DNA of 64,000 nucleotides, taken from Isoetes taiwanensis. Its lineage: Eukaryota; Streptophyta; Lycopodiopsida; Isoetales; Isoetaceae. Positions 1 to 64,000 of this stretch are shown here, in pieces; position 1 is the first letter of the stretch, and each line of letters begins with the position of its first letter. The position numbers and the translations under genes are program-made. The notes beneath the pieces were generated by a model. It ran no database searches, was not told the DNA's origin, and saw only the letters and a list, made by a program, of their open reading frames with translations. The stretch spans positions 620,001 to 684,000 of the forward strand of contig JAJEKV010000223.1 in assembly GCA_021234155.1 (NCBI GenBank). The letters are read 5' to 3'.

Positions 1-603
1 AGGGAAGCGTGGAGGTCAGCTATGGCGAATTTGGAGCTTAAGTCCGGCGGCTATGGCGGAAAAGGGCGCTCAGAGGAAGCACACGTCCGAAAATATAGTT
101 CAAAATTCAAATTTCAACTTTTAACTTTTTATAAAAATTTTCAAAAAAAATATTAATTTTTTTATAAAAATTTTTAAACAGGCGCGTATAAAAATACGCG
201 CGACCGTATGGGGCGCTGCGTTGCTTATACGCGTTTTATTTTTCAAAAGAAACACCTCTGAGTACAGCAGCGCCCCTTTTCATTTTTCGGCGGTCTGTTG
301 TCCTTTTAACCTCGGGAGACGTGCCCCCCTAGGGTAATTGAGAGGTGCCCGATCCATTGGAGCCATTTTCGCCTTCATCCGAGCTACCTACAAAAAGTTA
401 TAGCTCTTCGAAACTTGGGTCTTCCAGTCGGCCCAGACTTCTTAAGGAATTACAGTCTATTACATTAACCTAGCACTAAATCAAACATCAAAGACTTAAA
501 CAATCACTCTTGCTTAACTCTCTCTCCTAACTACCGAACTAGCGAGTTAGGGTTTAGTCAGTGCTATGATTTCGAGTATCCAAAAACACGGCTCGATACC
601 ACC
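1..603 (-). mobile_element. Primer site and leader of a second, tandem F1 unit (cut by window edge)
   Basis: This stretch is almost base-for-base the same as 5801-6402, the primer site and untranslated leader of the complete element. It lies beyond the left LTR, where an ordinary insertion would show host DNA. The primer-site copy near 592-603 (gctcgatacca) has lost one base compared with 6390-6401. The simplest reading is that a second F1 interior follows in tandem and shares the left LTR. Its ORFs lie outside the window. Confidence 0.85.
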
Positions 604-2228
604 GTGGACGCCTCGAACATATCGACCCTGACGATATACATACGGGGACTTTCCCCTCCCATGGCGACCAATTCGCCACGAGCAGGGCCCTCCGTCTAAC
701 TCGGGCCATCTATAATAAGACGCTCAAGTGAAGGACACAGAGGGGTCATTCGGCCCACGCCTTCAATGGGCTCCTACGTCGCGGAAGCATGAATACAAGG
801 GTTAGCACACAGCATAACTCACATATAAATAACCACCACGAAGGGTGGCACATCCATCCAAGTACCAACGACAAAGAATATGCATCTAAACCTAAGAAAA
901 CACCCCAAACCCCGGTTCTACCCGGCTCGGACTCGGTGAGGATCGACCGACGTACTGGGCCTCAAGAGATCGCCAGACCGAAGTCTTGGCATGGCGTTGG
1001 CTGGCATAGAACATCGGCTAGGGTTGTCCACTCCATCCGCCCCCCCGTGCACACTTTGCGGATGGGTCGAGTCACGCTATGGGCCGCTATAGCCTTGGGA
1101 GACGCAGGCTCGAGGTATCACCCCTGGCGAGCCTACTCCGGGGTTCATGGCGCCCGGTCCGATGAGGCAGGGGGGAAGCGTCCCCTTCCGGGAGATCACA
1201 GTGGTTCCATGGGTGAGCTAGAGGAATACGTGCGCGATCAACACGACCCCGCATCCATACCCGACTTACTCACCCTAAATCTACTCAAAGTGCAAGGTGC
1301 CCCATACGGGTCACACCTCTACACCCAGGGAGTGTCAGACCCATACCCGGCCCTCTACGTGACCGGCTATCGGGCCTAGCCCACTGTAGGAGTCTCAGGA
1401 GCCTTTTATGTTCGTGCAAGACCCCACCCCCACTTCACCACTGTGTCCCTTCTCTGGTGCTAAGCCAGACTATAGCATCTACGACCCGGTGGTCTCTTGT
1501 ACACAGGCCGCATTATTGGGATAATACAGGGCTCTATCTAGGAGCATACTACAACATATGGGCTCAGAGGTCTCTACCCTCCCCGTAATCCCCCATCTCG
1601 AGAGTGCTAACTAAGCAGAGAACTATCATTCCATCCTTCGAGAGCAAAACCAGAATCAATATATAAAGAGAACTTACCTTTTCAACCAAGGGTTAGTTCC
1701 TACGAATAAAAGCACAGAGAGAACAGACAAGACAACACACAAGTGCCCAAAAGGGGCGCTACCCTAGAATTCTCAACTACACTAACCACCCACCTGTATT
1801 CCTGCTCGACCCGTTATTGTTTGGTGCCTCCATCCCTCTGAAACTCGATGCTCAGCTCTAATCACACAGGTGCAAGTACTTGGGCAAGTTGGCGCTCAGC
1901 TCAATCTCAAGGTAGGCGCTCAGCTCAGGTCGATTATGGTGGACATGGGGGTGGTGATCCACCTTATTGGTCCAAAATAGCATTCACCATGCTGGCCAAT
2001 CGGGTTTGGCTAGGTGGCGCCTTCCCAAGGGGTATTTAGCTTAATTATCCTTTGTTAATAATAATCCCTTAAATGTAGGTTATTATCTTTAACAATTAAA
2101 TTAGCATAGCTAATTTAATCCTTTTTAGGTCAACCCTCTAGGTTACCATACCCCATGGTAGCGTATCTATACTGGGTGACGTGTCAATATATTTATACGT
2201 ATACCATATAAATACTTGGAACGTCACA
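604..2228 (-). repeat. F1 long terminal repeat, left copy
   Basis: About 1.62 kb, matching 6403-8011. The minus-strand start TGTGACG at 2228 directly follows the polypurine tract. The part nearest the primer site (about 590-1300) differs from the right copy mainly by small insertions and deletions, while the rest is nearly identical. This could be mutation or consensus error in the assembly. The ORFs at 789-1379 and 1848-2039 lie within the LTR and do not look like genes. Confidence 0.9.
2175..2186 (-). promoter_or_regulatory. Conserved ACGT-core motif in LTR U3
   Basis: On the minus strand this reads TGACACGTCACC, about 45 bases inside the LTR start and next to AT-rich TATAAATA-like sequence. 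The same motif sits at the same place in the LTRs at 7958-7969, 16059-16070 and 57200-57211, although the surrounding sequence has diverged. ACGT cores are typical bZIP-type sites. A promoter role is inferred. Confidence 0.5.
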
Positions 2229-2242
2229 TTCTCCCCTCCTTA
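2229..2242 (-). other. Polypurine tract of F1 element
   Basis: The minus strand reads TAAGGAGGGGAGAA directly against the LTR start TGTGACG. This is the expected position and composition of the plus-strand primer for reverse transcription. Confidence 0.85.
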
Positions 2243-2774
2243 GAATTAATGCTGTCCTCAGCATTGAGTTAGATATAGATATATTAAAAAAAAACACATT
2301 ATAAAGGGAGATAATTCCTTATTTCCAAAAGTAATATATTAAAACTTTAAAGTTTCAAACAGTTCAAGCACTGAAGTGCATTTCAGATGATCATCATAAT
2401 CAAAAGTTCAAGGACCAAGGTCCAATATCAACATTAGAGTAGCAACAAAAGAAGACGTGTAGACAAAATAAAACTTGAAGAGTTCGGGTCATCAGCAACC
2501 CTCTAACATTTGCAGGTCACGTACTGCTCACTGGCCTGCACATGTCAGTATATCAGTATATATAATTAGATTGTGGTTGAAGGGACCACCCCCTTATAGT
2601 AAAAAAAAAAAAATAAACTCTATCTACCAGGGGACCTAACATGTCTATGGTTTGCAGTTCATTGCAGCATAGGAAATGGTCAAGTTCCCATTGTAGCCGA
2701 GATGAACGCAGCCTATGACCTATATGGTCTCATAGCAAATCGTGGTCAGGTCAACATTGACGGTACACCACGTC

Positions 2775-4217
2775 CTAGAGAACACAAAGGTTTAATATGA
2801 TACGGTAGCGCATCAAAGTGGCGCTGGGGCTAGCAGAGAGGGCGGCTCGAGCTGCTGCCTCTGGTGGCAAGCAAGTAGCCAAAGGTGCCGCCACAAGGAG
2901 GCGCATGTTGGCGCAGCCCGCCACGTCCCCCAATGCTGCTATAGCCAAATCCCTATGGACCAAAGTAATGGTGGTGACGTGATAGTCAATCTTCTTATGG
3001 CCCGCTGAAGTGGATATGGCTCGGAGCGCCCACCAAGAAGCTTCAGAGGAAGGCCCTAGGTTCTTGGAGAAAAATAGCACCTCTCCTTGGCGGAAGGCCG
3101 AGAGAAAGAATCGGGCCACATGGTTCCCCATTGCCCTAACCTGAGGGTCGGTGGAGGTCTCCGCTTCTTTCTCCAAGTTGATGGGAAGCTTCTCCTCCTC
3201 TTCCTCTTCCTTGTCCTCCTTAAGGCTAACCTTGGTGTCCCAAAGATCTTCCTCGTCTTGATGCACCTCTCCCATGGTGATTTGCAAAGGCGGGTCCGAA
3301 AGAGTAGGCCGTATCTGGGCCGAAAAATGCTCTTCTGGAGGCTGGGGTGTTTCACTTAACAAGAACTGGCGAAGTGACAAAAGAGTCTCAACGGGTTCTT
3401 GCTCTTCAGCCTGATATGCCAATAGGTTCTCTACTTGTGCGGATTGCACAACCGGTGTGGTGAAGTCGATGAAGTCATCTTGGCAATACTCCGCAAGATC
3501 ATAGAGAATCTCTATCTTCTTGCGGCGGATCCCCGTAAGAACGCGGTAGGCCCACATGATATCCTCAAAAATCAGGTACTCTTGGTCATTCAAGAGTACG
3601 GTAGGAAGAAGGTTTAACCCTTCGAGCTTGAGGCCTTTCTGTCGGCTGGCAGGGGCTTCTGTGGCAAGTTCCTTCCACCTTACAAAATCCTGCTCGTTGA
3701 CGACTTCGTCATCTTCTGGGTCAGGAGGTAGGGGCGTAGAAGAATGCTCAGCAGGAATCTCCTCATCCTCTATGTACTGGTCCATAATGATGGCCAGTGC
3801 GAATCGGGCCTCAAAACAAGTTTCCCGATCTATTGTGACAATAGGGAGGTCGGTCCCTCGCCTTCTGATGCCTTTGATGACATTGCGGCCATGCTCATCA
3901 CCCCCTAACATCTGGTGCAGGGTATGGAAGTCAAGGTAGAGCTGCTCGTCGTCTTCGTTGTAAACGCATGCAGGTACAATCTCCTCACAATAAAACTGAA
4001 GAAAAGCGGCATAATCTGGATGGCCCTGCATGTTGGAGATGAGATCTACCTGCTGGAGCAGGTAGGGGTGAAGAAGATCAAAGGGAACCGCAGGGTCCCA
4101 ATGCTCTCCGTCCAAATACCACCTGCCAAAGTTGGGCGAGCCATGAGGGTTGAAGGCGCGAAGGGGGAGGAAAGGAGGCGCTGAAGCAAGAAAGAAAAAT
4201 GAAACCCTAATGGCCAA
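2775..4217 (-). CDS. F1 ORF B: acidic 480-residue protein of unknown function
   Basis: Second ORF of the F1 element, 171 bases after the H3-fusion ORF and in the same direction. No known Gag, protease or polymerase motif is visible. Residues 1-290 look globular and rich in aromatic and acidic residues. Residues 150-175 and 318-345 are strongly acidic, including a run of six glutamates near 338-343. Residues 360-435 are different: ITLVHRDLAIAAL near 417-429 has the hydrophobic spacing of the last helix of a histone fold, preceded by a helix-like stretch. The acidic tracts recall histone chaperones, but composition alone proves nothing. It may simply be a structural protein of the element. The ORF is open over its whole length, which argues against long decay. 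Confidence 0.65.
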   Translation of the reverse strand: MAIRVSFFFLASAPPFLPLRAFNPHGSPNFGRWYLDGEHWDPAVPFDLLHPYLLQQVDLISNMQGHPDYAAFLQFYCEEIVPACVYNEDDEQLYLDFHTLHQMLGGDEHGRNVIKGIRRRGTDLPIVTIDRETCFEARFALAIIMDQYIEDEEIPAEHSSTPLPPDPEDDEVVNEQDFVRWKELATEAPASRQKGLKLEGLNLLPTVLLNDQEYLIFEDIMWAYRVLTGIRRKKIEILYDLAEYCQDDFIDFTTPVVQSAQVENLLAYQAEEQEPVETLLSLRQFLLSETPQPPEEHFSAQIRPTLSDPPLQITMGEVHQDEEDLWDTKVSLKEDKEEEEEEKLPINLEKEAETSTDPQVRAMGNHVARFFLSAFRQGEVLFFSKNLGPSSEASWWALRAISTSAGHKKIDYHVTTITLVHRDLAIAALGDVAGCANMRLLVAAPLATCLPPEAAARAALSASPSATLMRYRIILNLCVL

Positions 4218-4388
4218 AAAGGGGTTTTATACTTTTTGGCACGTTTCCCAAAATTATTATTAAAATTATTATGTACTTAATAATCTATTTCCACAAAAAA
4301 AATTACTTTTATATTCACAACCCAAAAATGGGACTAGTACATGGATAAGTTACAAAAATTTTTACAACAGAAAAAGACGGTCGTTTCA

Positions 4389-5747
4389 TCACCTAAAATC
4401 CCCTCGGATCCTTCGTGCCAGCTGGAGGTCCTTGGGCATGATGGTGACCCGCTTTGCGTGTATGGCGCAAAGGTTGGCGTCACTGAAAAGCTCGACGAGG
4501 TAAGCCTCGGTAGCCTCCTGGAGAGCGAGGATCGCAAAAGCTTGGAACCTTAGGTCGGTTTTAAATTCCTGGGCGATCTCCCGTACAAGCCGCTGGAAGG
4601 GGAGCCGACGAATCAATGGCTCGGTAGACTTCTGATACTTACGTATCTCCCGAAGTGCTACCGTGCCCGGTCGAAACCTATGGGGCTTCCGCGGCTTAAG
4701 GGTCGCCTTAAGCGACGGAATGGATTTCCCGCCGGTTGAAGGATGCTTTGTCCGCTGAACGATCTGGTCCCGTCTCTGAGCCGATGCCTTCTTGGCGATT
4801 GTTGCATCCTGCTGCAGTCGGGTCTTATAGTGCACCCCACTCTTAACAGGTTTGGACTTCGCTCTCTTCAATCTCCGATTACCCCGCTCGTACGGCTGCT
4901 GTGGGTTTGCCGGCTGGTTCACGTTGACAGGGTTTTCCTGGGGGTTAACGTTTTGGGCAACACCTAGGTCCTGCTGGTCAACCTGCTGGTGATCTTGCTG
5001 GCCCCCCTCTTGATTCCCGCTCTGCTGGCTATGAAGGTCCTCCCCTTCCTCTTGGAGCCGCTCTCGCTCTTCATCCCTGGCCTCTTTGTCCAGACGCATT
5101 TGTATGCGCCGAGCAATCTCAGTATGGTACCTGTCCGGCCGTGCTCGCATGTCCTCCTGCACGGATTCCAGGTGGCCTTGACTAAACCTCGGCGGGACAT
5201 TCTCAAAGATGAAGCTGTTAAGGTCTTCATTCCAAGAGAAGGTAGGAAGATTAAAGTATTCTCGGTACGTAAGTATACGACCTTTCCCCAAGTAATAAAA
5301 ACGTTCCATTCTTATGTCTGGTGGAGCACTGGCTATCTGGTGCAAGTCTTCCACTCTCGCAAGATGCATGATCCTCTGGGCTTCATTCCGAACAAGCTCG
5401 GCAGGGTCGTCATCTGGTCCTGGCGAGGGGTAAAACTTAACCACAGCCCATGCGCGGTCCGGCTGCTCCACGAGGGTATAGGCCTGATCGGCTTCATTCA
5501 ACTTGATGAGAAAGCGCTCGTTGAAGTGGAATATAGGGTAAGGGACTCTTCGGCCCTCGACAAAATGCTTGACGAAGAGATCAAGAATGGTATCTATCAA
5601 AGGGTCTTCGTCGGCAAGATGCTCGACTAGCGCGGCAAATAGCTGGAATACGCTTAACTTCTTCAAGTCCACGGTTAGCTTGAAGCGTGGCATGGCTATA
5701 CTAACAAAAAAACAGCAAGGGAGGAGGAAGGTGAGGCGCTCAGGCAA
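4389..5747 (-). CDS. F1 ORF A: novel N-terminal domain fused to histone H3
   Basis: First ORF of the F1 element, 452 codons from 5747. The Met at residue 19 (5693, MPRFKLTV) is an equally good start. Residues 19-200 form an unrecognised, probably globular region. Residues 200-236 are charged and helical. Residues 237-290 are Q/N rich. Residues 285-331 are basic. Residues 332-452 (4754-4392) are histone H3: RTK and STGGK from the tail, then [46 protein letters not shown] and LARRIRG. By eye about 80 of the last 95 positions agree with plant H3. The usual H3 is 135 residues and starts at its own Met, whereas here it is the C-terminus of a larger protein. Loop 1 has no CENH3-type insertion, so this is a canonical H3 type. 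Position 41 is Phe and 90 is Leu, a mix of plant H3.1 and H3.3 markers. The domain assignment is firm; the function is unknown. Confidence 0.92.
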
Positions 5748-6389
5748 GGCGGGACGGCGCTAAGGAGTAAGTAAGGGCACCGAGGTGTAGGGCAGATGCA
5801 AGGGAGGCGTGGAGGTCAGCTATGGCGAATTTGGAGCTTAAGTCCGGCGGCTATGGCGGAAAAGGGCGCTCAGAGGAAGCACACGTCCGAAAATATAGTT
5901 CAAAATTCAAATTTCAACTTTTAACTTTTTATAAAAATTTTCAAAAAAAATATTAATTTTTTTATAAAAATTTTTAAACAGGCGCGTATAAAAATACGCG
6001 CGACCGTATGGGGCGCTGCGTTGCTTATACGCGTTTTATTTTTCAAAAGAAACACCTCTGAGTACAGCAGCGCCCCTTTTCATTTTTCGGCGGCCTGTTG
6101 TCCTTTTAACCTCGGGAGACGTGCCCCCTAGGGTAATTGAGAGGTGCCCGATCCATTGGAGCCATTTTCGCCTTCATCCGAGCTATCTACAAAAAGTTAT
6201 AGCTCTTCGAAACTTGGGTCTTCCAGTCGGCCCAGACTTCTTAAGGAATTACAGTCTATTACATTAACCTAGCACTAAATCAAACATCAAAGACTTAAAC
6301 AATCACTCTTGCTTAACTCTCTCTCCTAACTACCGAACTAGCGAGTTAGGGTTTAGTCAGTGCTATGATTTCGAGTATCCGAAATCACG

Positions 6390-6401
6390 GCTCTGATACC
6401 A
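6390..6401 (-). other. Primer binding site, initiator tRNA-Met type
   Basis: The minus strand reads TGGTATCAGAGC, the classic plant retrotransposon site matching the 3' end of initiator tRNA-Met. It is separated from the LTR end (CACA) by one base, g. Confidence 0.9.
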
Positions 6402-6402
6402 C

Positions 6403-8011
6403 TGTGACGCTCCCTGAACATATACGACCCTCGGACGTATACATACGGGGACTTTCCCCTCCCATGGCGACCAATTCGCCACGAGCAGGGCCCTCCGTCT
6501 AACTCGGGCCATCTATAATAAGACGCTCAAGTGAAGGACACAGAGGGGTCATTCGGCCCACGCCTTCAATGGGCTCCTACGTCGCGGAAGCATGAATACA
6601 AGGGTTAGCACACAGCATAACTCACATATAAATAACCACCACGAAGGGTGGCACATCCATCCAAGTACCAACGACAAAGAATATGCATCTAAACCTAAGA
6701 AAACACCCCAAACCCCGGTTCTACCCCGGCTCAGACTCCAGTGAGGATCGACTGACGGCTGGGCCTCAAGAGATCAGCAGACCGAGTCTTGGCATGGCGT
6801 TGGCTGGCATAGAACATCGGCTAGGGTTGTCCACTCCATCCGCCCCTCCTGTGCACACTTTGCAGATGGGTCGAGTCACGCTATGGCTTCGCTTATAGCC
6901 TTAGGAGACGCAGAGGCTCGAGGTATCACCTGCCGAGCCTACCTGGGGTTCATGACGCCCGGTCCGATGAGGCAGGTCGGGAAGCGCCCCTTCCAGGATC
7001 ACGGTGGTTCCATGGGTGAGCTAGAGGAATACGCGGCCGCATCGGCGACCCCGCGATCCATACCCGACTTACTCACCCTAAATCTACTCAAAGTGCAAGG
7101 TGCCCCCACACGGGTCACACCTCTACACCTGGGAGTGTCGGACCCATACCCCCCTCACGTGACCGGCTATCGGGCCTAGCCCACTGTAGAAGTCTCAGGA
7201 GCCTTTTATGTTCGTGCAAGACCCCACCCCCACTTCACCACTGTGTCCCTTCTCTGGTGCTAAGCCAGACCATAGCATCTACGACCCGGTGGTCTCTTGT
7301 ACACAGGCCGCATTATTGGGATAATATAGGGCTCTATCTAGGAGCATACTACAACATATGGGCTCAGAGGTCTCTACCCTCCCCGTAATCCCCCATCTCG
7401 AGAGTGCTAACTAAGCAGAGAACTATCATTCCATCCTTCGAGAGCAAAACCAGAATCAATATATAAAGAGAACTTACCTTTTCAACCAAGGGTTAGTTCC
7501 TACGAATAAAAGCACAGAGAGAACATACAAGACAACACACAAGTGCCCAAAAGGGGCGCTACCCTAGAATTCTCAACTACACTAACCACCCCACGTATTC
7601 CCCGCCGACCCGCTATCGTTTGGTGCCTCCATCCCTCTGAAACTCGATGCTCAGCTCTGATCACACAGGTGCAAGTACTTGGGCAAGTTGGCGCTCAGCT
7701 CAATCTCAAGGTAGGCGCTCAGCTCAGGTCGATTATGGTGGACATGGGGGTGGTGATCCACCTTATTGGTCCAAAATAGCATTCACCATGCTGGCCAATC
7801 GGGTTTGGCTAGGTGGCGCCTTCCCAAGGGGTATTTAGCTTAATTAATCCCTTAAATGTAGGTTATTATCTTTAACAATTAAATTAGCATAGCTAATTTA
7901 ATCCTTTTTAGGTCAACCCCCTAGGTTACCATACCCCATGGTAGCATATCTATACTGGGTGACGTGTCAATATATTTATACATATACCGTATAAATACTT
8001 GGAACGTCACA
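6403..8011 (-). repeat. F1 long terminal repeat, right copy (5' LTR of the complete unit)
   Basis: 1,609 bases on the minus strand from TGTGACGTTCC at 8011 to GGAGCGTCACA at 6403. It is matched by the left LTR. Unrelated sequence begins at 8012. A target-site duplication cannot be checked because the far end of the array is outside the window. Confidence 0.92.
7958..7969 (-). promoter_or_regulatory. Conserved ACGT-core motif in LTR U3
   Basis: Same minus-strand TGACACGTCACC as in the left LTR, at the equivalent place in the 5' LTR, where it could drive transcription of the H3-fusion ORF. Confidence 0.5.
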
Positions 8012-8689
8012 GTTGCACAATCATATCATTGACTAGATGTTGAATTGGAAGTTTGCGTTATCTAACGCATTTCCTCAAGCCTCCAACTTCGTCATAATTT
8101 GAATCTGCTTCATATTGAAGAATTTGATCCTTTCTTTTATGTCTTCGATTTTTGCATCTAATTCGCATGTCCTTATTTTTGTGATGACTATATAATGTGC
8201 ATATGCATATAATGTCTGTATGATTGTCACAATTTCAAGATAATGTATTCAAAATAGCCTTTTTTTCTTCAAATTGAGATATGCTTATAAATGCAATGCA
8301 TTAGTAGATCAATTGAAATAAGCTTCTTCCATAGTTCTAATTAGATGTGCATATAGCTATCTATGTTTGTCATAATCGTGAGCATAAGATTGCCCCATAG
8401 ATCTACTACTCAAGATCTTCATATGATCTTCTTTCTTAGGGATGATTTCAAATTTATCAAGCATCAACTTTGAACTAGCATCCGTCTTTGTCTTGAATAT
8501 GTAGCACAATAACAGGGGGTTACTTTTAGATTTTTATACACTTTTTCACATGGTTTTTCTATGATTTCGTTGTTGTATTCATTGAGATGTACTAAATAGT
8601 ATTTCTAGAGTGCACCCTTTATGGGCCGTTGATTTTTGTTGGTTGGAACAATCCGAGGGTTGTTGTCTTTCTCTGCATGTGTTTGTGCA
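8012..8689. other. Intergenic, nothing recognised
   Basis: AT-rich DNA to the right of the F1 element. I see no coding, RNA or transposon signature. Confidence 0.5.
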
Positions 8690-8850
8690 TGAACACTGCG
8701 CATGTGTATGCATGTGCATGTGCACATGCATGTGCATGTGTGTGCATGTGCATGTATATGCATGTGCATGTGTATTGTGCATGTGCATGTGTATTGTGCA
8801 AGTGCAAGTGCAAGTGCAAGTGCATGTGCATGTGTGCATATGCATGTGTA
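8690..8850. repeat. TGCATG-rich imperfect tandem repeat
   Basis: About 160 bases of short alternating purine-pyrimidine units such as TGCATG and TGTGCATG, ending in four GTGCAA-type units near 8800-8820. All six frames stay open because of the period, so the overlapping Cys/Met- and His-rich ORFs here are artefacts. Confidence 0.85.
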
Positions 8851-9702
8851 CTTGCCCTCTTGGATTCTTATTGCCGGAGTGGATTTTACTACCACGAGAT
8901 GGATTTTTTGCTCACACTTACAAAGGTATTTGTTTTTTAATGTTTCTTCAGTTAGCATAATGTTTTTTTTTACAAGGTATTGGTTTCCTGATTCTACAAT
9001 GTAGTCTTTGCAAAACCCCTTTTGTTTCCTTCCTAAGATTTCTTCGCAGATTCAAAAAGAGTTTAGAGTTTAGGCCCTATGTTTGCTTCCAACTCTTGAT
9101 ATTCCCCGCCGAATTGTTCATAGCAGACAAACCTTTAGCTTCAATCAACAAACGGATTCTTATGCACACAACAAAGCGGATTATTCCACGCCTTTTCCAT
9201 GTCACGCAGATCAGTCAAACAGTGGCCACAAGAATGCATTTATATTGTAGGTTTGGAACTTTAATCGAACCATAAGGTGAATCATGCATTACCTTTAAGC
9301 TAGAGATGGAGCATCCAAAATAATATGGATTGATAAACAATAGTGTCATTGTGAAAGAGAAATAGTTGTAGCGGAAGTAACAATATGTAGCATAATAACA
9401 AGGGGTTTTCTTTGTATTGCAAACTTTATAACTTTCAGAATAATGGGATCAATCTGCTCTATCTTTATGGTAACTTTTACTTATGTTCTATTTGTTTTAT
9501 TGTGATCAAATTCAAAAGCTACAGATGAAAGCCTCAAATGAATTCTAGTTACGTGCAAAATACAATTATGAGGCATCCAACATATAAAAATTAAATCCCC
9601 CAACACATAACAACCATTGACATTAACAACCAACACATAACTATCATTGACATTAATTAACACAACTATTGGGTCCAACACATTTAAATTAAAATCCCCC
9701 TT

Positions 9703-9997
9703 AAACCCCCTTTGGTTTGGGTGTATATTCACACGGGGGGTGACGTAGGGCAGCGAGAGCCCTCATAATTGTATTTTGCACGTACGAAATCAACACCATA
9801 TAGTATTCCGCTTGAAATCTTATAGTATTTTGCGAATCTTGTTATACAGTATAGCAAATTTTGTACTTGCATACCCCACAAACGAGGAACTTTACGTACG
9901 GTTTAGATTAAGGAATAAGGGATGAATATGCCTATCCAACAGCTCTCGTTGCCCGGAGTCACCCCCCGTGTGAATATGCACCCAAACCAACCCCTCA
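9703..9997. mobile_element. Foldback MITE, about 295 bp
   Basis: The left arm (about 9708-9745, containing TTTGGTTTGGGTG and TTCACACGGGGGGTGAC) reappears as its reverse complement at 9957-9995 (GTCACCCCCCGTGTGAA and CACCCAAACCAA). The inverted arms are about 38 bases, with AT-rich sequence between and no coding capacity. This is the structure of a miniature inverted-repeat element. The exact ends and target duplication are not clear, so the superfamily is not assigned. The flanking stretch 8851-9702 contains nothing I recognise. Confidence 0.65.
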
Positions 9998-10929
9998 TAC
10001 TCCAACCAACTCATATTCACACTCCTTCAGGGAATGTACTCGACTATCTTCCATTCCATCTCATGCATAACCTTCTTCTCATGGGCTTCATAATTGAGAT
10101 GCAAAAACTTGCACCAGCTGCTTAGTTGACCCATTCCACAACATTCAACAACAAATGTTAACAAAATCACAACTTCCTCATCCAATAACTTTAGCACATG
10201 TCAAAACTTAACTATAGATCAGTAGCTACAACAAAACACTTTTGCGGCACATACTTTGGCTCATGTTAGCTCCTTTCAAATAACCCCATACAACATCAAC
10301 TTACAAATTTGATGTCATTCAAAACTATAGGCATTCCATAGGCCAAGGTTCCTAATTTTTCACCTTCTCCCTCCACTAAACAATATCATAACTAGGTTGC
10401 TGGAATTTCTGGTGGTGTGATTTCCTGCCACCACGCCATCTATGCCAATTTCAGGGAATGCTAATTCCTGGGATTGTTCTGCATCACCATCACAGCAGGT
10501 CAAGAATCCTAGCATCGCTCAGTTATGTTATGATATCGTTAGGGTAAGCAGCCTAGTCCAACATTCCCGGCTGCAGCCTCCACAGGACGAGCAGGGAATG
10601 CTGTCCTCACACAACTTTCAGATGCACCATTATCCGATAGGCTACAACAGAATGACCCCTGCCGCTATATATACTGTGTCCGATATATACGGCGCTTTCA
10701 GAATAACTACAAAATCCTATAAAATACGAGAGTGCCACGTAGCAGACACGTAATGCCCATTAGATTTCTTACGACGACGAAAAGGGTTGCAAAGGTGCGT
10801 GATGGCCATAACCTCTATTCGTCGTCTTTGTTCGATTTGGGGAGTCTTTTTGAAGGATCGGTTTATGCTTGCCCTAATCGATGCCTCTAACAGGTTTCCA
10901 ATGTACGTGTTTCTGTTAAAATATATTTT
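9998..10929. other. Intergenic, nothing recognised
   Basis: No coding pattern with support. The small ORF at 10442-10753 has no recognisable domain. Confidence 0.45.
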
Positions 10930-11435
10930 CTGAGGGCTTCGGGATGCTAAAATCAGAAAACAGTTCCTTCATTTGGTCCAGGTTGTTAGTAGTAATTTGG
11001 CTAAGTTGAGATACTTGGATCTTCGATTTAATGCGTTTGAACGTGAGCTTCCTTTAGCTCTATTTGGCAAAAAACTTAATGCGATTGTAATAACAACAAT
11101 TTAAACGCACCATTCTGCCATTTTGATGGAAAATTTTGCAAGCAATGTCGAATTCCGATGAGCATTGGCAACTCTAGTGAAACGAAATTCTGCTCATTCA
11201 ACAGCAGATTTGGTGGCTGTTTGTCGGAAAGATTTACAATCTCAACGTGTTTGATATAAGCTTCAACAATCTGCATTGGCTTGTAAAATTTGAATATTTG
11301 GTTTTGGCAGACAAGTGCTTTTTGGTGACATTCCGGCAGGGATTTCTAAGCTGCCCAAACTTCACATGTTTACCGTTTAAAACAAATTCTTCCCATCTGA
11401 ACACCCCACATGTTGGGCCCTTTTCTGGCAAGGTA
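10930..11435 (+). pseudogene. LRX-type leucine-rich repeat protein pseudogene
   Basis: Successive plus-strand frames give LRYLDLRFNAFERELP, then LFGKKLNAIVINNN, then NVFDISFNNL, then FEYLVLADK, and finally a DIPAGISKLPKLHMFT-like end followed by SEHPTC. This order is that of the LRR domain of leucine-rich-repeat extensins and related cell-wall LRR proteins, including the typical end before the conserved cysteine. Stops and frame changes interrupt it (TAA and TAG after VINNN, a shift near 11300). No extensin tail or signal peptide is visible. It is a dead fragment that would have bound cell-wall partners in its intact relatives. Confidence 0.65.
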
Positions 11436-12206
11436 AGACCTATAACGTTTTAGTCATCCTCCTTCATTTGGTTCACTGTGCTACCAGATCAATATGAGTC
11501 TGTCTGCATGCCTACCAGAAGACAAAGGTGAGAGAAGAATTGAAAGATTTAGAAAACATAACCTTTTGATGTAAGTCTAGATTGTACCAATTCCAAAATC
11601 ATATATAACGATATTCAATTCTGAGAAGCTCATTTCGTGATGGTTGCCCTGAGAGAGTAGCGTGCCCTGGGAGAGCCTGCACTGATCAAGTTGTGCACCA
11701 CATTTTACAATGTTCTTTGATTTGGTTAAATAATTTTTCTTTGATCTAATCCTCGCTAATAGAACATTTTCTGCTTGTTCTCGTAAAGTCAGATACTGTT
11801 ATCTTGGTAAGCACATTAAGTGGATTTAGCTGTTTACATGTCCCTTAGTTATTTAGCTTTATACTTGCTGGGACTCAGGAACCAATGGCTGAGAGTAAAG
11901 CTTTAAAGATTGTCCTATTCACCAGTTAGTGAAGGACTATTCTGGTCCTTTGGTTGCGGTTGAATGGTTCTTATGTTAATATCGGCGACTAGCAACTTTG
12001 CCTTACACATGGTTCCCTTGTCTTGTTAATAATTTCCACTTTCCAGTTCATTCTTTTCAATCCATTGTTTATGAGCTTGGTCTTTTTATGCTCATGTATG
12101 ATATGCTCTAATAAAGAATCAAATACAGCCATGAAACTTCTCGATTTTCTTTCATCTATGGTGAAATTGTCCCTGCTCTAAGCCATAATACGTGATTTGA
12201 TCATTT
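11436..12206. other. Intergenic, nothing recognised
   Basis: AT-rich, with no feature that I can support. Confidence 0.45.
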
Positions 12207-12398
12207 AAAGTCTTGCTCCATATCTTGAATGCTATACTCCTTGAAATGTTGTCAGCACTCTGGTGACAAATGGGGTTTAAATACCTAGAGCTGCCAAAAA
12301 ATAAAGTCCTACTCCATATCTTGAATGCTATACTCCTTGAAATGTCGTCAACATTCTGGTGACAAATGGGGTTTAAATACCTAGAGCTGCCAAAAAAT
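12207..12398. repeat. 96-bp tandem duplication
   Basis: Two adjacent copies (12207-12302 and 12303-12398) that differ at only a few bases. Both begin AAAGTC and end in the stretch containing CCTAGAGCTGCCAAAAAAT. This is a local duplication of non-coding DNA upstream of the ATAT gene. Confidence 0.9.
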
Positions 12399-12859
12399 GC
12401 ATCTTCGAACAGTCTATTTAGAAACACGTTGCAATATGTCATGGCCAGTTTTATACAAAGTGAATAATATGGTTTTCAGGTGCTTAAGATTGAAACTCTT
12501 TTCTGCCAGATCATAAGCTAGTTAGATGCTCGTGGACATAAGGTATATGCAAATTTCATTTTATGCTAGCGGAGATGGTTCCTTTTTCAAGGCTGTAAGG
12601 CAAATTTGGCAAAACCCAATGCTCTTTTTTGATATGCTATAATTTTTGTTCTTGCGGGAGGGAGATTCGAGAAACGGTAAGGTTACGGGGTGGAATATAT
12701 ACTTCATTTAATGTGGCTAGGTTTTCTGAAGAATTATTATTTGGTTTGTTGCCTATATTCAGGTTTGTTACAAGATGCTAGCGGCGACAATGGGCCAAGG
12801 AAAGTGAAGATGACGTCTTCTTAGAAGTATCACAATCTTGCCATTGTGGGCAGTTAAAT

Positions 12860-14364
12860 ATGGAGGCTCAGTGCTCACTTTCCCGGCTGCGAAGTAGCAA
12901 CTGCCCTCGCATTACAATGTGGGATGCAGAAAAGATTGGTGAGCCATAAACCTTATTTGAATTTAAAATTTTTAGAACTAGAAATTGACACTCGTCATAA
13001 TGTTGAAGCCCGCTTGAATCCTCAAGAAAAGGAAGAAATCAAAAACATAATCAATAATATGGGTGTCCTCTCTGCTGCTGCACAAAAATTGCGAGTATCT
13101 ATTACCAACTATGAACTTATTCGTGCCGGATTACATCGCATTTATCTTTCCACCATGAACAACCCTGCTGGAAAGGATACTGTCGTGGTGAAGGGGATTC
13201 TAAAAGTAGGGCTCAAAAATTTGTTTATCAGGAAAGAAAATGGCACCATGGTGGAGATAGCTCCCTTGTGTGTGCTGGATTTCTATGTACATTCTTCATG
13301 TCAAAGGTGAGCTTTTGTATTTCAGTCATTTGTTTTCTTTTTCCTTCTATTGAGACTAAAGTTAGTATGTTGAGGCTCTAAATCATTCTAAATCATTCTA
13401 ATCCTGTGCATCTGTAGACAGAGTTGGCCTTGGGCGGCAGTTGTTTGAAGCAATGCTTACAAATGAGAAAAAATGTGCACGCCAGTTGGGGTAAGTTGAT
13501 AGAAAGATGTTATATTCCGTATTTTCTATTGCCCTATAAGGCACCATATACCTTTCCTCTCTTCTTTTTTTAAACAGTTATGATAAGCCTTCATCAAAGT
13601 TGATTTCATTTCTATCAAGGCATTATCACCTCAAGAAGTACTTCCCACAGGTTAGACATTTCAGAAACCTTTTCATGTGAAGTAAACTTGCCATTATTTT
13701 TTGTTAATCACAAGAAAAATTCCAGGCCAACCAGTTTGTCGTCTTTGATTCCTACTTTGAAGACAAAGTTAGCTTGGATAAGGCAAAAGTAAAAGGTAAT
13801 TCATCTGATTTTCCTGAGAAGGCAAATCTTAGCAACGATTCAGCTGGCAGCATCGCAAACAATAAAGCAGGTTGTGCTGACAAGATGGTACTGCATGGTA
13901 GACGGGCTAACAATTTGCCTGAAGGTATTAGTTGTGAGGCAAATTTCTCAGGTGGAGAAAATCATTTGCCAACAAACATGTCATCATTCCACACTCCAGC
14001 TGAGTGTGACCATCAGCAAAGAATGGATGCAACTAACCAATGGCATAAGGATTTCTCTAAAGGAGGAGGAGGAAGACTGATTAATCAAGGTGAAACTCAA
14101 ATTGGCTATTCAGCGGATACAATCAAACGAGTTGGGGATTTAACTATTAAAGAATCTGATCGGATAGTTGGCAAAACCATCCAACCTGATGATCAATATT
14201 GTTATGCAGAAAAACTGCATAAAAATGCCTCTTTGGGGAATTACATTGGTGGTGCCAATGCACAAAGGAAACAGCATTATAATAGCCTCAGGCCACATTA
14301 TGTTTCTCAATTAGCGGGTTGTGGAGCAGCAGCAGCATTGGGCTTCAGGCCATCTTACATGTAA
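12860..14364 (+). CDS. ATAT1: Alpha-tubulin N-acetyltransferase (MEC-17/ATAT1 family), five exons, intact
   Basis: Transfers acetyl from acetyl-CoA to lysine 40 of alpha-tubulin inside stable microtubules, notably in cilia and flagella. Exons: 12860-12938, 12976-13306, 13422-13490, 13578-13650 and 13726-14364. All junctions are GT-AG, and the joined length is exactly 397 codons without internal stops. Residues 14-26 (NCPRITMWDAEKI) match the conserved family N-terminus. PLCVLDFYVH carries Cys125 (human Cys120), QRVGLGRQLF (136-145) is the acetyl-CoA loop, and Asp162 in YDKPS matches catalytic human Asp157. FPQANQFVVF closes the catalytic fold. The tail from about residue 195 is Asn/Ser/Gly rich and not conserved. 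Start chosen: the Met 14 residues before CPRI. The stop TAA overlaps a GTAAGT donor-like site at 14361, so a further 3' exon cannot be excluded. Intron 1 is only 37 bases. Confidence 0.88.
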
Positions 14365-15669
14365 GTCGTAGCAAACGATTTGAAATTTTGTAGCTTGCAC
14401 ACCTTGTTACCAAACTCTTCTCATGGAGCAGAGAGCTAAACACATTGATTGAAATTTTATGCTCTAAAGGCACCTCTTCCATATCCAGCATTGTGATCTT
14501 TACATTGTACAAGAAATTTATCGCGGCGGCTTCTCTTTACTGACTTGGACCCAAGTATTATGAAGGGCATTTCAAAATTAAAATTTTTGACTAAACCACC
14601 ATTGATTAGTCAAGTTAACCAGTCTAATTGTTAAAAGGCAAGAATTTTTTAACCCTTGAAATCCATTCCCTTGGATGGGATTGTAAATTGGGGCAATGTC
14701 ACACCCACAGCCTGACGACCCCTCGAATGACGAGCTCTTCTAGGTGGAGAAAGCAGATGGCACATCGTGAAAACGGCCCAAGCCAGACAGCAAAGGCAAA
14801 GGCAAAGCCCCTTCCATGAGAAGGGAGGCCCGAGCAAAGGCGCAATCAATAAAATTGGCTTGGCAGGCTTATGGCTGTTGCTCACATCTGGCGGCACACT
14901 AGGCATTGACGGAGAATTGGAGGAAAATCCAAACGAGATTGAAGAATAACAATATTTGGATTGCAAGCTTAGCGGAAGAGGTGCAGTCCTCAGTACTCGA
15001 AGTGCTCAAAAGGCAATTGGCTATGGAGAAGCAACGTGTTGAAGGGATTGAGGGGCGTATATAGACAGATGGAGGACATCATTCATTTGGTGCAGTTCGA
15101 GAGGGAGCATGATAAGTTGAATCTTCGAGAGGGAGCATGATAAGTTGAATCTTGCTGACCTACAGGTCCATTTGGACACCTTGTTGACAAGCATTAAGGT
15201 CATGACACAAGACAAGAAACATTTTGAGAAGGAGACGACTACAACCATCTCCTGCCTTTGATCAGAGGCAGAGGAGAATGCCACCATATTGCGCCAAGGC
15301 AAGCAGTTGGAAGGGTTGTCCCTATATGGGCCGAGATCTTACTCCAGCATAGCAGAAGTTCCACCATCATGAATAGGTCCAGGTTAAGAGCATTCGCAGC
15401 CAATGGGGAGCTCCAAGACTGATCCAAGGCAAGATGCAGATCTTCCAACTGTCAAATGCTACTGCAAACCCTCGGGGCTCTTCGATCAAAGCCCCTAGCG
15501 CTCCTGATCATGATCCTACCCTGCTCTCTCCAGTCGCACGCCTTGCTCCACCTGCCTTACCAGCTGTCACCCATATGTTGCATGTTGCTTCTGCTTTTAC
15601 ATTCACAACTGAATTTGCATCTGCTGCCAGCAAACAGGAATTGTGTCTCTATGTGGTCTCTCCTGCACC
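14365..15669. other. Intergenic or degraded repeat; 28-bp direct duplication at 15096-15152
   Basis: No recognised gene. TTCGAGAGGGAGCATGATAA occurs twice with a 28-base period at 15096 and 15124. Short open stretches around 15000-15250 look like charged coiled-coil protein but are broken by stops. They may be decayed interior of an LTR element whose LTR follows at 15670. Confidence 0.45.
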
Positions 15670-16012
15670 GTGGAGTCTGAGCCCGGGGTAGAGCCCTTAG
15701 TTATGGTGTATTTCCTTTGTTATGTTGGTATTGTTGTTAGTTGTATTGATGATGATGGGCCACCCTTCGTGGTGGTATATTATTATTTAGTATTATTGCT
15801 AGGTGCTAACATCTATGTACGCTTCCGCTATATAGGATTCCCATAGAAGGCGTGGGACGAATGACACCTCCATGTCCTTCACCCAGACACTTGGCCATCC
15901 CAAGTGGTCCGAGTCAGACGGAGGGCTTTTCCGTGGTGATGGATTCGCCATGGGAGGGGAATTTCCTGTATTTATACGATGGGAACATCGTATGGATTCA
16001 GGGAGCGTCACA
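15670..16012 (+). repeat. F1-related LTR, 3' end fragment
   Basis: Starts in TGGAGTCTGAGCCCGGGGTA and runs to GGGAGCGTCACA. It matches the last third of the LTR at 57160-58705 and, inverted, the start of the LTRs at 604 and 6403. It contains a hairpin, ATACGATG-GGAA-CATCGTAT, about 20 bases before the end. The first part of this LTR is missing upstream. Confidence 0.8.
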
Positions 16013-16014
16013 GA

Positions 16015-17733
16015 TGTGACGTTCTATATATTTATATCCCTTTTTTAGTATAAATACATGACACGTCACTATGAATAATTAATGGCACATTAATCCCATC
16101 GATCCGAGACATCGGATCGCCATTCTAGAATGGGACGAGCATGCATGTTTTGCATGCATGCAGGCGGCGCATGCACGTTCTGGTTGGGAGTTCGCTATTT
16201 TAGGCGCGTTTCTGCATCAACGTCTCATCGGCGCTTCCTCCTCTCTCAGCAGTACCTATTTTTCTTTGAATCCACCCTCCCCCCTTCTTTGTTTATTATG
16301 TTTGTCGCGTGGCACGCGCGTAATCAACCCCTCCACTCTGGGAGGTTGTTTTGTTTTTTTTTTGTGTTGGTGATGTGCAGGTACATGTTGGCGAGCGGTA
16401 TCTGTTTCGACTTCTCCATTCGTGGGTTTTTGACAGCGATTTCTCTGCCTTGCATTTGTCTAAGCCCCTTGCCGAAGGTTTATCACTAGGGTTTTTCCTC
16501 GAAAACCCGAAAGGGCGGGGTTTTTTTAATCCCGGTGATAAGCTTTCGGCAGGTACACCAACCAAACATCTGTTAACATTGTATTTTTGGGGTCCAAATG
16601 ATATAATTGGATTTTCTCTTTATTGTTTGTGGGTAGTTCGCATGTGTGCGGCTACCCACTATCCACCATTGTAGAAATATCTGCTGAGATGAATTATTCA
16701 TAAGCTAAGGTTAGCTATGATAATCATTAATTATTAATGTAAAAACCTAACCCTAAATCCTAATTCGAATTTAGGGCTTAGCCTAATATTAAAAGGGGCT
16801 AAAATATTAAATTAGTTAATATTAGCCAACTAGGAGTTGCCACCTGACCCAAATCGATTGGGCAAGGGAGAGTTGTTAACTTGGAACCCAAATTGGGGTT
16901 TTATACCCCCATTTGCCCCAATTCGAATTGGGGGAGGTTGGTGGAGGAGGAGCTGCTGTTCCACTCTGTTCCAGCAAGAAGGATGGAGAACCAGAGAGAT
17001 AGTGGATCTAGCTATGATCCCGGTTAGTACATAGATAGCTTGGATTCCTAGGTAGTCATAGGACTAACTCTTGTATGTTTAGAAGGTAGCTAGGATTAAC
17101 CCTTGTATGAATAGATGTATAGTTAATCTCTATTTTATGTTCTATTCGAAGCTATGGATGGATGGATGTATAAGGATAGTTTTCTTTATGTTCCTCTTGT
17201 GTTGTATGGGTATAAAAGGGGGTAGAGACCTAAAGGCCATCTAGAAGTAGAGATGTTCCTAGATAGAACCTTTAAAACCCAGCAAATGCGGCCGGTGCAC
17301 AAGAGCCAACCTGGCTGAGGATGTTATGATGTGGTTCAACATCAGATAACGAGTATGATGGTGAATCGGGGGTGGGGTCTTGCCTAGGGCGGCTACCGGA
17401 CTTCTATAGTGTGCTAGGCTTATAGTCGGTCACTGTGTGTGGGCTGTCTGACACTCCCTGGGTCGCAGGAGACGTGCCTATATGGACGCCCTGGACTCGA
17501 ACGGGCAGGTGAGCCGGCCTTTAGATTTAGGGGAGTAAGTCGGGTACATGCGGGGGTCGCTGATGTGGCACGTGTTCTCTAGCACACCCAGGGATTCGTC
17601 ATGCTTGGGGAGGAGACGCCTCTCTGACCTGCCTCATCGGACTGGGGAGATGTAACCCGGAGTAGTCCCGTAGGGTGATTCCTTGGGATTGCGTCTCCGG
17701 AGGGCTACAAGCACGTCATAGCCTCTCAATGCA
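16015..17733 (+). repeat. F1-related LTR, 5' part, truncated
   Basis: Begins TGTGACGTTC two bases after the preceding LTR end. Shares with the LTR at 57160 the early TGACACGTCAC motif, the stretch around GCCACCTGACCCAAATCGAT (16842) and the block from about 17285 (GTGCACAAGAGCCAACCTGG) to about 17720 (GGGCTACAAGCACGTCATAG). It lacks the final part and stops where TAGTTACCGAAAACG begins. A stretch at about 16490-16520 has a palindromic GGTTTTTCCTCGAAAACC-like hairpin. Confidence 0.75.
16059..16070 (+). promoter_or_regulatory. Conserved ACGT-core motif in LTR U3
   Basis: TGACACGTCACT, 45 bases from the LTR start and directly after TATAAATACA, equivalent to the motif in the other F1-type LTRs. 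Confidence 0.5.
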
Positions 17734-17778
17734 TAGTTACCGAAAACGAAAACGAAATGAAAACGGCAAGTGGAAATT

Positions 17779-17809
<31 letters not shown>

Positions 17810-17815
17810 GCCAAA
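17734..17815. repeat. GAAAAC-rich repeat headed by TAGTTACCGAAAACG
   Basis: Opens with TAGTTACCGAAAACG and continues as imperfect GAAAAC units to about 17812. The same opening appears at 58845, also exactly where an F1-type LTR is cut off. Confidence 0.75.
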
Positions 17816-18119
17816 AAAACGGCAAGTTCAAAAAAAAAAATATATCATATCATATCTCCCCTATATATATGATTACTAGCAAAATAAATTTTTTTGGAAT
17901 TAGTGACTTTTTGGAATGGTTTTTTCTGGCCATTTTTTCCGGCTGAAGTTGGCCACACCACATCCTTTCGCTTCTGAACAAACTCGCGTGCTGTAAAAAA
18001 CCCCTGATGCCAGGCCGCTTTCCTATCGTCACCAAAGCAGAAGGGCAGGAACAAACTTATAGAATCGTCCACTCCTTTGGATTTTCTAAGATATCAAAGT
18101 AATTTGGAGAGGATGCATT

Positions 18120-18590
18120 CAAATGTATAATTTTTCATTCCAAACTTGTGGATCCTTAATCCAATTCATGGGGTTCTACGTTCAATTCGTGCGTTTTTCA
18201 TCAAAGTTCATAGGTTTCTCAGCCTAATTAATGGGTTTTTCAGATAGAGTTGTAGAGTTTTAACTAAATTTGTGGATTTCTCAATTCAATCGGTGAGTTT
18301 CTTAAGTGAATTTGTAGCCTTTTCCTGCCAATATATGGATTTTTCAACAAACTTTGAGTTTCTTAGCCAAATCTATGTGTTTTTCATCTAAATTCATGGG
18401 CTTCTTGGAGATTTCCCAATCCAATAGGGTTTCCCTCCAAATTCATGGGTTTTTTATGATGAATTTGTGAGTATTTCATGAAATTTGTAGGTCTCTGTAC
18501 CATTTTGTGGATTTCTCGGCTTGATTGATGGATTTATTGGATATATTTGATTTCTCAATGGCTTTCTTGGATAAATTTGTGGGTTTTTTT
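18120..18590. repeat. Degenerate tandem repeat, roughly 30-bp unit
   Basis: About fifteen diverged units of the kind TTCATGGGTTTTTCA followed by TCCAAATT or similar (for example near 18165, 18195, 18227, 18385 and 18445). No frame is conserved. This is a decayed minisatellite. Confidence 0.65.
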
Positions 18591-20334
18591 CCCGCAGAAT
18601 ATCTAGATTTTACCCCCTCCGATTTTATCTGTTCTTCCTTCCTTCCGCCATGTTCAGTTAAATCAGTCAAAGCTAAAGGACAATTGTGCATGTATGTGAA
18701 TTTTTGAAAACAAAAACACGATTGGGTTTTAAACTTTTGTTGGATCCGCGAACTATATTTTTATTCTGCTTTTCGTGTTTCTGATCTCACTCAAAGCTAA
18801 CTAGTTCAGTTCAAAATTGAAAACCTTTCTCTGTTTGGAAAGCTTGCTTCTTGATCTTCTGAATTTCTCATATGTATCTGCTTACATTAAGCAAGTGTTG
18901 CAGCCTGATTAAACATTTAATTTCAATCTCCTTGCTTCACATTTGCCTGCAAGTGTTTCAGCCTTCCGGTTTCTCCCAGATTCTACCATCGCCTCCTGTT
19001 CGCAAGCCATCGTTGGTGAGCTACCCGCTTATCCGGTGCTCACCTTTTTACTACGTGGTATTTAAACCATTAAAAACTAAATTAATCCTTTAGGAAATAT
19101 TTTCGATGCCAATACCAAATACATTATTTTAAATACCCCCAAGATAACATGTTAGCTACTACAATAAACAACCTAGGGCAACAACCATGCTTTGCGGTCA
19201 ATCTATATTTCAAGTTTTAACCATTGAAAGGATCCCATTTTTGTGCTTACAAGTTTTAAGAATTAAAAGGATCCCACCTTTGTGCTTAAGCTTTAACGTC
19301 TCTTAAAACTATTCACATTTGCTTTGAGACGCAGCATGATCCCACCTTGCTTGATACTCAGGCCCAAGTTCCACTAGACTGGCAGTTGCTGTGAGGACGA
19401 ATCCACGAGAACAAATAAGCGATCGACACCACTGTTGGGATTCGACTGTGAGGTGGAAATTCTTGAGGTGGAGTCAGTTATAAGGAGTTTTTGTGACGGG
19501 AGATGTTGCCTGGCGGATGGCCGACAGATGCAGGAAAACCTGCCAGCTAAGCTGAAGAAAGCTTTGATCTAGAAACTACCACGACTTATGTGGAATGCTG
19601 ATTCCAGCACTTTAGTTCCAAGAACCTGGTATTTGTTGCACAATATTACAATCTATCGGTCTAGTGGAATCTGGGCATCAATGCATGTGGAACAATGTTA
19701 ATACTTTTCCTTATTACATATGTCTCCACCACAAGAACGCCCATCCATTGGCGCTGGCTCCGCCAGCGCTAAATTCTTGTGTAATATAATATTATATAGA
19801 AACTCATGGGGGTGGTCATAAAATAGCACATTACATATAAAGTTTTGATCTTGGCCCTTGGACAAAAAGTTGGTGAGGTGGCGTAACTTAAGCCCTTGGA
19901 TTTTGATGGGGGCATGCATGAGTCATGCATGGGGGCATACACCCCATCTGTGAACCGTTGGATCAAAGGGAAAGGCGAAATCCTAGCCCTTGAGGAAGGT
20001 GTAAGGAAGATGCCAAAAAGTGAATTTGGTGTAACAGATCTTAACCGTTAGATCAAAAGGTGAGCATAAATCCTAGCCATTAACTTTTTAATATTCAATT
20101 AGTTTTTTTTTAAAGGAGGTGAGGTGGCACCCTCGTTAATAACAAAAAGTAATGAGGTGGCAAAGCATTTATTAGTGGACATTCTAGGAAGCTCCTTTCG
20201 TTTAATCGCCTTCAAAAGCATGTAGCTTGCGGTAGAGGGGTTGAATGAAGGTGGGGCCCACGCCATTGGATTCCTTTCGTCGAGAGCTTTTCAATGAGTG
20301 GTGCTTTGACACTATTTTGTCGCAGTTGGAGCCA
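18591..20334. other. Intergenic, nothing recognised
   Basis: AT-rich, with no supported gene. A short palindrome, GCTGGCTCCGCCAGC, lies at about 19754-19768. Confidence 0.4.
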
Positions 20335-21135
20335 ACATGATCGAACATTAAGAATCTTTTTGGAATGTTCGAGTTTCAAGGAATCTATGGTAAGTTGAGG
20401 GAATCTAGGAGAATCTTCATAGGATCTTAGGGAATCCAGAGGAATATCATGAGAAATGGGAATCTCAAGAGAGCATCTCTGAGAATGTAAGGAAATCTAA
20501 GGGAATCTTGGTAAAATCTTTAAGAACGTAAAGGAAACTTGATGGAATCTTGGGGAATCTAGGGGAATCTTCATAGAATCTATGGGAACTAGAGGAATCT
20601 CAAGAGAATCTATAGGAATCTCAAGCGCTTCTTTGGGAATCTAGGGGAATCTTAATAAAATCTTTAAGAACCTAGAATAATCTTAATGGAATCTTAGAGA
20701 ATCTAGAGAATCTTGATAGAATCTTGGAGAATCTAGAGGAATTTTGGGGTATTCTTTTGGAATCTAGGGGAATCTTTAGAGAATCTTAAGGAGTCTCAAA
20801 TGAATCTTTCAGAATCTAGGAGAATTTAAAGGAATCTTCATAAAATCTTTAAGAATCTATGGAAATCTTAATGGAATCTCGGAGAATCTAGGAGAATCTA
20901 GAGGAATCTTGGGGTATTTTTTGGAATCTAGGGGAACCTTTAGAGAATCTTTGGGAATCTTAATAAAATATAGGGGAATCTCCATAGAATCTTAAGAATC
21001 TAGGGGAATCTTTGTAGAACATTAAGAATCTAAGAAAATCTTTGGAAATCTAGGAGAACCTAAGAGAATCTCAAGAGAATCTTTGTGAATCTAGGGGAAT
21101 CTTTCTAAAAGTTTTGAGAATCTTTCATAGAATCT
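20335..21135. repeat. GAATCT satellite-like array, about 800 bp
   Basis: Dozens of imperfect units built on GAATCT, often GAATCTAGGGGAATCTT, with a 10-20-base spacing from GGAATGTTCGAG near 20355 to TCATAGAATCTTCGGG near 21140. All three plus frames contain stops. A decayed tandem array rather than a gene. Confidence 0.85.
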
Positions 21136-23109
21136 TCGGGCTTTATGCAGTCCCTCATGTTACAAACACTTGTATACATATGTACACAAACTCATTATAT
21201 TAATATGGCATACTTAATACAATATCATTTGAAACTAGTAATGGTGCCCAGCGTTGCTGGGCATCAGTTGGAAATCTGTAAATGTTTTATTGCAATGGGA
21301 AAAGTGTGCAGTAAACTTTTTATTATAACAAAAATTTTCAAAATATCATTTAATTGTTGACATCTTGAAAATTACACATTGAAGAGGTAGTACATCCTTA
21401 CTTATAAGAGATCCGGTGTTTTGTCCTTAGGCAAACCAATGCACAATTTCTGGGACAAAAGCAAAATGGAGGGGCTATAAAGGGATATTGAATTGTATCT
21501 TCTAAGGAATTTCAGGCGTCATTGTTGGGAGCATGGGCAAAGGTCTTGGCAAATGAGTTCTCATTAAAGGTCGTCTATAATAATGGTTTATTTTATATTG
21601 TTGTTGACATTGTTTCTTTTCACGTTGTGCATAACTTGTGAATATTTATTGATTAGGTTGTGAAGTTATCTTGTTTGATATATATTCATTGAGGAGGTTG
21701 TAAAGTTATCTTGTAAATATCTTTTGAGGGTTGGGAAGTTGCATGAAGCAAGTACCGATTGCCTAGACAATTTATGTAATCTTGTGAATATGTGTGGAGG
21801 AATCTTGTGAATATGTGTGGAGGAGGTTGCAAAGTTGCATGAACATGTGAACTGTGTGGAGGTTGTGAACTTGCATGAACAGGGTATCGATTGCCCTAAC
21901 AATTTAATTTCATTTAAGAATATCTCCAAATGGAATTAGCATAAAAAACATTACAGCATTTTAAAATGGACAAAATATAGGCATTGCAAAATTGCTGGCT
22001 TTTTTCATCACATAACCACCAGTGCAATAGGTATAGTTTGCATCTCTGGTTAAGTTGTTTGAAAACTTTGGTTTACTCCTAATATGTTCCCCATGGAAAC
22101 CTACTTATTTACAATGAATGGAGTGTATGTCAATCTCAAAATAGAATAGTTGGATCTTACCATGCAAATCAAGTTTTTTTATGGTCAAGAACCGCTTCAA
22201 AGAACCTACCATACATGTAATATACCAATGCATGCATGTATCCCCATAACTACCTAAGCAAATTTAGAATACCGTTCAGAAAATAACGTCCCAGTCTTTC
22301 TTTTATCATCATGACTACAATGTCAAATATACAAATGTATGTAACTCAACATGGTACCTAGATTCTCATTTGAGTCTGACCAAAATGCAACTTACAAATT
22401 CTCACTTCTCTTTTGCAAAGATAATGCATAACTTTTATATGGTGCCTAGAACAGTTTATTAACTGATATTGGCTCCCATTTTTTAGGCAGAAAATATGCT
22501 GGCAAGACATTTGTAGGGATCACGTAAACAATGATGTTTTGGCTACAATTTTTGGCGCAAAAATATGCTGGCAAAACATTTGTAGACTTAAACAATGATG
22601 TTTTCATGAGGCAAATGAACATTAATTTACCAAAACAAAATACACTTTTTTATTTAACAGTCTGATCCTCACAATTTTTTTTTCAAATGGAGTCGTTTCT
22701 AACTCTAGAAGGAGAAATAGACCTTTATAGAAGGACCTACATACTATGCTTTTATAAAAGTCCTGTAGATCAAGCAAGCATACTGTATCAAAGCAGCAGG
22801 TCATACACCTCTGCAGACCTGGTTTTGATGTAGATTTTGTATGGCTCAAATTTGTTGCTGTGTTAGCATTGCACCAATGTATGAAATCATGATGGTTCAG
22901 AAATCATATCAGCAGAAAAGAGAAATGTAGATCCATCTACAACATGAAGAGACATAGTTGAGAAGACTAACTAATATGGATCTACCTGGCAATCTATGCA
23001 TCTTCAAATAAAACCACCAGTTATGATTCTAACTGTTAGCATTAAATGCATTGCATTATAGTATTTGCAAGAGAAATCCTATGACCATAACATATCAAAG
23101 AAGACTAAC
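21136..23109. other. Intergenic, nothing firmly recognised
   Basis: Contains a near-duplicate pair at 22490-22610 (AAAATATGCTGGCAA twice, about 70 bases apart) and a doubled AATCTTGTGAATATGTGTGG at about 21776-21820. No gene is supported. Confidence 0.4.
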
Positions 23110-23224
23110 CTCAATTCCTCAAATGTGTAGTGTAATATGAGATGCAAAAGTCCAGAACCTCAAGATGCCAAGAGCGAGAGCTGTTCTTATCAAACCTGAC
23201 CCCATTTCTGGCCAGCTCAAGCAC
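23110..23224 (-). other. Possible orphan exon, unassigned
   Basis: The minus strand between an acceptor-like ...GTGTAG and a donor-like GTTAGT encodes VLELARNGVRFDKNSS, then SWHLEVLDFCISYY, then a stop. The protein-like composition and splice signals suggest a decayed exon. It lies downstream of the haspin exons, but I do not recognise it as part of haspin. Confidence 0.3.
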
Positions 23225-23548
23225 CTACACCAACCAGCACATCATGCATGAAATTCATATAAGAAAAGGAGAAAACGATACGCTGGTGTAGACTACCAAC
23301 AAATTGAAAGGATAACAACCACCATCCTTAGCAGATTTTGTTGAACCGGCTCTATTGTTGCCACTGTCATTCGTCCAAAACCATGCCACGTTTAAATAAT
23401 GCCCTAAATGTTGCAAACGAACTGGAGGAGGCAGAACATAGCTTTTGCCCACGATCTTGAAGTGTGATATACAGTGACTATGGCCAATCTATCCTTTGTT
23501 GACATCTGTTTCAGATTAGTCCACCATAGCAGAGTTACATGCCCTTAC

Positions 23549-24556
23549 GCTTTGGTCTCTATGAAGTTTTTGCTTGTATTCAATTTTTGTGAGGTGCTTC
23601 GAAGTCTGTTCAATGTATTTGTTAATCGTATCTCCGTATACATCTTGTCAAGTGTCTGCAAACAATATATCTGAGATTGATGTACTTTAATATCAGTCCA
23701 CCTTTCTGAGTAATAAGCCATTTCACCGTTTGGATCTCGCCATTCACTTTGAAATCCCCATCCATGGGTACAATCTTGAAAACGTTTCCACTCTTTTTAA
23801 AAGCTTCTGCATATGTGCCTTCACCAACTTTGACAATTGCACTAATGTCACCACCGATGTAAAAAGGGAAACACCGCCGTAATTAATGATGTAAAGGAAT
23901 TTTGAAATGCAATGCGTGTCATGATAACTAACCAAAATTTGCATAGTGCTTCAAGAAGGCTCATCACTTTGTTGCTTGTTGTGCTTCAAGTAGAATTGCA
24001 CTAAATATAAATGAAGATTCAGTTATTTCAAAGATTTCAGATTCTTACGCATGAGAACTATCGACATTGTCTCTCAAAAACCCTTTAATATATCATCCTC
24101 TATCTCTTCTTCTATTACCAACCTACCAATAGCTGATTCGGCCTTTTCGATCTTCATGATTACTAACGCTTCGAGAAGTAATGGATTTAACAATGGATGA
24201 ATTTGGCAACGTTTCATTGACTCCTTCTTGGCAACCTTGAACCAACCGCTGTACTTTAGCTTTTTCTCCTATCATAGCTTGCTTCAAATCAGCAAGACCA
24301 TTTACTCCATTTGATACCACCGACATTGGCATAGGCACCACAAACATCTAGCTTTGTTCCCAAAGGGTTCTAGAATCTCCATGCGGGGAACTCGAGGTTA
24401 TCATATTCCATCCTCGGCCCACGGCATTATCCCCTAAAGGCGGAGTAAGAAAGCAATTCGAAACATTGCTGGCTCTTTTTTGAACAACTCTTTTACAGGG
24501 CTCGTCTCTAAATCACTATCAGAACTAATTTCGACCATGCAAGCACTGCTTGCCAT
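23549..24556 (-). pseudogene. Haspin-type kinase pseudogene (N-terminal part)
   Basis: Haspin phosphorylates histone H3 threonine 3 in mitosis. The minus-strand exon 23841-23727 encodes IVKVGEGTYAEAFK, then FKIVPMDGDFKVNGEIQ: the glycine loop and following strands of the haspin kinase domain. After a GT-AG intron, exon 23655-23549 gives LTNTLNRLRS and NTSKNFIETK, as expected next in haspin. Upstream, an ATG at 24556 opens MASSACMVEISSDSD. This frame and the next (24347-24123) are broken by a frameshift and stops, and the catalytic loop and the rest of the kinase are absent downstream. The upstream part is assigned to the same gene only by position and direction. Dead or truncated gene. Confidence 0.62.
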
Positions 24557-25000
24557 TGAATTGAAGGGCTGTGGAAGAATCGGAATGGGAAAAATGGAGA
24601 AGCGTATAGCACTTAAAACTTACCCTACCAAATGAGAGAAGGGAGCCGTTCTTAGCTCTGCCGCTAAATCGGGCCATTGGATCTAGCAGCTCGAAGGTGC
24701 TACTGCCGCCCTAGCTCGAAGGTGCCCTCGCTAACCCTAGCCAAAAAAACCCTAGAATCTTACGTGGCGTCATCTCTTCCATTGATTTCATCAAATCTGG
24801 GCCGTCGAAAGTTTTAGAACTTTATAATAAAGGATATGCTTGTCCAAAATAGCATATTTGCTAATTAAACAATTCATATGATAAATTCCTCATGCGTAGA
24901 ACAATAAACTTTGAGATTTACTTACTTATGACAAAGAACATGACATAATGTGAAACTAAATGATAACATGACATCAAAAGTTCATAATGTTCAAGGTTAG
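24557..25000. other. Intergenic, nothing recognised
   Basis: Presumed former promoter side of the haspin-like gene. No clear transposon end for the neighbouring hAT sequence was found here. Confidence 0.4.
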
Positions 25001-25176
25001 AGAGTGCTAGTAATGCATGAAATATGGATTCGTGCCAGAATCCCTGTAACGAACATTTGAATTTGAAGAACGAATGTAATTCGACGAGACGTAACAAGTT
25101 GCATCCGTATCTTCCTCATCTTCATAGTCACTATCATTCTTGTCGTCATCGTCATCATTATCTCCTTCCTCTTCTT

Positions 25177-27294
25177 CTACATCAATCTCATTCTCATTGT
25201 CAAGGGCCAATCCCATGCCATCACTAGTACTTGCTCATCTACCTCTTGCTCTTCCCCATCATCATCATTCCATTCTTGTGGTTCTGGAAGAGATGCCTTA
25301 TTTGCAAAGCCAATATAAGGCTCTCTTCTCACTTGTCTATGAGATTGAATCAATTTCAAATTTGCATTTACAAATACCAAATCCGATGTCCTTGATGGAA
25401 GAAGTCTATTCCTTTTCTTACTTACTACATGTGAAAAGACACTAAAAAGCCTCTCAAGTGGAGAGGAGGCCGCTCCTTGGCTAAGAATGCGAACCGCCAT
25501 TGCTTGCAATTCAGGTGTATCCCCTCCATATTCCTTCCACCAAAGTGCGGATGCAAATTTAAAGCGAGCCGCTTGCGCATCCGAGGTTCCAAAACTCCCC
25601 TCTTTCTTCTTATAGATTGCATATCAGCATCATCAATCATCCTGTTAAGCATGTCATTAAAGTGCCTCGAGATAGCGGGATCCGTCCATTGCTTTTGTCC
25701 TTGGAACTCAGGATCCAAGTAAAATGCAGCAGCCTGAATTGGGAACTCATATTTATTCCATCTTTCATTGCACATTGCCACCAATTCTGCTGCTTTTGTT
25801 GCATCCCTCTCCAATTTCATAATATGTTCATTCATCTTGTCAAGCCCTTCATAAACCTTTCCAAGGCATGGATCATTTCCATCAACAAGGCGCAACATCA
25901 AAACAATTGGCTCTACAACCTCCAAGTGATGATTAACCTTCTTCCAAAATGCATCATCAAAAACAATAGCATTACATGCCCTTCCTGCAGCAGAGCGTCC
26001 AGGTGGACTCTTGCGAAAGACATCATCAATAAACAATGACCTCAACACCCAATGCAAATCATGCAATCTTTCAAGCATGATGAAATTGTAACCAAATCTA
26101 GTTTCACAATATTTTAGCAAAGTCTTACCGTTGTGATTTGCAAGTGTGAGCCTTTGAAAGTGTGCGCGAGTAGATGTGTGCCCATTCACAATTAATGTAA
26201 CCAAAGACTTTCCTTTTTGCACCAAATCCGCAACTTCAGGAGGCTGCCCATATCTTTGAGCAAGTTATTGAGACAATATGCAATGCATGGGCAAAAGAAG
26301 ATATAAGGAAACTCTGCCTCAATAATACGTCCAGCTGCACGATTGGCATTCTCTCCATCACATACAATTTGCACAATATTTTGTGCACCCAATGTAATGC
26401 TTTCTTTCCATGTAGCTGCTAAATTTGAGGCCCCTTTTCTTGAAGCAGATATGTCATGAGACATGAGGAAATATGCTTTGCCTCTACAATAGGCAACTGA
26501 ACCTTCAACGTGACGCCCTTTCTTATCAGTCCATCCATCAAAGATGAGGGTGACTCCAAAATCAGCCCATTGGCTTCTAATATCTGACAAAAGTTCATGC
26601 AGAGTTCGCTTTTCCCTCTCCAAGAATGTTGTGCGAATATCCTCATATTTAGGTGCCTCATAACCTGACCCATAACTTGCAATAGCTTGCACCATAGCTT
26701 GGAAAAAATCGGACCTAGCAACACGAAACGGGATGTGGTCATGATAGAACCATCTAGCAACATGTCTATCCACTGCCTCTTTTTTTTTGGATCGATTAGC
26801 CTCTTTATTTCCTTTTGGCCAAGCTTCTTAGGTTGAAGAAAGCGTCCTAGTCCACTACTAGAAGCGAGTGTGCTTTTCTCCATTGTACTTTCACGTCGTT
26901 CTTGGTCATAATGTGTACCTGTATCATGTCTATAAGGTGTATCACGGCGATCATCAATGCCAAAAGTAGTGGCTTCCCTTGCACATTCTTGTGCTTGCTT
27001 CTTGGCAACTTTCTTCTCATCCAATTGTCTTGCAAAATCTAGTAGTTGGTGTCGCTTCTCATCTGAAATACTTGGACAAAACTCAACATCTTGTCTCTCA
27101 TGAATCAAATGGCCTCTTACTCTTATCACGGAAGAAATGCGTTGCTCGTTGCAATAAGGACATATCCATTCTCTAGCACCTCCTGGTAGTTTTTGGCTAT
27201 TTAACACAATTTCTACCTCTTTCCACCAATCACTTGGATCTGGACCTGTATTATTGCGCTTTCTTTTCCTGTTGATGCTCATCATGGTGATCAC
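25177..27294 (-). mobile_element. Decayed hAT transposase
   Basis: Reading the minus strand from 27294: a BED-type zinc finger (WICPYCNEQRI, then RGHLIHERQDVEFC), then a DUF659-like region with GVTLIFDGWTDKKGR and IVQIVCDGENANR, then CPCIAYCLNNLLKD. After that come the helical middle region (26225-25425) and a C-terminal dimerisation region with SPLERLFSVFSHVVSKKRNR. The four pieces lie in different frames (27294-26419, 26773-26192, 26225-25425 and 25509-25177), so at least three frameshifts have killed it. Intact hAT transposases cut and paste DNA with 8-bp target duplications. I could not identify the terminal inverted repeats. Confidence 0.85.
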
Positions 27295-27300
27295 AATCTA

Positions 27301-27660
27301 TGAAAATAAAAAACAAAGAACAAGTGAGCAAACAAATATATTAAATGAGCAAAGTGACATATCAAAAGAGAAAATATATCACTGTTTTTTTATTACAGTT
27401 AAAAAAAACAAAGAATAAGTGAGTAAAAAAATCCATTACAGTAAAAAAAAGGCTCAAAATTAGCTCACCGTGCTCGAATTTAGCTCACTGTTTTTTTTTT
27501 TGTTACAGTATAATAGTTCCTTTTTATTTGCTTTGTCTAAGGAGGGATACAAAAAAGGGACGTGACTAAAAGCAGTTTCGTAATGCTTGGTAATGGCCTG
27601 ATGGCGGCCATTACTTCTGAAGATGTTTAAACCAACATGTGCCTCGTTAAAATACCAATC
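27301..27660. other. Short AT-rich gap
   Basis: Several poly-T/poly-A tracts with GTTACAGT repeats between the hAT and gypsy remnants. No gene. Confidence 0.4.
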
Positions 27661-27665
27661 ACTCG

Positions 27666-29745
27666 TTGAACCATCCTACAGTATGTCATGACCATTATGC
27701 ACATTGCAATCAACGTTTATATGCTATGTTTAAACTGTTTTACAAGATATGCTCTGTTCCAACTACACTGCATATGCGTAATTTCATGAGACTCATGAAT
27801 GATGTCTTCCGCGAATACCTTGATGATTTTGTCATTATATTCTTTGACGATATCCTCATATACAGTAAGATATTACAAGATCATCAACGACATCTTCGAT
27901 TGGCATTACAGAAACTGAGACGCCATTAATTGTACGCCAAATTTTCTGAAGTGTCGTTTTGCCACTACCAAGGTGAATTACTTGGGCCATATTGTATCCG
28001 CAGAGGGAATTGCCACCAACCCAGCTAAGATTGAGGCAGTCAAAGAATGGCCCATTCCAACCAACGTGTCTGAAGTTCGCAGTTTTCTAGGCTTGGCCGG
28101 GTATTATCGTAAATTTGTCAAGGACTTTGCCAAGCTCGCTGCACCTTTAACTGATCTCACCAAGCATGAAAAGGTTAGGGATTGGATGGCACATTGGAAA
28201 GATAAGGTACAAACCGCCTTTCAAGCCCTAAAGGATGCTTTGACAACAACTCCTGTGCTTACAATGCCAGATCCTCACAAGGATAAATGGGTTGCCACAG
28301 ATGCCAGTAAAATTGCGACGGGGGGCGTCTTAATGCAGGAAGGCCGGGTTATCGCTTATGATTCTCGAAAGATGAATGCTGCGGAACAACGATACCCCAC
28401 GCATGATCAAGAGCTACTTGTCATTGTGCGTGCCTTGCGTATTTGGAGGCATTATTTACTTGGAAGGCGATTCCAATTGGATATGGATCATCAAAGCCTC
28501 CAATACATTTTTACGCAACCCCATCTTAATTTGAGGCAAAGACGGTGGATGGAATTCCTCGAGGAATATGACTTTGAGGTCATTTATAAATCGGGCAAGA
28601 ATAATGTTGTTGTTGAGCCCTTTCCAGGCACCCATTCGTCACTCGTACGCATTGTAATGCTATCTCCACACTCTCCAGTGAGTTTGGGAAACAGATCCAA
28701 CAGACCCTTCCTACAGATCCAGAATTCCAAGAGGTATGGCAAAGTGTATCTAAGGAAGCCAGAACCGATAAGGAGAGGGAGACTTTCTGCCTATATAAGA
28801 AGGAAGCTCAACTCCTTTATTACAAGGACAAATTATGTGTTCCCGAGACATCTGGAGTTCGAAAGCTCATTCTCCATGATACATATAACAGTCCAATAGC
28901 AGGGCATGCGGGGTTTATGAAGACATATTTCAAAATCCGCTCCAGCTATTTCTGGCCAGGCATGAAGAAGCATATTGCCAGGTACATTAAGTAGTGCCAG
29001 ACTTATCAGCAAACAAAGGCAGAACAGTTGCGTATTCCAGGTGAATTGCAACCCCTCGATGTACCCAATGCTAAGTGGGAAGTTATTACCATGGATTTTA
29101 TCGTGGGGCTTCCGCGTACCTTAAGGGGGTTTGATGCCTTAATGGTAGTGGTCGACAAACTCTCTAAAATGGCACATTTCTTGCCATGTCGTACCACAGA
29201 TACTGCATTGGATACCGCCTTGCTCTTCACCAAGGAAGTGTTTCGTCTGCATGGGATGCCCCATACCATTATATCAGATAGGGATCCTAAGTTTGTTAGT
29301 GCGTTCTGGAAGGATTTCTTCAGCACTATTCAGACTAAGCTGGCCATGAGCACAGCTTACCACCCCAAGACCGATGGTCAAACAGAGCGTACCAATCGCA
29401 TCATTGAAGATATGCTACGTAACCATGTCTGGAACAAACAGTCTCAATGGGCAGACTACATTTACTTGGTAGAGTTTGCCTACAACAGTACCAAACAGGA
29501 GTCCTCACGGATGTCTCCCTTTATGATTAATTATGGCTATCAATGCCTTACACTAGACACGTGGCATAATCCAGTCTCCAAGGTAGAGGTTTCTCAGCAA
29601 TTGCTTGCAGACATGCAGGGTCTGGTTGAAGAGGTTCGGGCATATTTGTTAGCTGCAAGAGCTCGACAGAAGAGTCTAGCAGATCGCCATCGTACTCCTT
29701 GAGAGTTTCAAGTTGACAAGTCCGTTTGGCTAAAGATCCTTTCAA
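27666..29745 (+). mobile_element. Ty3/gypsy pol fragment (RT end, RNase H, integrase), truncated
   Basis: In order on the plus strand: the end of reverse transcriptase with [13 protein letters not shown] (about 27830-27870), [11 protein letters not shown], RNase H with [11 protein letters not shown] and [24 protein letters not shown], and the catalytic core of integrase with VVDKLSKMAHFLPC, ISDRDPKFVSAFW and STAYHPKTDGQTERTNR. It matches plant chromovirus-type gypsy elements. Gag, protease, the N-terminal half of RT and both LTRs are missing. Frameshifts or stops lie near 27930, 28650, 28900, 28994 and 29702. The end EFQVDKSVWLK near 29705-29745 is still integrase-like, and host exon sequence follows. 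Confidence 0.9.
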
Positions 29746-30522
29746 ATCCGGTCCATAGGCTTCCATAGAAACATCGCTATTGGGCCTCTCTCTCTCAGAG
29801 ACAATAGCCTTACAAATTTCCAGGGCATCATTGGACTCTACCTTTGACATAGAACCCTTTATGTCACCAGGATTGTCTCCGTTCAATATAGAATCTTTCA
29901 TCTCACTGGAATCTTCCACATTCAACGTACCATTCATATATTGATCCATATTATCCCCAGATTCATCCACAAATCCTTCAGCGCATTGAACATCTGGTGC
30001 ATCTTGGTAATGATCTGGAAGGCGACTATCCTTGGCAACAACATCCAGCATAGATTCAGTAGAATCCTTTACAATACCAGATCCATGTCTATCATGAACT
30101 TCTACCACCTCTTTTTTGCAGCTACTATTTTCATTCGATGGAGAATATTCTTTCTGAATCCTTCCATGGTCATCTGCCATGTTAGTTTCTTTCCCACTCT
30201 CCATGTTAGTTTCTTTCCCACTCTCAGAACCGGGCTCCATCTTCACAGGACGAGGATCACTGTCAGGCTGCACTGGCAAAGAGATGAAAACGTCGATAGT
30301 TCCGTTTTCCTTCAAGAGGGCATTAGTAAATGGACAAATTAAACCCTCAGGGGTGGATGGAATCTCGCTTATTTGATCCAATACAGGTCCAGTTGAAGGA
30401 GGACTCTCTGGCTCATCTGATATATTCGCCATAGCAGATTGCCTCTTAGATTCAAGTTCCAGGGAGGGTCGATGATCGGGCAAATCTTCACATGGCTGGG
30501 CAATTGGATTTTCCTCTGCCAT
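29746..30522 (-). CDS. First exon of an unidentified host gene, cut by a gypsy fragment
   Basis: Opens with ATG at 30522 (MAEENPIAQPCEDLP) and stays open for about 259 codons until it meets the gypsy fragment. The protein is acidic, Ser/Glu/Asp rich and probably disordered. It contains a short tandem duplication, SGKETNM twice, near 30190-30225. No domain is recognised. Upstream on this strand, TTTCTCCTTGGCGCCAAGG precedes the start. The remainder of the gene would lie to the left beyond the gypsy and hAT insertions but was not found. It may be a real 5' exon of a nuclear protein gene, now probably non-functional. Confidence 0.5.
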
Positions 30523-30559
30523 AGCCTTGGCGCCAAGGAGAAACCGACCGTCGTCATAT

Positions 30560-32050
30560 TAAATGTCATAAACCCTAAACCCTAGGCCTCTACTACGTGT
30601 TACAAAAATTAATTTCGAACATAATTAGGCAGAAAATTCCAAATATACACCCCTCCCGTTCGCAAATATTCGAAGTAGCAAAAAGGCACGCGAGAGGCCA
30701 TAGAAAATAAAAGCGTGGGGAAATTAATGCAAGATAATATAAATTGAATTGAATCGGATACCTAAAAAAATAATTGAAATGCCATTTACATATTTTTCAT
30801 GCCATTTCAAAGCCTAATTAGGTCAAAGTGATATAAATTGAATACTTTAGATGATGCCCCTGCATTTAAGGTACCTATTTCCTAGTTTTGAAAGGCCAGG
30901 ATATGAGATTGTAGCTCTCTTTGGTGGTGTTGTAAAAGTTTGTGTAATGTCTTTTTAATTTTATTTTTTGTTTTTTTCTTGCATGTTGATGAGTGCACTT
31001 AGCTATGTCCTTACACAATGCATTGAAATTGCAATGTAACATAATGTATCATTGTACAATTTCTTAGCATGCCTATTATTGCCAAGGTTTTCCCCTCGAA
31101 AACCCTTCAGAGTGGGGTTTTTCAATCCTGACAGTAATCTCCCTGTTGTACTATTTTGATTGGGCCCCATAGGCCAATTGGTCTCCGTGGACGATAAAAC
31201 ATCCATTTGATTCAATTCAATTCTAAGATGTCGATGTCGAAGTTTTTTTCGTATGGTTTGTGCTTGTCCGACGTATGCTAACAAATAGGAGAGTTGTATT
31301 AAGATTATCACCATTATTATGTTTTGCAATTGAAGGTGTGGTGCCATGAAATGTTATATAAAAGGTTATTTTTTTAGAGCACAGCATGACTTTCCGTGTT
31401 GACCAGGTCTAGATTGCAAAAATAATCTAAGTGCATACTCTAGCTAAGATGGACGAAGGTTCATGCTTGGTATAGGCACTCCAAGATCTTGAAGTAACAA
31501 ATAAGTTCGTATGTTAACAACATAACTTATCTGCAGTAAAAGAGTAATATAGTGATAACCAGTATAGTACAAAAACTAAACATAATTCTATGAAAGAAGA
31601 AACCTAAGCAGGAAATATGCATTTGCGTGAAAGTATTGTTTGGAATATGTTGTAACCTTCGTTAGAGAATCTTGACAACACATCCTCACCTTAAGAGGCT
31701 CCATAATGCACCAAACATGAACAAGTTTTAACATTTGCAACTTCAGACTGCATTCCAAACCTAGAGATTGCTCCCATAGGAACACAAGACTGAAGGGTGG
31801 ATACAATCAGCTTAGAGAAAGGCCAAAAAAAGATAACTCTGAGGTATCATGCTGCTAATCAACTAAATAAGTCCAGAAAAACTTCTCACAAACAAGTATT
31901 CGGTTGAATTCTTTGGGTACAAAATTTTGCAGTTCTACATTTTACATCATCTTTTACTTGAATTTGTCTTTTCCTCGTCGTAAATGAGTTTTTTTTGTTT
32001 TTTTTTTTTTTTGAATCACCTTAAGTTAAAGGAATAATAAAAGTGCTTAC
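30560..32050. other. Intergenic; contains a copia-LTR-like module at about 31080-31205
   Basis: At 31086-31125 a hairpin-forming stretch reads GGTTTTCCCCTCGAAAACCC and is followed by GGGGTTTTTCAATCC. At 31165-31205 comes GGGCCCCATAGGCCAATTGG, then TCTCCGTGGACGATAAAA. This combination resembles the R-U5 part of plant copia LTRs. The second half recurs at 43138-43180 inside the CACTA transposase. The rest holds no recognised gene. Confidence 0.5.
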
Positions 32051-32929
32051 AGATGCAGGAACTTCGTCTTTGGTTGGTTTTAACCTTTCCTTGGATCCAA
32101 CCTTTAAAATTGATGTCTCAATGGCTTCTGGAGTACCACCAATAAAACTTGACTCCTTACAAAAGCGTACTCAGTTTATTTCAAATGCAGCTCTTACGCA
32201 CTCCAGAATGTACTCCACGACTGTGTCTTCCTTGATTGGCTTTGGCCTCTCTGGTAGATTCTAGTGACACAAAAGATGAACTATCTTTAGAAAGAAAAAC
32301 ATGTGCTTATCAAAAGCAAGGGACATAATTGGTTATATAACACTAACTTGAAATCGATAGTCAGCAATCAATGCTATACAATCAACAAATCCTAGGGTAA
32401 ATGGATAGAAATGGACAGACATTCCTAATGAACACAAGGCATGCAGAGATTATGAGAAAAGAGGAAGCATAAATGCATTATTGGCATGGCTGGCAAACTT
32501 GTACAAGAAAATGAATCAATGAGTCTCACTCCGACATATCATATTCTTTGAAAAGCACTTCTTTGACATGGCTCAAGCACTGGAACGAAAATTGTAAACA
32601 GTCCTAAATTTCTATGCCAGAGTTGATAAAATCAATAGATACATGCAAAGTACGTCCCGAGGCAGAGGCACATACTGCAATTTCAGCAGAAAGGTACAGA
32701 ATTTTCAAGAATTGATCAGAATCTGTCTTTTATCATGAGGTTTTGGTGGAATTTGGGAATTATTTGAATGGATTCGAAGTGCAAGAAATGAGATCAATTT
32801 AGGGGCCGAGCTAGGGATATCATGTGAGCAGGAAGAAGCTTATATATCATGAACCAGACTTTTGGGAGGAGTTTTGGCGGCTGGGCAAGTGTGTCTAGCC
32901 TACTTAGGCTGACTGTTTTGCATCCCAAC

Positions 32930-33270
32930 AATGCAGCAACTAATTTGGTCTCATATTATGGTACTTCCTTCTATCTTCAGTGTTTCTAGAGTATCCGCTT
33001 TGGTTCTTCAATGTGTAAAAGAAAGCTTCGGGAGCTATTTTTTCCAGTATCTTCTTGTCTTTCCTGGTCACCATATGGGAGATCACCATGCGCTTCATGT
33101 ATATTAGCTTACAGAGCAGAGAATAAGTTTCTGCGCATAAAGGATGAAGATGTTGAGGCTTCTCCTGTAGTAATCCTTTATATGTTTGAAACATTGTACT
33201 TTTTATTCTAATAAATATAAAAAACACCCCGTTCTCTCTCAAAAAAAAATAAAAATAAAAAAATTCAGCA
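32930..33270 (+). mobile_element. Possible poly(A)-ended retroposed sequence in a helicase exon
   Basis: The plus strand ends CTAATAAATATAAAAAACAC and then, after CTCTCTC, an A-rich tail (33240-33270) directly against helicase exon 3. An AATAAA-like signal and a poly(A) tail suggest retroposition by an L1-type machinery. The 5' end is a guess, and no clean target duplication was found. Confidence 0.4.
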
Positions 33271-33785
33271 AATGATAGATCGCGTTGCCACATCTTCCAG
33301 GCTTCAAGTTTTGCAGGTGAAATGTTTGTCTGCTCAGTTCGACGTAATGAAGTATAAGATGGTACACAATTTTTAGTAGTATCAAGCGGCAAATTGATCT
33401 CCTCTGATAATCTTTCTATAATAGACATGAGCTCTTCCCCATGTTGGTCCACAAGCCACTGCAACAATAAAAATAAGGACCACTTCTACTGCAGTGAAGA
33501 CTAGAAGATTGAAATGTTACAAGTCATATTAAACCTGATTTGCACCATCAATGTTCCTCAGGCGTGCTAGTGTTGATGGCCTAAGTTTGGCAAGCCTCTG
33601 TAATGTCTTTTCATTACAAATTGCATATATGTAACAATAGGCAAATAATTATACCTAAGAAGATGGGATGCATCTTTGCACTATAGGAAAAACCAATGCA
33701 TACGGTGCTGATGGAATTTTGTTTTGCTAACTTAGCTCTGGCACCCAAGAGTAGATTTAATAATTTGATCTCCACCTACAATATA

Positions 33786-33813
33786 GAAGGAAGGAAGGAA
33801 GGAAGGAAGGAAG
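33786..33813. repeat. (GGAA)n microsatellite
   Basis: Seven GGAA units in an intron of the helicase remnant. Confidence 0.95.
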
Positions 33814-34925
33814 TATATTTTAACGTCCACGGATGCCAACTGGACTATGAGACGTAGAAGGCAACCAAATAGAGCCCTAAAATGGAACGGATCAACCTAC
33901 AGTGATATGCAACTCCATAAGATAATGCAAATGGTCCTTCACAATTTTATGCATTGTGTAACCCAATAAGAGATACAGAAAAAGGAAGAACCAAAATATT
34001 GGCAGCTGTCATGACATGTCTCAGAGAATTTCTGTACCACCAGCATTGAGATGCTTAAAGAACAAGATCATAGCCTATACTAGTCTACTAACTATTTTTG
34101 CACCATTATCCAGCTCTACAAACAAATTAGCACAATGTTTTGCTAAAAAGGAATACTTGTGAATAGCTTGAGGATGGTCATAGTGCCTGTGGTCCTGACA
34201 GACTCCAACTAGAAATCAACCTCTATGAACATAATTAACATTGGAATCAATTTTGATTATTCAGAGATGCATTAAGCAAACCATTGTCTTAAATGACACT
34301 GACCTACCAACTTTGTGATCCACCAAGTCTAATAGCATGCATACAAAGACACCATGAAACTTTTGGAAACGTATTCCCATTTACACTAATGAGAAAAGAA
34401 CAATATACTCTACAATTTTTCAACTTTATTTCTCTAAAATGTCCTATGGACAGTCCTTCAAACATAGAATAACTCTCACCTCTGTAAATTTTTCTGGATG
34501 AAGGTGACTAGAGACTGTTTCAGCCGATGACATACGTTGAGAGGCAAGTCCAGTTTGCTTGTTTTCCTCCTCAATCATTTCCTGGGTTAGGGGTAGAATC
34601 AAAGAGCTTGTTGTAACTGCCTCGTTTAGACAGAAACTGTGCAGCCTTTGGTCCAATACTGCATGCCACAAATCGGAAAGGTTCAAATATGCATAGGTTT
34701 CTTATGCAAGGCAAGAATTTTTACAGTCCTTGTAATCTCTGCCCAGACCATAGTTATATAATCCACAGACTTTACTATGTGTACACACAGTTTACCTAAA
34801 CATGCAATAGTTTTCTCTCAAATAATTACCTATATATCTCACTAAAGAACAATATGAAATTTACGACTAAATACCATACACTCTGTGACGCTCCCCGAAT
34901 CTATATGATGCTCCCATCGTATAAA

Positions 34926-35512
34926 TGTTTGGGGTCTGGGTTCGGGAACTCCTGCAAGACAGCCCTCTGTGAGGACCCTTGGATCTAACAGGAGAATCCG
35001 GGAGCTATGTCACGCGGGATTTGCAAGAAAACAAGGAAAAGGGAAAAGAAAACAAAAGAACAATAAGACCACAATAATAAGCTTCCTTGATGTCAATGAT
35101 GATACATGAGCTCTCGCAATCGAGAGAAAACTGAAATGAGACAAGACGCAAAACTCATCTAAAAAACTCATGTGCTAGCTCTACTCATATATATAGTACA
35201 ATGGCCTTTGGCCCAATATAGACACTCTGACTGATTTCGGTGCCGACTCCTGGAAGGAGGCCTGATTTGCAGGAATGCTTGGCGGTGCCTCTTGAAATAC
35301 CTGGAATCTCGCTGACGCTGACGCAGGCCGTGACGGGCCGTCACTTGTCTGAGCGCCTCCTTTTGACGGCAGGCGCGCCCTTTGATTGCGTGGTCTGCTT
35401 GGTCTTCTGCGTGGCCTTTGACGACTGACCCGTGCCTGGTTGTGGATCCTTGGCCTTGACTTGGTCTGTCGTATGCATGAATAGTCCTGTACCAGGAGGC
35501 ACAGGACTAACA
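34926..35512 (-). repeat. 3' LTR of the gypsy element
   Basis: 587 bases. On the minus strand it runs from TGTTAGTCCTGTGCC to CCAGACCCCAAACA. The polypurine tract TTTGGTGGGGGGAG lies directly before it at 35513-35526. Confidence 0.95.
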
Positions 35513-35526
35513 CTCCCCCCCACCAA
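35513..35526 (-). other. Polypurine tract of the gypsy element
   Basis: The minus strand reads TTTGGTGGGGGGAG directly against the LTR start TGTTAGTCC. Confidence 0.85.
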
Positions 35527-35671
35527 ACGACACTCAGAATGAAGGAAAGGAGGAAGTGTTTCTGAGGGTGGGAAGCCAGCAGTTTGAAAGTGATCCTCCC
35601 GGGAATGGGGACGGGCACCATTGTGATAAGTGCCAATGAGATCCTGACGTATTTGAAAAGCTTCTGGAGTG

Positions 35672-36673
35672 TTAAGCCCAATTGCTGTCTTCTAGGGCAG
35701 CATGGGCCTCAGAAGGAACAAACTGGCACTCCATGAGAAGACAGGTCTGAAGGCCGAATGCGCTGACGCTAGCATTCGGGTTGCAATAAAAGATGGGACG
35801 CTGCCGATTTGAGGAGCTGACCAGGATGCACTTGAGAGCAGCACAGAAGCCGGCTTGGCGGTGAACAGAAGGATCGGGTGAGGTGGCGGCATGCTGTAAG
35901 AAGTTATCAAGGCCATGAACAGCATCAGCGGGTGTTTGCCAACCACGCTCATTTGCAATATAGATCCAATTTGAAGTGTCGTCCAAGGTGGCACCCTCCT
36001 CCCAATTGGAGCGTCTGACAAAACGGGGATCCCACCGGAGATCTGTCGAGATCTGAGGCGGGGTCCACCCAGCGTGGCCATCCAAGACCTTCGTCCAAAA
36101 GGGGAGACGCCAATCTGAGGTGAGGAACCGTAGGCGGGGAGGGACTCCCAGTGAAACGTATGGAGAGGGGGCCACACCCGTGGGTGTGGGCTGCTGAGCT
36201 TGCTCCCTGAATTCGCGGACAAGGTCGGGATCAAGAGCTTTGCACCACTGGTCCCAAGCAGAGGCAGAGAGCTGAGAGTATACAGGAGGGCTATCCCAAC
36301 CCGTGGGGACTGTCTTGCTATCCAGAAGAGCACGCAGTTGATTGTAACCTGCCAAGTGCTGCATATAAACTTGGGCAAATGGAAGATCCTCAGGATGCCC
36401 AAGATTCTTCCGTACCTGTTCCAACGTTTCGGCTTGCCATAGAGGTAAATGATGAGCAAGCTCAGGCATGTACTCCTGATGAAGAGCGTGTGTCCGATCA
36501 TGATCGGACAGATATGGGTTGTTGTCCAAGAGCAACCATTGAACCTGTGAGTCATTCTGAAAGTTCTGATGTGGCCCATCACGAAATTTGTCCTGTGTAT
36601 CAGCCAGATAGAAGTCATGGAAAATGTACGCCATCGGCTGAACAACTCTGAAGGTGATCAAATCCGGATCTTC
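35672..36673 (-). pseudogene. Gypsy ORF3, C-terminal part (split by CACTA)
   Basis: This frame is open from the CACTA edge to 35672 and would continue ORF3, whose first part ends at 47022. The segment starts with residues such as CEDPDLITFRVVQP and is rich in Trp, Pro and Asp. No known domain is recognised. The first 12 codons of the open frame from 36709 belong to the CACTA end and are not part of the retroelement protein. Confidence 0.6.
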
Positions 36674-36739
36674 ACACACTACAAGAGAATGATGGTTAAA
36701 CGTCAGCATATTCGTCAGACAGCCTTCATAAAGTTGAGC

Positions 36740-37160
36740 TATGCCCAGGTCCTTGTATCTGACGATATAACTGACGAGTTTTATGTGACGGTTTTAAGTC
36801 AGAATAATCGTCTGATTATTAGTCAGATATTAGTCATCTATTTAGTCAGAACATTAGTCAGTTAATAGTCAGAACATTCGTCACCATAGTTAGTCAGATA
36901 TGTAGACAGTATGAAAGTCACCTGAATAGTCAGACAATAGGTAGATTATTAGTCGGCTTATTAGTCGGCTTATTAGTTAGATACTTAGTCAGGTTATTAG
37001 GTAAACAATTAGTCAGTGTAAAAGTTTGAATCATAGTCATGATGTTAGTCAGATATTTAGTGACACGTTTAGTCAGAGTATTCGTTATAATATTTGTTTC
37101 CATATAGTCAGTCGCTTGGTCAGGTTGTAGTGAGGCTATAGTCAGACTGTCAATAATCCA
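36740..37160. repeat. Left subterminal TAGTCAG repeats of the CACTA element
   Basis: Many copies of TAGTCAG and variants (TTAGTCAGAT, TAGTCAGGTT) in both orientations. In En/Spm such subterminal repeats bind the TnpA protein and bring the ends together. Confidence 0.85.
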
Positions 37161-37424
37161 CAATTGTTCAAAAGCAGTGAAGATACTCTATCCATTTTTT
37201 AGCTTCACATTTGTTACATTAGACAGAATAATAGAAGTGCAAGAAGACGATTTATATCTTAAAACTCAACATTTTATTAAGACAAAAGTAGTTGTTACAA
37301 GGGTTAAGACAGATTAAAACTGAAATATAAAGAGTGTCAAAAATGGACAGATTTAAACCTTAAGAGTTTAGTACATCAAAATGTACTCATTACGAATAAC
37401 TATAAAAGTACTGCCAGCATACAT

Positions 37425-39992
37425 CTATGCCCTCCTGTCCTTTTGAATGGATTTGTAATTTCTGATATTCTTTTCGACAGCATTATCCACAAAATCAGAA
37501 CTTAACTTTCTGCCAGTGGCTCTGTTCTTGCTCTTCTTCCCTTTCTTTCGTGAGGTAGATGCATTATCACTTTTCCTTGTAACCTCGATATCATTTTTCT
37601 TCCTGATGATCATCTCCTCCACATTCCTCGCACTCTCCAATCCCTTCTCCATTAATGCATCATAAAATGCATCAATTGATGCAGCCTCAAGTGGTTGATC
37701 TGCATTATTCACACCGCATTCAGTCTCCATGGCAGCCCCCACACCATCTACCTCATCTTCCAATCTATTATCCTGTCCATCCACTTCTGGCTCACCTGCA
37801 TCAGCTATAACATTAATGCCGTCTTCCTCAACTCCATGGGAATTCCCGCCTTCTAAATCCATCTCAAGTAGTCCTCCTTCTTCTCTTTGATCTTCCTGCA
37901 ACTTGTTTCCCTCCTAAAGCAAAAAAAAAAAGGTTTAATGAAGTGCTAAAATTATATTTAGATGCTATAAAAATCAAAATAGACATTAGAATATGAATTA
38001 CCTTCATTTGTTTTTTACGCTGCTTATTCTTCCTCTCGCCCTTCTTTCCTAAGTAATCCATTGCCTCAAACTACAAAAAGTCAAAGCAACATTTAATTTT
38101 CAGCAATGCAAAAACAAATGCATCGAATATGATAGAGGAAAGAACAATACGAATTAATAAATGACTTACATTTCCAGGAATTCTTCCTTCGGCAATTAGA
38201 GATTCTCGATATATCTTATATGATCTCTTTTTCTTTATCGCTGCCATGGTTGTTGCAGAAGGGTAAGCACCCCAGTCCCGGAACTACCCCAATCCCAATC
38301 AAGAAATATAGTCAGTTCTCTGCTGCAAGCATAATAGGCCTTCACCTAATTTTCTGAAATAGCAGACCAGCATAGCCATGGCATGGCCCGCAACGTCTAA
38401 AATCTTTGAAGGAGAATTATTATGGTGCAGCAACTACTATAGAAGATATTACCATGATTATGTTTGCTTGGCAAGGCTTGTCCAAGGAATATCAGAACAT
38501 TTATGATCATTATAAGCTGAAGACGACTATCAAAATTACCTTTCTTCAATTGTAGCAACAATTGCTACAAAAAGAAGCATTTCTATCTGGACATCAGAAT
38601 CAAGTCATAAACATTGCAAATATTCTACAGAACTTGATCGTGGAGATAACATTCGTAGATGGTTGGATGAGCTGAACATGGAACTTGCCATTGCTGAATC
38701 ATTGAGAGAGAACCAGAATCCAGTTTTGAACATGATCAAAACACATGTTGGATCTATTATGGATAGTGCCAAGAGACAAATGCTGATCACCAATTTCATG
38801 GTCCCAAGGAGGATAAGTGAATCTAATGATGATGGTACCAAGGTTGATCTTGGCATGGCCACACTTGGATTTGAGAAACTTCAGGTGATTGATTGAAGTT
38901 AAAGATTGAAGAAAGAAAATACATGAGAGAAGCTATCTACTACGTACATAATCAGCAGCAATTCCAGCATGTCCCCGTCGTCCTATTCTTACGCCACCTA
39001 GTTTTCTTGCTGCCGCTGCTTTTTTCTGATGGGGGCGGGGTATCTTTTTATTTGCCAGAAACCTCTCCCAAACAGGATCTTTAACATGGTTGGGGGCTAT
39101 TTTCTTGTCACTTCTACGCAACCACTCCCTACATAACATGACAACAATAATAAGTAAGGAAGAAATCATAAAATAGGGTATGAAATACATAAGTAGCTTA
39201 CTTCCAATGATTAAATATGCGAGCTGCTGTCTTCAATATGTCATAAGCAAAAAGCCCTTTACCAAATTGTTGTTCCATGTATCTCACTAATCTCTTTTTG
39301 GAGCTCTCATCCACCTTCTTCCAATCTTTATCAATCTCTGTGCAATAAACCTTCACTGCATGGCCAAGTACTGTCTTCCATGTCTGCCCATTCTCATCTA
39401 AGTGTATCTCCCCTCCTTGGACCATAGTCACCTAATGTTCCACGAATAGATTATTAACAAAAACACAATAAAATTTAATGTCCAGCAATGCATTCAAACA
39501 AATAAGCTCTACCTTATCCTTTTTAGGAAGACGAGAAAAAGTAACCTCATAATCTTCGATCAGCTCCTCGTCCTCCTCATCGCTTGCACTATCATCTTCT
39601 TCTTCGTCCTCACTAGACGATGGCGCATTGATGGATTTTAGACTAGTAGATTTTTCACTGCAGAGACAATAATGGGACAGCTTAGCAAGTTTGTTTAAAA
39701 CATGAAGTGGTTCATCAAAGTACCTTGATCTTCCCTGGTTTTTAGATGAACTTGAGGCTCGCTTTCCATTAGACGTATGCAACGGAGTACCGATCTGCGC
39801 AAGCTGCTTGTCAAGCATGGCCTTAAATTTAATCAGCTCACCTTGGTCCATTTCTCCAACTAATCTTTCCATGTCCGCGGAACCGTCTTCCTCACTGTCC
39901 TCATGACTCCTTCGTGAGGTTTCCGCCCTCTTCTTTGAACTCTCCTTTGTAGGCACTAAAAAACATAAGCAAATATTGTCAACTAAGAACAA
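37425..39992 (-). CDS. CACTA accessory protein (TnpA/Ptta-En-Spm type), several exons
   Basis: Minus-strand pieces with intron-like gaps. 39992-39432 begins with a Lys/Ser/Glu-rich segment containing MERLVGEMDQGELIKFKAML. 39431-39198 has WKTVLGHAVKVYCTEIDKDW, then FGKGLFAYDILKTAARIFNHWK. 39190-38933 has RSDKKIAPNHVKDPVWERFL. 38061-37425 is charged, with nuclear-signal-like RKKGKKSKNR. The middle part matches the plant Ptta/En/Spm transposase family, whose members bind subterminal repeats. It points away from the transposase gene, so the two are divergent. A separate open stretch on the plus strand (38430-38895) interrupts it and may be a captured or inserted piece. Exon borders are approximate. 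Confidence 0.6.
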
Positions 39993-40848
39993 AATTCAAA
40001 ATACAGCAGATATATACCTCTGAAAGCAGGGCATATAAGCAATATTATCTTAGAATTAAAAATCTCGAATCAAAACCTTGGTAGAAGCTGTGCCCTCTAA
40101 TCATAAAGAATGTCCTCTATCATAGAGCAGCTAGGTAATTCTTTCAAAGTGTGGAAATGGAACTGTTATTAGGTATACAGGAAAAGAGGTCACAAGATAG
40201 TATGTACTGAGAGGATCACGAAAAAGGGAAGCACAACAACAATTGTCCTCCTTTATTTTAATGCCATTGGATTGTATAGCAAAGGCTGTCTTCCCTGACC
40301 AAGTTCTTTGCCAGGACTTAGACCCTCTCACGTTCTCACCGTTTCAATTTTTAAGCTAGATTTTTTGGAATCTTTGCAACCTTCATCCATCACAGAACAA
40401 ACCGTAAACATAAGGAGGGCGCATCACAGAACAACCGTAAATAATAAGAAAAAAAAAGAAATGGTAAAAAATGTTTACTTATTCCGGGCCTCTTTCTGTT
40501 TCTGGCACAATCTTCCTTACTATCCGGCTATCTCTTCCTCTATAAGGCTTGTCTGGCTTGGTTCGATCTCACTCAAGGCGCTTCGTTGAAGGTAATGGTG
40601 ATCTCCATCAAGAAAATAGCGGTGATTTTTTGGCGGGCGATTAGGTAAGAGAAACAGAAGGAAGACATTCGTCACATACTAAGCCCCTGTTTTTTTTTGA
40701 CGTTTCGTAGTCACGAAATTCGTCATAATGTCATTCTATTACAGAATTTTTAACGGTTATATTACAGAATTTTTAACTTTTGTTATATTGGGTTATATGG
40801 GATAGGGTTTTTGCCAAGGCTTAATGTCCGAGCACCTCTAAGCATCCG

Positions 40849-42274
40849 ATGGCTCCGCATAGACTTAATGCCACGAGCACCTCCGAGGCCAGTGGCTCCG
40901 CAATGAGCACCTCTGAGCAACCTAGTGACTCCACATCGTCAAGCCATCAATGTTCAGTGCCATCTATTGATGAGCTCCCAATAATGTCAAGGTTCTCTAT
41001 CTCTGTCTTTATCCTCGCCTCTTTTTTTATTTGGACATCTATTTGATAACCTGGATATTTGCCCACAGAAATGAAACTTCTTCATCCTCCCAATCAAGAA
41101 AAAGTCAAGCAACAAAAACTTGGCGTCAAGATGATCCATTGGAGCGACTTGCCAGGCAATACGACAACTGTTGGTGCAAACAATGCAAAGGCACTAGCAG
41201 AAGGATGTATACAACGAGACGAAATCACAAAATGAAGTATGGCTTGATGGCAAATGCTCCACCACCATCCGACCTTGAGTTAAAAGCACGACAAGAAGCA
41301 GATGAGGTAGATGTGTGTATTAAGCATTTCTATATTATTCAATATTCGAATCCTCTCTTATAGTATATATGATTGTCGTAGTATTTGGACATGCTTCACC
41401 AACATCCTGAACTTGTCGAGACATCAGATAGCCCCATGTTGTCTGGATCATCGGGTTATTCTAGAAGTACTAGTTCTAGTCCAGAAGAGACTCAGGAAGT
41501 TGAGAGAGGTCGCACAAGGGGAAGTACAGTGGCTGCAAAACTTAAGGGCCATTTTAAGAAAAACTCGCATAATCTTGCTCATGCATGTGAAACAGAAAAT
41601 GACATGGCCGAACAACTCCCCCGTCACCTTGAAGCCTCTATTGTTCCATTTGTTCGATCAACCCTAGGTTGTTGGGAAGGGGAATTGCCTCCAATGCTGG
41701 AAGAAGTTATGTATTGGGGCCATAAGTACATGATAGCACCTTCTTTAGAAATACCACAAGCTGGAAGGGGTTTGTACATAATGGAACATGTGAAGGTCCC
41801 ACTTGGACACTCAACTGTGTTGATGGTGTTTGGAGGCCCAAAGTATCCTTGGGGTTTATGGCATAAACTTGCTTCTTTTATGCCTAGTATGTCTACTTAT
41901 GCTATGGCATTGAATGCGGCATCTTTGAGTGAGCAGAGAGATCGTGGAGAACATACCTCACGTGGTGCACGCATATATATTGACGGCCGACCAAGTGTTC
42001 ATGGCAACATTGCAGCACTTATAAATAGCTCTCGTGGTCATCCCGAATTAACAAATGCCGAATTTGAAGAGACTACGTAATATGATCCGTGTTACATGAA
42101 TGGGTATGTTTGGCCCGTATGTGAGAGTTTGTGCCATACGCAACCTCCGGCCCCGGAGAGGAACTATTTGTCAACTATCCTTTCAAAAGAGATGCCCCAA
42201 GACGAGTAGAACGTAAGAAGCGTGGTGAACCAATTGTTGTGCCTTATGGAAGGAAGCGTCGCCTAGATTTATAA
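40849..42274 (+). CDS. SET-domain-like protein carried by the CACTA element (disrupted)
   Basis: SET domains transfer methyl groups from S-adenosylmethionine to lysine, commonly on histones. Exon 1 (from ATG 40849) is Ser/Thr rich. Exon 2 (41069 to about 41305) has a possible metal site, CWCKQCKG with a later His. Exon 3 (from about 41380) holds the SET-like part: AGRGLYIMEHVKVPLG (the opening G-x-G strand), VLMVFGG, YIDGRPSVHGNIAALINSS (matching the GN-x-A-x-x-IN-x-S core), TNAEFEE, and then in the next frame YATSGPGEELFVNYPF (the closing GEEL...Y motif). It ends RKRRLDL at 42274. A TAA (42078-42080) and one frameshift (about 42125) separate the core from the closing motif. It could be damaged, or the assembly could be wrong there. 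It lies between the CACTA termini and upstream of the transposase, so it moves with the transposon. Confidence 0.7.
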
Positions 42275-42371
42275 TCATATACCATTGCCATTTAAATCAA
42301 ATGATGAATATTTGGATTTTAATGCATGCTTATGATTTTGAGGATGTTAATCATGTAGTGATGTTTGGTTA

Positions 42372-45300
42372 ATGGTTGTGTACCAATGCATGTTCGTTTC
42401 CTTATCTTTTTGTTTACCATCACATGTACAAACTCCCACAAACAAACAAACTTGTCTTGTTAATTTGCAGTCAAGCGATGATGGGAATGAAAACTCCTCT
42501 GCTCATAGTGGCTTCCATGCTGAGAGTGGTTTGATGGAAGCTATTCAAAATTACTTCCCAGCCACTAACAATGATGAAAATGTTGATGATGACGATGAGA
42601 GACCTACCACACTTCTAGAGAAAGAGACAAGCAAACCACCCAAATGAAAAGATTTCGCGTCTTGCTGCATGCATACTCATCCTGAACTTACAACACAAAT
42701 CAAATTGGAGCAATAATAGTGTGGATGATCTTCTCAGGCAAGTAATTTGGTTCGTCTTACAAGTTTTCCTTCTTCATTGGTTTTTTCTCGCTTGATATTT
42801 CTTTTTTTTTTGTTTTACCAGTTTGCTAGCTGACTATATACTGCCAAGTGATCATTGTCTTCCAAAATCAAGGAGGGGCGTCAAGCAACTTTTGCAAGAA
42901 CTAGATTTGCAATACAAGTGCATTCATGCATGTGTAAATGATTGTATACTCTTTCGCAATGAATATAGTGACATGAATGTATGTCCCAAGTGCAATGAGC
43001 CACGATATGATGAAAAAGCAAAGTCTAAAGTGCCAAAAAAAGTCTTGAGACATATGCCAATCATTCCACGTTTGCAAATTATGTTTAAATGTCCTTCCTT
43101 TTTTAATCCGGGCAGTAATTCGCTTGCTGCGTTTTTGTATTGGGTCCCATAGACCGATTGGTCTCCGTGGACGATAAAAGTAACTTCCTTCCTTCCTTCC
43201 TAGCCCAATTCATGGACTTTCATGCAAAACACCGAAGCAATGATGGAATCTTGAGGTACCCAACCGATGGCGAGGCATTGAAACATATAGAAGACAAATG
43301 GAAACATTTTAAGGATGAGCCTAGGAACGTCCGCTTGGTCAGAGGCATGGATGGTGTATGTCCATTTAGCACATTGTCTTCTACTCATAGTGTTTGGCCC
43401 ATTGTTGCCATAAACTACAATATACCACCTTGAATGGCAACTAAGGCAGGCCATTTAATGCTCACACTTATAGTTCCAGGTAAATATCCTTACATAGCAT
43501 TGCAACTTGTCTTTACATAGGTTATGGTTTCCTAATTTATATTTGAATGATTTGTATTAAGGCAAATACCAAGTGAAGGATATGGATGTGTACTTAGAAC
43601 CTTTTGTGGAGGAACTTGACACTTTATGGAGAGGAATACATATGTATGATATTTCGAGACAACCACACAATTTCATGTTTCATGGAATATTATGTTTCAC
43701 TATTCATGACTATCCCGGACTTGGTGTTGCGTCAGGTATAATGTTGTCATTTGTATTCTTATTTTAGATTATTTTGAACTATATTATAAGATTGTTTTAC
43801 TTTGCAGGACTACAAACTAGTGGAAAATGTGGATGCCCATCATGTGGCCAAGAGTTAACATCGTACATGAGGATCAAAACACCTATCAAAGATGATATAC
43901 ACAAACCATAAGAAATATCTACCATTGGATCATGAGCTTCGTCATGGTGATACATCACATGTACCTAGTAGAAGAACTCCACATGATTGGTTGCAAACAT
44001 GGAATGATCGTGACCTAAACAACAGCCTCAGACCTCCACCTGGCATGAAGAAACTATCCATATTCTACAAGTTGGAATACTGGCCTGAACTAAAGATTGC
44101 ACATCTCTTGGATCCTATGCATATTTTTAAGAATGTAAGCCATTCACTTTGGCGACATCTTACAGGAGATTGGGAAACTCTTAATGCTAGAAATGATCTA
44201 AAGGATAACAATATCAAACCTGAATTATGGCCTATCATAGAAGAAGGCAAAGCTCCTCGCCAGAAGGGCCCTTGGGTATTGAAAAGGGACTAACTCAAAC
44301 AAGTGAAGAACTCTATTAAAGCTCTTCGCACTCCAACAGGTCATGGCTCCTCCCTAAGAAGGACATTCACGAATGATGGAGATCTTACCGGCTTAAAATC
44401 GCATGATTGGCACAACTTTTTACAGGTAAGGATGAACAATATTGACAACTTGTATGCACGACTAATTATATTTTTTTTCTTGTTACAGTATACTCTCCCA
44501 TGTGCCTTAGAGAATTGCCTCACGCCTTCTATCCGAAAAGTCATCTATAGACTTGCTAGCTTCTCTAGGTGGGTGTGTTCAAAAGAGATTGTAGCTGCTG
44601 ATATTCCTACCATGGAAATAGAGATTGCAGAGATATTATGCCAGCTAGAATACTTATTTCCCACTAGTTTTTTTTATCTTCAGGTATGTAGCTAGTTGAA
44701 ATAAGTTAAACATTGCCAATTATACATACTAATGTGATCAACAGTACATTTCTTTGGTGCATTTGCCACAAGAGATTTTGCTCGTGGGTCCAAACCCCTC
44801 TAGATGGATGTTCTTTTTAGAGAGATATATGAAGGTATTAAAAGGCTTTGTGCGCCAGATGGCTAGGCCTGAGGGATGTATGGCAGAAGGGCACCTTATT
44901 CAAGAGACATTATTTTTCTTGACCGATGCCACCACATCAATAGATCCAAATGCACCAAAAGTTTGGAAGAAGGAGGCCCTCGATTGGTTAGAAGGTGAAA
45001 TTTTACAAGGTCGGGTAAGCAAATACAAGGTTAAGGTTAAGTGACGAGATGTTTGAAGGCATCAACAAATTCGTGTTGAACAATGCAGATGGTCTTACTA
45101 GGTGGGTGGAACTATATAAAGTTGAAAAGGCACAAAGAGATATGGATAGAAGAGCATATGCTGCAAGGAACCATCGAGGACGTCAAAGGAGAGTACAATA
45201 TCCTTCAGAGCTAAGGCCCCTCCCTGATACTCCGCCCTATTGGTGGCTATCTGAAAAGCTTTGGGAGGCTGAAGACAATGGAGAAAAAATACAAGAGGAT

Positions 45301-45830
45301 GACCTCAATATTGCACTTGGCTGCCATCAATCAGTAAGTCCAGATTTGTTATTGCTATTATATAGTTTTGCATTCATAAAACATTTGAGTTTTTATTCAA
45401 TGTGCAGGCTAGGTTCCATAATTCAATGTGGGCTTATGGTCAGCATTTCCGAATTGAGAGCATTGACAAAGCCCGTGTTACTTGTGATTCTGGAATAATT
45501 GCCTCATTTGACCAAAGGAGTCGAGCAAGCGCTAGAGATAATAACCCTATTGATGGAGAGCTTGAATATGTCGGAGTTATTACTGATATTATTGATGTGG
45601 ATTTTCGTTCATTTCGACAGACCATTCTAAAAGCAAAATGGTTCAAGCCTCTATACCGTGGAAGAAATCAAACAATGCGGCCACATCCATCTGGCTTTTT
45701 TGAAGTCGATTCGACGCAAGTTTTAGTAGATGTCAGTGAACCATTTGTGTATCCACAACAAGTTCGACAAGTATTTTTCCATGCCAATCCTCAGAACCAT
45801 AAATGGTGGATCGTAATCCCTACAGAGTAA
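42372..45830 (+). CDS. CACTA transposase (TnpD/Tnp2 type), multi-exon, interrupted
   Basis: Cuts the transposon at its CACTA ends. In order: an acidic N-terminal piece (42468-42647), then 42823-43094 with YILPSDHCLPKSRRGVKQLL, VNDCILFRNEY, MNVCPKCNEPRYD and IPRLQIMFKCPS. From 43199 come RSNDGILRYPTDGEALKHI, GMDGVCPFSTL, DVYLEPFVEELDTLWRGI and CGCPSCGQ, all typical of the Tnp2 domain. DUF4218-like sequence (CALENCLTPSIRK, then MEIEIAEILCQLEYLFPTSF and PSRWMFFLERYMKVLKGFV) lies at 44489-45040, and DUF4216-like sequence (VDVSEPFVYPQQVRQVFFHA) at 45406-45830. Introns fit several gaps (for example 43491-43560, 43737-43807 and 44426-44488). Stops and the foreign insert at 43095-43198 suggest it is no longer active. 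Confidence 0.85.
43095..43198 (+). repeat. Foreign copia-LTR-like insert inside the transposase exon
   Basis: Between FKCPSF and AQFMDFHAK of the transposase, where the family has only a few residues, lies about 100 bases with TTTTTTAATCCGGGCAGTAAT, then GGGTCCCATAGACCGATTGG, then TCTCCGTGGACGATAAAA and (TTCC)n. The middle matches 31120-31205 closely. Confidence 0.7.
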
Positions 45831-45839
45831 CCAACATCA

Positions 45840-46489
45840 CGCCGACACATTCCAAATATAATCCTTGAGGAAGAAGGGAGGAGCCTGAAGAAGATATGGA
45901 GCATGAGCGAGAATTGGAATTTGTGGTGCCACAAAATGTAGAAGATTATGAAGCTCAAGAGCAAACACCCAATGAAGATTTAAGATCACCAATGCACTCC
46001 CCAGTGGCACTTGAAGATTATATTGAAGAGGAAGAAGACGTGGAGCTTCAAATGCGGATATGCTAACTAAGGCTACTTCTGACTAGATGACGATGAATGG
46101 AATGATATACAACATGATTTCTTGGATGACGAGGATTTCATTTAGAAATCACATTTCAGTTCTCAATTGCTTTATATGTACATCTTTTTTTTAGTATGTA
46201 TCTCCTTATGCTCGTATGATATATATGCTTGATTGATTCAAAGTTACATGATAGGAGAAACAAATTGTGGTAAACAAAATCTAAACAAACACAAAATTTA
46301 CTTAAGATCCCTATATATTTCCCCCACAGTGGAGTTGGTGAAACCTATATGGTCTCCCCATACTAGAAAGACATTTGGGATAAGTTAAAGAGATGATAGT
46401 GGATAAAGGAGAAATTTTATATTCTTAATACATTAATACATCATATACAAAATTGTACTTTTAAAAAATGGTATTACTACTACATGACG
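45840..46489. other. 3' part of the CACTA transposase region, no further gene
   Basis: Begins with a short, broken, acidic extension of the transposase frame (to about 46145), followed by AT-rich non-coding sequence. Confidence 0.45.
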
Positions 46490-46965
46490 AGTGTTTTGAC
46501 GAATACAAAAAGTTAGTCAACTTATTAGTCAGAATACGTAGCAGCTTTTTAGTCATCATTTAGTCAGTAATTAGACAACATACTCGTCAGCATCTTAGTT
46601 AGCCAATTAGTCAGATGTATGAGTCAGTTTAATAGTCATTATATTAGTTAAAAATGAATGGTCATTGTTCTCGTCAATTTATTAGTCAGCAACGTAGTCA
46701 ATTTTTTAGTCATGATTTTAGTCAGGGTTTAGTCAGCTTACAAGTCACACTTTTAGTTATACTATTAGTCAGGCATATTAGTTAGATTATTAGTCAGTGT
46801 CATAGTCAATTGCAAAACGTCATAGTTCTCGTCAGCTTATTAGTCACATCAATAAACACATTTTTAGTCATGTAACTCGTCAAGTGTTTCGTCACGTTTA
46901 TCGTTAGAAAGTTAATCGTCAGAGGAGTAGTCATTATATTCGTCAGATACTAAGTTGGCCAGTAT
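46490..46965. repeat. Right subterminal TAGTCAG repeats of the CACTA element
   Basis: More than a dozen TAGTCAG-like units, mirroring the left end, immediately inside the right terminal inverted repeat. Confidence 0.85.
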
Positions 46966-47021
46966 GTTTGGACCCTCTGACGAATGTTGTGACGTTTAGC
47001 CATCATTCTCTTGTAGTGACA

Positions 47022-48980
47022 GTGAATGAGGTCGAAGACTAAAAAGGCGCAGAGTAAACCTTTGTCTTCAACGAAGAGGTCTGGCCAGATCCGAAGAAAA
47101 TCCTCAGTGCGCAGGTGGACATCAACTGGACCATCGGCCGCATACCACTTCAGAAGAAAGAGGTGGCGGCGGGCAACCACATAATCGAGATAACTGGAAG
47201 GAATAGCGAAGTCGACTGACATGTTGAGGGCGATGTGAATGTAGCCTTCTTGTTTGTTTTGGGCCTCATCAGCAGACTGAACGGCTTGCTGTAGCTGTTG
47301 TTCGAGGTCACGGATCCGGTTCTCCTTTTCTAACAGAAGGCGGGACTGATCACGGACCCGTTTATGAGGAAGCGTGGCATGTGAAGAGGATTGCCCAGGA
47401 GTGTTGAGGCGCAGCGTGGCAATCTCGGCGTCATCAACAATTTTCTGTTTCTGAGCTCCCGTAAGCTGATCTTGAAGAGGCGTGAGCTGAAAGGTCAGCG
47501 TGGACAGCTGTGCTTCTAAAGAGGTGATTCGAGTATCACGCTCTGTGAGGTCTTGAACTTGTTGGCGGTAACTCTGAGAAAGCTCAATATACAAGGTATT
47601 GAGTTTCCCAAGGTCTTTCTCCTTATCGCTCAAGAGGGTATCCTTGTCTTTGACGTGCTCCAGCAATTCCTGAATTGAGGTTTGCAACTGAGCCTGTTGA
47701 TCAGCAAGCAGACTGTTTTGGTCTTGGGCAGTCTTGAGAGCTGCACGGGCCTCTAACAGAGCCTCGTGCTTTTCTTGAAGTTTGTCCTCCAGAGTTTGAA
47801 CTTGTGCGTTGGCAGCTTGAAGGTCTCTGTGAACGGCATCCGAGGCCTCCAGAGACGCTTGAACACCATTCATGAGAGCGTCCTGTGATTCTTGTAACTT
47901 CAGGGCGGCGTCTTGAACATCCTGCTGATATTGATACAGAAGCTGGCAAGGATGTGGAGGTGCAGGGCCTTGTTGCTGCCTTGTCTGAGATGTTTGAGAG
48001 ACATGACGGGAAGTGGAGGGCATGGATTCAGTGGAGGAAGAGGAGACGGTGACATGCATGGTGTTGTGTTGAACATGACCAGGGGAAGAAGGGCGTGAAG
48101 TTCCTGCCTGTTGGTTGTGAGGTAGGGAATGAAAAGATTGATGAGTGGTCGTACGAGATGTGGTCGGGGACCCAGGATGAGGAAGGTATTTGCAGATGAG
48201 GGCTTGAAGATGCGCACCCACAGAGGACTCGAAGCCAGAGGAAGGTGCAGCGCGAATACGATCGACTTCTTGAAGAAGGCAGAAGAACAGCAGTTGTGGC
48301 CAGTCAAGATGGTAAGTGGAGAGAATGGCCGTGATAACAATATTGTAGAATGGTTTGTTGATATGGGTGTTTTTGATGGAATACCCAAGCAATTTGCGCC
48401 ACATAAACTTTACAAAAGTGTCGTGGCTCTTTGCAATATTGGTGAGGCGATGCATGTTTGCTTGATAAGCAGGAGCGCCGAACTGAGTGACATCAATGTC
48501 CTGTAAGGCAGCCCAAGATAAAGAAGGTTTTTGCAACGGAATATGGAATACTTGAGAAATCAGGGGCTGAGTAAGCAAGATGGTGGTGCCATCGACCACG
48601 GTAACATATCCTTCTGGGCTGTTGACGATATGAGCAACGAACTGCTTCAATTGTTCGGGATTCGGTGCAGGGAGATCCAACTGTGAAAATTCGTAAAGTG
48701 CCTGGCGTTCCGCCACTTCACGACTCGGACCAACAAGGGCCTCACGAAAAGTAGGCGTCGAGAAGGTCACAGACTCAAAAAGAGCTGGATCTCGTGGAGC
48801 AGAAGCTTGAAGTGTAAGAAATTTTAGTGCAGTAGCCATGACAAGGAGCGTCGGAAAGGAGCAGGGAGAATTCGCTGGAGAAGGCGGATTGCAGAGAGCG
48901 GAAGACGAAACGCAGATAGGCGAAAAGGTTTTAGGGCGCACAAGTGTTGGCGAAGGGGCATGATGAGGATGAACCGGCAA
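47022..48980 (-). pseudogene. Gypsy ORF3, N-terminal part (split by CACTA)
   Basis: Long ORF after integrase. The Met at 48839 (MATALKFLTL) is a likely start, and the frame opens at 48980. The first 220 residues include LISQVFHIP, FMWRKLLGYSIKN and FYNIVITAIL, reminiscent of the plant transposon protein domain seen in Athila-type elements. Then follow a Ser/Thr/Gln/Pro linker and a long Gln/Ala/Leu coiled coil (about residues 345-560). The frame is cut by the CACTA insertion at 47018-47021, and the last codons before 46950 come from the CACTA end. The natural product would be roughly 1,000 residues. Its function in the element is unknown; an envelope-like or structural role is only a guess. 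Confidence 0.65.
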
Positions 48981-49339
48981 CCGTTGATGATGCCAGGTGG
49001 CGACAGATGCGAAGGAGGCAATGGAGAGGCAAATGTTTGGCTAAGTCCCCAAACGGTAAAGGGAGAAGCAGTGAACGATGGCGATGAGACATAAGAGAAT
49101 GATCAGATGTGACAGCTGGCGAAAGGACGCACATTAATGTTCGACGGGCGTGAAAAGAAGGAATGTCATTTAATGCTGGCAACTCGAAGTGGGATATCAT
49201 TAAAACGAAGGTGTCAGAAGGTACCATGGCTAGATATGCGGCAGGAGAAAAGATTCCCCATTTAGAAACAGCCTTGCATTGCAACCACGTTGGCCAGTAT
49301 TCTGATTGGACCATGTCGACAGGGAGGTCCTCGGTTGGC

Positions 49340-49347
49340 TATATAAG
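49340..49347 (+). promoter_or_regulatory. TATA box ahead of the antisense ORF
   Basis: TATATAAG lies 37 bases upstream of the ATG at 49377 on the plus strand, antisense to the retrotransposon. Confidence 0.5.
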
Positions 49348-49376
49348 ACGAATAGTGGGTGGAGCCGAGACACCCG

Positions 49377-49643
49377 ATGGCGCTCAGTATGTCTGCGACT
49401 GGACTTCACGACAAGTGCACCATGCCTTCGAACTGCCTTGAATGGATAACATGCAAGATGGACCTCTTGGACCTGTGGAGGTGCCATAATCGTGGCATCG
49501 CAATGGACGGCTGGTGCAAGGGGATGGCTGAACATCCCGACCCCCTCACCAACGGGATGGAGGTGGTGATTCACCTGCGCTGGGACCCTGAGCACAACCG
49601 ATACCATATCCTGTGCATCACTTCTGCTCCAAACCCGGAGTAG
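49377..49643 (+). CDS. Antisense small ORF (88 aa) in the gypsy element
   Basis: A plus-strand ORF between the integrase and ORF3 regions, which both run on the minus strand. It starts MALSMSATGLHDKC and contains MDLLDLWRCHNRGIAMDGW, VVIHLRWDPEHNRYH and ITSAPNPE before the stop. Composition (Trp, Cys, His, Asp) looks protein-like and no domain is recognised. A TATA box precedes it, and T-rich, AATAT-rich sequence follows. Tat-lineage elements such as Grande are known to carry an additional antisense gene in this part of the element, which supports the call. The minus-strand ORF at 49700-49230 overlaps it and is probably a shadow. Confidence 0.5.
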   Translation: MALSMSATGLHDKCTMPSNCLEWITCKMDLLDLWRCHNRGIAMDGWCKGMAEHPDPLTNGMEVVIHLRWDPEHNRYHILCITSAPNPE

Positions 49644-49766
49644 AGGGTTTTTCTCTTTAGGATTTTGTAAATAGGGCACTGCCCATAGAGCTCTGCTCAT
49701 AGCGGAAATAGATGGGCTCCGCCCTCATTTTGTAAAAATTTGCCTCTATAATATAAATATGCGTCT

Positions 49767-50984
49767 TTAGTCACTATCTGGGGACTCAATTTCTTGTGCT
49801 GCATCTGTTGTATGACTGTCTGTATTTGTTGCATGAAATTGTTTGAGGCGAAAGCCATTAACCAGTGTAGGTAAGGGGGTGCCATCTAGTTCAGCTAGCT
49901 TGAAAACACTGGGTTGCACCACTTGAACAATTTGATAAGGACCAAGCCATCGAAACTTTAACTTGCCCGGAAAATTTTTGTAACGTGAATCATAAAGAAG
50001 AACCAAATCTCCTTCTTTGAATGTTTTTGTCTTAAGTCGTTTGTCATGCAATGATTTCTGCAACTGTTGTCCATGAAGTACACGAATGTAAGCATTTCGC
50101 CTAAGTTCATCCAACTGTTCCAATTGATAAACCCTTTCCTTGAGTGCCGCAGGCGGATTATGTGCTGTAGCAAGTTGAAACCGGAGAGTTGGAAGAATAT
50201 ATTCAAAAGGCATGAGATCTTCTTGACCATAAACCAGTTTGAAAGGAGTGTGGCCAGTAGCAATTTTGAAACTTGTGTTGTAAGCCCAAAGAACAGTAGG
50301 CAACTTGTCTTGCCAACTGGCGCGAAGCCGCCACAAATTTTCTTGAGAAGAAGATGATGAGAGTTTTGTTGGTACTTTCAGCCAAGCCATTGCCTTGAGG
50401 GTAGTAAGGTGTACTCTTGCGGTGCTGTATGTGAAGATAATCCGTCAGCTCCTTGATGGTATGATTGACAAAATGCACGCCACGATCACTAACAAGTTCC
50501 GTGGGACAACCAAACGCAGCGTGATGATGCGCGTGTAGAGAACTTTACCGTGGCCGGGCGGTGTTGTCCGGAAGTGCACAAGCTTCGCCCATTTGGTAGC
50601 ATAATCCGCGGATGGCCGGAATATAAGCGCACGCAGTGTGCCGGCGCCCGGTGAGTCCATGGGCCCCACAAAATCCATTCCCCATTCTTTGAAGGGGTGT
50701 GGCGTGGCGACCGGCGTCAATGGAAGAGCGCCACGGGCGTGGGGCTTTTCCCACACGCCGGCGTGCACGCCACACGATGAAAGCATAAGCGTGGGCATCT
50801 TTGGCGGAAGTATTACGCCAAAAAGAATTTTGCGCGCCGTGGCGTCACCACTAAAATGACCACCACCAAGCCCATCGTGGGCTTGTCGAACAATATCGGG
50901 CACCTCATGAGGGAGGACATAACGACGGAGGACCATGTCTTTGCCTCGTTTGTACAAATGGCCTCGCAACCATGGTATAGTCAC
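49767..50984 (-). pseudogene. Gypsy integrase, frameshifted
   Basis: Inserts the cDNA into the genome. 50984-50445 has the zinc-binding start (HDGLGGGHFSGDATARKI) and WGMDFVGPMD with the first catalytic Asp region. 50478-50203 has FVNHTIKELTDYLHIQHRKS followed by YYPQGNGLAESTNK, the third catalytic motif region. 50390-49767 has WAYNTSFKIATGHTPFKLVYG, LLYDSRYKNFPGKLKFRWLG and LADLDGT-like KLAELDG. The parts lie in different frames with at least two shifts (near 50450 and 50380). Confidence 0.85.
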
Positions 50985-51082
50985 GGATCTCGGGAGAAAC
51001 CGACGGGCGGGAGCGAAGCTTTTCTCGGAGAGAGCGCCGGATCGGGTGGGAGGAAGAGCACCGGAGAAGATATTGCTGAAAG

Positions 51083-52752
51083 TTATGAAACCAATGTGGG
51101 CGTGGCCGTGACCGTGAATAATTGAGCGCCCGGAAAGCGCCGTAAAACACCCGTGGATGGATCATCCGTGTGGATGCGTGAAAGATAATCAGGCACCACA
51201 TGAGATTTGCCTGCCTTATGAACAATTTCGAAGGGAGCAAACTCTTGCAAAAGAAGGACCCAACGAGCAATTCTACCCATGGGCGTGGCCTTGTTGATCA
51301 AATAAAGAAGAGCTTGATGGTCAACAAAGAACTTAATCTGGCTACCCAACAGATAATGTCTGAAACGTTGGACACAGAAGACTAACCCAAAGCTTCGCGT
51401 TCCGTGGCAGAGTAGTTCCGCTCAGCAGGATTGAGTTTCCGGCTGGCATAGCGGATTGGTTTATCCGTGGTGTCATCATAGGCCTGAGAAAGAACAGCAC
51501 CAATGGCAAAGGCAGAGACATCAACATGAACATGGAAAGGCTTGTCCCATTGAGGAGGAACAAGGACCGGGGCCTGAGTAAGTAATGCCTTCAACTTTCG
51601 GCTTCCCGCTTGGGAGTTCCAAGCCCAAGTGGATTCATCACCCGTGGGTTTATGAATGGGGTCAGCTATAGCTGCAAGTCCAGGAATGAAGGTGGAATAG
51701 TAATTTACCTTACCCAGGAAAGAGCGTGTCTCTTTGATATTAGACGGTGCTTGAGCTTTCAGTACACAACTGATTTTAGCGAGATCCGTGGTGATGCCTT
51801 CTTTACTAACCACATGACCCAACAGAACACCTGAGGTGACGCAGAAGGTGCACTTCTCAGGATTGAGACTAATGCCAGATTCATCACATTTTTGAAAGAC
51901 AAGCTCCAATTTGTCCAAGTGAGCGTCCATGGAGCTGTAGGCAGAAAAATCATCTTGGAAGATCTGAAGAAAAGGTTTATCCTTCAGAAAGTCTTGAAAG
52001 ACGGAGAGCATGATGCGCTGAAAAGTGGAAGGAGAGTTTGACAAACCAAAAGGGACCACCTTGTAGGCAAAAGTGCCCCACGGGGTGGTGAAGGTAGTTT
52101 TGAGTTGATCTTCTTGCTTGATAGAAATTTGATTGTACCCAGAAAAACCATCCATGAAAGAGTACATCTCATGACCAGCAACTTCTTCAAGAACCTGGTC
52201 AGTGAAGGGAAGCGGAAAGTGATCACGCTCCGTGGCTTGATTGAGTTTTCTGTAATCCACGCAAACGCGGATCTTACCATTGTGTTTGAGAGCAATGACG
52301 ATGGGGCTCACCCATTTGGAATGTTTGACCTCATAAATCAGGCCAGCAGCCAAGAGTTTGTCAATTTCAGCTTTGACGCGGTCACGGTAATTTGGGTTGA
52401 GCCGATACTGTCGTTGCTAGATTGGGCGTGCATCAGATTTGGTAGGAATGGTGAGTTCCCCCAATTCTTTTTTGATACCTCGAAGGTCTTTGTAGCTCCA
52501 AGCAAAAATATGTTTGAATTTTTTGAACAGCGTCACAGCGCGTGCTTTATAGGTAGGCGAAAGTTTAGCAGCTAAGCGGACTGGTTGATTGTTACCAATG
52601 TCCACAATTTCGACTTCAGGAGTTTGAATATGAGGAAAAACCTCCGTGTCCTGAACCTGATGAGCAGGAGGCTGAAGCATGACGGGGGGAACTGCATTTT
52701 GCGTGGTGAAGAAAAGAGGCTGCTGAGCGTCATCAAGCAAGGGTTGCTTCAT
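51083..52752 (-). pseudogene. Gypsy reverse transcriptase and RNase H, with stops
   Basis: 52752-52417 leads into RT and ends TKSDARPI at a TAG stop (52419-52417). The frame continues with RT motifs in 52353-51382: IRVCVDYRKLNQATERDHFP, FMDGFSGYNQI, FGLSNSPSTFQRIM and the catalytic FQDD (LQIFQDDFSAYS). RNase H follows with HVDVSAFAIGAVLSQ and ATEREAL, and after a stop or shift near 51380 it continues in 51349-51083 with FFVDHQALLYLINKA and HVVPDYLSRIH. Polymerase copies the element RNA, and RNase H removes it. Confidence 0.9.
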
Positions 52753-54419
52753 GACGGCATGAACATCAACGGTCTCTGAAGAAGGAAGTGGGTCAGAAAA
52801 ATGATCAAGACGTTGAATGCGATTGCGAGGAAGCCGTAAGGGTCAAAAAGCTTTACCGGTCCCGATCGGCGCCATGTCACCCCAAGGATCAACATACTGG
52901 GGTAAGATGAGAGGGAGACCACCGGAGGAGCTTGAACATGATAAATATTTTGTGCTTCTTCGTAATCGATTGCCGGAGATGGAAGGTTCAGTGTTTCGAT
53001 TGAGATCAATTGGGCGATTTCTAGATCCATTGTGGCATTGAGATGGCCATCGGTGATAACAAGTTGGTCCGCGGGCCCAAGAATGAATACTTTTGCCTGT
53101 CGGAGAAAAGGTCTTCCAACCAGCATTTCATAGTCACCAGGATCTTCTCCAGCTTTCCAAACACCAAATTCCAAGGGAAATTTGAGATCACCAATGCTGA
53201 TGTGGAGAAGAGGAGTGACACCTTGAGGATGCGTGATATGGCCATTTGCCAACTTGATGTCATAAGGGGCACGGTATAATTGTTTGATGCCCAATTGCTT
53301 CCTGAGTTTATCAGTAATGAGATTGACAGCACTACCACCATCAATTTGGACATGATTGATGTGCTGATTGCCCACCGTGGAATGCACCGTGGGTGTTGAA
53401 GTTGCAACAGCTCCAACCAGAACCGTGGGAAGAGGTAACTGATCTTTGAGAGCCGGACAGAGTTTCAAAATGGTGGCCAGGCTCAAAGGAATCTTGATCT
53501 TGGCAAGTTCTTCCTGAAGTTCCAAGGGAACATGTAAAAAAGGATCGGCAGGGTCCAGTGGAGCTGGAGTCTGAGGTAAGGAAGCGGAGACTTCTTTGAG
53601 AAGCTCGACCTCAGTAGCAATATTTGGATATGGCTGAGAGCGTGCACTGGTGGATGATGACGGCGCTGCCTGACGCTGCTGAGCCCGAGTGGTGGCGTGA
53701 ACATTTGCCAAGGTTCGACCTTCCGCAGCCTGCATGAGTTTCAGAATACTTTGTCTCACCTTAGGCATGACGTGAGGCATGAGTTTGTCAAGATCAGGGG
53801 CGAAGTGAACTTTTTTATCATCTTCATGAGGGACTGTTTCCACAGCAAAAGCAGATTGCGTGTCATGAGGAATGATGGTCAAAGGGCGTGAAGCCCGGGT
53901 GTGACGTGAGACAAGACCAACCCAATTGGACTGTTGGACGGGAGGGTTGAGAGCCTGATAAATCTCCTCCTGAGCTTGTTGATCCATAGGATTGGAAGTA
54001 GATGCACCTTGCTGAGGGCGCTGTTGTTGAGGCGGCCGTGGGGGTTTCCTTAGAACAGGACGGGGGCCTTGTTTACCGTTGGCCACCCACAGTTGATAAG
54101 CCGTGAGGCGTACAGCAGCAGGCTGAGTGGAACCTGGGAGCTGGACTTGAACTTGAAGAAGTTGAGGACACGCCGTGGTGGTGTGACCCCATTCATGACA
54201 ATGATAACATTGAGCCTTTGAAGGATCAAAGGGAGGACGATTGCCTTGTCCCCGTGGCTGCTGCTGCGTTTGTTGATATTGCTGAGGTTGTTGAGTTTGA
54301 TATTGCTGAGGCTGATATGACGGTTGTTGTTGAGGTGTGGTCTGGACTTGAAAGACCATTTTATTGCGAAAAGGTGTAGGATGAGAACGAGTGCATTCTT
54401 CCGTGGCGTGATTGCACAT
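52749..54419 (-). CDS. Gypsy Gag zinc knuckle and aspartic protease region
   Basis: Gln/Pro-rich start, then the zinc knuckle CYHCHEWGHTTTACP (C-x2-C-x4-H-x5-C form) near residues 72-86, which binds element RNA. A linker of about 200 residues follows, then the protease: VQIDGGSAVNLI with the active-site Asp, and EMLVGRPFL downstream. The C-terminal end of this frame departs from the pol frame near 52860, so a frameshift leads into RT. Confidence 0.8.
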   Translation of the reverse strand: MCNHATEECTRSHPTPFRNKMVFQVQTTPQQQPSYQPQQYQTQQPQQYQQTQQQPRGQGNRPPFDPSKAQCYHCHEWGHTTTACPQLLQVQVQLPGSTQPAAVRLTAYQLWVANGKQGPRPVLRKPPRPPQQQRPQQGASTSNPMDQQAQEEIYQALNPPVQQSNWVGLVSRHTRASRPLTIIPHDTQSAFAVETVPHEDDKKVHFAPDLDKLMPHVMPKVRQSILKLMQAAEGRTLANVHATTRAQQRQAAPSSSTSARSQPYPNIATEVELLKEVSASLPQTPAPLDPADPFLHVPLELQEELAKIKIPLSLATILKLCPALKDQLPLPTVLVGAVATSTPTVHSTVGNQHINHVQIDGGSAVNLITDKLRKQLGIKQLYRAPYDIKLANGHITHPQGVTPLLHISIGDLKFPLEFGVWKAGEDPGDYEMLVGRPFLRQAKVFILGPADQLVITDGHLNATMDLEIAQLISIETLNLPSPAIDYEEAQNIYHVQAPPVVSLSSYPSMLILGVTWRRSGPVKLFDPYGFLAIAFNVLIIFLTHFLLQRPLMFMPS

Positions 54420-55434
54420 ATTGCATCGTTTACAATGAGGAGGTCCATTGGAGGAGTTGCACTCATTAGCCAGATGACCTTGATATTTACAAATAGTACA
54501 CCAGATGTGAGCGCGTTATGGATTTGCTTGCCGAACAGAGTTCTGGGGAACCATGACGGGGGGCATGAAAGGGAGTTCCTGGAGAGCAACACCCCTAGAA
54601 GAAACATTGACCGAGTGGTTGACCAATTCAATGGCCTGCTCCAGAGACTTGGGACGCAGGTATTCTGTCATGAGTCGAATGGCAGGAGGAAGGCCTTGCA
54701 GAAACCAGACGAGGATCTGGCTTTGCGTGGGGTACTCCTGGAGTTTGCTGACGAGAATGTGAAGACGGTTCGCAAAATCCCTGGTTGACTCCGTGGGCTC
54801 TTGTTGAAGGTCATTGAGTTGCTTGAGGAGTAACTGATCATCATCCGTGGTGCCATAATGAGACAGAAAGGCAGTTTTCATTTCTTGCCAACTCTGTTTC
54901 CAGTGACTTTTGTTGGCCATTAACCATTGATGAGGGGCGCCTCTGAGCGTGGTCGAAAAGATATGAAACTTAAGTTGTGGTTGTGCATGACCATTCAGAA
55001 TGGCCAAGGCTTCGAATTCCTCCATATGGGCTTGAGCACTTTGATCCAGAGGTTTACCTTTAGTGTTGCCAAAAGTGGGATAAGTCAGCTTCAGATGAAG
55101 GCGGAACTTGAGCATAGACAGGTGGATTTAGTTGAGGATGTGCAGAAGCATAGAGAGGTGGAACCGCCTGGGACTGAGAGCAAGGGGGTGGGACTGAAAA
55201 ACCCGGTGGTCCATAGAAAGTAGCATCTGGTGGAGAAGGGCCTTGGGAGCCTTCCTCATGGGGCTTGAGATCAGTGGTTTGATAAACAGGAAGAGCATGC
55301 TGAAAAGATGGAGAAGACTGAAATTCATGAACATGGGGAGGGCCAAAGGACACTTGATGGTAGCCCATCCCGCAGGAGGTGAAGAAGGTTGTGATGGGAG
55401 AGGTGTGTGGCCTGAAGGAATATTGCATTAGGGT
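54420..55434 (-). pseudogene. Gypsy Gag capsid region
   Basis: 55115-54516 carries a retrotransposon Gag domain: HIFSTTLRGAPHQWLMANKS, WQEMKTAFLSHYGTTDD, LNDLQQEPTESTRDFANRLH and ILVWFLQGLPPAIR. It would form the particle shell. The Pro-rich segment 55428-55060 precedes it in another frame. The next frame at 54631-54050 overlaps, so there are shifts near 55090 and 54520. Confidence 0.85.
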
Positions 55435-55975
55435 TTTTTTGAGATTAAAAAGGGGCCTTCAAAACATGCCAACTAAGCCAAATGAAGATAAATGAACTAC
55501 CAATCAGAAATCAGAGCCTGACGGGTCCAGTCAGCAAAACTGTTATAACTAACTCACTGGATCACATTTTCTAGCATAACTATTGATAGAAAAGTCTAAA
55601 TGAGCTCTCGTTTAGTGCAATAGATAGATCTCATTGAGATCTTTCCAACCTTAGGTGCTTTGCACATATTTTAACCACTTATGATTGTCAAAACTCCAAA
55701 AAATATGGTTTTTTACATTTTTTACTATCCTATGGGGCTAAAAGATATGCAAAACCACCCAAGGTTGGAAAGATCTCAATGAGATCTATCTATTACACCA
55801 AACAAGAGCTCATTTGGACTTTTCTATCAACACTTATGCTAGAAAATGTGATCCAGTGAGTTAGTTATAACTGTTTTGCTGACTGGATTACCAGTTCTGT
55901 TTTCTGATTGGTAGTTCATATAGCTTAGTCAGCAGTTCTTAGAAGGCCCTTTTATGATCTCAAAAAATCCCTAAT
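55427..55975. mobile_element. Foldback MITE with arms of about 200 bp, inside gag
   Basis: The left arm (ATTAGGGTTTTTTTGAGAT, then GGCCTTC and ACTCACTGGATCACATTTTC, then AGATCTCATTGAGAT-like sequence) is repeated inverted in the right arm, which ends ATCTCAAAAAATCCCTAAT. About 100 unmatched bases lie in the middle near 55655-55755. It has no coding capacity. It separates the Gag start (56260-55976) from the rest of Gag. The ends fit a TA or TWA target, so a mariner- or PIF-like source is possible but not proven. Confidence 0.85.
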
Positions 55976-56260
55976 GATATAGGTGCTGTCAGGAGTCTGG
56001 AAATAGTGAGGCGTGGGCTGAACAGGGGTATGTTGTGGAGATTGCAGTTGTGAACAATGACGACACACAGGGGGAGACCCTGGTCGAGAATGAGCACGAG
56101 GGGTAGGAGGTGCCGACTGAGCTCTTGAGCGGATACGACCTCCCTCAATGTCATACGCAGTGTCATACATATCCCGAACAGCCTCGCGTCGTTGATGGCG
56201 CTCCAGGCGAGCCGCCGTTTGGCAGAGAAGTTCTCCAGGAGTGAAACCTCGAGCAGACAT
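55976..56260 (-). pseudogene. Gypsy Gag N-terminal piece
   Basis: Starts MSARGFTPGELLCQTAARLE about 40 bases after the 5' LTR and primer site. It contains VCRHCSQLQSPQHTPVQPTP and runs open to the MITE edge. It is the first part of Gag, cut off by the MITE. Confidence 0.7.
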
Positions 56261-56284
56261 GATGGAATGAAAAGAAAGATCAGA

Positions 56285-56301
56285 CCCGGCAGCGGCGACA
56301 G
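56285..56301 (-). other. Primer binding site, tRNA-Asp-like
   Basis: The minus strand reads CTGTCGCCGCTGCCGGG directly after the 5' LTR end CCCCAAACA. It resembles the sequence complementary to the 3' end of tRNA-Asp, with a few mismatches. Confidence 0.6.
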
Positions 56302-56887
56302 TGTTTGGGGTCTGGGTTCAGGAACTCCTGCAAGACAGCCCTCTGTGAGGACCCTTGGATCTAACAGGAGAATCCGGGAGCTATCTCACGCGGGATTTGC
56401 AAGAAAACAAGGAAAAGGGAAAAGAAAACAAAAGAACAATGAGACCACAATAATAAGCTTCCTTGATGTCAATGATGATACATGAGCTCTCGCAATCGAG
56501 AGAAAACTGAAATGAGATAAGATGCAAAACTCATCTAAAAAACTCATGTGCTAGCTCTACTCATATATATAGTACAATGGCCTTTGGCCCAATATAGACA
56601 CTCTGACTGATTTCGGTGCCGACTCCTGGAAGGAGGCCTGATTTGCAGGAATGCTGGCCGTGCCTCTTGAAATGCCTGGAATCTCGCTGACGCTGACGCA
56701 GGCGGTGACGGGCCGTCACTTGTCTGAGCGCCTCCTTTTGACGGCAGGCGCGCCCTTTGACTGCGTGGTCTGCTTGGTCTTCTGCATGGCCTTTGACGAC
56801 TGACCCGTGCCTGGTTGTGGATCCTTGGCCTTGACTTGGTCTGTCGTATGCATGAATAGTCCTGTACCAGGAGGCACAGGACTAACA
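56302..56887 (-). repeat. 5' LTR of the gypsy element
   Basis: 586 bases, nearly identical to 34926-35512 (a handful of base differences), with the target duplication ATAAA at 56888-56892. The close match means recent insertion. Confidence 0.95.
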
Positions 56888-57159
56888 ATAAATACGGGAA
56901 ATTCCCCTCCCATGGCGAATCCATCACCACGAAAAGGCCCTCCGTCTGACTCGGACCACTTGGGATGGCCAAGTGTCTGGGTGAAGGACACGGAGGTGTC
57001 ATTCGTCCCACGTCTTCTATGGGAATCCTATATAGCAGAAGCATACATACATGTTAGCACCTAGCAACAATACTAAATAATAATATACCACCACGAAGGG
57101 TGGCCCGTCATCATCAATACAACTAACAACAGAATACCAACATAACAAAGGAAATACAC

Positions 57160-58705
57160 TGTGACGTTCCAAGTAGCTATACGGTATACATGCATACCAT
57201 GACACGTCACCAGGACACAATGGGCTTAATGGTCCAAGTGAGGGTTAACCACAATGGTTTTTATTAGCTATGTTAATAAAGCCAAAGCGGATAATTATGA
57301 ATTATAATGGCCTAATTAATCTAATTAAGTCATTATGGTCTAATTAGCTAATTATCACCAATAAGGAGGTGCCACCTGGCCCAAATCGATTGGCCAGGAG
57401 GGACTTACCATTTTGGGCCTAGGAATAGGGGTCCTACCCCATTTTCTCTCCCAAATTCAAATTGGGATTGAGGAGGAGCAGCAACCAGCAGCCTAAGCTT
57501 GTTTTGCCAACAATTACCTACCAGTTTCGAGAGATGGATGCCTACCGTGACCATGGTTCCAGCCAGGACACTGGTTAGTCAGTAGATAGGGTTCTTTTCT
57601 GCTGACACTTCTTTGAGTAGATGGAATGGTTAAATTCTCTTTATGAATTGTTCTGAATACATGAATGGTGATTACATTAGTTCTTTCTGCTTCTTCCGTG
57701 TATTGGGAATTAAGGGCAGGGTAGTGGCCTAAAAGCTTCCTAGGATTAGAGATGTCTCTAATAGATCCCTTAATACCCAATTATGCGGCCTGTGCACAAG
57801 AGCCAACCTGGCTGTGGATGCTATGATGTGGTTCAGCACCAGATAACGAGTATGATGGGGAATCGGGGGTGGGGTCTTGCCTAGCGCGGCTACAGGACTC
57901 CTATAGTGTGCTAGGCTTATAGCTGGTCACCGTGTGTGGGCCGGGTATGGGTCTGACATTCTATGGGCCGGAGTGCGTGAGTCATATGTGACCGTCCTGG
58001 GCTCGAACGGGTTGGTGAGCTGACCTTTAGATTTAGGAGAGTAAGTCGGGTACGGATGCGGGGGTCACTGAGGGGGCACGTGTTCTCTAGCACACCCAGG
58101 GATCCGTCATACTCGGGGAGGAGACCCCTCTCTAACCTGCCTCATCGGACCGGGGAGATGTAACCCGGAGTAGTCCCAAAAGGGTGATTCCTGGGGATTG
58201 CATCTCCAGAGGGCTACAAGCACGTCATAGCATGACTCAGCCTATCTGCAAAGTGTGCACAGGAGGGGCGGATAGAGTGGACAACCCTAGCCATTGTCTT
58301 ATGCCAGCCAACGCCATGTTATCTTCCGTTTGTTGATATCTTGAGACCCTGGCCGTCAGTTGATCACTTGGAGTCTGAGCCCGGGGTAGTGCCTTGTTAT
58401 TGTGTTATTTCATGATGTTATGAATGTATTATCTTTGCCATGATGATGAGGATGGGCCACCCTTCGTGGTGTATATTATTTTGCATTATGATTGTATGCC
58501 AACATATATGTATGCTTCCGCTGTATAGGATTCCCCATAGAGGACGTGGGGCGAATGACACCTCCGTGTTCCTCGCCCGGATACTTGGCCATCCCAGGTA
58601 GTCCGAGTATGACGGAGGGCCTTGCCATGGTGATTTAGTCGCCATGGGAGGGGAAGTCCCTGTGTTTATACGATGGGAGCATCGTATGGTTTTGGGAGCG
58701 TCACA
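57160..58705 (+). repeat. Solo F1-type LTR with intact TACAC target duplication
   Basis: A complete LTR on the plus strand, TGTGACGTTCCAAG to GGGAGCGTCACA, 1,546 bases, flanked by TACAC on both sides (57155-57159 and 58706-58710). There is no interior. It interrupts an older LTR of the same superfamily in the opposite orientation. Solo LTRs arise when the two LTRs of an element recombine. Confidence 0.92.
57200..57211 (+). promoter_or_regulatory. Conserved ACGT-core motif in LTR U3
   Basis: TGACACGTCACC, 40 bases inside the solo LTR, in the position shared with the other F1-type LTRs. Confidence 0.5.
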
Positions 58706-58847
58706 TACACCATAACTAAGGGCTCTACCCCGGGCTCAGACTCCATGGGATCGACTGACAATCAGGGCCTCAAGATAACAACAGACAGAAGTATAACATG
58801 GCGTTAGCTGGCATAAGGCTGGCATAAGGCATGGCATTGAGATATAG

Positions 58848-59009
58848 TTACCGAAAACGGCGGGTTTCACCATTTTTTTGCCGTTTTTTTAATTTTTGAC
58901 AAGGGCTGTTTTCAAAGGTAAAAACGTGCATTTAAAAAACGCGATGTTGAAAACGCCTATGTGGCATTTTTCTGTACAGTTTTTTAGGAAAAACGGCCGT
59001 TTTTGGTAA
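58848..59009. mobile_element. Small inverted-repeat element, TTACCGAAAACGG ends
   Basis: Opens TTACCGAAAACGGC and closes GGCCGTTTTTGGTAA, which is its inverted match apart from one or two bases. About 160 bases, rich in GAAAACG/CGTTTTC words. It begins exactly where the old LTR is lost. The related head TAGTTACCGAAAACG is at 17734. No target duplication is seen. Confidence 0.55.
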
Positions 59010-59984
59010 GAGACCATTTTGGGGGAAAATTTCGTGCCCTGTTATTTTTTGGAGGCAAAACTGTGAGGCAAAGAACTGGCTGTACGCGCCCTATTTCCAA
59101 TCGATTCAAGCTAGCAGATTGATTCAGCTCCAGCCCATCCGGTAACTCCAATCAACAAGCTCGATTTACCATTCCAGAAGGTCCGCAGGTCGATTCAAGA
59201 AGGAAGAAGACAGGTACTTTTGCATTTCCATTTCCATTTGCATTATGAATATGAGTCAAAATTTAGCATTTCAGTTCGTAATCAATCTGTCTATCATATC
59301 ATATGATCATATATGTTCAGTATTATCCTTAAGCAATCTTCAAGTAAGCGCCCATTGCCTTATAGTCCGGATTTCAGAGCCTTGAATCGACCTGCCAGAA
59401 TCTTATTTCATTCACAGATTTGGATCACGGATTTTAGGGCCTTGAATCGACATGCCAATGCCTTGGATCGACCTGCTTTGATTCGACCTACCACAGTGCC
59501 ACTGCTCCCTTGATTGATTTGACCTGCTGCCACTGCTTATTTCGACCTGCTCCTGAATTTAATAATGAATAAGTAAGAGGAGCAGTCAGCATTCAGACTC
59601 AGATTGTTCAGCATTCATAAAAAGAGGCTAAAATAAGAGGTAAGAAGAAGAGGTTTTTGAGCAATAAACTTTCAGAAACTGCTGCAACACTGGAATTTAT
59701 AATGCCTAATTTGATCCTTGTGCTTGGTACAAATATTTATATAACCATAAATTTAACTATTTTGCCTTGAATGGAGAGTATATGGGTCGAAACAGTGCAC
59801 GCGTAAATAGGACAATAATTAAGTTTAACTTGGATCATTATCTTTCAGCAGGAGAGAATACATCAAAATCCTCAAGGAAAAACATTGGTCAGGCCAAATG
59901 GCATCACTGTAAACTCATAATGGCCATAGCGAGTCCGGAAAGCGGACTTGTGGATGTCATCCTCTTTAATTCTTATCTGGTGAT
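59010..59984. other. Intergenic, nothing recognised
   Basis: A repeated word, CCTTGAATCGACCTGCCA and variants, occurs three or four times between 59380 and 59530. No gene is supported. Confidence 0.4.
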
Positions 59985-60575
59985 ATCCTGAGCGAAGGTC
60001 ACTCTTTGTAAAATATACTTAGCCCCTTGCAATTGATCCATAAGATCATCGGCCCGCGGTAAAGCATATCGATTCTTAATAGTATGCTTATTAAGTTGCC
60101 TGTAATCAATGCGCATCCTCATGGTGCCATCTTTCTTCTTAATAAAGAGTATTGGGGCTCCAAAGGGCAAAACACTAGGCCTGATGAAGCCTAACTTGAG
60201 GAATTTCTGTAACTGCTTCTTAAGCTTGGTCAACTCAGGAAGAGTCATCCGATATGGGGCCTTACTGATAGGCTTGGTGCCTGGTTCCAAGGTAATTTCA
60301 CATTCTACCCCTCTGAAAAGTGGTAACCGATGGATTTCATCCGGAAAAAGATCATGGTATCCCGAAGAATCATGGCTATTGCTGGAGGCAAGGCATCGAG
60401 GACTTCCTGTTTGGACTTAGCTTCCACGGAAGCAAGTCGGAGCCAATGACTGCTCAAAACTTGCTATGGGGTGTAAACTGGCGGTGGCGACTGTTGTTGG
60501 GCAACGATTTTGGAAATCGGCTGACCGGTTTGATAGACACAGGGTTCAGATATCGCGGCCTCAATGGAGTCTTCC
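59985..60575 (-). mobile_element. Ty3/gypsy fragment (N-terminal reverse transcriptase)
   Basis: On the minus strand 60290-59985 gives [60 protein letters not shown] and [12 protein letters not shown], the start of gypsy RT. Upstream sequence to about 60575 is the protease-RT linker, broken by stops. It ends before the catalytic Asp pair and abuts the ECD-like gene. Confidence 0.88.
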
Positions 60576-60581
60576 ACGACA

Positions 60582-62325
60582 ATGGACGACACTGTTCTAT
60601 ATGCTCTGTGCCCTGATTTTGTAGTAAGTAACAACCTCCCAGAAATTGACGTCCTTTCTCAATTCTCAGACTTTCGGCAGGTATGCCTTGAAGCAGTTTT
60701 GAGTATCGCATCTTCTTACATGTGGCAGCATCAACCAGATTTGGAAATAGCTTTTAAAACCCCTTCATCACATATTGAACCATCTATTGAAGATTGGGAA
60801 CACGAAGATGATCGTAAGTAGGAGACTGGGGTCTTGGATAAGCTGTCCTTGCTGTATGGCAAGCTGAAATATGGAGATAACATAAAGGACGAATGGTTTG
60901 TGGTCCATTTTTTGTATGAAATTTCTAGAAGGGTAGAAGTATATCAATTCAGGTGTGGGATTCAGATGGGCAGTTTTTATTGATTGAAGCTGCATATAGT
61001 ATACCTAGGAGGCTAAAACCCGAGAACAACACAAATTATATCTTTATTAGAGGAGGCTGCCTTCACATCTTGCCATTACCAAAATCACCAGCATAGATCT
61101 TTGAGCTGCATGTGAAACCTTCTCTCAGAGGTGCTCTGCAGGTCTAGTTGAAGGAGAAATTGCTATTAAGGCAGCAGGTAGAGTCCAGGAGGCTATAAAC
61201 AGAAGACTGACAGGATATCCTGAAAAAGCAAGGCTTAATATGCATCGTGTGAGATGCAGGGTTCCACTACCAGCTGCACATTGAAACATGAGCCTCAGTT
61301 AGTTGTATTGGTTGTGGATTCCTTCTATAACAGGGATATTGATGCCATGAAAGCAGCTTCTTGCATGAAGAAGTTTTTGACATTTGCCCAGAAAGTGAAC
61401 CAGAAATGGTCACTCTGCTGGTACACATGTCTAGAACGATGTACACACAACTTATGCAGCAGGTGTTTCAAGCTCTGAAATGCTATCCAATGCCACCATT
61501 CTCTTCTGAATATCAGGAAGATGAGATTGGGATGAAGCTGGCATGTGGATTTGAGATGGCATATGCAGAATGCTCTGCATATGATCCAATGATTGAGGAG
61601 GACAGACATGATGTTAATGACGAAGGAGGCACTTCTGCTCACGTCATTGTGGAATGTATGCAAGATGACAAAAGAGATGCTGAGATTGTCAGAACCGATC
61701 CTGGATGGAAGGCTTTTCTTAGAAGCTTGGAGTGGATGCTTTAAGGGCCTTCTGAAAAGCTTGAAAGGGCATCAGAAGCTGATAAGATCTGCAATTGATT
61801 CATACAAAAATACTGAAAACTTTTACTCGAATTAGGTATGGTTTTATAATTTCCTTGAATTTCTTGTGAAATGTGAGTTTCTTTCTCATTATTTGATTCT
61901 GTTTGATTCTGACCGTTGCCAAAAGTTCTTATTTCCTTTTCTTGGATCCTGATTTTGCAGTACCGCCATGCATGCACCAGTGAGACATATTGATGATATA
62001 CTTGCTCTACCACATTCGGTCAACAACTTTGCTGGATTAGGCAACTTAAATAGTGATGATTATTCGTGGATGCATAATGGGGAGCAGGAACTTACTAAAG
62101 CCATGGAGGAAAGGCAAAGGGAGATTGATGCTTATAGGCAAAGAAAGCAGGCAAAAAGAAGCAAAAATTTTGTCAAGTCAAGCCGCTGCTTCTTCAAGTT
62201 CCTTTGAGCAGCCATCTCCAGAGTTCAATGCTGAACAAGTTTCTAAAAGAATGCATGCATTTGTTGAGAAGATTTCGAGTTTTGAGGAGGCTGAGCTACT
62301 CGGAAAAAGATGTGGCTTATTATAA
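60582..62325 (+). pseudogene. Ecdysoneless (ECD/SGT1-like) pseudogene
   Basis: ECD proteins act in transcription and pre-mRNA splicing. From ATG 60582: MDDTVLYALCPDF, SSYMWQHQPDLEIAF, then LKYGDNIKDEWFVVHFLYEI. After a shift, VWDSDGQFLLIEAAYSIPRR and YIFIRGGCLHILPLPKS. After another, LTGYPEKARLNMHRVRCRVP, then LKHEPQLVVLVVDSFYNRDI, EVFDICPESEPEMV, MYTQLMQQVFQALKCYPMPP and KLACGFEMAYAECS. An intron-like gap (about 61836-61962) precedes RHIDDILALPHSVNNFAGL, DDYSWMHNGEQELTKAMEE and FVEKISSFEEAE. The order matches the family from end to end, but frameshifts (near 60930, 61285 and 61745) and stops (60820, 61097) kill it. The intron means it is a decayed gene copy, not a processed one. Confidence 0.8.
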
Positions 62326-62574
62326 GGCCAATGTATTCAAAACCCCCAATTCATGGGGCATCAATTATGTCTGTTTTCCTAGAGACTGAACTCATATTTT
62401 TATTGGAATGTTCTCTTTCACTGGCCTAAGCAAGCAGCAAGTGGAGTTTATGATACCATATATACATGACCTCAGATTGGTATGCCACTAAATTATATTT
62501 CTACTTTGATACTCACAGACATGTATTAGGGATTGAATTGCTAGAGATTAGTTGTCATCTTATCATGTACTTTG

Positions 62575-63605
62575 CAGGACCACCTGCAGAACGAGTTATG
62601 CTGCTAGAGAATATTGCAACGGCCGTGCTAGTGAGTGAAAAACAGGTAAAGCATATGTACGATGAAGAAACAAATAAACCAGTCAAAGTTAAATCTTCGG
62701 GCTTAAATGAAGAACTAGGTCAAGTAGACATGATTTTAGCCGATAAGACTGGCACACTCACATGTAACCAGATGGACTTTTGTCGCTGCAGAATCTGAGG
62801 GGTATCCTATGGTATGGGTTTTACAGAGGTGGAAAGAGCAGTTGAGTGCCTTGGGATGTCTTTAGTATCCACTAAAGAAACTGAAGTAGATGAAACACAA
62901 ACACAGGTGGTGTTGCCATCTGGAAATGGCGAAGAAAAAATTACTGGATTCAATTTTTATGATGAACAGTTATGAAAGGAAATTGGAGAAATGAAAAAGA
63001 TCCTGAAGCTATCAGGCTTTTCTTCCAGATTTTTTCTCTTTGTCACACTACTATCCCATAGGGAGACGTAGCGAATCCATCTTTTATACAATATCGAGCT
63101 TGTTGATGAGACGACACTTGTTGTGGCTGCCAAGCAATTTGATTTCCTCTTCTATAAAAGAACTCCATCAACATTACGTGTACGAGAAAGTGCAAGTAAA
63201 GATCAAGTAACTGATAGAACATATGAGCTTTTGAGTGTTCTAGAGTTCAGCAGTGCAAGGAAACAAAAGTTGGTGATTGTACGAACTACAGGACGAATAT
63301 TATTGTTATCAAAAGGTGCAGATTCTGTCATTCTTACACGTCTTGACCATCACACGATAGGATTGACAAAAGCTACGTTTTGCCATCTGAACCACTATGC
63401 GGAGGCTGGACTGCGAACTCTTTTGTTTGCATATAAAGAGCTTACAGTTGATGCTTACAAAGAATGGCAATCTAGATATTCTCAAGCACAAAACATGTTA
63501 GGGCCAGAAAGGACAATACAACTTGAGGAAATAGCTGATGAAATGGAGAAGGGTCTAAGGATTGTTGGAGGAACTGATGTTGAAGATAAACTTCAGCACC
63601 AGCTA
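62575..63605 (+). pseudogene. P4-type ATPase (phospholipid flippase) pseudogene fragment
   Basis: P4-ATPases move phospholipids across membranes. The first piece gives [20 protein letters not shown], then the phosphorylation motif [13 protein letters not shown]. After a TGA (about 62797) comes GVSYGMGFTEVERAVE, then GFNFYDEQL. After a frameshift comes NEKDPEAIRLFFQ. Past a stop (about 63058) it continues with VVAAKQFDFLFYKRTPSTLR, TYELLSVLEFSSARKQKLV, the nucleotide-site motif LLLSKGADSVI, and AGLRTLLFAYKEL to about EDKLQ. The transmembrane segments and the hinge motif that should follow are absent. A dead internal segment of the gene. Confidence 0.85.
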
Positions 63606-64000
63606 TATCTCTCTTATATCTCTCTTATATCTTGTTGCTTTTCTGATCTGTTCATTGCAGAACCTGAAGCTCTAGAATTTGTGGCACAGATCTCAGAAAT
63701 TTTGCTCATAGGCTACATGGACCATAGTTTACCATTATATCATTTTAAAATACGTACAGAAACATAAACGTTTTTAATGCCTCCCTCCTTTCTGTTCTAC
63801 GACCCTCTTTCACCATTCAATTCAGTATTTGAAAATACGAGTGTCCACAAAGGGAAAAAAAAAGGTGTTTGTTGATTACAAGTCCAATTTCAGAATATGC
63901 CAAATGTTTACAGGTGTCCTACCGGTTGTTTACATCCTAGGAACCGCCTGGTTTGAGGGGTTTCTGGCAGGAAACCGGCAGCAGCGCCATGCGAGCAACA
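63606..64000. other. Nothing recognised to the window end
   Basis: Follows the end of ATPase homology, possibly intron sequence. CCTGGTTTGAGGGGTTTCTG near the edge may begin another repeat, but this cannot be judged. Confidence 0.35.

Follow-up and report, generated by a model that had tools for sequence, protein, structure and literature searches.

An accessory histone H3 fusion in a chromovirus lineage of Isoetes taiwanensis

A large and old family of LTR retrotransposons in Isoetes taiwanensis encodes a protein, ORF A, in which a histone H3 fold is fused to a novel domain. Judged by its gene content, the lineage is an old chromovirus of the Ty3/gypsy group in which ORF A is an accessory open reading frame, and codon comparisons show both parts of the protein, the H3 fold and the N-terminal domain, to be under strong purifying selection across many copies. 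The copy in the window, the whole stretch of 64,000 nucleotides analysed here, is a deletion derivative without gag-pol.

The fusion protein and the element that carries it

ORF A lies on the reverse strand in a frame (5747-4389) that the preliminary description gave as a 452-codon ORF. The frame is open throughout, but its first 18 codons lie ahead of the first ATG at 5693, which leaves a likely protein of 434 residues (4389..5693). Its N-terminal domain (5028..5693, residues 19-240) has no relative at E<=10 among 2,215 candidates from 5.8 billion proteins, in agreement with the novelty first claimed for it, and viral and prokaryote contigs yielded no relatives. On the same strand follow a Gln/Asn-rich linker (4818..5027, residues 241-310) whose length differs among copies, a basic stretch with a shortened remnant of the H3 tail (4683..4817, residues 311-355), and a histone fold equivalent to H3 39-135 (4392..4682, residues 356-452). 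Pfam places Histone PF00125 on residues 340-448 (E 3.4e-44), which bears out the in-frame H3 fusion attributed to this LTR element, with histone H3.3 as the top PDB hit (E 9e-51). Aligned with a canonical plant H3 taken from protein P0002, the fold shows 15 differences over 97 positions and no indels, and it carries the H3 signature together with the H3-H3' and DNA-contact residues; Cys110, His113, Asp123, Leu126 and Arg129, singled out earlier as interface residues, are all five present in this alignment. The free N-terminal tail with K4, K9, K14 and K27 that belongs to canonical H3 is absent from ORF A, where the tail is fused and shortened. In the alignment the window copy has STGGK and lacks H3 residues 15-24, K9 is replaced, and K27 has not been retained; the 33 tails examined from 36 copies are similarly shortened, STGGK being absent too in L062 and L063. 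G+C varies by codon position in ORF A, as in the ORF B described below, in the manner of coding DNA. AlphaFold run on the single ORF A sequence, with no alignment, reached a pLDDT of 44, which is unusable and too poor for a fold search.

Self-alignment of the window reveals a repeat of LTR plus leader, 1-2228 matching 5801-8011 at 95.6%. Read on the reverse strand, the element begins with a 5' LTR of about 1.61 kb (about 6403..8011, TGTGACG...CGTCACA), followed by a primer binding site TGGTATCAGAGC (6390..6401), which we take to be of the iMet type and which is the sole exact site within the window, and by a leader that runs from there to ORF A (5694..6389). At its other end a polypurine tract AGGAGGGGAGAA (2229..2240) adjoins the 3' LTR (about 605..2228). 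The LTR bounds come from alignment of the pair; both LTRs start with TGTGACG, and the CGTCACA end is found in the 5' LTR. Past the 3' LTR lie a second leader and a degenerate primer site (1..604, reverse strand) that match the first leader at about 99%, and because the repeat extends in this way beyond the 3' LTR, the arrangement is a tandem one, cut by the window edge. The LTRs, iMet primer site and polypurine tract of the preliminary description are thus all present, but in tandem and with the LTR bounds given here. K2P is 0.053 for the LTR pair, with the differences unevenly distributed, and 0.010 for the leader pair. A 3' tail region (2241..2774, reverse strand) matches at 84% the segment that stands just after pol in a relative on contig C1019 (L064:205-734). 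In the window copy it directly follows ORF B, with a deletion joint near 2775, and gag-pol has therefore been deleted from this copy, which would need its relatives to move.

ORF B (2775..4217, reverse strand) is a 480-codon open stretch with no in-frame ATG before 4031 and no Pfam domain found. Among 7,993 scored proteins it has a single relative, P0122 (43% over 92%), which comes from a 2,953-base ENA contig. In the host genome ORF B was scored at 90 loci, at least 35 of which are closely preceded, in the same orientation, by a match to H3 or ORF A, and its pooled pN/pS of 0.22 indicates that it is also constrained. A common origin of ORF B and the ORF A N-terminus is unsupported (hhalign probability 0.4), and the AlphaFold model made with the one relative (pLDDT 35) was of too low a quality to search with. 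L061 on contig C1014 has the ORF B copy most similar to P0122 (62%); it follows a decayed ORF A, which hints at a third subfamily that another organism shares.

Elsewhere in the window, a solo LTR from a related family is nested in another copy of that LTR (57160-58706, forward strand); TACAC flanks it on either side, apparently a 5-bp target duplication. On the reverse strand, at 34926-56887, LTR-like repeats (34926-35512 and 56302-56887, 98% identical) bracket gag and a Ty3-like pol, with a 696-aa open stretch downstream of pol (46950-49040) that has no Pfam match at E<=0.01. The Mec-17 tubulin acetyltransferase family is matched by an exon-like frame at 12858-13310 (forward strand; E 2e-28), in keeping with a host plant that has flagellate sperm.

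Longer copies carry gag, pol and a chromodomain, which makes the element a chromovirus whose extra ORFs lie after the leader and ahead of gag. We examined 10-kb stretches around 12 copies, the 3' ends of most of which lie outside. The 5' LTR is matched before ORF A in 11 of these, whole or in pieces, at 71-89% (none in L060), the primer site TGGTATCAGAGC precedes ORF A in 10, the leader is present at 73-96% identity in 11, and ORF B follows ORF A in 11, the exception being L053. By Pfam, gag is present in both L050 and L053. In the latter, one frame with gag, protease and RT (L053:5346-7994) precedes another with RNase H and integrase (L053:7998-9998), which is the Ty3/gypsy order, and a chromodomain (PF00385) comes after integrase both there (E 4.6e-6, cut by the end of the stretch) and in L051, which holds the integrase end (E 8.3e-10). 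With gag, protease, RT, RNase H, integrase and chromodomain downstream in its relatives, ORF A loses the place of main ORF that it had been given. At the positions we take to form the aromatic cage of the element chromodomain, the tryptophan is retained and the other two aromatic residues are not (one of three kept). L064, which lies behind L053, has the tail region, the purine tract and an LTR that matches the 5' LTR (LTR K2P 0.046 for this C1019 copy), and paired LTRs, primer site and purine tract are present in both the window copy and the C1019 copy (L053 with L064). No single reading that spans both LTRs contains both extra ORFs: the C1019 copy, in which gag, pol and the two LTRs are all present, passes from ORF A to gag without an ORF B, and L050 has both ORFs in a stretch that ends in RT.

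The gag-RT part of L053, used as a query, scored at least 51 loci among 39,557 candidates, and, by eye, a match to ORF A, ORF B or H3 closely precedes at least 17 of these 51 gag-pol loci. Six of the other 34 were read upstream (L081-L086). ORF B is present in all six, whole or in part; ORF A with H3 is found in L083-L085, is absent from L082 and L086, and is undecided in L081, where an LTR is inserted. Since L082 and L086 have gag-pol and ORF B without ORF A, ORF A is not strictly needed in cis, and with two of six copies lacking it, the H3 ORF is accessory, common yet not universal. The two extra ORFs come and go independently, given L053 without ORF B and L082 and L086 without ORF A.

The genome searched comprises 1,658,258,908 bases in 1,110 contigs, and ORF A was scored at no fewer than 93 loci, window included (108 match rows; 10,839 candidates), spread over many contigs. 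We took 40 short copies from the ORF A hit list, mostly rows without stops. The N-terminal domain is matched in all 40 and the whole H3 core in 36, so the in-frame H3 segment of the window copy recurs in others; the stretches of the remaining four (L040, L045, L046, L048) are too short to span the core, and L048 also changes frame there. Distant relatives lie upstream of three ORF B loci outside the ORF A list, two of them (L062, L063) with an ORF A that is 44% identical and has the full H3 fold, and the third (L061) with a decayed ORF A. Four more H3 loci of the second subfamily were found (L077-L080), three with broken frames. The assembly was built from Nanopore and Illumina reads, according to the available text of its description (PMC8566536), and some frame breaks may therefore be sequencing errors.

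Purifying selection, residue conservation and origin of the H3

A codon alignment of 34 copies (33 of the 40 short copies plus L001, with L040 and L043-L048 left out) yields 561 pairs, for which the median dN/dS is 0.127 in the N-terminal domain, 0.232 in the linker, 0.138 in the basic stretch plus tail and 0.045 in the H3 core, where median dS is 0.78. Pooled over the 34 copies, the corresponding values are 0.239, 0.378, 0.225 and 0.093. On a restricted set of 91 of the 528 pairs from 33 copies (N-terminal dS 0.05-0.6), picked for open frames, which favours low values somewhat, omega is 0.067 in the H3 core (95% site bootstrap 0.045-0.095), 0.163 in the N-terminal domain (0.132-0.200), 0.225 in the linker and 0.183 in the basic stretch plus tail. 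L023, whose frameshifted H3 core has 37 differences, is included in the 34-copy alignment and the residue tallies and excluded from the restricted omega and the site-class counts. The preliminary description had left room for an H3 part that was a one-off chance insertion in neutral decay. An omega of 0.067 in 33 open-frame copies rules this out, and with many copies in frame with H3 and under strong purifying selection, the fusion stands. For the window copy alone, simulated neutral drift from canonical H3 left the ORF stop-free in 3-5% of runs, and 15-20% of runs were as good as the window copy in amino-acid similarity, which is not significant.

Using what we take to be seven H3-H3' sites and 13 DNA-contact sites in H3, the cells that differ from host H3 across 33 copies number 2 of 231 at H3-H3' sites, 44 of 429 at DNA sites and 500 of 2,539 elsewhere, and 33 of the 44 DNA-site changes are K64R or K64Q. 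In 36 copies, two of them from the 44%-identical subfamily, each of the seven H3-H3' residues is present in 35 or 36, and F87, L90 and A107 are fixed. Several changes are near-universal: S87F and T107A (36/36 each), E105S (34), G102E, K64R and A135R (33 each) and R134F (32).

Among the best 150 of 9,064 candidate matches to canonical H3, 15 are complete H3 loci at 96-98% and 135 match at 71-86%. Many of these 135 lie inside long frames, some are known ORF A loci, and every one of those examined, a minority, is part of these elements. The canonical H3 of the host (12 loci, L065-L076) has E77, L90, A31, Y41 and S87 (T87 in L076), presumably an unusual mix of plant H3.1 and H3.3 marks. The element H3 has L90 in 36 of 36 copies and E77 in 24 (D in 11, K in 1), and D77 is found in 119 of 120 other H3 proteins compared, a hit list of mostly long predicted proteins with no known lycophyte among the named ones. 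The E77 and L90 shared with the host point to a lycophyte-type H3 as what was captured, without proving it. In all 44 comparisons of element with host H3 (11 copies by 4 host genes) dS is saturated and dN is 0.10-0.16, and given this saturation of synonymous sites the capture is old.

What the H3 fusion may do

The reading we favour, and hold to be probable if only narrowly, is that ORF A is a chromovirus accessory protein that acts through the nucleosome. Its H3 part would pair with host H4, reach the nucleus along the path by which the host supplies its histones, and be built into nucleosomes as an H3 variant, which would expose the N-terminal domain in the position of the H3 tail. Less certainly, it may then tether the particle or the integration complex to chromatin, beside the integrase chromodomain. 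Tethering to chromatin or marking of the element's own copies, the two roles first put forward for the fusion, would both fit the conserved interfaces. Points against this reading are the replacement of R69 by W in 4 of 36 copies, the single cage residue left in the element chromodomain and the two gag-pol copies that do without ORF A, which lowered its standing slightly.

If ORF A serves instead to counter silencing, then nucleosomes containing the fusion, unmethylatable at K9 and K27, would keep the element's copies transcribable, an outcome like that of VANC reached by a different route. We consider this possible, though unlikely. The window tail, with K9 replaced, residues 15-24 missing and K27 not kept, speaks for it, as do the likewise shortened tails of other copies, and TE-encoded anti-silencing proteins do exist, VANC being one in the available text of two papers (PMC10398659, PMC5735166). 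However, any H3 fold placed behind another domain loses its free tail, so the tail loss may be a by-product, and the presence of ORF A on element copies is a supposition. A related scheme that we regard as rather unlikely would have the fusion replace host H3 at element copies or target sites, where nucleosomes without K9 and K27 would display the element's domain and the integration machinery would read that state; if this were true, the element would write its own chromatin state.

Another use for the fold could be in packaging, where alone or with host H4 it would condense element RNA or cDNA in particles as a nucleocapsid helper. A basic stretch does lie ahead of the fold, the DNA-contact cells are unchanged in 385 of 429 cases, and virus-encoded histones are known from the available text of PMC9396995 and PMC11222145. 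We nevertheless find this quite improbable, as gag has a zinc knuckle of its own, weakly matched, and the H3-H3' sites, with their two changes, are the most conserved of the scored classes, which favours tetramers with H4 over plain nucleic-acid binding. In a further scenario ORF A would hitch-hike on chaperones and import or act as a decoy, taking up free H4 and chaperones so as to enter the nucleus or upset the assembly of host chromatin, with no stable entry into nucleosomes. Positions 87 and 90 distinguish plant H3.1 from H3.3, and position 87 is F in 36 of 36 copies where 11 of the 12 host loci have S and the twelfth T. Such a decoy, however, would have no need of the conserved DNA-contact arginines, and we rate it no higher than packaging.

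An origin from CENH3, or mimicry of it that would aim the element at centromeres, is very improbable. Most copies have P60, I101, E102 and A107, which we take to recall plant CENH3. The marks of CENH3 are a loop-1 insertion and a divergent stretch from helix 1 to loop 1, but in the element the insertion is absent and the stretch is as in canonical H3, with 14 residues the same as in host H3; E77 and L90 also match the host canonical H3, and the copies are dispersed over many contigs. Least credible of all is a functionless captured gene fragment spread by transposition: plant LTR elements do capture genes, as maize Bs1 shows in the available text of PMC13317346, and two of the six gag-pol copies read manage without ORF A, but the H3-core omega (0.045 as the median of all pairs, 0.067 on closer pairs), the occurrence of ORF A in deeply split subfamilies and, less evenly, the drift simulations (few runs stop-free, the similarity test not significant) speak against it, and purifying selection refutes it for the sampled family, although one dead copy may still be neutral.

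Known systems and wider meaning

Plant chromoviruses (Ty3/gypsy, Metaviridae) have the same LTRs, iMet-type primer site, gag-PR-RT-RH-IN order and chromodomain after integrase; what sets the present element apart is a pair of additional ORFs, the H3 fusion among them, that separate the leader from gag. Many copies in the Ogre/Tat/Retand/Athila group likewise hold large extra ORFs, and Ogre has one upstream of gag. A survey that covered 80 plant species in all, with 8,453 gypsy elements, calls extra ORFs "highly heterogeneous" and reports plant mobile domain, Transposase_28 and Athila ORF-1 as the extra-ORF domains of that group; its main text has the word histone once, for H3K9, and mentions no histone ORF (PMC6317226). 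None of these three domains was found in ORF A, ORF B or P0122 (Pfam, E up to 1).

A parasite genome with its own core histone is likewise met among the giant viruses, and a bracovirus encodes H4. Those histones belong to DNA viruses, whereas here a retrotransposon carries an H3 attached to a domain for which no relatives are known. VANDALs are DNA transposons whose VANC proteins are sequence-specific and, to our knowledge, have no histone fold. VANC, as described in the available text of the two papers cited above, is likewise an accessory TE protein that may act on chromatin. Maize Bs1 likewise holds host coding sequence within an LTR element (available text of PMC13317346), and for transduced genes a copy number of one or few is given (available text of PMC7264820); in contrast, the H3 domain here is kept lineage-wide under selection.

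By title and start of abstract, in a literature with few subscription papers covered, we found no histone-bearing LTR elements. The phrase histone gene capture occurs in the available text of a Helitron-type paper (PMC4067079). In the portions available, the word histone occurs 0 times in the extra-ORF review (PMC7264820), in the gene-capture review (PMC13317346) and in the Isoetes genome papers (PMC8566536, PMC10541799), and none of the four mentions a histone ORF there. We regard the element as one of a known kind, a chromovirus, and its accessory H3 gene as of a sort for which we found no description.

For those who list H3 genes and variants in lycophyte genomes, the element-borne H3 copies call for practical caution. 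Retrotransposon silencing and targeting act largely via histone H3, and the family, together with the selection on it, suggests that these elements may use a histone to act on host chromatin. A lineage with a selected H3 of its own would give a mobile element a direct route to the substrate of silencing, and it raises the testable question of whether a genomic parasite's own histone variant can choose landing sites or escape silencing.
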